Source: a virus
Strand: one strand, 5' to 3'
Length of the DNA: 34,674 nucleotides
Virus record (IMG/VR): IMGVR_UViG_3300044530_000189
Span: 1-34,674 of that record
In this document: piece after piece, positions 1 through 34,674 of the stretch
Numbering within the stretch: position 1 is the stretch's first letter
Layout of the letters: every line of letters begins with the position of its first letter
Made by a program: the position numbers and the translations under genes
The notes under the pieces: generated by a model
The model's input: the letters and a program-made list of their open reading frames with translations, nothing else
Told to the model about the DNA's origin: nothing
The model's database searches: none

Positions 1-684
1 GTATTTCATTTAATACATAATAGCCATAAGTATCCAGAGATTGAAAATGCACGATTTCCACAACACATTGTCTATAACTCATTATGGATTAAGAGGAAAT
101 TAAACTACAAATGGGATAACTTTACAATAACGCCTCCCGTTGATTATCGTACTTACGACTTAGGTAAAGACCCAGAGGATAACGAATATATTACACTTAT
201 AAACTTAAACGAGAATAAAGGCGGTAAGATATTTGAAAGCATAGCAAGGGCATTGCCAAATAAGCGATTTTTAGGCGTTTTGGGGAGTTATGATGAGCAA
301 GTGACACCAAACCTTCCAAACCTTAAAATAGTGCCAAATACGGCAGATATTAAGCCTATATATGGTGTTACAAGAATCTTGTTGATGCCAAGTGACTATG
401 AATCGTGGGGGAGAACTGCTACGGAGGCTATGTGTAATGGAATTCCAGTCATTTGTAGTAATGCGGATGGGTTGGTTGAGAATTGTGGCTATGCTGGTAT
501 ATTTATAAAAGATCGTAATGACACTAAAAGCTGGGTTGAAGCAATTGCAAAGTTGGATGAAAAAAAGGCATATGCCGAAGCCTCAAGGAGAGCAAGAAAA
601 AGAGCGAAAGACCACGACCCAAGAAAAGCACTTGATGAATTTGAACTCTGGCTCAGAGAAATGGTTGATAAATATTACAAGTAA
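1..684 (+). CDS. Glycosyltransferase, GT4-like, C-terminal part (5' end cut by window)
   Basis: Frame 1 is open from the first base to the TAA at 682-684, so the gene enters the window already in progress. The product would transfer a sugar from an activated donor; the acceptor is unknown. The C-terminal half of a GT-B fold is visible: an HNSHKYPEIENARF stretch near the edge, ITLINLNENKGG (a typical start of the second Rossmann domain), then YESWGRTATEA, which holds the E-x7-E donor-binding motif of GT4 enzymes, followed by GIPVICSNADGLVE. An ATG at 253 is only internal. The missing N-terminal half is very probably the open frame at 34391-34674 at the other window end. The stop overlaps the ATG of the next gene (TAATG), suggesting translational coupling to the connector gene. 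Confidence 0.82.
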   Translation, partial: VFHLIHNSHKYPEIENARFPQHIVYNSLWIKRKLNYKWDNFTITPPVDYRTYDLGKDPEDNEYITLINLNENKGGKIFESIARALPNKRFLGVLGSYDEQVTPNLPNLKIVPNTADIKPIYGVTRILLMPSDYESWGRTATEAMCNGIPVICSNADGLVENCGYAGIFIKDRNDTKSWVEAIAKLDEKKAYAEASRRARKRAKDHDPRKALDEFELWLREMVDKYYK

Positions 685-1244
685 TGGCGATATATATAAA
701 CGGGATAACCATTTTAGCTGATGCGGTGGTTGAGCCAGTAAGTAGAACGGATGCAAAGAATTGGATGAGGATTGATTATACCTCGGATGATTCTTTGATT
801 GATAATTTAATCTCAAGTGCAAGAAAGCATCTTGAGTTATTGACTGGAAGGTCTTTGACAAATAAGCTAATAAGAGCAAACATTCAACTCACTGGCACTG
901 TGCCAAATGTTTGGATGGTTGACTTGCCATACTCTCCACTTAATTGTGTGGATGAGGTAGTGATGAAAACGGGCATTAATATGAGCGAAACCCTAACCAA
1001 AAATGAAGAATATGAAGTGATTGGTGGAAAGATTTGGTTATACTCACAAGGGTATTATGATATTAAATATCAAGCTGGTTATGGCGAACTACCACCAGAT
1101 TTGGTTAGTGATATTTTAACACTTGTAGCTTGGTCTTACCAAAATAGGGGTAAGAATATGAATGCCGACCCAAGTTCATCAATATCGCAATATCCTTATT
1201 GGGATGGATTAAATTATCACCAATATAAGACTGTTGTAATATAG
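684..1244 (+). CDS. Head-tail connector, HK97 gp6-like
   Basis: A 186-residue protein resembling the small helical connector (adaptor) family that sits under the portal and joins head to tail. The N-terminal segment around residues 18-65 (EPVSRTDAKNWMRID, then DDSLIDNLISSARKHLELLTGR) matches the usual pattern of this family: a short strand, then two helices, with the aromatic and acidic residues typical of gp6-like and phiE125 gp8-like proteins. Its place, before a gp10-like gene and the tail genes, fits. The ATG overlaps the stop of the glycosyltransferase, and its own stop overlaps the GTG of the next gene. The family call rests on pattern recognition and gene order. Confidence 0.8.
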   Translation: MAIYINGITILADAVVEPVSRTDAKNWMRIDYTSDDSLIDNLISSARKHLELLTGRSLTNKLIRANIQLTGTVPNVWMVDLPYSPLNCVDEVVMKTGINMSETLTKNEEYEVIGGKIWLYSQGYYDIKYQAGYGELPPDLVSDILTLVAWSYQNRGKNMNADPSSSISQYPYWDGLNYHQYKTVVI

Positions 1245-1687
1245 TGGCAAAGGGGATAAACATACAAGTTAGTGATGCAGCATTCCAAAGATTGCTTAAT
1301 CGCTATAAAGAAAAAGTAAATGGCACTGCCGCTTTACTTGATCGTGAACTTGCCGCAACTGGGGAATTAATGGCAACAAGTGCGAAGAATATGGTTGCGG
1401 TAGATACTGGTAGACTAAGAAACTCAATCTCACTAAAGAAAGACCAATTTCTTTCTTACTACCTGATTGCTCAAACTAATTACGCTGCTTACGTTGAATT
1501 TGGGACTGGTAATGGTTTTATCCCACCAGAGAACAAAGAATGGAGCGCACTTGCAAGTAAATATAAAGGTAGGGGTATAAAGCAAGTTAACTTACCAGCG
1601 AGACCATATATGAGACCATCAATTCTTGCTTACTATCCTAAATTTAAGGAGGAGGCAATAAAGATAATAAGAAGTAAAAATGCTTGA
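1244..1687 (+). CDS. HK97 gp10-like head-tail joining / tail completion protein
   Basis: 147 residues starting with GTG that overlaps the previous TAG. It carries hallmarks of the HK97 gp10 family: an N-terminal helix, VDTGRLRNSISL near residue 49, YAAYVEFGTG near residue 80, and PARPYMRPS near residue 120, the signature of this family. These proteins act in head closure or neck assembly. The following gene starts inside its last codons (8-nt overlap), consistent with a coupled structural operon. The length is normal for the family. Confidence 0.85.
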   Translation: MAKGINIQVSDAAFQRLLNRYKEKVNGTAALLDRELAATGELMATSAKNMVAVDTGRLRNSISLKKDQFLSYYLIAQTNYAAYVEFGTGNGFIPPENKEWSALASKYKGRGIKQVNLPARPYMRPSILAYYPKFKEEAIKIIRSKNA

Positions 1688-2111
1688 TTGTAGTAACAAT
1701 GTGCGTACAATTTATGTGAATGCCTTAAATGGTAATTTGTCTTACAATGGCAAAGATGTGCCAGTGTATGGACAAAATCCATTTAGGACAATGCCACAAA
1801 ATTACGTTATCATTAGTTCTATAACCGAGGTAGCTTCAAACACTAATAATAGGTTTGGTAATATCGTTGATGTAGTTATTGATATAAATAGTGAGCAATA
1901 TCGCATTTATGACAATAGCATCGTTGATAATATCGCATCTCAAATACTTAACATATTAATACCAGATACAAAAGTTGATGGTTTTGATGATGCTAATTTT
2001 GAGGTCTTTCCAACGGCAAGGACATTAAGTAGTTACTTACCAGTAGTAAATGGAGACAATTTTATAGCTAGGAAAATAATAACAATAAGCAATTTAGTTA
2101 ACCAAAAATAA
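1680..2111 (+). CDS. Tail terminator / tail completion protein candidate
   Basis: 143 residues with no motif I can name with certainty. It has alternating strands and helices, a middle segment NIVDVVIDINSEQY, and a PVVNGDNFIARKIITISNLV tail. Gene order in HK97-like phages (gp6-like, gp10-like, then this, then tail tube) makes it the candidate tail terminator or DUF3168-like protein, which caps the head-proximal tail end. The function is inferred from position and size. The start ATG overlaps the gp10-like gene. Confidence 0.55.
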   Translation: MLDCSNNVRTIYVNALNGNLSYNGKDVPVYGQNPFRTMPQNYVIISSITEVASNTNNRFGNIVDVVIDINSEQYRIYDNSIVDNIASQILNILIPDTKVDGFDDANFEVFPTARTLSSYLPVVNGDNFIARKIITISNLVNQK

Positions 2112-2119
2112 AAGTAAAA

Positions 2120-2560
2120 ATGGGACAAATTTTAGGATCATTACAAGACATCGAAATAGATGTTACTGGAGGCACAAGCTGGAAGCCATTGGTTTGTTTG
2201 CGTACTTCATCAGTAAACACAACTATGGATGCAACTACCGAGCAAACGAATTGTGGAGCATTTACTTCACCTTCAGCACCACAGATGAGTGTTGATTTTG
2301 ATGCTATTTGTGAAACCAATCCTGGTAGCTTTCCAACAGTGTCTATTTCTTATGAGGAATTGTTAAATGCTATGGTAGTAAAAACTGAAGTAAATGTAAG
2401 AGTACAAAACCCAGCGGTAACTGGTTCAAGTGCTGGTACTGTTTACTATCATCAATTTAAAGGTTATATCACTGACCTTACTTTGAACCAATCAACTACT
2501 GAGTTTATCAACTTCTCTGGAACTATCCAATCAAATGGTGCGTTAGACGTTTCAGCTTAA
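2120..2560 (+). CDS. Major tail (tube) protein, TP901-1/phi13-like
   Basis: 146 residues, beta-rich, beginning with GQILGSLQDIEIDVTGG and reading like the tail tube proteins that polymerise around the tape measure: a strand-rich core, a central helix-like SISYEELLNAMVVK, and a C-terminal strand pair (HQFKGYITDLTLNQ, TEFINFSGTIQSNG) common in TP901-1-type tube proteins. It sits exactly where a tube gene is expected, between the tail terminator candidate and the assembly chaperone. The leader is A-rich (aaaagtaaaa) without a Shine-Dalgarno. A second, larger tube-like protein is encoded at 7479. Confidence 0.78.
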   Translation: MGQILGSLQDIEIDVTGGTSWKPLVCLRTSSVNTTMDATTEQTNCGAFTSPSAPQMSVDFDAICETNPGSFPTVSISYEELLNAMVVKTEVNVRVQNPAVTGSSAGTVYYHQFKGYITDLTLNQSTTEFINFSGTIQSNGALDVSA

Positions 2561-2568
2561 TTTTAATT

Positions 2569-2931
2569 ATGAATTATACTAATATTACTATCAACGACCA
2601 AAAGGTCGGACTTAAATTTGGAATGGCTTCATTTAGATATTTACAAGACAAGCTTGTTGAGGGCAAGTCTTATCAAGGTGGAGACTTAAATGAGATTGGT
2701 CTTGCTCACATTATTTATAGTGGTTATTTTAATAACTGCTTGGTTAAAGATGTTGAGCCAACACTAAAGTTTGAGGAGGTTGTCGATTGGATTGAAATGA
2801 ATTTGACAAATGAGGAGGTAATGTCTCAAATAAAGAGCGTTATTGAAATTTGGACTAATAACCAATATATCCAATCTGCTTTAGATGTTGTTGACCAACC
2901 AAAAAAAAAGACATCTCGTGGGAAGAAATAG
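2569..2931 (+). CDS. Tail assembly chaperone, short form (gpG-like)
   Basis: 120 residues. In lambda-like tails the short chaperone and its frameshifted extension bind the tape measure protein and recruit tube subunits. Here the frame is helical (GMASFRYLQDKL, VDWIEMNLTNEEVMSQIK) and ends KKKTSRGKK. Near its 3' end a run of nine A at 2901-2909 followed by G contains A AAA AAA (2901-2907) and A AAA AAG (2904-2910) in the correct phase for a -1 slip. The frame just downstream, offset by -1, has no ATG at its beginning, as expected for a gpG/gpGT pair. Confidence 0.8.
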   Translation: MNYTNITINDQKVGLKFGMASFRYLQDKLVEGKSYQGGDLNEIGLAHIIYSGYFNNCLVKDVEPTLKFEEVVDWIEMNLTNEEVMSQIKSVIEIWTNNQYIQSALDVVDQPKKKTSRGKK

Positions 2932-3209
2932 AAGCATTTGCTTTTGGTGAATTGTGTCTTTTGCCTCGTGATTTTTTTGATATGAGTCCAAGGCATTTGT
3001 CCCTAATGATAAAAGGACACGAGGAGAAAAAGGTCGACACTTATAGGCAAACAAGACTATTGATGTTTACAATGGTGCGCTTAATGGGTGATCCAAAGAG
3101 CGCACCAAAAACTCCAGAGGCATTGTGGAGTTTACCAGGTGATGAGCAATCACAAAGAGGCATTAGTGATAGTGAGGCAAGAGAAATATTCAAAAGGTTA
3201 AGACAATGA
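2569..3209 (+). CDS. Tail assembly chaperone, long form by -1 frameshift (gpGT-like)
   Basis: Slipping -1 at the A-tract (2901-2910) joins the short form to a second frame reading DISWEEIEAFAFGEL, then LCLLPRDFFDMSPRHLSLMI, giving about 213 residues and ending at TGA 3207-3209. The joined part has the W/F-x-P-x-(D/E)F-x-x-(M/L)(S/T)P pattern usual in T-domains of tail chaperones. An ATG-initiated reading of this frame would start only at 2952 and would lose the conserved DISWEEIEAFAFGE segment, which argues for frameshifting. The stop overlaps the ATG of the tape measure gene. The rate of slippage cannot be read from sequence. Confidence 0.78.
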
Positions 3210-5074
3210 ATGAAGATTTTATATTTCGGTTAGGTGCTGATGTCTCTGGGTTCACAAAGTCTATCTCACAAGTAGAGGCTGAACTCAAGAAAGTCCAAAC
3301 CGAGTTAAAAACCAAGACTGGAGATGCTATCGTACAAACAAATAAGTACATAGCAGACTTGCAAGGTAGTCTTGTCAATCTTCGTTCACAAGGTTTAAGT
3401 AAGTTACCAAAAGCGGTTAATGATGGAGCGGCTTCACTTAATGCTCTTGGTCAAGTAGCAAGAGATGCACCATTTGGATTCATTGCAATTCAGAACAACT
3501 TACCAATTTTATTTGATCAATTAGGCAACCTAAGTAAGCAAAGCGGAGGTGCAACTAATGCCCTAAAAGCTATTGGTGCATCATTAATTGGCCCAGCTGG
3601 TGTGACCTTTGCTATTGGTGCTGCTATCTCAGCCATTACTGTACTTGTACAAAAGTATGGGTCATTTGGCGCAGCTTTAGACGCAATATTTACAAAGCAA
3701 AGTAAATTTAGTCAAGAGATACTTGATTTTAATAAAGACCTTGCTAAATACAATGAGGAGAAAAGAACAAGTGTAGAAATTACGCAAGAGGAGATTGCAA
3801 CAACCGAAGGTGCGATTTCTAAGATAAGAAGTTTGTCATCTATTGTATTAGATCAAACACGTTCTTATAATGAGAGAAACTCTGCTCTCAATGATTTAAA
3901 AGACATTAACAAAGAGTACTTTGGTAATCTTGATTTAGAGAAAACAAAGTTTGAAGATTTAAAAACCGCAATTGATACTTATATATCGAGTGTAAGACAA
4001 GCAGCGGTTAGTAAAGGATTTGAAAGTGCAATAGGCGATGCGAGTGTGCAACTTGCAAAAGCGGTTGCATTACAAGCTAAATTACAAGGTGAATTAGATG
4101 ATGCTCGAAGAAAACCAATAGTAACAAGGGGCAAAGCTGAAATAGTTGACACAAGCGAAATAGATGCCGCAAAAGAGGCTTTTGATGAACAAAGTAAAGT
4201 TGTAGAGGATTTAAGAAAAGAAATTGCTCTTTACAATGTAGAACTTGATAAAAGTATTAAGCTACAAAATCAAATTCAAGCACCAATTGATGCAGCTAAT
4301 AAAGCATTGGAGGATCAAAAGAAAGCTGCTGAAGCGGCTAAAAAAGCTGCTGCTGAATCCAAAAGATTAGCTGCCGAAAGAAAGAAAGTATTAGAATTAC
4401 AACAAGAGCAAATTCGAGTTGATAATTTATATAATGCTAAAAAAAGAATTTCTGAACAAGCGGCATTAAATAAAACTGAGTTAGATGGTTTAAGAGCCAT
4501 AACTAAAGAAAGAAGAAAAAGTGAGAGAGAAGCTGGTATAACTTTACCAACACAAATATCTGGCATTGTACCAAGCTTTAACAATGAGAAATTTTTATCA
4601 AGTGTTAGAGCGGCAAATAATGAATTGGCAAGATTAAAAGAAGAAGCAAATTTAACTGCTGCATATAATTTAATTAATCAAACATTTTTTTCGCCAATAG
4701 AAAATTTATTTGAGAATTTTTTAAATACTGGAAAGTTTGCATTTAAAGAATTTGCACAAGCAATATTAAAAGCAATCAATCAAATAGTTGCAAAAATTAT
4801 TGCTACTGGCATTATAACATTATTAGCATCTTTATTTATACCAGGTTTTAGTGCAGCTGGTGGGGGCATTGGAAAAACACTTGTTGCTGGTATAACTGGT
4901 GCGTTAGGCTTTGGTGGAGGTTTCGGTGGATCTAATAGAGTAGCCAACCCATCATTTGGAGGTGTTAGTGGTGGCGCATTACAAATGGCTGGTGCAGTTA
5001 ATTTAAGTTTAAGAGGTAGTGATTTGGTGGGATCAATTAATAGAACAAACGCAACAATAAGTAGAGTTGGCTAG
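3206..5074 (+). CDS. Tail tape measure protein
   Basis: 622 residues, starting ATGA-coupled to the chaperone. It fixes tail length and is ejected with DNA. The N-terminus (IFRLGADVSGFTKSISQVEA) is the usual opening of this class. A glycine/alanine-rich hydrophobic stretch lies near residues 125-152 (IGASLIGPAGVTFAIGAAIS), a long Lys/Glu/Ala coiled coil near 365-430, a second hydrophobic segment near 525-550 (IVAKIIATGIITLLASLFI), and a glycine-rich C-terminus. With the rough rule of 0.15 nm per residue, the tail shaft would be about 90 nm, short for a siphovirus. No muralytic domain is evident. Confidence 0.87.
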   Translation: MNEDFIFRLGADVSGFTKSISQVEAELKKVQTELKTKTGDAIVQTNKYIADLQGSLVNLRSQGLSKLPKAVNDGAASLNALGQVARDAPFGFIAIQNNLPILFDQLGNLSKQSGGATNALKAIGASLIGPAGVTFAIGAAISAITVLVQKYGSFGAALDAIFTKQSKFSQEILDFNKDLAKYNEEKRTSVEITQEEIATTEGAISKIRSLSSIVLDQTRSYNERNSALNDLKDINKEYFGNLDLEKTKFEDLKTAIDTYISSVRQAAVSKGFESAIGDASVQLAKAVALQAKLQGELDDARRKPIVTRGKAEIVDTSEIDAAKEAFDEQSKVVEDLRKEIALYNVELDKSIKLQNQIQAPIDAANKALEDQKKAAEAAKKAAAESKRLAAERKKVLELQQEQIRVDNLYNAKKRISEQAALNKTELDGLRAITKERRKSEREAGITLPTQISGIVPSFNNEKFLSSVRAANNELARLKEEANLTAAYNLINQTFFSPIENLFENFLNTGKFAFKEFAQAILKAINQIVAKIIATGIITLLASLFIPGFSAAGGGIGKTLVAGITGALGFGGGFGGSNRVANPSFGGVSGGALQMAGAVNLSLRGSDLVGSINRTNATISRVG

Positions 5075-7475
5075 AGCAGAAAAATATTATATAAATTTTC
5101 AAAGCGGAGATGGATACATTTGCCGAGTAGGATTCCTATATGAAGGATTTAGTGGCACATCATCCGAGATACAAGGTGGAGCAAGACCATTTGTACTTAA
5201 AGAGTTTAACTCAGATGATGACATATTTAAGCCAGTTAGGGCATTAATGGGTGAAGTAGAAATACTCACCAATGTCAACGGAGTTCAAATTGAGGATTTC
5301 TTTGCTGATCAAGATAGTGACATTGCGATTACATTCTCAATGGACACCATACCAATTTGGACTGGTTATGTGTTGCAAGATGATTTCCAAGAAGTTTGGG
5401 ATGATTCAAATCACTTTTTAATAATTAGAGCATATGATGGATTAGGTATGTTGAAGGACATACCATTTGGTGATAATGGTGCTGAGTTAGTTGGTAGGTT
5501 TACACCATTCCAATTATTAAACTACGCATTACAAGGCGCACCCAATACACCTTTAACAAGGTATGCAGTTATCAATAATTTGTATCACGATTCAATGACT
5601 GATATAGACAGTCCATTGTTTCAGTGTTATATTGATGCAAAGACATTCCAACAAGAAACAACGACATATGATGATTCGTTGACTGTTATAGAAAAGATTA
5701 ACCAATCATTTTCTCAGACAATCTTCCAATATCTCAATCGTTGGTATTTCTTTAGGGTTGAGGAGTTGTATACATCATATAATAATAACTTGATTGGTAA
5801 TCTTTGGAATTTAGGTGTACCAACTGGTATAGACCAAAGGTATGATATTGAGGTTGGGGTTAATAATGAAGTAAAACCAATCTCACCTGAGATGCTTAGG
5901 CTTATACAAAAAAAGACTAAGTTTGATGAGATTGATTTTGACTATGACCCATTTAATGAGACTTTTAACAATGAGAGTTTTGCTCGTGCTACTTTTGTAG
6001 CTACAAGCGGAAATGCTAAGACATACACTTTAGATTTATGGGATTTTAAAGGTGGTACATTCACCACACCAGCAACACCAAGTGCAAACTTTGATGCTAA
6101 AATAAGGGAAGTATATTCCTCAACCACTGCTGGTGGTTTGCTTGAGAGGTACTTATATATTGAGAGCCAACAAGCGGCTGGTATTGCATCGGTTTGGTTG
6201 CAGAGTAACCAAGTTGATATAACATCTACAAGTTTTGTTAATATAAGCTTTGATGTTAAGTTTTTACGTACATATTTGCAATATGCTCCAGTTGTTTATG
6301 TAATTATAGAAAGTGGTGGTAGTTATTATTGGTTAAATGAGGAAGGCACTTGGACTTTTGCTGCTGCTATTGGACTTGTCGGATCAATAAGACTTGACTC
6401 AAGAAGTGGCACAAATGTAGAGACTACAGAGTGGAATAGCTTACAAGTAGAATCGGACATTGTACCAAGTGGTGGTAAGCTGCAAATAAGATTATTGCAT
6501 TTTAATGATAATACGGTTACTAACTCAATAACATATTATAATAATTTAAAGGTACAAGTTCTTAATGGATTTGAGAATGGGGACTTTTTAAGGAAGATAA
6601 CTGGCATCAATTCAAAATATACAAAGACTGGCACAATAGTTAACTCAACTAAAAATGACACTTATCTTGATGATCATTTTAGTGCGTTACATAAGGGGGC
6701 GATATTCCAATCTGATGGCACAACATTAACCGATGCCGACTGGCATAGGCTTAGATACCCATCTGAGACTTTTGGCTTTAGGAGGCAAAATGCGACTGCA
6801 AGGTGGGAACATAATAGGGTAAATCGTAATAAGATAGATGTTAATTTCTTTGGTTTAATGTGGACTGATAATGTGACTTTGACACCAATAGGTCTAATGA
6901 ACACTATAAGATTTATGGATGATGATCCGAATAAGGTTTATTGGATAGCTAATTTAAGGGAGGTTGATTATGCTGCTGGGACTTGGAGTGCTACTTTAGA
7001 GGAAGTTTATGATGAATTAAGGGATACCCCAATAAGTCAAACTTTTGAGGCTGACTTTACAATAGGCACTTATGCCTCACCATCGGTTATCCCATTGACA
7101 TTAGTAACAAGTGGCGGTTTTTCTATTCAAACAAGTAACACGGCAAGGTATGACAATGCCACAACTTTGACAACTCCAGTAGATTGTAGTATCTTTGGAG
7201 AGGTGAGCGCAGCGAATTACCCAGCAACTATAAGCTTCCAACTTCAGAAAAATGGCACTGCCATTAGGACTATAAACTACCCGATTTACGTTGCAAATCA
7301 ACCATATACTTTGAATTTGAGTGTAACAACTCAAACGATTGCTACAAATGACACTTTTAGGGTTGTGGTAGTTGGGGCATCAACGATTAATGTTGATGGT
7401 GGGGATATGAAGATAAATAGTCCAAGCACTACACTTGCTTACGACACATATACAGATAATTATTTATACGAATAA
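5067..7475 (+). CDS. Tail-tip / baseplate hub-like protein
   Basis: 802 residues directly downstream of the tape measure, where Dit, Tal or hub proteins are expected. The TTG at 5067 is chosen because the frame has a stop just upstream (5058-5060) and no ATG near the beginning of the conserved region; it overlaps the tape measure stop. The first 250 residues (KYYINFQSGDGYICRVGFLY, then EVEILTNVNGVQIEDFFADQ, then ENINQSF-type hub segments followed by YLNRWYFFRVEEL) resemble large tail proteins of Bacteroidota phages combining a Dit-like N-terminus with a hub. The C-terminal third is beta-sandwich-like and Thr/Ser-rich. Exact role is inferred from position. Confidence 0.65.
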   Translation: MARAEKYYINFQSGDGYICRVGFLYEGFSGTSSEIQGGARPFVLKEFNSDDDIFKPVRALMGEVEILTNVNGVQIEDFFADQDSDIAITFSMDTIPIWTGYVLQDDFQEVWDDSNHFLIIRAYDGLGMLKDIPFGDNGAELVGRFTPFQLLNYALQGAPNTPLTRYAVINNLYHDSMTDIDSPLFQCYIDAKTFQQETTTYDDSLTVIEKINQSFSQTIFQYLNRWYFFRVEELYTSYNNNLIGNLWNLGVPTGIDQRYDIEVGVNNEVKPISPEMLRLIQKKTKFDEIDFDYDPFNETFNNESFARATFVATSGNAKTYTLDLWDFKGGTFTTPATPSANFDAKIREVYSSTTAGGLLERYLYIESQQAAGIASVWLQSNQVDITSTSFVNISFDVKFLRTYLQYAPVVYVIIESGGSYYWLNEEGTWTFAAAIGLVGSIRLDSRSGTNVETTEWNSLQVESDIVPSGGKLQIRLLHFNDNTVTNSITYYNNLKVQVLNGFENGDFLRKITGINSKYTKTGTIVNSTKNDTYLDDHFSALHKGAIFQSDGTTLTDADWHRLRYPSETFGFRRQNATARWEHNRVNRNKIDVNFFGLMWTDNVTLTPIGLMNTIRFMDDDPNKVYWIANLREVDYAAGTWSATLEEVYDELRDTPISQTFEADFTIGTYASPSVIPLTLVTSGGFSIQTSNTARYDNATTLTTPVDCSIFGEVSAANYPATISFQLQKNGTAIRTINYPIYVANQPYTLNLSVTTQTIATNDTFRVVVVGASTINVDGGDMKINSPSTTLAYDTYTDNYLYE

Positions 7476-7478
7476 GAA

Positions 7479-8090
7479 ATGGCAGACGTAGTAAAGGCAG
7501 AAGGTTTAGTTATAGCATACACGGACTCAAGTGGCAATGTGTATCCTTTGGCTTGTGCTAAGGATGCCTCTTTGGTTATAACAAGAGATGTTATTGAACT
7601 TGCGCCAAAAAGTGTAAATAATTTTAGGAGGTATATTCCTGGTAAGCGATCATTCACCATAAGTGGTAGTGGCTTAGTAAAATTAGTGGGTACTAATCAA
7701 CAAGGCTTAGACTTTTTCGATGATTTATTCACAACTGTTGATACTAATTATGTTGCGTATTTAGACATTATTGATGCGCAAAATAATTACAAAATGTATC
7801 AATTTAATTGTTATATTGTCGAACTTACACTTGACTCGCTTGTGAATGGTTTTGCTAATTATTCTTACTCATTACAAGGTAATGGTGCATTCACTGAGTT
7901 AACGGTTGTTGATACTTATACGGTTGCGAGTGGTACAATAACTGCTCGTAGCACTTCTACTCATAAACTTGTGGCGGTTGGATATGGAGGCAAATGGTAT
8001 TATAATTATACTGTTAGTGCTGGTCCCGTAATTAATTTAGGTTCATCGCTTAATGGCACAAGTGTCGTGGCGGCATATATAGCAATATAA
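7479..8090 (+). CDS. Second tail tube-like protein with C-terminal extension
   Basis: 203 residues. The first 140 or so read like a TP901-1-type major tail protein: a strand-rich start (GLVIAYTDSSGNVYPLACAK), RYIPGKRSFTISGSGLV, a central helix QGLDFFDDLFTT, and NCYIVELTLDSLVNGFANYS before the last strands. About 60 further residues (from ASGTITARSTST) form a separate beta-rich tail. Since a standard tube gene exists at 2120, this may be a minor tube protein at the tip, an adaptor, or the decorated form of the tube. It follows the hub gene by 3 nt and precedes the membrane mini-genes. Confidence 0.55.
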   Translation: MADVVKAEGLVIAYTDSSGNVYPLACAKDASLVITRDVIELAPKSVNNFRRYIPGKRSFTISGSGLVKLVGTNQQGLDFFDDLFTTVDTNYVAYLDIIDAQNNYKMYQFNCYIVELTLDSLVNGFANYSYSLQGNGAFTELTVVDTYTVASGTITARSTSTHKLVAVGYGGKWYYNYTVSAGPVINLGSSLNGTSVVAAYIAI

Positions 8091-8100
8091 AATCAATAAT

Positions 8101-8259
8101 ATGAAACAAATGATGGAAAATGTAAAGACAAGCCTTTTTGGTGCGGTAGCTGGACTACCGGTAATTTGGGAAGGCGCAATGGCTAATGATTGGAAGATGG
8201 TCTTAGCTGGTCTTGGAATGCTTTTAGTGGGCATTTTTGCAAGTGACGCTAAAAAGTAA
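8101..8259 (+). CDS. Small membrane protein, holin candidate
   Basis: A 52-residue frame from ATG 8101 to TAA 8257-8259. It has a charged N-terminus, then two hydrophobic stretches, about residues 11-27 (SLFGAVAGLPVIWEGAMA) and 31-47 (WKMVLAGLGMLLVGIFA), and ends DAKK. Size, two short membrane spans and the charged tail fit small phage holins. It is followed after 3 nt by another membrane/coiled-coil gene, as in holin plus accessory pairs. It is over 6 kb from the endolysin gene, so the holin label is tentative. Confidence 0.55.
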   Translation: MKQMMENVKTSLFGAVAGLPVIWEGAMANDWKMVLAGLGMLLVGIFASDAKK

Positions 8260-8262
8260 GAG

Positions 8263-8484
8263 ATGGAGCAAGGGGTGATTGTGACGATAATTATTCAGAC
8301 TATTGCATTTGCAATGGCATTGTCGAAGATGTTTACGGATATGAAGATTAAGTTGAGAGAACTTGATCTTCGTGTCCGCACCCTTGAGAAAAAAGAGGAT
8401 GAGATTAGTGAGAAATTAGGGAAGATTTTTGACGCTTTGCAAGACATAAAATTGGAATTAAAAGATAAAGCAGATAGATTATGA
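8263..8484 (+). CDS. Membrane-anchored coiled-coil protein (XhlA-like layout)
   Basis: 73 residues. An N-terminal hydrophobic segment (VIVTIIIQTIAFAMALSKMF, about residues 5-24) is followed by a heptad-rich charged coiled coil to the end (LRELDLRVRTLEKKEDEISE and on). This layout recalls holin accessory proteins such as XhlA, though those usually carry the membrane span at the C-terminus. It may regulate lysis or anchor another protein. Its stop overlaps the next start (ATGA). Confidence 0.5.
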   Translation: MEQGVIVTIIIQTIAFAMALSKMFTDMKIKLRELDLRVRTLEKKEDEISEKLGKIFDALQDIKLELKDKADRL

Positions 8485-8819
8485 TACCAGAATTTAATTT
8501 AATGCCCATTCGCCAAGGAGATACATACGTTCTCCCTTTGTCATTTTGGGAGGATGAGTGCGAGACCACCGCTATGGATGTCACCACTGATGTATTTAAG
8601 CTAATGGCTAAAAATAGTGCTGGTGTCACACAATTTACTTGGGACAATGCGGCATTCATTGTTGGTCAACCAAATGAGAGGACAGTTACCTTAACTGCTG
8701 CTACAACGGCTGGTTATACCGCTGGTGAGTACAAGTACGACCTACAAGTAACTACCGCAACGGGGACTTATACTTGGATGCAAGGTTATATTCAAGTGCA
8801 ATCGCAAATAACATCATAA
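8481..8819 (+). CDS. Baseplate/fibre adaptor, BppU N-domain-like
   Basis: 112 residues starting MIPEFNLMPIRQGDTYVLPL. The early RQGDTY...L pattern, followed by strands with T-V-x-L-T and a YTAGEYKYDLQVT segment, is the usual form of N-terminal domains of upper baseplate proteins that plug fibres into the tail tip. There is no receptor-binding part, so it is likely an adaptor. It is coupled by ATGA at the start and TAATG at the end to the neighbouring genes. Confidence 0.55.
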   Translation: MIPEFNLMPIRQGDTYVLPLSFWEDECETTAMDVTTDVFKLMAKNSAGVTQFTWDNAAFIVGQPNERTVTLTAATTAGYTAGEYKYDLQVTTATGTYTWMQGYIQVQSQITS

Positions 8820-9469
8820 TGGTTATTAAGGTTAGTTATACAACAACGCAGCCTATTATTAGGGTTACGGACACATCAAGCAATATAATTGTGAAAGTTG
8901 TGCCTCCGAGTCCTATTTATATAAAGGCTGGTAGTACAAGTGGAGGAGGAGCAGTTGACTCGGCTCTTACATTATTGCAATATGTCCGCAACCAAAGTGG
9001 TGCTACAATGACCAAAGGTACGGTTGTCTACATAAGTGGAGCAACGGGCAATACTGCAACCATTAGCAAGGCTATTGCCACAACTGATGGCACATCTGCG
9101 CAAACACTTGGATTATTAAAGGATGATATAGCTAATAATGGGTTTGGATATGTGGTAGTGTTTGGTAAAGTTAGTGGACTTAACACAAGTGCCTATGACG
9201 AAGGCAATCAATTATATTTATCACCAACGGTAGCTGGTGGCTACACAACCACTAAGCCTTATGCTCCTTATCATTTGGTGTATATAGGAATTATTACACG
9301 ATCACACCCCAATCAAGGTACTATCGAGGTAAGGGTGCAAAATGGCTATGAGATGGATGAGTTGCACGATGTGGCGGCTCAAAACCCATCTGATGGTGAT
9401 GTGATACAATATGTTGCAAGTACGGGACTATGGACAAAGACTTCATCAATTAATTTTGGTACCTGGTGA
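8819..9469 (+). CDS. Tail appendage / fibre protein with DUF-type beta domain
   Basis: 216 residues from the ATG at 8819, which overlaps the previous TAA (TAATG). An in-frame ATG at 8774 exists but lies deep in the upstream gene. After a short beta start comes a glycine-rich linker (AGSTSGGGAVDS), then a domain with NQSGATMTKGTVVYISGATG and TAQTLGLLKDD-like segments, seen in many phage fibres and head fibres. The protein ends SSINFGTW, similar to the DYGTW end of the next gene product. Its TGA overlaps the GTG of the next gene. Receptor binding is plausible but unproven. Confidence 0.6.
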   Translation: MVIKVSYTTTQPIIRVTDTSSNIIVKVVPPSPIYIKAGSTSGGGAVDSALTLLQYVRNQSGATMTKGTVVYISGATGNTATISKAIATTDGTSAQTLGLLKDDIANNGFGYVVVFGKVSGLNTSAYDEGNQLYLSPTVAGGYTTTKPYAPYHLVYIGIITRSHPNQGTIEVRVQNGYEMDELHDVAAQNPSDGDVIQYVASTGLWTKTSSINFGTW

Positions 9470-11379
9470 GAATAAACAAATCACTCATAACATATATCCC
9501 AACGAGTGGTGCTGGTAGTGGTACGGTCACTTCCGTTGCTATGACCGTGCCATCTGGAATATTTACAATCCTTGGCTCACCAATCACTTCAAGTGGAACG
9601 TTGCAAGTTGGGTTAGTCAATCAATTAGCCAACACGGTATGGTGTGGGCCAACAAGCGGTGCGGAGAGTGTGCCTACATTTAGATTATTAGTAAGCGATG
9701 ATATACCTAACCTAAGTGCGTCTAAGATAACAAGTGGCACTTTAGGAGTAGATAGAGGTGGCACGGGTGCAAGTACATTAACTGGTGTGTTATTTGGCAA
9801 TGGCACAAGTGCATTTACAGGTATTGCCTCCACTACTCCCAACCAAATGCTTAGGGTGAATAGTGGGGGGACTGGGTACGAGTGGTTCACACCTGACTAC
9901 CTTAGTAACGTAATGACCTCTCTTGGCGATATGATATATGGCAATGCAGTAGGATTGCCAGTAAGAAGGAGTGGGAATGTAACCACAACAAAAATGTTTC
10001 TATCACAAACGGGTGATGGGACAAGTAGTGCTGCTCCGCAATGGAGTGTAGTTACGGCAAGTGATGTGGGAGGTGTGCCAACGAGTAGGCAGTTAACTAT
10101 AAATGGTACAAGTTATGACCTTTCGTTAGATCGCAGCTGGAGTGTAGGAACAATCACATCATTGACTGGTGAAGCAACTGCAAGTGGAACGGGTGCGGTA
10201 GCGGTAACGCTTACAAATAGTGCGGTTATAGGTAAGGTGCTAACTGGGTTAAACACAAGTGGTGGTGGAAATATAGTATCAACTGATAGTATCCTTGAAG
10301 CATTTGGGAAAGTGCAAAACCAAATAACTGCTTTAGTAGGTGGGGTGATGTACGAAGGTACTTGGAACGCATCTACTAACTCTCCAACGATTACATCAAG
10401 TGTAGGTAACAAAGGCGATTACTATGTTGTAAGTACGGCTGGTTCTACAACGATTGATGGCATTAGCGATTGGAAGGTAGGTGATTGGATAATATTTAAT
10501 GGCTCTACTTGGCAGAAGGTAGATAATACTGATTTGGTTAGTTCTGTAAACGGATATACTGGTGCAGTTGTTTTAACTACTTCAGATGTTGCAGAGGGAA
10601 CGGCTTTATACTTTACAAACACAAGAGCGCAAAACGCAATCACTCTTACAACAAGTGGAACGAGTGGTGCGTCAACATATAGTGGAGGTACTCTAAACAT
10701 CCCTAACTATTCATTAAGCGGTTTGGGTGGAGTTCCTACAACAAGAACTTTAACTATAAATGGAACGACATTTGATTTGAGTGCGGATCGCACTTTTTCA
10801 GTAGGCACGGTGACAAGTGTAGCATTAAGTGTGCCAACGGGGTTAAGTGTGAGTGGCTCACCTATTACAACAAGTGGCACTCTTGCTATAAGTTTAGCGA
10901 GTGGATATAGCATCCCTACAACAACATCCCAAACAAATTGGGATGCTGCATATAATGATAAGATTAATAGTGCTGCGGTAACGGGTACTACTACTAAAAC
11001 CCTAACCCTCACTCAACAAGATGGTGGCACTATCACTGCCTCTTGGACTGATGATAATACAGATGCAGTAACAAGTGTGTTTGGAAGGACTGGTGCGGTG
11101 GTTGCGACAAGTGGTGACTATAATACATCACAAGTAACTGAGAATGTGGCAAACTTATACTACACCGATGCAAGAGCAAGGGCGGCTATAAGTTTAACCA
11201 CAACGGGGTCGAGTGGCTCTGCAACGTATAATAGCACAACGGGTGTGCTTAACGTACCAACATACACGGCAAGTGGGTTGGGAGCAGTTCCTACAAGTCG
11301 CACAATCACCATCAATGATGTGGTGTTTGATTTGTCGGCAAATAGATCGTGGAGTGTGGGTGATTACGGAACTTGGTAA
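9466..11379 (+). CDS. Tail fibre protein with internal repeats
   Basis: 637 residues starting at a GTG in the GTGA overlap. It is Ser/Thr/Gly-rich with few charges, as in trimeric fibres. A segment R-x-(L/I)TIN...(Y/F)DLS-x-(D/N)R-(S/T)(W/F)SVG occurs three times (near residues 206, 427 and 613). A second repeat (GTVTSVAxxVP, then LxSGSPIT, then SGTL) occurs near residues 18 and 445. A third (DxVxSVxGxTGAVV, then LYxTxARAxxAIxLTT) occurs near 363 and 530. The copies are diverged, so they are old duplications. It ends DYGTW. Minus-strand open frames over this gene are shadows of its biased composition. Confidence 0.72.
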   Translation: MRINKSLITYIPTSGAGSGTVTSVAMTVPSGIFTILGSPITSSGTLQVGLVNQLANTVWCGPTSGAESVPTFRLLVSDDIPNLSASKITSGTLGVDRGGTGASTLTGVLFGNGTSAFTGIASTTPNQMLRVNSGGTGYEWFTPDYLSNVMTSLGDMIYGNAVGLPVRRSGNVTTTKMFLSQTGDGTSSAAPQWSVVTASDVGGVPTSRQLTINGTSYDLSLDRSWSVGTITSLTGEATASGTGAVAVTLTNSAVIGKVLTGLNTSGGGNIVSTDSILEAFGKVQNQITALVGGVMYEGTWNASTNSPTITSSVGNKGDYYVVSTAGSTTIDGISDWKVGDWIIFNGSTWQKVDNTDLVSSVNGYTGAVVLTTSDVAEGTALYFTNTRAQNAITLTTSGTSGASTYSGGTLNIPNYSLSGLGGVPTTRTLTINGTTFDLSADRTFSVGTVTSVALSVPTGLSVSGSPITTSGTLAISLASGYSIPTTTSQTNWDAAYNDKINSAAVTGTTTKTLTLTQQDGGTITASWTDDNTDAVTSVFGRTGAVVATSGDYNTSQVTENVANLYYTDARARAAISLTTTGSSGSATYNSTTGVLNVPTYTASGLGAVPTSRTITINDVVFDLSANRSWSVGDYGTW

Positions 11380-11414
11380 TACGCATAGAGTTAAAATAAG
11401 ATAATACAAGATAT

Positions 11415-13868
11415 ATGGCAAATACATTAAGATTTAAAAGGGGTTTAGCGAGTGGGATTCCTACGGCATTAGCTGGTGAGCCACTATTCACAACCGACAC
11501 CTTTGATTTATACATAGGAAACGGAACGACAAACACTCGCTTTCAGAAGTACATTGCTTCGGGTGCGACTACGCAGATTCTTAGAGGTGATGGTAGCTTA
11601 TATACATTCCCTTTGGCTATTAGTTCTCCTTCCAATGGTCAAGTGCTAAAGTACAACGGCACATCTTGGGTGAACGATAGTGATGCTGGGATTACGGGTA
11701 GTGGTTCTGCTGGTCAAGTTGCCTACTTCACTGGTGCGACAACACAAGGTGGGAATAATGCATTATTTTGGGATACAACGAATTTGAGGTTGGGGATTGG
11801 TACTAATACACCGAACTCTAAACTTGAAGTTTATTCTGCTACTGGATATAATTTTATAAGAAGTGTTGGTCTTTTAGGTTCATACTTTGAATCGTATTCT
11901 ACTACTGGTGTAAGAAGTGGCTCATTTGGAAGTGAGGCAAATGGTGATACTTATGCTGGTTCAAGAAGCAATAATCCTTTTATACTTATATCTAATGCAA
12001 CTGAACGTGCAAGAATATTCGCCACTGGCAACTTCGGTATCGGCACTGGTGCGAGTGATTCGGGGCAGTTACTACAAGTGACGGGGACAATGAAGGTGAC
12101 GGGTGCGAGTACGATAGGAGGAATTTTAACTGTGTCTGTCAATGGTTCAACAATAGGTACAAATGGTGCTGGTGGTTATGGTCTTATCGTAAATTCTTCA
12201 AGTGGTGGTAACGCTATAAAATTAATTGGTAGGAACAACTCACCTAACGATGAAGCGTTTTTAGAATTCTTCAAATATGATGGCACTACAAGACAAGGTT
12301 ATGTTGCAATGGTAGCAAATGCTATGCTTTTTGCATCTAACAACACCTTAAATATGACACTTGACGCATCTGGCAATCTCGGTCTGGGTGTGACCCCGAG
12401 TGCGTGGTTTACTGCAAACAGTTTAAGGGCATTACAAACAACTAATGGTGCTACTCTTGTAGGTGCTTTACTTGGTGGCGAGTTTGCAACTGTAATAAGT
12501 AATAACTGGTTTGCAAATTCATCTGGTGCTAATGCGTATATTGCTAATGGTGTTGCTACACAATATGTACAAATAAGCGGTCAACATAGATGGTTAAATG
12601 CTGCAAGTGGCACTGCTGGAAACGCTATCACCTTCACCCAAGCAATGACACTTGATGCGAGTGGGAATTTAGGTGTGGGGGTAACAAATGCAGACCCATT
12701 CAGTCGTGGATATACAAGGATGCTTGGGTTGTCAACAACAACTTCAAGTGGTTCAACTGCTATACAATTAAATGGAGGTAGTGGTGGATATGCTCAAATA
12801 GATTTTGGTGCTGGTGGTACAAGAACTGCTGGTATAAGTGGTTCTGCAAACGAAACACAATGGGGTAGTTTAACTGCAATCCCAGCAATTATATACACAA
12901 ACTCTTCCGAAAAAATGCGTATCACAAGTGGTGGTAACACCATCCTTGCTTATAGTGGTAGCGATAGCGGAGAGAAGCTACAAGTCAACGGCACTGCGAA
13001 GATAACGGGGGCGAGTACGTTTGGGGCAAGTATTATTGCAAGTGGTTTAATAAGTTCTGCTACTGAATTTAGATTAAACAACCAAGCGTTTTCGAAAATT
13101 GCTATACTTGATGCTGGAGGTGGATTTGCTGGTGGTTATAATTTCAATTTAAGCGGAAGTACTCCTCAACATAGTTTAACGGGTGCTATATCGGGTGTTT
13201 ATTACGGAAGTGGAGGTACTATAAATTTCTATACTGGTACATCACAAACTGCTGGTACAACTGCTACTTCAAGAATGAGCCTTGACGCATCTGGAAATCT
13301 ATATGTTGACACCAACACATTGTTCGTTGATGCGACTAATAATAGGGTGGGTGTTTTGACTACTACACCATCAGAGCCTTTACACGTTGCTGGGAATATG
13401 CTCATTAGTGGTGCTAACTCTTTCAAGATGCGTAACCTTGCTGGTACGGATGTGAATGTGATTAGAGCAGTAAGTGGAGGTACAAGTGTCCTAAGCACTG
13501 CAACTCTTGGAAACAACATTGCAATAGGTACACAATCTGCTCACGACTTTTTACTATGCTCAAGTGATACTGAAAGAATAAGATTATCAAGTTCTGGATG
13601 GTTCTCACATACAAATGCAACAAATCCTTCTGCATCTGTAACCGATTCTTATGTGCAATACTCTGCTGACGTAACTGCTGGTAACGCTGCTCCTCACTTT
13701 AGAACGGAGAATGGTGCGGTGATTAAACTATATCAAGAAACAACTGCGGTAGGTAACTCTACAATAAGTGTTGGAGGTGGCAATGCGGTGCTTGATGACA
13801 CAGAGTTTGGTGGATACACACTTAGACAAGTTGTAAAAGCATTACAGAATCAAGGTATATTAGCTTAA
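11415..13868 (+). CDS. Large tail fibre / receptor-binding protein candidate
   Basis: 817 residues. The N-terminus (LRFKRGLASGIPTALAGEPL, then FDLYIGNGTTNTRF) matches the short domain that begins many fibres and major tropism-determinant-type proteins. The shaft has repeated beta segments: MTLDASGNLGLGVTPSAW near residue 314 and MTLDASGNLGVGV near 410, MSLDASGNLYV near 619, and two copies of DSG-x-x-LQV-x-GT-x-K-x-TGAST(I/F)G. The C-terminal end YTLRQVVKALQNQGILA is a short helix common at the end of such proteins. I do not see the catalytic motif of a self-cleaving S74 chaperone. Role in host recognition is inferred. Confidence 0.7.
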   Translation: MANTLRFKRGLASGIPTALAGEPLFTTDTFDLYIGNGTTNTRFQKYIASGATTQILRGDGSLYTFPLAISSPSNGQVLKYNGTSWVNDSDAGITGSGSAGQVAYFTGATTQGGNNALFWDTTNLRLGIGTNTPNSKLEVYSATGYNFIRSVGLLGSYFESYSTTGVRSGSFGSEANGDTYAGSRSNNPFILISNATERARIFATGNFGIGTGASDSGQLLQVTGTMKVTGASTIGGILTVSVNGSTIGTNGAGGYGLIVNSSSGGNAIKLIGRNNSPNDEAFLEFFKYDGTTRQGYVAMVANAMLFASNNTLNMTLDASGNLGLGVTPSAWFTANSLRALQTTNGATLVGALLGGEFATVISNNWFANSSGANAYIANGVATQYVQISGQHRWLNAASGTAGNAITFTQAMTLDASGNLGVGVTNADPFSRGYTRMLGLSTTTSSGSTAIQLNGGSGGYAQIDFGAGGTRTAGISGSANETQWGSLTAIPAIIYTNSSEKMRITSGGNTILAYSGSDSGEKLQVNGTAKITGASTFGASIIASGLISSATEFRLNNQAFSKIAILDAGGGFAGGYNFNLSGSTPQHSLTGAISGVYYGSGGTINFYTGTSQTAGTTATSRMSLDASGNLYVDTNTLFVDATNNRVGVLTTTPSEPLHVAGNMLISGANSFKMRNLAGTDVNVIRAVSGGTSVLSTATLGNNIAIGTQSAHDFLLCSSDTERIRLSSSGWFSHTNATNPSASVTDSYVQYSADVTAGNAAPHFRTENGAVIKLYQETTAVGNSTISVGGGNAVLDDTEFGGYTLRQVVKALQNQGILA

Positions 13869-13889
13869 TAAATAAAAAAACAAAACAAA

Positions 13890-14174
13890 ATGGGAGTAAA
13901 CATTCAACCAGTTAGTATCTGGGCAAACGGACAAAGCAAGAACGCATCTGAACTTGATGCAAGGATTATTTATGATGATTTGGCAACAAGTGCTACGTTC
14001 TACTATGAACTAAAAGAAGCCATCGTACACGATGAAGAAGGTGCATCAAGTGGTGGTGCGGTTCTATCGGTAGGGAACGTGGCGATGGATGGTCAAGATT
14101 ACATTGATTGGGATAATTCAAATGAACAAGCCTATGCTTATATCGCTGGGAAGTTAAATTTGGTAATTATCTAA
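13890..14174 (+). CDS. Small protein of the fibre cluster, unknown function
   Basis: 94 residues beginning MGVNIQPVSIWANGQSKNAS. It looks globular and acidic, with no membrane segment or known motif. The leader is purely A/C-rich (aaaacaaaacaaa). Its position directly after the fibre gene and before the lysis cassette suggests a small appendage or fibre-assembly protein. I do not recognise a family function. Confidence 0.6.
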   Translation: MGVNIQPVSIWANGQSKNASELDARIIYDDLATSATFYYELKEAIVHDEEGASSGGAVLSVGNVAMDGQDYIDWDNSNEQAYAYIAGKLNLVII

Positions 14175-14192
14175 ATATTTTATATAACTTTA
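14160..14192 (+). promoter_or_regulatory. Candidate Bacteroidota-type promoter for the lysis cassette
   Basis: TTG at 14160-14162 and TAACTTTA at 14185-14192, one base off the TAnnTTTG -7 element, with 22 nt between them. The spacing is at the upper limit for the TTTG/TAnnTTTG promoters of this phylum. The -33 part lies in the end of the preceding gene. The first lysis-region start is at 14209. Confidence 0.35.
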
Positions 14193-14208
14193 CAATAAAT
14201 TTAAAACT

Positions 14209-14343
14209 ATGGACATTAAAGAACTCAAGGCTCAAGCCTACGATCTACTCGCACAAATGGAGTACATCCAAAAGCAATTAGCAGAAACAAATCAGAAAAT
14301 CGCTGAACTTATGCAGAAGGATGCTGAACAAACTGCACAATAA
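14209..14343 (+). CDS. Coiled-coil mini-protein ahead of endolysin
   Basis: A 44-residue frame, ATG 14209 to TAA 14341-14343. It is almost entirely one amphipathic helix, with heptad-like Leu/Ile/Met positions (LKAQAYDLLAQMEYIQKQLA then IAELMQ). The 3' end overlaps the endolysin start by 23 nt in another frame, so translation is probably coupled. Such short coiled-coil genes are common in Bacteroidota phages upstream of structural or lysis genes. Function unknown. Confidence 0.6.
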   Translation: MDIKELKAQAYDLLAQMEYIQKQLAETNQKIAELMQKDAEQTAQ

Positions 14344-14917
14344 AATCCCCATACAAGTCCTTAATGAGTTAGGTGATGTGATGAAGCAATTTGGCATCAC
14401 CAACTCGTTTAGGCTTACTCACTTTCTTGCTCAAGTGGCTCACGAGAGTGGGAACTTTCGATGGGTGAGGGAAAACCTCAATTATAGTGCTGAAGGATTA
14501 TTAAAAGTGTTTCCAAAATACTTCGATAAAAATACTGCTCCACTTTATGCTCGTAAGCCTGAGCAAATCGCCAACATAGTGTACGAGTCAAGGATGGGCA
14601 ATGGCAACCGCAACACTGGGGATGGTTGGCGGTTTCGTGGCAGAGGCTATGTGCAACTTACTGGTCGCACCAACTACAAAGCATTTTCCGACCATATTGG
14701 TGACATCAACATAATGGTCAACCCTGATCTTATTGCAACAAAATACCCTCTCACATCAGCCGCTTGGTTCTTTGAAAAGAGAGGACTATGGGCAATTTGC
14801 GATGAGGGTGTAGACCAAAATATAGTCAAGAAAGTTACCTTAAAAGTGAACGGAGGTTACAATGGCATCGCAGACCGCCTCTCCAAAACCAATGTCCTAT
14901 TTAATATATTAGTATGA
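14321..14917 (+). CDS. Endolysin, glycoside hydrolase family 19 (chitinase-like)
   Basis: 198 residues. It degrades peptidoglycan at the end of infection. FLAQVAHESGNF places the catalytic acid at about E42. NLNYSAEGLLKVFPKYF and the NRNTGDGWRFRGRGYVQLTG block are standard GH19 endolysin signatures. The C-terminus (WFFEKRGLWAICDEG, then VTLKVNGGYNGIADR) completes the fold. No signal peptide or binding domain is seen, so export must depend on a holin. The size fits a single catalytic domain. The stop overlaps the start of the spanin candidate (ATGA). Confidence 0.9.
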   Translation: MLNKLHNKIPIQVLNELGDVMKQFGITNSFRLTHFLAQVAHESGNFRWVRENLNYSAEGLLKVFPKYFDKNTAPLYARKPEQIANIVYESRMGNGNRNTGDGWRFRGRGYVQLTGRTNYKAFSDHIGDINIMVNPDLIATKYPLTSAAWFFEKRGLWAICDEGVDQNIVKKVTLKVNGGYNGIADRLSKTNVLFNILV

Positions 14918-15342
14918 GATATTTAATGATTTTAGCATTACTTACGTCTTGCGTAACTACTAAACGGATTGAAAGGTATTTAGAAAAAAACCCTCAAGAG
15001 ATTGAGAAAGTTTTTATTACCAATGATGTCCACGATACAACACTAATTGTCAAGGATTCCTTGACAGTTGAACGAATTACCGACTCATTCTACACTTGGT
15101 TTGCTGATACGCATTACATAGATAGAGTGCGCATAAAGAAGGTATTAGAGCCTTGCAAGGATAGTATCATTATAGTATCAAAGCAGATATATACGGATAG
15201 GTACAAGAAAGTTTATGAGGCTGCAAAGAAGAACATCGAGGCAAATGATAAGATGCTTAAATGGTGGAGGAAAGGGGCATTGCTAACTTGGGCGTGGATA
15301 ATACTTATTTGTGGTGTGATTTATATCATCAAACGTAGATGA
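14914..15342 (+). CDS. Unimolecular spanin (u-spanin) candidate
   Basis: 142 residues. The N-terminus MRYLMILALLTSC is a very short signal peptide ending in a lipobox (LTS-C, lipidated Cys 13). The middle is a charged, periplasm-type region with a helical part near residues 95-118. The C-terminus has one membrane span (about residues 121-139, ALLTWAWIILICGVIYII) followed by KRR. An outer-membrane lipid anchor plus an inner-membrane C-terminal anchor is the architecture of T1 gp11-type u-spanins, which fuse the two membranes in the last lysis step. The location just after the endolysin supports this. No nested Rz1 frame was needed to explain it. Confidence 0.72.
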   Translation: MRYLMILALLTSCVTTKRIERYLEKNPQEIEKVFITNDVHDTTLIVKDSLTVERITDSFYTWFADTHYIDRVRIKKVLEPCKDSIIIVSKQIYTDRYKKVYEAAKKNIEANDKMLKWWRKGALLTWAWIILICGVIYIIKRR

Positions 15343-16364
15343 AAAAAAGCGACATAGTTAAGGAGTATTTGGCGTTATACCCAACAATGAAAGGGTTGAC
15401 TCTTGCTAAGAAGATTTACGAAGAAAATAAAGAATTATTTGATCACGTTGAGAATGCGAGAAAACTAATTAACTACTATCGTGGATTGTCTGGTTATGGA
15501 GATAGAAAAAAGCTAAAGAATAGAACATACCAAGTTGCTCCAAATTACGACACAACAAAAACCAAAATGGAGAAAATCCAAACAAGTGCGAAAGTCCTTA
15601 TCCTCGACATTGAGACCGCACCCATTAGTGCTTACGTTTGGGGGATTTGGAATCAGAACGTGGGAACGCATCAGATTAAGAGTGACTGGTTCTGCTTGAC
15701 GTGGGCAGCAAAGTGGTTGTTTGAAGATAAGGTGTATAGTGCCAAACTAAAACCTGATGAGGTAGCCAACCAAGATGACAAGAGGATAATAGAGGGGATT
15801 TGGAAGTTAGTAAATGAGGCTGATATTGTCATAGCACATAACGCAGTCAAGTTTGACATCCCTCGACTTAATTCAAGATTCATCATAAATGACTTATGTC
15901 CTCCGCTTCCGTATCAAATTATCGATACTTTGACTCATATTCGTAGGCAGTTTGGGTTTACGTCTAATAAACTTGACTATGTTAACAAGTTATTGAACCT
16001 GGAGCGCAAGAAAGAAACATCATTTGAGTTGTGGGATAATTGTATGAAAGGGGATAGGAAGGCACTCAAAGAGATGGAGGAGTATAACGTGCAAGATGTA
16101 CGCATACTTGAAGAGACTTATTTGCAAATTAGACCTTGGATCAAGCCACATCCAAATATGGGGTTATTCATATTGGATGAAACCGAGCATAGATGCCCTT
16201 CTTGTGGGTCAAATGAACTTGAGGCACAAGGCAAATGTTATAACACGAGTGCTAACATTTACGAGTTATTTAGATGTGGGAATTGTTCAAGTATATCAAG
16301 GAAAAGACTTGGTGCTGCTACAATAAAACAAAAGCGACATCTTCTAATACCTACCGCCAAATGA
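15339..16364 (+). CDS. DnaQ-like DEDDy 3'-5' exonuclease with C-terminal zinc ribbon
   Basis: 341 residues. The RNase H-fold exonuclease motifs are clear: ExoI LILDIETAP (D90, E92), ExoII IAHNAVKFDIPRL (D173) and ExoIII YNVQDV (Y249, D253), the DEDDy arrangement. The first 70 residues form a helical N-terminal extension that may bind DNA. The C-terminus carries a zinc ribbon, CPSC at 286-289 and CGNC at 313-316. Likely roles are proofreading-type trimming, recombination or host DNA degradation. The gene begins in the last codon of the spanin gene and ends with ATGA overlap to the metalloprotease-like gene. Confidence 0.83.
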   Translation: MKKSDIVKEYLALYPTMKGLTLAKKIYEENKELFDHVENARKLINYYRGLSGYGDRKKLKNRTYQVAPNYDTTKTKMEKIQTSAKVLILDIETAPISAYVWGIWNQNVGTHQIKSDWFCLTWAAKWLFEDKVYSAKLKPDEVANQDDKRIIEGIWKLVNEADIVIAHNAVKFDIPRLNSRFIINDLCPPLPYQIIDTLTHIRRQFGFTSNKLDYVNKLLNLERKKETSFELWDNCMKGDRKALKEMEEYNVQDVRILEETYLQIRPWIKPHPNMGLFILDETEHRCPSCGSNELEAQGKCYNTSANIYELFRCGNCSSISRKRLGAATIKQKRHLLIPTAK

Positions 16365-16633
16365 GGAGGATAAAAGTATTATATACCAAACTTGGTAAGC
16401 AAAAGGCTTGGGGATTGGCTCATTCGGATGAGTTGATTGAGATTGACATTCGGCTCAAGGGTCGGAAGTCGCTTGAGATACTTCTACACGAACTATGTCA
16501 CATACTTGCGCCAGAAGATAGTGAGGAGGAGGTGATACGCAAGAGTGTGATCCTCACCAAAACCTTATGGCACGAGGGATATAGGCGAATAGATAACACG
16601 GAAGATATACCATTGCAGAATGGTGAACATTGA
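16361..16633 (+). CDS. Small HExxH zinc metalloprotease-like protein
   Basis: 90 residues from the ATG at 16361, which overlaps the exonuclease stop (ATGA). An upstream in-frame ATG at 16274 is rejected because it would overlap the exonuclease by 91 nt. The core helix SLEILLHELCHILAPE contains HExxH (H43, E44, H47), the zinc-binding and catalytic motif of zincins. A third ligand may be one of the acidic residues in PEDSEEE. At 90 residues it is shorter than most known peptidases, closer to SprT- or ImmA-like minimal cores. Substrate unknown. Confidence 0.65.
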   Translation: MRRIKVLYTKLGKQKAWGLAHSDELIEIDIRLKGRKSLEILLHELCHILAPEDSEEEVIRKSVILTKTLWHEGYRRIDNTEDIPLQNGEH

Positions 16634-16647
16634 TAAAGTATTCATTA

Positions 16648-16663
16648 CTGATATAAATATCAG
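16648..16663. promoter_or_regulatory. Perfect inverted repeat CTGATA-TAAA-TATCAG
   Basis: A 6-bp perfect stem with a 4-nt spacer, just after the metalloprotease-like gene. As DNA it could be an operator for a dimeric repressor; as RNA a weak hairpin. A T-rich stretch (TTTGTTTT) follows about 8 nt later. The outer CTGA/TCAG bases recur in the palindrome at 27620. Confidence 0.4.
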
Positions 16664-16691
16664 CAATTCATATTTGTTTTAAATACGGTAT

Positions 16692-16739
16692 GGTCAAATT
16701 ACGCCCTTGGTTTCTACCAGGGGCTTTCTATTATGACCG
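16692..16739 (+). terminator. Stem-loop, probable intrinsic terminator
   Basis: GCCCTTGG (16703-16710) pairs with CCAGGGGC (16717-16724) through one T-G wobble, with loop TTTCTA, and is followed by TTTCTATT. An outer 5-bp helix GGTCA (16692-16696) / TGACC (16735-16739) can close over it. It lies at the junction between the exonuclease/metalloprotease genes and the early small genes, a sensible place for termination. The outer helix also allows a regulatory RNA role. Confidence 0.55.
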
Positions 16740-16744
16740 AAGGG

Positions 16745-16779
16745 AATAATATGCGAAGCAGTGGCTTTAACATATTATT
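16745..16779 (+). ncRNA. Strong stem-loop in noncoding gap, possible structured RNA
   Basis: AATAATATG (16745-16753) and CATATTATT (16771-16779) pair perfectly over 9 bp. Inside, AAGC (16756-16759) pairs with GCTT (16764-16767) around AGTG, giving a two-tier hairpin. There is no U-tract after it, so it is not a standard terminator. It is the last of three structures in a 231-nt gene-free stretch. Function unknown. Confidence 0.4.
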
Positions 16780-16811
16780 ATGGAAAATATATAAGAATTG
16801 ATAAAAAAAGA

Positions 16812-16842
16812 TTTGGTAGTTATAAAAAATGCCTTAATTTAG
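16812..16842 (+). promoter_or_regulatory. Bacteroidota-type promoter candidate for early small genes
   Basis: TTTG at 16812-16815, 19 nt spacer, then TAATTTAG at 16835-16842, one base off TAnnTTTG. Spacing matches the phylum consensus. The first start codon is 22 nt downstream at 16865. This is the best promoter match I found in the window. Confidence 0.55.
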
Positions 16843-16864
16843 CTTTTAAATAAAACAAAATACA

Positions 16865-17095
16865 ATGAACACACAAACTAAAAAATCAGCAAATGGCAGC
16901 ACTTACCAAGTATCAACATCTTTTAAAATTGGAAACAAGGTAGCGGTACACAATAAAATTACTGGTGAAATTTCTTACACTGGTTTTATTAAATACTACT
17001 CAAATAAAGGTAAGCATACTGGACACATTGCTACAATAGTAACAGATAAAGGTAATATTCAAAATACATTAGGAAGCGCATTAGTAATTAACTAA
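16865..17095 (+). CDS. Small protein, unknown function
   Basis: 76 residues, Lys/Thr/Asn-rich, with a beta-rich pattern (FKIGNKVAVHNKITGEISYT, then GFIKYYSNKGKHTGHIATIV) that could be a small SH3-like or KOW-like barrel. No known motif is certain. It is the first gene after the promoter candidate at 16812-16842 and so may be expressed early. Confidence 0.6.
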   Translation: MNTQTKKSANGSTYQVSTSFKIGNKVAVHNKITGEISYTGFIKYYSNKGKHTGHIATIVTDKGNIQNTLGSALVIN

Positions 17096-17157
17096 ACTAA
17101 ACAAGGGGCGCAGCATCCTAACAACTGCAATATTTTTAAACACTAATACTACACACA

Positions 17158-17328
17158 ATGAACACTTACTACGCAACAATTGAACAAGCAGAAGAAATTA
17201 AAGGCGAAACAACAAAATGCAAATGTGCTTGTGGCGAATCATATGCCATCTTAGCAAGTTATGACACGCAAATAATTATTTGTGATGATTGCTACGAAAA
17301 TTCTTCTAATCGTGAAAAATACATTTAA
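17158..17328 (+). CDS. 56-residue zinc-binding mini-protein
   Basis: ATG 17158 to TAA 17326-17328. The cysteines are arranged CKCAC (residues 21, 23, 25) and CDDC (42, 45), a likely zinc ribbon or treble-clef-like site. The N-terminus is Glu/Thr-rich. It follows an A/C-rich leader (ctacacaca) and stands among early small genes, so it may bind a host protein or nucleic acid. No family recognised. Confidence 0.6.
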   Translation: MNTYYATIEQAEEIKGETTKCKCACGESYAILASYDTQIIICDDCYENSSNREKYI

Positions 17329-17329
17329 T

Positions 17330-17428
17330 ATGAACCAGTACGAAAAAGATTGCCTCACGAAAAACCAATCCTACATTGCGATCACGATTATTATTTTGGT
17401 TGCGCTATTCCTTCACAATTTTATTTAA
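17330..17428 (+). CDS. 32-residue single-span membrane mini-protein
   Basis: A short frame, ATG 17330 to TAA 17426-17428, one base after the zinc mini-gene stop. Polar N-terminus (MNQYEKDCLTKNQ) followed by a hydrophobic span (YIAITIIILVALFLHNF). It looks like a genuine membrane peptide, but so short a frame could arise by chance in AT-rich DNA. Another membrane mini-gene lies at 20424. Confidence 0.4.
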   Translation: MNQYEKDCLTKNQSYIAITIIILVALFLHNFI

Positions 17429-17433
17429 TATTT

Positions 17434-17706
17434 ATGACTAAAGAAAAACTAAGGGCATTAAGGCGAAGTTTGGACATCACGCAAGATGAGTTGGCAAAGA
17501 TGAGTGGTGTGTCATTGGCAACTGTGAATAGAGCAGAAAAAAGCGGTGATGTCCTACATAAGACAATGACCAAACTATTTAACACACTAAAGACTCATTA
17601 TGATAGTTGCAATAATAATAGTAAGCATAATTACTTTATCGGTAATCTTCATTCCTCCTCAATGGGACTTGCCCAAGAGGGAGAGGAGGAAGCACACAAA
17701 TACTAA
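17434..17706 (+). CDS. Cro/CI-type helix-turn-helix regulator
   Basis: 90 residues from ATG 17434. An upstream in-frame TTG at 17350 would add non-homologous sequence that overlaps the mini-gene, so the ATG is preferred. Residues 1-50 form an HTH_3 domain (LRALRRSLDITQDELAKMSG, then VSLATVNRAEKSG). The last 35 residues are low in structure and overlap the next gene by 107 nt in another frame. Likely a transcription regulator of phage operons; possible sites are the palindromes at 16648, 27620 and 28016. It is too short for a CI with a dimerisation domain. Confidence 0.72.
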   Translation: MTKEKLRALRRSLDITQDELAKMSGVSLATVNRAEKSGDVLHKTMTKLFNTLKTHYDSCNNNSKHNYFIGNLHSSSMGLAQEGEEEAHKY

Positions 17707-17929
17707 GTTTATCATCCCAGCTGAGTTTTGGGTTGAATACAATGAAATGCTACAAGCAATAAATGATATGAATGAGGGTAGTGCAAAGATAGTGTTCTTT
17801 AGGCTCAACCAACTCAACGAGAAGTATTGTAGGTTATTTATGAACTACACCTACGATGAGAAAATGACTCAATTAATTGAGAAGTACAACGCAAAGATTA
17901 ATTATTTTCATAACCGCAAAACCAATTAA
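17600..17929 (+). CDS. Membrane-anchored small protein, unknown function
   Basis: 109 residues. A hydrophobic N-terminus (VAIIIVSIITLSVIFIPP, about residues 3-20) followed by basic residues (KRERRKH) predicts one membrane span with the C-terminal domain cytoplasmic. The rest is helical (FWVEYNEMLQAINDMN, FFRLNQLNEKYCRLFMNYTY). The start lies inside the HTH gene, giving a 107-nt overlap. The anchor codes convincingly in this frame, so I keep the long form; a shorter start at a later Met is possible. Confidence 0.6.
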   Translation: MIVAIIIVSIITLSVIFIPPQWDLPKRERRKHTNTKFIIPAEFWVEYNEMLQAINDMNEGSAKIVFFRLNQLNEKYCRLFMNYTYDEKMTQLIEKYNAKINYFHNRKTN

Positions 17930-17931
17930 AA

Positions 17932-18516
17932 ATGGGACTAAATCAAAGTCAGAACAAAGGAGTGTTTTTAAGCATTACAAATGGTAAACTTGTGCGACAG
18001 TTTTCTGCGCCAACAGACAAATCAGTTAGCAGAGTCAACAAAATGGGTCGTGAAGTCCACGAGGAGTTCTACGATTCGCTTAGTGGATGGCTAATGGAAA
18101 TCAAGACCAAAGAGTCTGAGTATGGCAAGTTTTGGGTCATCACCATCAAAGATGAGAATGTATATTACAACTTAGAGTGTAAGTACGATAGCGGTTATGC
18201 TATGTCATTTTTGAAAGCATTACCAAATGCTGATTTAACCGATGTAATCACCATTACTCCAAAGTTAGTAGTAGATGGTGATAAGAAACAATCTGTACTT
18301 TTCATTTCGCAAAATGGGAACGGACTCAAGCATTACTGGACTAAGGCTGATCCGAAAGAATTACCTGACTTGCAAAAGATAAAAGTAAAAGGTAAGGAGA
18401 CCTGGGATTCTACCAATAGGTTAGAATATTTGGAAGATTATGTGAAATTATCTATCTTACCTAAGATTAAACCTACCCTCTCAGATGTAACCGAGGGAGA
18501 AGATACACCGTTTTAG
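17932..18516 (+). CDS. Single-stranded DNA-binding protein candidate (OB-fold, acidic tip)
   Basis: 194 residues. A beta-rich body (residues 45-130: SGWLMEIKTKESEYGKFWVI, then NVYYNLECKYDSGYAM) is consistent with an OB fold. The C-terminus ends in TEGEDTPF; an acidic stretch ending in Asp-x-Pro-Phe is the hallmark of SSB proteins (DDIPF in E. coli), used to bind partners such as primases and exonucleases. Its location next to replication and recombination genes agrees. It likely coats ssDNA during phage replication. Confidence 0.72.
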   Translation: MGLNQSQNKGVFLSITNGKLVRQFSAPTDKSVSRVNKMGREVHEEFYDSLSGWLMEIKTKESEYGKFWVITIKDENVYYNLECKYDSGYAMSFLKALPNADLTDVITITPKLVVDGDKKQSVLFISQNGNGLKHYWTKADPKELPDLQKIKVKGKETWDSTNRLEYLEDYVKLSILPKIKPTLSDVTEGEDTPF

Positions 18517-18532
18517 TGTTTGGGTTGTATTC

Positions 18533-18574
18533 GGGGGTTGCGCAAGTGCGCATTTGGAGATAGATTCTCACCCC
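18533..18574 (+). ncRNA. Possible three-way-junction RNA element
   Basis: GGGG (18533-18536) can pair with CCCC (18571-18574). Enclosed are a TGCGC / GCGCA hairpin (18539-18543 with 18548-18552, loop AAGT) and a GAGA / TCTC hairpin (18557-18560 with 18566-18569). The compact multibranch fold sits between the SSB gene and a 59-codon gene. A weak terminator (CCCCATCTTTT) is an alternative reading. Seen by eye only. Confidence 0.35.
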
Positions 18575-18600
18575 ATCTTTTAACTAATTAATAATATTTT

Positions 18601-18780
18601 ATGGAACTAAACGAAAACAGTTTAACATTTCATTTAAAAGAAAATTCAGAACTTACAGAAGTTATTAAAATAACAAAAGACGGCTTTTTTTATAGAGGAG
18701 AAAGAATTGATGACATATACAATGTATATGATAGGTTTAATGAATGGTTGTCTGGAGCAATGGTAGAAAATCCGAATTAA
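18601..18780 (+). CDS. 59-residue acidic small protein, unknown
   Basis: ATG 18601 to TAA 18778-18780. Soluble, acidic, with a beta-hairpin-like middle (VIKITKDGFFYRGERI) and a C-terminal helix (DDIYNVYDRFNEWLSGAMVE). Small early-gene style. No family recognised. A strong 9-bp hairpin and an intrinsic terminator follow, so it probably ends a transcription unit that begins at the 16812 promoter candidate. Confidence 0.6.
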   Translation: MELNENSLTFHLKENSELTEVIKITKDGFFYRGERIDDIYNVYDRFNEWLSGAMVENPN

Positions 18781-18796
18781 GAAAATAATTTTACTA

Positions 18797-18817
18797 TTTC
18801 TCAATAAGATTGAGAAA
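18797..18817 (+). repeat. Perfect 9-bp inverted repeat (hairpin)
   Basis: TTTCTCAAT (18797-18805), loop AAG, ATTGAGAAA (18809-18817). It lies 16 nt after the 59-codon gene and 24 nt before an intrinsic terminator. It could protect the mRNA 3' end or form an operator. Confidence 0.5.
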
Positions 18818-18841
18818 ATGTGTTTCATTAGTGTAGCATAC

Positions 18842-18872
18842 GACCTAATGTGTCGACATTGGGGTCTTTTTT
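18842..18872 (+). terminator. Intrinsic terminator
   Basis: GACCTAATGT (18842-18851) pairs with ACATT plus GGGTC (18856-18866) through one T-G wobble and a bulged G, loop GTCG, followed by six T (18867-18872). It ends the small-gene/SSB unit and sits 6 nt before the tRNA-like RNA. Confidence 0.75.
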
Positions 18873-18878
18873 AAACTT

Positions 18879-19021
18879 AGTCAGGTGGCGGAAGGAGGGT
18901 GGTGTCCATCCTCGTGGTAGACGCAAGATGTTGGCGCATCTGTAAGTACATCATCATTCTATGTTTATTGATGTAAAAAAAGAATGATTTACAAATGTTG
19001 GTTCGAACCCAACCCTGACTG
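18879..19021 (+). tRNA. Aberrant class II tRNA-like RNA (tRNA-Leu-like) with D-loop hairpin insertion
   Basis: Acceptor strands AGTCAGG (18879-18885) and CCTGACT (19014-19020) pair over 7 bp. The T arm is canonical: GTTGG, loop TTCGAAC, CCAAC (18997-19013). TG plus D stem GCG/CGC (18888-18890, 18922-18924) and TGGTAGA are like tRNA-Leu. An 8-bp hairpin (18895-18913, loop TGT) is inserted in the D-loop. The anticodon stem AGATG/CATCT (18926-18930, 18937-18941) closes a six-base loop TTGGCG rather than seven, so the anticodon cannot be assigned; GGC is the formal reading. The 55-nt variable region has an 8-bp helix (18953-18960 with 18981-18988). No CCA is encoded. It may be a decayed tRNA or a tRNA mimic. 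Confidence 0.7.
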
Positions 19022-19036
19022 CAAAACTTTTTAACT

Positions 19037-19789
19037 ATGAACAATTATACTATTGACTTGAACAAGAATCGCATCGAGTTTTTAGATTCACGTTTTTATG
19101 CCACACCATCAGGTGGCTATGTCCCATCAGTTACCACAATCTTAGAGTGCTTCCCAAAGGGCGCAGAGTTTTACAAATGGCTTAAAGAAATGGGAGGTGA
19201 TGCCGACACCATTCGTGATGAAGCTGGTCGTAGAGGCTCTAACGTCCACGCATTGACCGAAAGGTATGATGAAGGTGAAGAGGTGTCTTATTTGGACGCT
19301 AATGGCTTCCCAGCTTACAAAAATTTAGAATGGTCAATGTTTGAAAGGTATGTCGATTTCTGCACTACCCACAAGCCAAGCATCGAGATGATGGAAGCGC
19401 ACTTTATTAGTGAGAAGTTAGGATTTGCCGGAACTCTTGATCGTGTTATTACATTAAACGGCAAACGCATATTGCTTGACATCAAGACATCAAATAGTGT
19501 GCAAGATAGCTATTGGTTGCAATTATCCGCTTATTACGAGTTGCTGAGTGAGATTGCAACGGATGTCAAAAGCATTGATGAGGTAGGTATCTTATGGTTA
19601 AATGCCAAGACCCGTACAACTGGCAAAGGTGGTGCAATCCAAGGAGTAGGTTGGCAACTAATCACCAAGCCTATTAGTGAGGTTTTAAGCTATTGGACAC
19701 TATTTCAAGCAACACACCAGCTATGGCTTTATATGAACGAGACAACCAAACCAAGACAATTATCTTACACTTTAAAACATAAGAAATGA
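19037..19789 (+). CDS. RecB/Cas4-like PD-(D/E)XK exonuclease
   Basis: 250 residues. The RecB-family nuclease pattern is clear: RRGSNVHALTE (H71), MEAHFISEKLGFAGTLDRV (E120, D135), ILLDIKTS (D148, K150) and the QLSAY helix (162-166). These metal-dependent nucleases process DNA ends in recombination. There is no iron-sulphur cysteine cluster as in Cas4. In this position it may act with the SSB and the SNF2-type helicase in phage recombination or host DNA breakdown. It lies 16 nt after the tRNA-like RNA; its stop overlaps the next start (ATGA). Confidence 0.82.
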   Translation: MNNYTIDLNKNRIEFLDSRFYATPSGGYVPSVTTILECFPKGAEFYKWLKEMGGDADTIRDEAGRRGSNVHALTERYDEGEEVSYLDANGFPAYKNLEWSMFERYVDFCTTHKPSIEMMEAHFISEKLGFAGTLDRVITLNGKRILLDIKTSNSVQDSYWLQLSAYYELLSEIATDVKSIDEVGILWLNAKTRTTGKGGAIQGVGWQLITKPISEVLSYWTLFQATHQLWLYMNETTKPRQLSYTLKHKK

Positions 19790-20001
19790 GCCACGACTTC
19801 ATCACCATCGACAACAAAGACACCGTAGTGTACCGCATTGCACATCTACTCCGCTCTCGCTCCGAGACTGGCATTCGTAAGTATGGGACAACTATGGATA
19901 GGACTGATTTAGAGGTTAAGCAATGGATTGACCACGCAATAGAAGAGAGTTTGGATCACGCATTGTATCTTATGAAACTAAAGGATGAATTAAATAAATA
20001 A
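19786..20001 (+). CDS. MazG-like small nucleotide pyrophosphohydrolase-type protein
   Basis: 71 residues. The pattern KYGTTMDRTDLEVKQWIDHA followed by IEESLDHALYL holds a helix with E-E-x-x-x-D as in MazG-type all-alpha NTP pyrophosphatases, and matches small phage proteins of this kind (R-x-G-x-x-KYG, then W-x-x-HA-x-EE). A role in nucleotide pool control is possible. It lacks the full four-helix length of MazG, so it may work as an oligomer or be non-catalytic. Confidence 0.5.
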   Translation: MSHDFITIDNKDTVVYRIAHLLRSRSETGIRKYGTTMDRTDLEVKQWIDHAIEESLDHALYLMKLKDELNK

Positions 20002-20003
20002 TT

Positions 20004-20291
20004 ATGCCACAACAAACAGACAACCCAGTAGACGAAAATGGCTATCCTGTGTATGGTACATTTAGACAACCAACAAAACAACAAACAGCAGTAGAATGGT
20101 TAGTTGAACAAATGGAAAAAGATTCATATCAAATACTTTTTGGTAAACTTAATGCATCTATTGAAACAATTGAACAAGCAAAAGCAATGGAGAAGGAGCA
20201 GATAATAAAGGCGGCTTGTTATGAACCATTTTTAGGTGACTTTCCAAGAAAAGAAGGTGAGCATTATTACAATAAAATTTATACTAAATGA
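20004..20291 (+). CDS. Conserved-type small phage protein (TAVEWLVEQ motif), unknown function
   Basis: 95 residues. The segment QTAVEWLVEQMEKD followed by IEQAKAMEKEQIIKA is a recurrent motif in small proteins of Bacteroidota phages as I remember them; function is not known to me. The N-terminus is Pro/Gln-rich. It lies in a run of small genes and is ATGA-coupled to the next one. Confidence 0.6.
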   Translation: MPQQTDNPVDENGYPVYGTFRQPTKQQTAVEWLVEQMEKDSYQILFGKLNASIETIEQAKAMEKEQIIKAACYEPFLGDFPRKEGEHYYNKIYTK

Positions 20292-20431
20292 ACAACAACT
20301 TAAAAGAAGCCTACGACACCATCATAAAAATGATAGATGAGAAAATGAATAGTACAAATATCAATGATTTGTATTATGTCAAAGGATTGTTAGATGCTCT
20401 TAAAATTATAAATGATAAGAAGTATGAATAA
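20288..20431 (+). CDS. 47-residue helical mini-protein
   Basis: ATG 20288 overlaps the previous TGA; stop TAA 20429-20431. Two amphipathic helices (NLKEAYDTIIKMIDEKM and DLYYVKGLLDALKIINDKK) suggest a small helical hairpin, possibly a binding partner of neighbouring proteins. The next mini-gene starts inside its last codons. No family recognised. Confidence 0.5.
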   Translation: MNNNLKEAYDTIIKMIDEKMNSTNINDLYYVKGLLDALKIINDKKYE

Positions 20432-20540
20432 ATTAATCGCCTGGACAATTATTGTCATTCTTTGCTTAGTAGTTTGGTTCTTCTTTTTTTATGGAATTAT
20501 TAAATTCTTCCAAGAATGCAGTTGCGAGACTATCAAATAA
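20424..20540 (+). CDS. 38-residue single-span membrane protein
   Basis: ATG 20424 to TAA 20538-20540. A strong hydrophobic segment (LIAWTIIVILCLVVWFFFFY) is followed by a short tail with two cysteines (ECSCETIK). It overlaps the preceding mini-gene by 8 nt and the helicase start by 25 nt. A membrane role (superinfection exclusion, lysis timing) is possible but not supported by a motif. Confidence 0.45.
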   Translation: MNKLIAWTIIVILCLVVWFFFFYGIIKFFQECSCETIK

Positions 20541-21748
20541 AGTTGTCTGATAAGGCAACACAGATATTAAATGATTATGGCTTGGTTTACCTTGCTATGG
20601 AGGTAAGAACCGGAAAGACCCTAACCGCCTTTGTTACGGCACATAAGTTTGGTGCTAAGAGGGTGTTGTTTGTAACAAAGAAGAAAGCCATTGATGACAT
20701 TATCGCTCAAGCTAAAAAGTTAGGGTTAGATTTAGAGATTTATGTCACAAATTATGAGCAGTTGCATAATGTCAACGAGGAGTTTGATTTGATTATTATC
20801 GATGAAGCGCATAGCATTGGAGCATTCCCCACACCATCACTTAGAGCAAAAGAATTAAAACGTATATGCAATGGAAAACCAATCATCTTCCTATCGGGGA
20901 CGCCCACTCCCGAGAGCTTCTCTCAAATCTTCCATCAGACCTGGGTATCGTCTTTTAGTCCTTTTAAAGATTACAAAAATTTTTATGGGTGGGCAAAAGA
21001 TTACGTTGACATACGCAAAAAATTTTTGTACGGTAAAACGATTAATGACTACTCATTTGCGAAGCGAGAACTTATTGAAGAAAAGACGAACCACCTATTC
21101 CTTGCCTTTACCCAAGAAGAAGCTGGGTTCAGGGAATTAGTTAAGGAGAATGTACTATACGTTAAAATGGAGGATAACACATACAAATTTGCAGAGCGGC
21201 TTAGAATTGATAAAGTTATCACCAACAAGGAAGGAAAGAGTGTTTTAGGTGATACTGCGGTAAAGCTAATGAACAAGCTACATCAGATTTATAGCGGATC
21301 GGTAATTATAGATGCGCCAGAGCGAGAGGGTAAGGTGTTTGATTATACCAAAGCAGAGTTCATCAAGCAATATTTCGCTGGGAAGAAAATCGCTATATTT
21401 TATAAATTCGCAGCCGAGCAAATGGCTATCAAATGGATAATGGGCAAATGCTATGAGGATCCTACCGAGTTTAATAATGCATCTGATGGGTGTTTTATAT
21501 CGCAGATAGTAAGTGGTAGGGAAGGAGTGAATTTAAGCACGGCTGATGCTTTAGTGTTTTATAATATTGATTTTTCTGCAACATCTTATTGGCAAAGTAG
21601 AGCAAGGATACAAACTAAGGATAGAGTTAAGGAAGCGCAAATTTACTGGGTATTTTGTGAGGGAGGGATAGAAGATAAAATTTATAAAGCCGTAATGGAT
21701 AAAAAAGACTATACTTTAGACTATTTTCGTAAAGATTTTAAACTTTAA
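20516..21748 (+). CDS. SNF2-like superfamily 2 DNA helicase
   Basis: 410 residues. Helicase motifs: Q-like RDYQ at the start, Walker A VRTGKTLTA (about 31-35), DEAH (96-99), motif III LSGTPTP (127-132), and the C-terminal motifs V/VI REGVNLSTADALVFYN and SATSYWQSRARIQTK. The protein is compact and without an added nuclease domain. Phage SNF2-type helicases take part in replication restart or recombination; together with the RecB-like nuclease, the VRR-NUC nuclease and SSB it may form a recombination set. Confidence 0.85.
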   Translation: MQLRDYQIKLSDKATQILNDYGLVYLAMEVRTGKTLTAFVTAHKFGAKRVLFVTKKKAIDDIIAQAKKLGLDLEIYVTNYEQLHNVNEEFDLIIIDEAHSIGAFPTPSLRAKELKRICNGKPIIFLSGTPTPESFSQIFHQTWVSSFSPFKDYKNFYGWAKDYVDIRKKFLYGKTINDYSFAKRELIEEKTNHLFLAFTQEEAGFRELVKENVLYVKMEDNTYKFAERLRIDKVITNKEGKSVLGDTAVKLMNKLHQIYSGSVIIDAPEREGKVFDYTKAEFIKQYFAGKKIAIFYKFAAEQMAIKWIMGKCYEDPTEFNNASDGCFISQIVSGREGVNLSTADALVFYNIDFSATSYWQSRARIQTKDRVKEAQIYWVFCEGGIEDKIYKAVMDKKDYTLDYFRKDFKL

Positions 21749-21751
21749 ACT

Positions 21752-22171
21752 ATGCAACAACAACACTTGACTAAGAAACTCGATTGCACGATTAGCTACC
21801 TATCAAAGTATTTAGGATTACAAGATGACTCTTATGAGATTAGAGCAGATGTAGAGGATTTAAGATGCTTTTGGTATAGCGACTACTCAGCTAACCACAA
21901 CCAAGCATATTTTGAGGTTGGTCACACAAGAACAGATTTCTTTGTAAATTTTCAAATACCTTTGGATGAACTCACCCAAGATGAGATTGCAATGTTAAGT
22001 GTTCGATGGGTGTGTTATACGGACAATGACACGTTGTATGGGTCAGTGCCATTCACAACCGACAACAACACAATACCTGAGGTTGAATTTGAAGTGCCAG
22101 TTTTTAATGGGTTAATAGCACCAACAGAATTAATATTTTTCGTTGACCAAGGATGGTTGCAAATAAAATAA
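21752..22171 (+). CDS. 139-residue protein of unknown function
   Basis: Starts MQQQHLTKKLDCTISYLSKY. The body is beta-rich (FEVGHTRTDFFVNFQIPLDE, then FEVPVFNGLIAPTELIFFVD) with many aromatic residues. No known motif. It lies between the helicase and the methyltransferase, 1 nt before the latter, so the three are co-transcribed. Confidence 0.6.
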   Translation: MQQQHLTKKLDCTISYLSKYLGLQDDSYEIRADVEDLRCFWYSDYSANHNQAYFEVGHTRTDFFVNFQIPLDELTQDEIAMLSVRWVCYTDNDTLYGSVPFTTDNNTIPEVEFEVPVFNGLIAPTELIFFVDQGWLQIK

Positions 22172-22172
22172 T

Positions 22173-23087
22173 ATGAGGCACGGATCATTATTTAGCGGTA
22201 TTGGTGGCTTTGACTTGGCTGCCGAATGGATGGGATGGGAAAACGTGTTTCATTGCGAGTGGAATAAATTTGGACAACAAGTATTAAAATATTACTGGCC
22301 TAAAGCAATAAGTTATGAGGACATCACTAAGACAGACTTCACTATTCACCGAGGAAACATTGACATCATCACTGGAGGATTCCCTTGCCAACCATACTCA
22401 TCAGCTGGAAAGCGACTCGGCAAGGAAGATGAGAGACACCTCTGGCCAGAAATGCTTAGAGCAATTAGGGAAGTTCAGCCAAGTTGGGTCGTGGGCGAAA
22501 ACGTACGCGGGCTTACTAATTGGAATGGAGGGATGGTATTCGATGAGGTGCAAGCTGAGTTGGAAGCTGAAGGCTACGAAGTCCTCCCGTTTTTACTTCC
22601 AGCTTGTGCCGTCAACGCACCCCACAGAAGAGACAGAATTTGGTTTATTGCCTACAGTAACCTGTATGGATTCAACGAATGCAACTGCAACAATGAAATC
22701 AAGTCAAGTAAAAGAAGGATCAATGCACTCGGTGACATTGACACGAGCAATGGCGATGGGAATGTTGCCGACACCAAGTTCATTCGATTACAACACGGCA
22801 GAAAAGCAGGACAAGTATTATCAGAGGAAAGAAATACAAAAACAAAAAGGTGTAAATCTTCATTATCCATTAAAACAAATGGCTATGGATATAAATCCAA
22901 CTGGGAAAACTTCCCAACTGTCTCCCCAATTTGTACTGGAGATGATGGGCTTTCCAACCGATTGGACTCTATTACCTTTCCTAAATGGAGACAAGAGTCA
23001 ATAAAGGCTGGTGGAAACGCAATAGTTCCACAAGTAGTACACCAAATATTTAAAGCAATAGAAGAATATGAAAGTTTAATTAATTAA
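22173..23087 (+). CDS. DNA (cytosine-5) methyltransferase
   Basis: 304 residues. It transfers a methyl group from S-adenosylmethionine to C5 of cytosine. Motif I SLFSGIGGFDLA (5-16), motif IV GGFPCQPYS with the nucleophile C72, motif VI ENV (109-111), motif VIII PHRRDRIWF (150-158) and motif X GNAIVPQV near the end are all present, so it should be active. The target-recognition part (about 160-260) is hydrophilic. There is no partner restriction enzyme, so it probably protects phage DNA. A second reading frame is nested inside it (22315-23004). Confidence 0.92.
   Translation: MRHGSLFSGIGGFDLAAEWMGWENVFHCEWNKFGQQVLKYYWPKAISYEDITKTDFTIHRGNIDIITGGFPCQPYSSAGKRLGKEDERHLWPEMLRAIREVQPSWVVGENVRGLTNWNGGMVFDEVQAELEAEGYEVLPFLLPACAVNAPHRRDRIWFIAYSNLYGFNECNCNNEIKSSKRRINALGDIDTSNGDGNVADTKFIRLQHGRKAGQVLSEERNTKTKRCKSSLSIKTNGYGYKSNWENFPTVSPICTGDDGLSNRLDSITFPKWRQESIKAGGNAIVPQVVHQIFKAIEEYESLIN
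22315..23004 (+). CDS. Nested +1-frame protein inside the methyltransferase gene
   Basis: 229 codons with no stop, entirely inside the methyltransferase gene in the +1 frame. The product reads like a genuine phage protein I have seen as a hypothetical companion of such methyltransferases: KMRDTSGQKCLEQLGKFSQV, then YSMRCKLSWKLKATKSSRFY, then FGLLPTVTCMD, a second MGMLPTPSSFDY copy, and LSPQFVLEMMGFPTDWTLLP. LLPTP-type repeats and the (L/S)PQFV-MMGFP-DWT ending recur in that family from memory. Function unknown. Start ATG 22315 is the first in frame; there is no Shine-Dalgarno. It appears to be a real case of overprinting. Confidence 0.68.
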   Translation: MRTSLRQTSLFTEETLTSSLEDSLANHTHQLESDSARKMRDTSGQKCLEQLGKFSQVGSWAKTYAGLLIGMEGWYSMRCKLSWKLKATKSSRFYFQLVPSTHPTEETEFGLLPTVTCMDSTNATATMKSSQVKEGSMHSVTLTRAMAMGMLPTPSSFDYNTAEKQDKYYQRKEIQKQKGVNLHYPLKQMAMDINPTGKTSQLSPQFVLEMMGFPTDWTLLPFLNGDKSQ

Positions 23088-23093
23088 AATTTA

Positions 23094-23110
23094 ACGGCGA
23101 AAAACGCCGT
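23094..23110. other. GC-rich hairpin between methyltransferase and VRR-NUC gene
   Basis: ACGGCG (23094-23099), five A, CGCCGT (23105-23110): a perfect 6-bp stem in AT-rich surroundings. No T-run follows on either strand, so a terminator role is weak. It may be an RNA processing or pausing site. Confidence 0.45.
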
Positions 23111-23123
23111 CAAAACTTAAATT

Positions 23124-23396
23124 ATGAAAGAATCACAACTCCAAACACAGATTAAAAACCGCCTAACCAAGCACGGATGGTTGGTGGTGAAGATTATCTC
23201 CTCATCAATGAATGGTATACCAGACCTAATGTGTATTCGCAAAGGTGTGGTGATATTTTTAGAGGTTAAGACCGATGTAGGTGTCGTTGCACCATTGCAA
23301 GAATATGTAATGAAGGTCTTAAATAGCCATCAAGTACATAGCAGAGTAGTAAGATCAGTAGAAGATGTAGATGTTTATTGTCATAAAACTTATTAA
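23124..23396 (+). CDS. VRR-NUC domain nuclease
   Basis: 90 residues, a stand-alone VRR-NUC domain of the PD-(D/E)XK superfamily. SMNGIPDLMCI (D34), VIFLEVKT (E47, K49) and APLQ (Q59) are the standard motif set, with an early Glu near E3. These small phage nucleases cut branched or structured DNA, in replication or recombination. It stands between two DNA-modification genes and stops directly before the Mom-like start. Confidence 0.87.
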   Translation: MKESQLQTQIKNRLTKHGWLVVKIISSSMNGIPDLMCIRKGVVIFLEVKTDVGVVAPLQEYVMKVLNSHQVHSRVVRSVEDVDVYCHKTY

Positions 23397-24044
23397 ATGA
23401 GCATAAAAGATAAATACTCTGTTAAATCAATAGAAACTTATCTAACTAAAGATTGGCTATTACATAAGCATTATGCTAAAAGGATGTGCAGTATATCTTA
23501 TGCCTTTGGTTTATTTAAAGACAATATTATGGAAGGAGTTTGCACATTTGGAAGTCCACCATCGAGAGCATTGTGTGTTGGTTTATGTGGTGAAGAATTT
23601 GCTTTATCAGTATTAGAATTAAATAGGTTATGTGTTAATGATAATTTAGAAAAAAATACATTAAGTTTTTTTGTATCTAATTCTATAAAACTATTACCAG
23701 ATAATTTAATATTGGTCAGCTACGCTGATACATCACAAGGTCATAATGGTTATATATATCAAGCTACTAATTGGATTTATACTGGTTTAAGTGCTAAACG
23801 TACAGAAAGATATGATATCAATAATCCTAATAAACATTCTAAAAGTATAACAGAAAATAAAAATTATAATTATAATGATTTAGCGGTAAGAAATAGACCA
23901 CAAAAGCACAGATATGTATATTTTACTGGTAAAAAAAATATAGCATTAAAACATTTAAGATATAAAATAGAGCCATATCCAAAAGGCATAAATAAAAGAT
24001 ATGATTCATCATTTATACCTACTACACAAATAGAATTATTTTAA
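23397..24044 (+). CDS. Mom-like DNA adenine modification protein (GNAT-like)
   Basis: 215 residues. The pattern L-x-KHYAKR-x-CSISYAFGLF, then GVCTFGSPPSRALC, LELNRLCVND, ILVSYADTSQGHNGYIYQAT and NWIYTGLS is that of the Mu Mom-type family annotated in many phages as adenine methylcarbamoylation protein (recalled, not searched). Mom converts adenine to a modified base that blocks restriction. The fold is GNAT-like. The gene looks more AT-rich than its neighbours and has many Asn/Lys/Tyr codons, which may mean separate acquisition. Activity in this phage is inferred only. Confidence 0.72.
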   Translation: MSIKDKYSVKSIETYLTKDWLLHKHYAKRMCSISYAFGLFKDNIMEGVCTFGSPPSRALCVGLCGEEFALSVLELNRLCVNDNLEKNTLSFFVSNSIKLLPDNLILVSYADTSQGHNGYIYQATNWIYTGLSAKRTERYDINNPNKHSKSITENKNYNYNDLAVRNRPQKHRYVYFTGKKNIALKHLRYKIEPYPKGINKRYDSSFIPTTQIELF

Positions 24045-24046
24045 TT

Positions 24047-26659
24047 ATGCTTGAACTTATAAGAGAATTAGACTATGCTGGGGTTAAGGTACTTCCCATT
24101 AAATACACCGATGGGCGCATATATCATATTTATGAGTACAATACAAAATTCGAGAACGGATTAAATGATGATGAGCATCAAGAGTGGATTAATAAAGGGT
24201 TTAGTAATGGTATAGCGGTGCTAATGAGCAAAGCCAACCCCAATCTTAAATGTTTAGATTTTGATGAGAAGAATGCCATTGGGCGCAATGTGTTTATGGG
24301 TTGGAAGGCTTTGATTGATCCCATCATTTATAGTAAGCTTGTGATTGAGCGCACTCGTAGTAATGGCTACCACGTTTATTTTTTGTGCAATGACAAGTGT
24401 GATGTCCACGGCATAGCTTATAATGATGAGGGTAGGGAAGTGATTGGGTTGCGTGGTGATAATTTCAATGGTATTACTTATTGCTCTCCTACGCCAAAGT
24501 ATCAATTTATTCAACGTAGTTTGCTTGAGTTAGAGACGCTTGACTTTGATGAGATGATGCAACTTATAGATTGTGGTTACCAGTTCAACACATATAAGGG
24601 TAATGCGATTACATCAAGCGGAGGAGTGAAGCAACGCTCAATTGCTAAGTTCCCTCAGCCTCCAATAAAATACAAACAAGTAATGGACATATTTGATGAG
24701 AAGGTCGATGAGATGTTCATACCTAATTACCTTGAGACACTTGGTTGGTCGCTTAATGGTAGAAAGCTTGGCAATGGTAAGGATTATGGTAAGTTTATTG
24801 AATTGTATCGACCTGGGAAAGGTGAAGATGAGCGCAATGTGAGATCGGCATCATATTATTATGATAGCAAGAGGTTGAGCGTTTATACCGACTCCATTGG
24901 AGTAAAGTTGCCATCCATCAATAATAGCGAAGGACTCGCATCGTGGCTATCACCTTATCAGGTTCTTTTTTATCTAAATGATAGGAACTGGGATGAGACA
25001 TCACGAGTAGTGGTTGATTTGTGTGGGCAGATGGGCATTGAACTCCCAGAGCGAGTCCCAATGGTATCATCTGTAATAGGTAGAGGTGCTGCAATATCGT
25101 GGAGGCTTGAGATTCGTGGCATCCAACTATGGGCGATTGAGAGTGGGTTTATGATGATGAAAATGTCCATCGATGATGATGCGCCATCTCGTTTGATTAG
25201 GGTAGTAGAAAATGTAATCTACGACATAGACGAAAGCGACATCCAACGTGCCTTTGTTGAGTTTGTAATGGTTGAGTATATGGAGGCTGATGCGCAAAGG
25301 TTGTTAATTGCCTTTTTGCCAAGGTTGATGTCGTATTTGACCATTCTACCTCAATTTGATGGCAACATTCTTAGAGATGCCTCGGATTGTAGTTATTTGT
25401 TATTTAATAATGGGGTATTGAAGGTTACTGGTAGTGAGGTGGAGTTGATTAAGTACAATGAACTTGATAGTTATGTTTTCGTAAGGGATATAAAGCCTTT
25501 CGATTATAAACCCAACAATGACGCTGGGTCGTTTGTCCAGTTCATCAATATGATCTCGCTTGACGAAGGTCATAAGAAATTTTTAATGAGTGCGTTTGGT
25601 TACATATTGCACAACTTTAAGCGCAAGAGTTTCGCCAAAGCGGTGATGATAATTGAGGATGTAGATGACCAAGAGGAAGCAAGAGGTAGGTCGGGGAAGG
25701 GACTACTTGGGCAATTCATCAAATGGATAAGGCAAACCATCGAGCAAGATGGTAGGAATTACAAGACCGACTCCCAGTTCAAGATGCAACGCATCTCACC
25801 TTGGACACAAGTGTTTTATTTGAACGATCCGCAAAAGGGACTCCCTATCCAACAGTTCTATAACTACATCACTGATGATTTTCTCATCGAGAATAAGGGT
25901 AAAAAGTCCTACACCATACCTTTTAATAAGAGTCCAAAGGTGTTTATTACCACTAACTTTTTGCCGAGTTTGGAAAGCGATTCGGATAAAGATAGGTTCA
26001 TCGTTGTCCCTATTAAGAAGGTGTTTAGTTCAGTTTATAGGCTCAAAGATGCGTTTAATGGGCAAGATTTTTTTAGTGAAGAATGGGATTATTATGAAAA
26101 GATGAGTGCTATAAACTTTGCAATTGAGTGTTTGCAAGTGTATTTGAGAGAGGGAGTGGTGGAGTATCAAAACGCCAAAATGGATGATAATAAGGCTAAG
26201 AGATTGTTGCAAGATCAAGTGCCAGAGTTCATAATTGAGGTGCTTGAGCAAGGAATTAGTACCTACAAACTCGCTAAAAACCACCTTGAATTTGAGGAAA
26301 TGATGCAACCATATGATCAATTGCAACACGATAAGGATAGTTTAATTGGTTGTTTTGAATGGGAATCAGGTGGCTTAAATGTTTACAATTCTCATTTATT
26401 GAGATACTGTATAAAGGCTTTTAAAGTCAAAATGTTGGACAAATATTTTAGTCGGAAGGTCAAAACATATTGCGATATTAACCAATTTGAGGTGTCTCAA
26501 AAGAGGTCGGTGAAGCACGGAAGATTTATTTTTATCCACAATTTAGATAGCCATCAAAATAAAAAGTTGATGGCAAGTGATGGCTTTTTGATGGCAAATG
26601 ATGGCAAGTTGATGGCAAGTGGGTATGAACCTATTATAAAAAATGATGATATGTTCTAA
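24047..26659 (+). CDS. Primase-helicase (prim-pol plus D5/SF3-type helicase)
   Basis: 870 residues. The N-terminal third has archaeo-eukaryotic primase features: LDFDEKN with D71 and D73, and RTRSNGYHVYF with H109. The C-terminal part is a D5-like SF3 helicase: GRSGKGLLGQFIKW (about 548-561, Walker A), QVFYLNDPQKG (Walker B region) and PKVFITTNFLPS (motif C, about 626-637). Such proteins prime and unwind at phage origins. The last 35 residues contain LMASDG/LMANDG/LMASG repeats because the reading frame runs through the iterons of the putative origin. Confidence 0.85.
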   Translation: MLELIRELDYAGVKVLPIKYTDGRIYHIYEYNTKFENGLNDDEHQEWINKGFSNGIAVLMSKANPNLKCLDFDEKNAIGRNVFMGWKALIDPIIYSKLVIERTRSNGYHVYFLCNDKCDVHGIAYNDEGREVIGLRGDNFNGITYCSPTPKYQFIQRSLLELETLDFDEMMQLIDCGYQFNTYKGNAITSSGGVKQRSIAKFPQPPIKYKQVMDIFDEKVDEMFIPNYLETLGWSLNGRKLGNGKDYGKFIELYRPGKGEDERNVRSASYYYDSKRLSVYTDSIGVKLPSINNSEGLASWLSPYQVLFYLNDRNWDETSRVVVDLCGQMGIELPERVPMVSSVIGRGAAISWRLEIRGIQLWAIESGFMMMKMSIDDDAPSRLIRVVENVIYDIDESDIQRAFVEFVMVEYMEADAQRLLIAFLPRLMSYLTILPQFDGNILRDASDCSYLLFNNGVLKVTGSEVELIKYNELDSYVFVRDIKPFDYKPNNDAGSFVQFINMISLDEGHKKFLMSAFGYILHNFKRKSFAKAVMIIEDVDDQEEARGRSGKGLLGQFIKWIRQTIEQDGRNYKTDSQFKMQRISPWTQVFYLNDPQKGLPIQQFYNYITDDFLIENKGKKSYTIPFNKSPKVFITTNFLPSLESDSDKDRFIVVPIKKVFSSVYRLKDAFNGQDFFSEEWDYYEKMSAINFAIECLQVYLREGVVEYQNAKMDDNKAKRLLQDQVPEFIIEVLEQGISTYKLAKNHLEFEEMMQPYDQLQHDKDSLIGCFEWESGGLNVYNSHLLRYCIKAFKVKMLDKYFSRKVKTYCDINQFEVSQKRSVKHGRFIFIHNLDSHQNKKLMASDGFLMANDGKLMASGYEPIIKNDDMF
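26532..26540 (+). promoter_or_regulatory. Perfect consensus DnaA box (TTATCCACA)
   Basis: TTATCCACA, identical to the E. coli consensus, lies in the 3' end of the primase gene, 27 nt before the first direct iteron. A second, degenerate box GTTTCCACA (one mismatch to TTWTNCACA) is at 26866-26874 on the far side of the AT-rich tract. Confidence 0.6.
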
Positions 26660-26874
26660 AAATATGCCGAAAAATAGCCAACACGACCATCAAAAGCCAT
26701 CAAGTGAAAAAGTTTATTGGCTATCGCTCTTTATTGATTATCAATGCGTTAGGAGGTGTATGCCAATAAAACCATCAAATTTCTTAAATTATAATAATAA
26801 TAATAATATATATATATACATATATATAGGGTAGAAGTGGGATTTTTGATGGCTTTGATGGCTCGGTTTCCACA
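26550..26874. other. Putative replication origin with helically phased iterons and AT-rich tract
   Basis: TGATGGC occurs at 26568, 26578, 26589, 26599 and 26610, spacings 10, 11, 10, 11, matching the 10.5-bp helical turn. Inverted copies (GCCATCA) are at 26550 and 26696, a near-copy ACCATCA at 26686 (10 nt from 26696) and 26771. Next is an ATA/TA microsatellite (about 26784-26828), a plausible unwinding element, then direct copies at 26847 and 26856 and a degenerate DnaA box. The perfect DnaA box at 26532 and the DnaA domain IV-like gene at 26945 complete an origin layout. There is no credible gene in 26660-26944. Confidence 0.68.
26784..26828. repeat. AT microsatellite ((ATA)n then (TA)n)
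   Basis: About 45 bp made almost only of A and T: ATAATAATAATAATAAT followed by TATATATATA-type repeats. It is the lowest-melting stretch I see in the window and lies between iteron groups, so it is the candidate DNA unwinding element. Confidence 0.75.
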
Positions 26875-26944
26875 ATTTGGTGTTATGGGTAAAAATCTTG
26901 AGATTTCTTAGGTGATAAAATGACAAACTATAAAACTAAAAAAA

Positions 26945-27337
26945 ATGAACTTAGATCAGTTGATGGACATTGTTGCAAGTGTTAGTGGACAAAGCAAGGA
27001 GAAGATAATGGGGAAGGATAGGTATAGGAAACTGGTGTTACCAAGATATATATTTTCTTATGTTGCCAGAGTAAAGCTTAAAGAGACATTTATAGATATT
27101 GCTCATTATCTTGATGCTCATCATTCAACGATTATTTATTCGGTTGATAAGATTGCATCTTACATTGAGATAGGTGATGAGTTGACAATAGAATTATATA
27201 AAGGTGTAAAGGAGGCGGTAGCTAAGTACACCAATGAGCCTATAAGAGTGATGCTTACGTTTGATGATGAGTCAAGAGTCAACGAGGCAATACTTGATAT
27301 AGTAAATAAATGGGAATGTAGAGCCGAGAAGTTATAA
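26945..27337 (+). CDS. DnaA domain IV-like DNA-binding protein
   Basis: 130 residues. Residues 4-75 match the C-terminal DNA-binding domain of DnaA: DIVASVSGQSKEKIMGKDRY, LVLPRYIFSYVARVKLKET, IAHYLDAHHSTIIYSVDKI, including the D/H-HSTI signature at about 59-63 that reads the DnaA box. There is no AAA+ domain. It probably binds the DnaA box or iterons upstream and acts as initiator helper, or as a competitor of host DnaA. The last 50 residues are unassigned. It begins 71 nt after the distal DnaA-like box. Confidence 0.8.
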   Translation: MNLDQLMDIVASVSGQSKEKIMGKDRYRKLVLPRYIFSYVARVKLKETFIDIAHYLDAHHSTIIYSVDKIASYIEIGDELTIELYKGVKEAVAKYTNEPIRVMLTFDDESRVNEAILDIVNKWECRAEKL

Positions 27338-27389
27338 ACAAGCATTGTGGAAAGTGGTAGTTTGTGTATTGATTATAGCTTAACTTTAT

Positions 27390-27617
27390 ATGGTGGCAAA
27401 AAAAGGATTTTATCTCAAGAATAACCCAAAAGAAAATTGCTTATACCTCAATGTGTTTGTAAGTGATTTTAAGGCGTTTTTAGACACTATTCCACAAAGT
27501 AATGGTTGGGTACGTCTAAGGATATTTGAGAGGAATGTAGAGGACGAGAAGGGGCATACGCACAATATGGAGTTCGTGGTTAATCCAAAGCATATAATTG
27601 ATAGTCAAGAATCTTAA
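27390..27617 (+). CDS. 75-residue protein, unknown function
   Basis: A beta-rich small protein (NCLYLNVFVSDFKAFLDTIP, then GWVRLRIFERNVEDEKG, then HNMEFVVN). The pattern of two strands, a short helix and a hairpin suggests a compact nucleic-acid or peptide binding fold, but I recognise no family. It lies between the DnaA-like gene and the TerS candidate, so it may belong to the last early genes. Confidence 0.6.
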   Translation: MVAKKGFYLKNNPKENCLYLNVFVSDFKAFLDTIPQSNGWVRLRIFERNVEDEKGHTHNMEFVVNPKHIIDSQES

Positions 27618-27619
27618 AA

Positions 27620-27631
27620 CTGAATATTCAG
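27620..27631. promoter_or_regulatory. Palindrome CTGAATATTCAG upstream of TerS candidate
   Basis: A perfect 12-bp palindrome, 11 nt ahead of the ATG at 27642. It has CTGA/TCAG ends as in the inverted repeat at 16648, so both may be operators for one phage regulator such as the HTH protein at 17434. Confidence 0.45.
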
Positions 27632-27641
27632 CAAAAATCAT

Positions 27642-27947
27642 ATGAAGGACGAAGCACTGGAAAAGCTGATAAAGAAACGTAGTCCAAACCTTGGAGGCGC
27701 AAGACCTGGAGCGGGACGTACGCGCAAGATGGAGGAGTACGAACTAATTGAGAAGCTATCGCCGATGGCTACTGTTGCATTTGAGAAGCTTAAAGAATTG
27801 ATTGCCAAGGGTGATGTAAAGGCTTTACAAATCTTTATGTCGTACTATGTTGGGTTGCCAACCCAAAAGATTGAGAGCAAGATCGAGGGCAACCTCAATC
27901 AAGTAAGTGTCGAAGTGGTGAAGCCACAAATGGAAAAGGTCGCATAA
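27642..27947 (+). CDS. Terminase small subunit candidate
   Basis: 101 residues just ahead of TerL. The N-terminus has LGGARPGAGRTRK, the GGxRPGAGR motif found at the start of many small-terminase-like and DNA-binding phage proteins. It is followed by a helical part (EYELIEKLSPMATVAFEKLK and ALQIFMSYYVGLP) typical of TerS oligomerisation. TerS recognises the packaging site. A repeat- and palindrome-rich gap of about 300 nt follows, where its binding site may lie. Confidence 0.65.
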   Translation: MKDEALEKLIKKRSPNLGGARPGAGRTRKMEEYELIEKLSPMATVAFEKLKELIAKGDVKALQIFMSYYVGLPTQKIESKIEGNLNQVSVEVVKPQMEKVA

Positions 27948-27978
27948 TGATAGGGTGGGGGAGGACTTGATAATGAGT

Positions 27979-28030
27979 GAGTTGTGTGTGAGTTGTGTGT
28001 GAGTTAGGTGTCTACTTAACATAATGTTAA
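27979..28030. repeat. 11-bp direct repeats plus 15-bp palindrome, pac/TerS site candidate
   Basis: GAGTTGTGTGT at 27979-27989 and 27990-28000 and a degenerate third copy at 28001-28011, followed by the palindrome TTAACATAATGTTAA (28016-28030). Repeats with one-helical-turn spacing next to a TerS gene recall packaging (pac) sites. This is position-based inference. The gap 27948-28252 holds no credible gene. Confidence 0.45.
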
Positions 28031-28058
28031 TTATAGGGCGAAGTAACCTATTATCCGA

Positions 28059-28074
28059 CTACTCAAAGGAGTAG
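28059..28074. promoter_or_regulatory. Perfect hairpin CTACTC-AAAG-GAGTAG
   Basis: A 6-bp perfect inverted repeat with a 4-nt loop in the noncoding gap before TerL. No T-run follows. It may be part of the packaging site or an RNA leader element. Confidence 0.4.
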
Positions 28075-28109
28075 CCATACGATGAGGGGGGTACTTTAGG
28101 AAATCGAAA

Positions 28110-28139
28110 GGGGGTCGGGTTTATATTCCCCCCATTTTT
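28110..28139 (+). terminator. G-run/C-run hairpin with T-tract, terminator candidate
   Basis: GGGGG (28110-28114) can pair with CCCCC in the C6 run (28128-28133), loop about 13 nt, followed by ATTTTT (28134-28139). It lies 114 nt upstream of the TerL start and could separate the early and TerS unit from the packaging/head operon. The loop is large, so strength is uncertain. Confidence 0.45.
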
Positions 28140-28252
28140 GATACCACCAAAACCAAAAATGAAACAAAATTTCACCATATACGATGACCCCCTATTTTGA
28201 CCACACCTTTTAAACGTAAAAACCGATATAGAATTTTTTTTTATACTTGAAA

Positions 28253-29398
28253 ATGGATGCACGACTACAAACTAACAAGGTCTTTGAATTACTGAGTGAT
28301 AGCGACAAGCGAATAACCGTGATGCAAGGCGGATCACGTTCTGGCAAGACTTACAACATCCTAATTTGGTTTGTTGTGAAGTTATTGCAAGAAAATGGCA
28401 AGACGTTAACGATAGTTAGGCAATCTCTCCCATCGATTAAGGGTACTGTTTTAAGGGATTTTATTGATATCCTTTCAAGGCTTGGCATTTATAGTGAGGA
28501 CAATCACAACAAGACCGATCAAATTTATTCCCTTAATGGGAACATTATCGAGTTTGTTAGTGCTGACCAGCCACAAAAGATAAGGGGTAGGGCGAGAAAT
28601 TATTTGTTTTGCAATGAGGCTAACGAATTGACGTATGAGGCTTGGATGCAGTTGATAATGAGAACGGAGGGCAAGATTGTTATTGATTACAACCCTTCTG
28701 ACTTATCATCTTGGATTTATGACTCCGTCATACCTCGTGATGATGCTGACTTTCATATTACGACTTTTCGTGATAATCCGTTCCTTCCAAAAGAACTTAT
28801 TCTTGAATTGGAGAGAATGAAGGATGCCGACCCGAATTACTGGCAAATCTATGGCTTGGGTGAGCGTGGACTCTCACAAGATTTAATTTATTCGCATTGG
28901 AAAACAACGGAGAATATGCCAGAGGAAGGTGAGGTAGTTTATGGATTGGACTTTGGTTTTAACGTGCCTACTGCCTTGGTGAAGGTGGTCTTTGTTGAAA
29001 ATGCTGCTTATTGTAAGGAATTAATCTACGAGGCGAAGTTGACAACGAATGACCTTATTGATAAACTAAAGGGATTAGGACTAAACAATCACGATGAGAT
29101 TTATTGTGATGCGGCAGAGCCTAAAACAATTGAGGAGTTGGTGAGAAATGGCTTTAACGCAAAATCAGCCAATAAAGATGTGACCGAGGGGATAAGAACG
29201 GTGAAAGGTACTCCATTGATAATTGAACACGAATCGTTAAATTTGTTAAAAGAGTTAAAGAATTATCGGTGGAAAACGGATAGGAATGGAAATAAGCTTG
29301 ATGCACCAGTAAAATTCAATGATCATATCGCAGATGCGATGAGATATGCTATATTCAGTAAATTAACCATTCCAAGTGTGACTTGGGGTGTAATATAA
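28253..29398 (+). CDS. terL: Terminase large subunit (TerL)
   Basis: 381 residues from the ATG at 28253 (a TTG two codons upstream is the less likely start). ATPase: QGGSRSGKT (Walker A, about 25-33) and NYLFCNEANEL (Walker B region). Nuclease: VYGLDFGFN (about 228-236), YCDAAEPKTIEEL, and the final DHIADAMRYAI metal-binding segment. It pumps DNA into proheads and cuts concatemers. A pac-type headful mechanism would explain the circular appearance, but that is inference. Confidence 0.93.
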   Translation: MDARLQTNKVFELLSDSDKRITVMQGGSRSGKTYNILIWFVVKLLQENGKTLTIVRQSLPSIKGTVLRDFIDILSRLGIYSEDNHNKTDQIYSLNGNIIEFVSADQPQKIRGRARNYLFCNEANELTYEAWMQLIMRTEGKIVIDYNPSDLSSWIYDSVIPRDDADFHITTFRDNPFLPKELILELERMKDADPNYWQIYGLGERGLSQDLIYSHWKTTENMPEEGEVVYGLDFGFNVPTALVKVVFVENAAYCKELIYEAKLTTNDLIDKLKGLGLNNHDEIYCDAAEPKTIEELVRNGFNAKSANKDVTEGIRTVKGTPLIIEHESLNLLKELKNYRWKTDRNGNKLDAPVKFNDHIADAMRYAIFSKLTIPSVTWGVI

Positions 29399-29404
29399 AA
29401 AAGA

Positions 29405-30868
29405 ATGGGTTTATTTGATGTTTTTAAAAGGCAGAAAGGCTTAGACCCTTTGCAAAATATTAGCAATAATGCATTGAAGCAGATTAATGGTGCGGTGCTT
29501 CAAAATTATCAGTCAAAAAGTTACGTTGATGAGGGGTACTTAGGCAATGCCGATGTGTATTCTATTGTCAGTTTCCTTGCGAGGAAAGCGGCAAGTGTAC
29601 CTTGGTACGTTTATAAGTTGAATAAAGGTGAGAAGGCAAAAACTTCTCTACTTCGTTATAAGCAACTAAGCAAAGGCTTGGCGAATAAGGGTGCCTTTGA
29701 GAGAGCGATGATTGAACGCAAAAATGCTTACTCGGACAATATTGTGATGGATAGCGATTTGGCTAAGCTTCTTGAGAACCCAAACCAGTACCAAGCGCAA
29801 GACCAATTCTTAGAAAATTTATTCGGCTATCGCATCTTATCTGGTGAAGGTAACATATACGGCAACAATGGTAACATACAAGGTGGTAAGTTTCTCGAAC
29901 TTAATGTTCTTCCAACCCAATTCCTCGACATCTACCCTGACCCACGGGACTTATATGGTTTATTGGGTTATAAATTAATGGTTTCACAAAGTATCGACAT
30001 ACCAAAGAATCAGGTTTGTGCTTGGAAAAGTTGGAATCCAGATTTCAATGATGTTACTCGTTCACATATGAGGGGTTTATCTCCTCTTAGAGCATCATAT
30101 TCTACCCTAAGAATGAGTAATAATGCTCACGATGCAAGTGCTGCTATGACTGGCAATGGTGGGGCAAAAGGTGCGATTGTCCCTAAGCCAATTGGTACAA
30201 ACGTGGCTCAATTTACAATTGAACAAGCAAATATCATCAAAAGAGCGGTGAACGATGATTTAAATGGTATAGATAACAAGGGTGCGATAAGGGTGTTGCA
30301 AACACCTTGGGACTACCTTAATTTCGGACTATCATCGGTTGATATGGAGTTGATGGGTACGTTAAAGATGTCATTGCAACAATGGTGTCGTGTGTTTGGA
30401 TTGCCTCAAGTATTATTCGACACCGATACAACGTCTTACAACAACTATCAAAATGCTTTAAGGGATATGATGACTAACACTATCATTCCACTTTGTAGCA
30501 CTTTGAGAGATGAGTTAAATAGATGGTTGTTGCCTCTATATGGTGAGGATGTATATATTGACTTTGATATTACATCAATACCAGAGATGCAACAAGATAT
30601 GGAGCGAATGACTCGTGTGTTGCGTGATGCGAACTGGCTAACAATGGATGAGAAGCGAGTGGCAATGAACTACGAGCCTAAGTTTGGTGCGTATGAGTAT
30701 TCATATGTTAACCAAGGTTTGGTGGTGTTAGATCAAGTAGCAATGGACTTAACTTACGATGACACAAACGGAAGTGATACTATGGACTCAAGTGATGGCA
30801 CAATATCCCAAGACATTGAGCGAGAGGAATTGTCAAGTGGAGCGAGAGATGATGAACAAGGTTCGTAG
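29405..30868 (+). CDS. Portal protein, HK97/SPP1 superfamily
   Basis: 487 residues. The N-terminus MGLFDVFKRQKG and YVDEGYLGNADVYSIVSFLA, then KAASVPWYVYKL, are typical of phage portals. The middle (VLPTQFLDIYPDPRDLYGLL; SHMRGLSPLRASYSTLRMSN) and QWCRVFGLPQVLFDTDTTSY match the stem and wing parts; LTMDEKRVAMNYEPKFGAYE is the usual C-terminal segment. It forms the dodecameric ring through which DNA passes. It lies 6 nt after TerL. Confidence 0.9.
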   Translation: MGLFDVFKRQKGLDPLQNISNNALKQINGAVLQNYQSKSYVDEGYLGNADVYSIVSFLARKAASVPWYVYKLNKGEKAKTSLLRYKQLSKGLANKGAFERAMIERKNAYSDNIVMDSDLAKLLENPNQYQAQDQFLENLFGYRILSGEGNIYGNNGNIQGGKFLELNVLPTQFLDIYPDPRDLYGLLGYKLMVSQSIDIPKNQVCAWKSWNPDFNDVTRSHMRGLSPLRASYSTLRMSNNAHDASAAMTGNGGAKGAIVPKPIGTNVAQFTIEQANIIKRAVNDDLNGIDNKGAIRVLQTPWDYLNFGLSSVDMELMGTLKMSLQQWCRVFGLPQVLFDTDTTSYNNYQNALRDMMTNTIIPLCSTLRDELNRWLLPLYGEDVYIDFDITSIPEMQQDMERMTRVLRDANWLTMDEKRVAMNYEPKFGAYEYSYVNQGLVVLDQVAMDLTYDDTNGSDTMDSSDGTISQDIEREELSSGARDDEQGS

Positions 30869-30959
30869 GTCATTATTTGAGAAATTAAAAGAAGAATATG
30901 AACGCAAAGCAGCGAGAGACATATTGGCTCAAAGTGGAGCGGTTGAGGAGGGAAATTGA
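30849..30959 (+). CDS. 36-residue overlapping mini-gene between portal and head protein
   Basis: ATG 30849 (or 30852) to TGA 30957-30959, overlapping the portal end by 20 nt and the head morphogenesis start by 62 nt. The peptide is a charged helix (RRSLFEKLKEEYERKAARDI). It may be a real small protein or a translational bridge for the next gene. Coding evidence is limited to composition. Confidence 0.35.
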   Translation: MMNKVRRSLFEKLKEEYERKAARDILAQSGAVEEGN

Positions 30960-31752
30960 GGCTAAATACTTTAACAAACTAAAAGATAGCATTTATAAGC
31001 AGTTTGTGAAGTTTGCTGGTGATGTGAATAGATATGGTGTGAGTGGTGCGAGGAGTAGGTTGGGATTGGATGTGTGGGATAAGGAGATAACAAGGCTCTT
31101 TGAACAAATGTATAAGGAAACTGTGGTAACTTTTGGTAATGCCACTTATCGAGTCCTAAAGATTGAGGCAAATCGTAAAGCTGACACTTTTGGATTTAAT
31201 AAGGAGTGGACAACTGCGGTGATTGAATTTTTATTTCAACAAGGGTTTACTTTAGTTGCCGACATTACATCTACTACAAAAAAGAAGATGAATGATATAG
31301 TGACTAAGGGTATAAACGAAGGGTTGAGCATTGAGGAGATTGTAAGATTACTAAAGAGCGATGAGCAGTTAAATTACTCAGCTTTTAGGGCAAGGAGGAT
31401 AGCAAGAACCGAGGTAATGAGAGCAAGTAACATAGGTGCGATGAAAGGAGCGGAGGCACACGATTTTGAGGTGGATAAGCAATGGATATCGGCTCGTGAT
31501 AGTAGAACGAGGAGAATCCCAGAGGACACTTTTGATCACGTTTCGTTGGATGGTGTGATAGTGGGATATGATGAACCATTTACATCGGTGGGTAAGGAAG
31601 GGCAACAAGTTAGTGCAATGCAACCTGGAGACATTACTGCACCAGCTGGGTTTACAATCAACTGCCGATGTGCGATTGGTTTTATACCAAAACTTGATAG
31701 GAATGGGAGATTAATTTTAAAACCAAGGCTTGATGCCGCAACAATAGAGTAA
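30898..31752 (+). CDS. Head morphogenesis protein (Mu F / SPP1 gp7-like)
   Basis: 284 residues. The start MNAKQRETYWLKVERLRREI is typical of this family's N-terminus. The C-terminal Mu F domain is clear: ARRIARTEVMRASNIGAMKG, QWISARDSRTRR, DHVSLDGVIVGYDEPF and GFTINCRCAI. Such proteins sit near the portal in the prohead and help in assembly or DNA ejection. The gene follows the portal as in SPP1 and related phages. Confidence 0.87.
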   Translation: MNAKQRETYWLKVERLRREIEAKYFNKLKDSIYKQFVKFAGDVNRYGVSGARSRLGLDVWDKEITRLFEQMYKETVVTFGNATYRVLKIEANRKADTFGFNKEWTTAVIEFLFQQGFTLVADITSTTKKKMNDIVTKGINEGLSIEEIVRLLKSDEQLNYSAFRARRIARTEVMRASNIGAMKGAEAHDFEVDKQWISARDSRTRRIPEDTFDHVSLDGVIVGYDEPFTSVGKEGQQVSAMQPGDITAPAGFTINCRCAIGFIPKLDRNGRLILKPRLDAATIE

Positions 31753-31754
31753 GT

Positions 31755-32615
31755 ATGCCAGTAATATATTGTGAAAGTAATGGTAAGTACAAAATAGGTG
31801 AAAATGGTGAATGTATCTATACTACAAGGGAGAATGCCGAATCGGCTTATAGGGCTTATTTGGCAGAGGAGGGAAAGAAGGAAGAGACAATTAAAAACGA
31901 TAATACAACGAATAAAAATATGATATACAATTACAAATCTTTTGGGTTAGAAGTAAAAGATGTTGATGCGAAAAGTGGGGTAGTAAGTGGTTACTTCTCT
32001 GCCTTTGGTATGGTGGATAGTGATGGTGACATTATGATGCCAGGAGCATTTAAGCGTTCTATCCAAGATTGGGGAGTTGATGGTAAGCAAAGGATTAAGC
32101 ACTTACTAAACCACGACCCATCTAAACCTTTAGGTAAGTTGTTGAGTCTAAAAGAAGATAGCTACGGACTCTATTACGAGTCCAAGGTTGGCACACACCA
32201 ACTTGGTAAGGACTTTATTAAGATGGTGGAGTCTGGACTCATTGGTGAGCATTCTATTGGCTTTAGGACACTAAGAGAGCAAAAGAGTGGTGAGGCTAAT
32301 GAGATACACGAGGTGATGCTCTTTGAAGGATCAAGTTTAACTGCTTGGGGTGCAAATGAGAACACACCACTATTAGGATTGAAAAATATGGGTAACGTAG
32401 AACAAGTTAAGGATCAAATCAAAGCATTCGAGAAGTTTATTCGTGATAGTGATGTCACAGATGAGACAATCGACCTATGCTTAATAAAAGTAAAACAACT
32501 CGCACAAGCAATAGAGATGATGAGTAGCACTGCTCCAGTCATTGCGACAGAGCCGCAGCAAAAAGAAGCTGAATTGCCAGTGGGTTCATTTATATCAATA
32601 ATTAATAAAATCTAA
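31755..32615 (+). CDS. Prohead maturation protease, HK97 (S78) family
   Basis: 286 residues. The protease core from about residue 56 has LLNHDPSKPLGKLL (catalytic H120), GEHSIGFRTL (S167) and MLFEGSSLTAWGAN (E191 as the likely third residue). The first 55 residues form an unusual N-terminal module (MPVIYCESNGKYKIGENGEC, then YTTRENAESAYRAYLAEE) followed by a Lys/Asn linker; an internal ATG at 31920 would give only the core. The protease processes capsid and scaffold parts. The C-terminus may act as scaffold. It is next to the capsid gene. Confidence 0.87.
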   Translation: MPVIYCESNGKYKIGENGECIYTTRENAESAYRAYLAEEGKKEETIKNDNTTNKNMIYNYKSFGLEVKDVDAKSGVVSGYFSAFGMVDSDGDIMMPGAFKRSIQDWGVDGKQRIKHLLNHDPSKPLGKLLSLKEDSYGLYYESKVGTHQLGKDFIKMVESGLIGEHSIGFRTLREQKSGEANEIHEVMLFEGSSLTAWGANENTPLLGLKNMGNVEQVKDQIKAFEKFIRDSDVTDETIDLCLIKVKQLAQAIEMMSSTAPVIATEPQQKEAELPVGSFISIINKI

Positions 32616-32618
32616 AAA

Positions 32619-33788
32619 ATGAGCGATTTAAAAGCATTCGAATCTGCCCTCGAATCAAAATTGGCAGAACAAAAAGCTGAGGTTGCAAGTGTAACCGAGA
32701 AGGCTGCAAAGGCATTTGACTCTAAGGTAGAGCAAATCAACGAGCAAATGGAGAAGTCTAACAAGACTCTTGCTGAAGCATTGACTGAAGTGAAAGAAGC
32801 TAAGGCTGCTTTCGGTAAGTTGAGCGCAAACGCTGAGAGAAAAGTTGCTAAGTCTTACTCTGAGCATATCCACAACATCAAAGCTGAGATTGGTAATGCA
32901 ATCGAGAAAGGTTACAACGAAATCAAAGCTGCGGTTCGTAACAATGGTAAGGGGTTCTCTGCTGACATTGATTTGAAAGCAGTTGGCACAATGTTGTTGT
33001 CAAGCAACTTGACTGGTGATGCTTACGTTTCTTACGTTGATAACCCAGCGTTGCGTTCTTTCGTTAACCCACACCTTAGAAGTGTGTTCAATATCATCCC
33101 AGTATCAACTGGTTCTGTGTCTTTCCCTCGTGGTAACACTCCAGTTGGTGAAGGTTCTTTCGGTAAGCAAACTGAAGGTTCTGCAAAGCCACAAGTTGAT
33201 TACGATGTAACAGTTGTAAACACTGCGTTGTCTTTCATCGCCGGTTATGCTAAGGTATCTCGTCAAATGATTGATGATTTGCCATTCTTACAAGCATACC
33301 TTCAGCAGTCATTGATTGAAGATTTCCAAAAGGCTGAAGATACTTATTATCTTAACGCTATCGCATCTTCTGCAACTGCTGGTTCTTCTTCTGGTGCTAA
33401 CACCGCTGAGAAGTTCATTGACTATGTTGCTCAGTTGGGTGCATTGAACTGGACTCCAAACCTTGCGTTGACTACTCACGCTGGTTGGGCAGCTATGTTG
33501 AAAACCAAGCCAAGTGACTATTCACTTCCTGGTGGAATGGTTATCGACAACAATGGTAACGTAAGAATCGTTGGTGTACCAGTTATACCTCACTCTTTGG
33601 TTACTGCTTCTAAGATTTACGTTATGGACACTACTAAGTTCGCTATTGCACAGCAAAGCGGTCTTGCAGTTCGTTCTACCGAGTTCGATCAAGATGATTT
33701 CATCAAGAACCTTATCACTTTCAGAGCAGAGGCTCGTTGCGAACTATTGCAGTTCCAACCTTCAGCGGCGATATTTGGAGCAATCTAA
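32619..33788 (+). CDS. Major capsid protein, HK97 fold
   Basis: 389 residues. The first 115 form a Lys/Glu/Ala coiled coil (AEQKAEVASVTEKAAKAF and on), the scaffold-like delta domain removed by the prohead protease. The remainder has HK97 features: LRSVFNIIPVSTGSVSFPRG, VNTALSFIAGYAKVSRQMID, a helical spine DLPFLQAYLQQSLIEDFQKA, and the A-domain end VGVPVIPHSLV then ITFRAEARC. Codon choice looks more uniform than in neighbours (many GGT, GTT, CGT), as usual for a highly made protein. A terminator follows. Confidence 0.93.
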   Translation: MSDLKAFESALESKLAEQKAEVASVTEKAAKAFDSKVEQINEQMEKSNKTLAEALTEVKEAKAAFGKLSANAERKVAKSYSEHIHNIKAEIGNAIEKGYNEIKAAVRNNGKGFSADIDLKAVGTMLLSSNLTGDAYVSYVDNPALRSFVNPHLRSVFNIIPVSTGSVSFPRGNTPVGEGSFGKQTEGSAKPQVDYDVTVVNTALSFIAGYAKVSRQMIDDLPFLQAYLQQSLIEDFQKAEDTYYLNAIASSATAGSSSGANTAEKFIDYVAQLGALNWTPNLALTTHAGWAAMLKTKPSDYSLPGGMVIDNNGNVRIVGVPVIPHSLVTASKIYVMDTTKFAIAQQSGLAVRSTEFDQDDFIKNLITFRAEARCELLQFQPSAAIFGAI

Positions 33789-33802
33789 ATATTATAAATA
33801 TA

Positions 33803-33831
33803 GGGGAGGGAGTTTTCTCTCCCCTTATTTT
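33803..33831 (+). terminator. Intrinsic terminator after the capsid gene
   Basis: GGGGAG (33803-33808) pairs with CTCCCC (33819-33824), with an inner AG-TTTT-CT, then TTATTTT. It is 15 nt after the capsid stop and 6 nt before the next gene, so capsid transcripts would mostly end here while the glycosyltransferase and connector genes get readthrough. Confidence 0.75.
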
Positions 33832-33836
33832 AACTT

Positions 33837-34394
33837 ATGAAAGTTAGACTACTTACTACCGAAGGCTCACCGACACTAAATGGCGCATTGTGTGAGATAG
33901 AAAAATTAGGAATAGAAGCAAAGGTTGTGTATGCTGAAAAGCATCAAAACCCAAAGACATCATTTAACATCTCTATAAGTAATATTTGCAAGGAGATTGA
34001 TGATGTTTTGTATTTTTTTGAGGATGACGTTGAGATAAGAGAGAACGAGCATTTTATAGATGCTTTAAGACAACTCCCTGATGATTGGGAGATTTGCTAT
34101 TTAGGTGCAAACCTTGTAGCACCTATTGAGAAATATAGTGATAATTTATATAGGACTTTTGGTTGTTGGACTACACACGCAGTAATATTCAATAATCCAA
34201 AAGCCATTTGTGAGGCTTATACAGACACATCAGTGATGTTTGATGATTGGTTGAAGGAGAATGTTCATCCAAGAGGCAATAGCTATATAATAGCACCTAT
34301 GATAGCTTGGCAGAAGCCACATCAAAGTGCTTTATGGGATCACTACGCAGATTATAGAGAGATTTTTAATGGAAGTGCTAATAAACTAATATGA
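33837..34394 (+). CDS. Glycosyltransferase family 25/GT-A-like
   Basis: 185 residues. VLYFFEDDVEI has the acidic E-D-D cluster (metal/nucleotide-sugar binding) of GT25-type LPS transferases, and PDDWEICYLGANLV, then RTFGCWTTHAVIFN, and MFDDWL are the further family marks. It probably transfers a hexose to a protein or glycan. It stands between the capsid gene and the second glycosyltransferase, in the structural operon. The stop overlaps the ATG of the next gene. Confidence 0.72.
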   Translation: MKVRLLTTEGSPTLNGALCEIEKLGIEAKVVYAEKHQNPKTSFNISISNICKEIDDVLYFFEDDVEIRENEHFIDALRQLPDDWEICYLGANLVAPIEKYSDNLYRTFGCWTTHAVIFNNPKAICEAYTDTSVMFDDWLKENVHPRGNSYIIAPMIAWQKPHQSALWDHYADYREIFNGSANKLI

Positions 34395-34674
34395 ATATAC
34401 TATTTAGCATACACTTATACCCTCCCGTTCATAATTGTGGTGCGGAATGGATGGCGCATAATATGGCAAAAGACTTGATGGCTAAAGGGCATAATGTTAG
34501 GGTTTTATTGCATCAAGCTAACCACTATAAAATAAAAAATAATTATTGTTTCGATGGGGTGGATGTATTCCCCCCAAATCCAAATGTGATTGAGAATTTA
34601 TTTAGATGGAGTCATTGTGTCTTTACACATTTAGATTATACACAATGGACAATTGGTGCTGCTGGGTTGTATAA
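34391..34674 (+). CDS. Glycosyltransferase, GT4-like, N-terminal part (3' end cut by window)
   Basis: Open from ATG 34391 to the window end (94 codons plus 2 bases). The start MNILFSIHLYPPVHNCGAEW and MAHNMAKDLMAKGHNVRVL is the first Rossmann unit of GT-B enzymes; VFTHLDYTQWTI is the usual following strand and loop. It should continue into the segment at 1-684. A direct join is out of frame: 1+3n bases are missing, and 7 would give a natural reading into VFHLIHNSH. The first GT of the pair overlaps it by 4 nt. Confidence 0.8.
   Translation, partial: MNILFSIHLYPPVHNCGAEWMAHNMAKDLMAKGHNVRVLLHQANHYKIKNNYCFDGVDVFPPNPNVIENLFRWSHCVFTHLDYTQWTIGAAGLY

Follow-up and report, generated by a model that had tools for sequence, protein, structure and literature searches.

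The question raised by this locus was whether the short repeats between a primase-helicase gene and a DnaA-like gene form a phage replication origin and, if so, which neighbouring protein reads them. The window, meaning the whole stretch of DNA analysed, was the virus record IMGVR_UViG_3300044530_000189 (34,674 bases). By profile searches it was found to encode the terminase, portal, head and tail proteins expected of a tailed phage. Its two ends adjoined each other in three relatives when the sequences were compared, indicating that the window is a near-complete, circularly permuted genome. No close relatives of the window primase or terminase were found in the bacterial genomes searched. A Mom-like DNA modification gene (23397-24044; PF25680, 2.5e-38) lay immediately upstream of the primase-helicase gene and was adjoined by genes for a C5-cytosine methyltransferase (22173-23087) and a Hjc/VRR-type nuclease (23124-23396). 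A perfect 11-bp tandem repeat, GTGAGTTGTGT (2.6 copies, 27977-28005), was located a little upstream of the terminase gene. Judged from its sequence, the region 26550-26862 is best read as the phage replication origin. Its features and those of the flanking genes are given below, where type A denotes the iteron lineage of the window.

24047-26659, plus strand: primase-helicase gene, 870 aa (phrog_28855, 2e-40; phrog_19930)
26447-26542, plus strand: codons of a putative winged helix (FSRKVKTYCDINQFEVSQKRSVKHGRFIFIH; residues about 800-832, MAFFT alignment), the proposed iteron reader
26532-26540, plus strand: TTATCCACA, DnaA-box-like, coding F-I-H of the putative winged helix; probably a chance match
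26550-26558, plus strand: iteron GCCATCAAA, inside the primase gene, opposite in orientation to the array
26568-26616, minus strand: five TGATGGC units (RCCATCAAA-type on the minus strand), 10-11 bp spacing, encoding KLMASDGFLMANDGKLMAS
26686-26703, plus strand: iteron pair ACCATCAAA and GCCATCAAG, 9 bp apart; 15/17 positions invariant in type A relatives
26734-26744: palindrome TTGATTATCAA, matched by none of 300 shuffles in the window; in some relatives the signal was weaker or lacked significance
26762-26779, plus strand: iteron GCCAATAAAACCATCAAA, upstream of the AT-rich element; 17/18 positions invariant
About 26780-26830: AT-rich microsatellite that may serve as DNA unwinding element; among type A relatives, 44/51 positions did not vary
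26845-26862, minus strand: pair of inverted iterons at a 9-bp spacing, TTTGATGGCTTTGATGGC, beyond the AT-rich element; 18/18 positions invariant in 11 type A sequences
26945-27337, plus strand: gene for a stand-alone DnaA domain IV protein, 130 aa (PF08299, 2e-12)

TGATGGC was found 17 times in the whole window where 4.2 copies were expected, a count reached by none of 100 shuffles, and nine of the 17 matches were packed into the 313 bp of 26550-26862. The fuller unit on the opposite strand, RCCATCAAA, occurred 8 times against 1.1 expected (0/100 shuffles), with six of the eight in the same interval. The locus thus showed a beyond-chance cluster of short repeats that share one sequence, as is characteristic of an iteron-type origin. 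From the 3'-terminal part of the primase-helicase gene, about ten iterons extended across the spacer and flanked the AT-rich element with opposed copies. The first-pass annotation had placed TGATGGC units at 26568, 26578, 26589, 26599 and 26610 with a 10-11-10-11 spacing; these starts were confirmed, as were inverted copies at 26550 and 26696 and additional direct copies at 26847 and 26856. Its proposal that every copy lies on one helical face is not general, since the 26847/26856 pair is spaced by 9 bp. The 10-11 spacing of the five units also amounts to a 21-bp, 7-codon repeat. TCCACAATTT was present at both ends of the iteron region (26535-26544 and 26869-26878), and its second copy was partly kept in relatives.

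Five units with a 21-bp, 7-codon period that encode LMASDG might be a coding repeat only, with the seven-residue tail repeat of the protein accounting for the array. When six type A primase genes of 83-90% DNA identity were compared, none of the 25 third codon positions in 26547-26622 varied, compared with 63% elsewhere (P = 4e-11). Of all invariant stretches of the primase gene, 26546-26629 was the longest at 28 codons, and no other 28-codon run was free of third-position changes. Copies of the repeat also extended outside the gene in both orientations, and tail-less relatives had arrays of other sequence there; a purely coding origin of the array is therefore almost certainly wrong. The frozen third positions are explained by the coding sequence doubling as putative binding sites, in keeping with the earlier description of dual-use DNA in which the array lies partly within the primase-helicase gene and overlaps the LMASDG codons. 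Two of the five in-gene units were altered in relatives L007 and L008, likewise both inverted GCCATCA copies, showing that individual iteron copies can turn over.

Searches with the primase or the DnaA-like domain IV protein (DnaA_C) as query retrieved close relatives only, and the array was present in all those covering the region. Alignment searches with both proteins for mid-distance relatives returned near relatives only; a terminase search supplied the useful set of 80 loci. The order primase-helicase, spacer, DnaA domain IV gene, upstream of the terminase, recurred in about 45 loci. The primase-helicase, as the adjacent candidate initiator gene of an iteron origin, was immediately upstream in every relative whose sequence extended far enough, and the DnaA_C gene was conserved beside every array. 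All spacers tested had over-represented repeats; the excess was strong in most of them and weak (P up to 0.05) in L074 and a few type C loci. The iteron sequence itself followed lineage: RCCATCAAA in type A, GTACRCGATTTT in type B, TGTAGTCCATTTT in type C and, at a single locus, TGTGCTACATTTT in type D; L074 had intermediate sites, among them TAACATCATTTT. Type C iterons in several loci were read from other repeat analyses, the automatic motif search having locked onto GGGGTTTTTGG there. In three copy-rich larger type B contigs, all copies of exact GTACACGATT were at the one locus, and the reversed control pattern gave 0. Outside type A, identity to the window was about 22-25% for the primase and about 17-30% for the DnaA-like protein (L094 excepted, 47%). 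The common layout consisted of opposed copies in the primase 3' end, direct copies in the spacer, the palindrome, further copies and the AT-rich stretch; opposed copies between this stretch and the DnaA-like gene were clear in types A and B. Steps of 9 bp (pairs), 11 bp and 19-20 bp recurred among relatives.

The AT-rich microsatellite described in the first reading was present at about 26780-26830 and adjoined the array, as a candidate unwinding element of an iteron origin would. A palindrome near TTGATWATCAA was found ~59-90 bp past the primase stop in most relatives with any iteron type, sometimes altered symmetrically (CTGATAATCAG). An IHF consensus at the palindrome was discarded, being seen in some sequences only. 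A 63-aa ORF (26643-26834) overlapping the spacer is probably no gene because a 1-bp difference breaks the frame in several relatives. Just upstream of the DnaA-like gene, a 41-bp insertion (26877-26917) was shared by the window and L011 in the alignment, and probably by L012 as judged by spacing; the other type A relatives were without it. Many type B and C relatives carried GGGGTTTTTGG-like repeat runs between the AT-rich element and the DnaA-like gene, highly variable in length (L089, about 800-945; L084, about 2840-3040; L080, 4926-5030); the window had none.

In the window and in several relatives of type B, the spacer folded better than shuffles (z -3.0 to -6.2), which could mean that recognition of the origin depends on a large stem-loop, the mode proposed for pRN1 and phage BIP-1 with their similar domain order (PMC4234260), and that the inverted iterons serve only as its stem. 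However, the fold was missing from type C and D relatives (z +0.9, +0.2 and -0.3) and weak in several others, whereas iterons were present in all. The stem-loop was rejected as a conserved signal because it was not common to types C and D, and recognition by folding seems very improbable.

The plain cumulative GC skew, which the first-pass annotation had put forward as a check, had no turning point and was uninformative because all genes run one way. When GC3 skew was calculated on the circularised genome, the halves after and before 26.8 kb differed by 0.123 (permutation P = 0.024). The best split fell at 24.0-24.8 kb, and the contrast weakly favours an origin at 26.8 kb. Together with the conserved place and layout, the DNA-level constraint and the AT-rich element, this supports the iteron-type origin claimed at the outset. 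Iterons of Rep proteins often autoregulate as well, and the array precedes the DnaA_C gene, which it could control. An operator or partition site (repressor, autoregulation, centromere-like) in place of an origin is nevertheless improbable: opposed iterons flank the AT-rich element, the array is placed downstream of the primase-helicase like P4 crr and the SaPI iterons, and neither ParA nor ParB was found among the window proteins scanned (part of the ORFs).

The second part of the question was which protein reads the iterons. The AlphaFold model of the DnaA-like protein had a pLDDT of 92 and matched the DnaA-DNA complexes 3pvp and 1j1v in Foldseek. The DnaA-like gene recorded by the first-pass annotation thus does encode a DnaA domain IV, but the AAA+ domain expected for a DnaA-type (oriC) origin was absent from the 26945-27337 product and a role as iteron reader was not supported. 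Enriched DnaA boxes, likewise expected at oriC, were not seen in the window, where TTATNCACA occurred 3 times against 2.9 expected. The perfect DnaA box reported at 26532 is real as a sequence (TTATCCACA); its meaning as an element did not hold up, with a chance-level count and no counterpart in the other iteron lineages. It sits in a separate 7-codon invariant run of the primase gene, and its conservation says little because, by our estimate, about one such run arises by chance in 869 codons at ~0.39 invariant codons.

Iteron class was shared much more in line with the primase C-terminus than with DnaA_C. In 78 pairs of representative loci, iteron-class sharing was predicted by primase C-terminus identity with an AUC of 0.92 and by DnaA_C identity with 0.63 (0.98 and 0.61 with one locus per lineage), figures that describe the pattern and do not test it, since locus pairs are not independent. 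Lineages were few (one C, one D) and relatives inside them are not independent of each other. In trees, the type B primases formed one clade; the DnaA-like proteins beside the same iterons were very divergent, with the type C ones among them. GTACRCGATT iterons adjoined DnaA_C proteins only 19-32% identical. L094 had a DnaA_C 47% identical to that of the window, yet its iterons were D-type and its primase C-terminus was nearer to types B/C (31-42% vs 18%). Compared with L044, L034 had a 100% identical primase C-terminus and like iterons, with a DnaA_C only 65% identical and its helix-turn-helix replaced.

These swaps bear on the view that the DnaA domain IV protein binds the iterons, marks the origin and recruits the primase-helicase. 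Domain IV is a DNA-binding fold and its gene adjoins every array; moreover, L074, L079, L080 and L093, whose DnaA_C is nearest to type A after L094, include ACATCATTTT, which resembles RCCATCAAA, and the conserved DHxTxxH contacts could be common to all DnaA_C. Against this, the same GTACRCGATT iterons stood beside DnaA_C proteins of low identity and different iterons beside ones 47% identical, and the iterons of L034 were unchanged although its helix-turn-helix was replaced. What emerges most clearly from the swaps is that no match between the DnaA-like protein and the iterons is required, and we consider this protein unlikely to be the reader that the first-pass annotation had suggested. They argue more strongly against DnaA_C than for the helicase, as linkage of the array to the primase gene could by itself yield part of the co-inheritance pattern. 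Taken together, the data suggest that the iterons are read by the C-terminus of the primase-helicase rather than by its DnaA-like neighbour.

The primase-helicase comprised a Prim-Pol-like N-terminus, an SF3-type helicase, a putative C-terminal winged helix and the repetitive tail encoded by the iterons. SF3 motifs of the window protein were assigned by eye (Walker A at about residues 547-552, KVFITTN at about 631-637). The primases of relatives carried Pfam Prim-Pol PF09250 (3e-15 to 4e-12) and DUF5906, and the window primase profile matched the Prim-Pol/DUF5906 relatives over nearly its whole length (hhalign 99.8%, E 2e-29); through relatives and homology, the SF3-type helicase domain and fused primase of a P4 alpha/SaPI-type initiator were thereby found. 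In the MAFFT alignment, the C-terminus was matched with KRFTKAIEESC..GGKKVYKF of relatives, and its sequence pattern resembles that of a winged helix. When the C-termini alone were compared directly by profile, the result was not significant, a PDB sequence search with the winged helix and the primase gave no match, and the comparison with the P4 alpha profile was not significant at low power (the P4 C-terminus query had one wrong residue near its start). The C-terminal part of the full-length primase model was poor and of low confidence. The winged helix is kept as putative because PDB and P4 matches were absent and this part of the model was poor.

On balance, 26550-26862 is probably an origin read by the C-terminus of the Prim-Pol/SF3 helicase, with the DnaA domain IV protein as an accessory. 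The winged-helix-like C-terminal domain would bind the iterons, helicase rings would form to either side of the AT-rich element and open it, and the Prim-Pol domain fused to the helicase would make the initial primers. The DnaA domain IV protein encoded next to it would be an accessory factor, acting as a regulator or as binder of another element, not as iteron reader. If the helicase is the reader, the type B C-terminus is expected to shift GTACACGATTTT, not CCATCAAA. A more speculative and rather unlikely extension is a two-reader origin, in which the iterons and the reading domain of the helicase would co-diversify and produce replication incompatibility, while an interchangeable DnaA domain IV would read a constant element (e.g., TTGATWATCAA) or manipulate host initiation. 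The relatives constitute a natural experiment in which a single origin layout is combined with four or more iteron sequences and with exchanged DnaA-like partners; it favours the primase-helicase as the protein that sets specificity.

By analogy with P4 and the SaPIs, the most likely arrangement is one in which a Prim-Pol/SF3 helicase acts as a self-loading initiator and binds the iterons that follow immediately after its own gene. In the SaPIs, Rep helicases use a C-terminal domain to recognise iterons located just past the end of their genes, and the Rep of SaPI5 combines primase and helicase in one protein (PMC7581432, also describing the SaPI Rep-ori replicons of Ubeda et al. 2007). The window locus would resemble SaPI Rep-ori in its self-loading initiator helicase with C-terminal DNA-binding domain, its iterons directly downstream and the two hexamers proposed. 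It differs in being the phage's own replication module, in its N-terminal Prim-Pol, in iterons reaching into the helicase gene and in the stand-alone DnaA domain IV gene beside the array. P4 alpha combines a primase and an SF3-type helicase with a C-terminal winged helix that binds origin repeats (PMC4234260); in the P4 record, 8-bp type 1 repeats occurred in both orientations, some 9-11 bp apart, and crr lay directly downstream of the alpha gene. The window shares with P4 the primase and SF3-type helicase, a putative winged helix and two-orientation iterons downstream of the gene; unlike the window, P4 has a TOPRIM-type primase and two iteron loci. In pRN1 ORF904 and phage BIP-1, an archaeo-eukaryotic-type primase is joined to an SF3 helicase and a winged helix, and the study of these systems proposed stem-loop recognition and saw no iterons (PMC4234260). 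The window has the same primase, SF3 and putative winged-helix order with a probable origin just downstream of the gene; in contrast, iterons were present in every lineage here and a stem-loop in some only (type A and several B). This suggests that Prim-Pol/SF3 initiators can use iterons, a finding absent from the pRN1/BIP-1 study. With bacterial DnaA, the product of the neighbouring gene is predicted to share the domain IV fold, but unlike DnaA/oriC, AAA+ was absent, DnaA boxes were not enriched and the iterons were unlike TTATNCACA. The locus is of a known kind, a primase-helicase with downstream iterons, to which a DnaA domain IV gene is added here.
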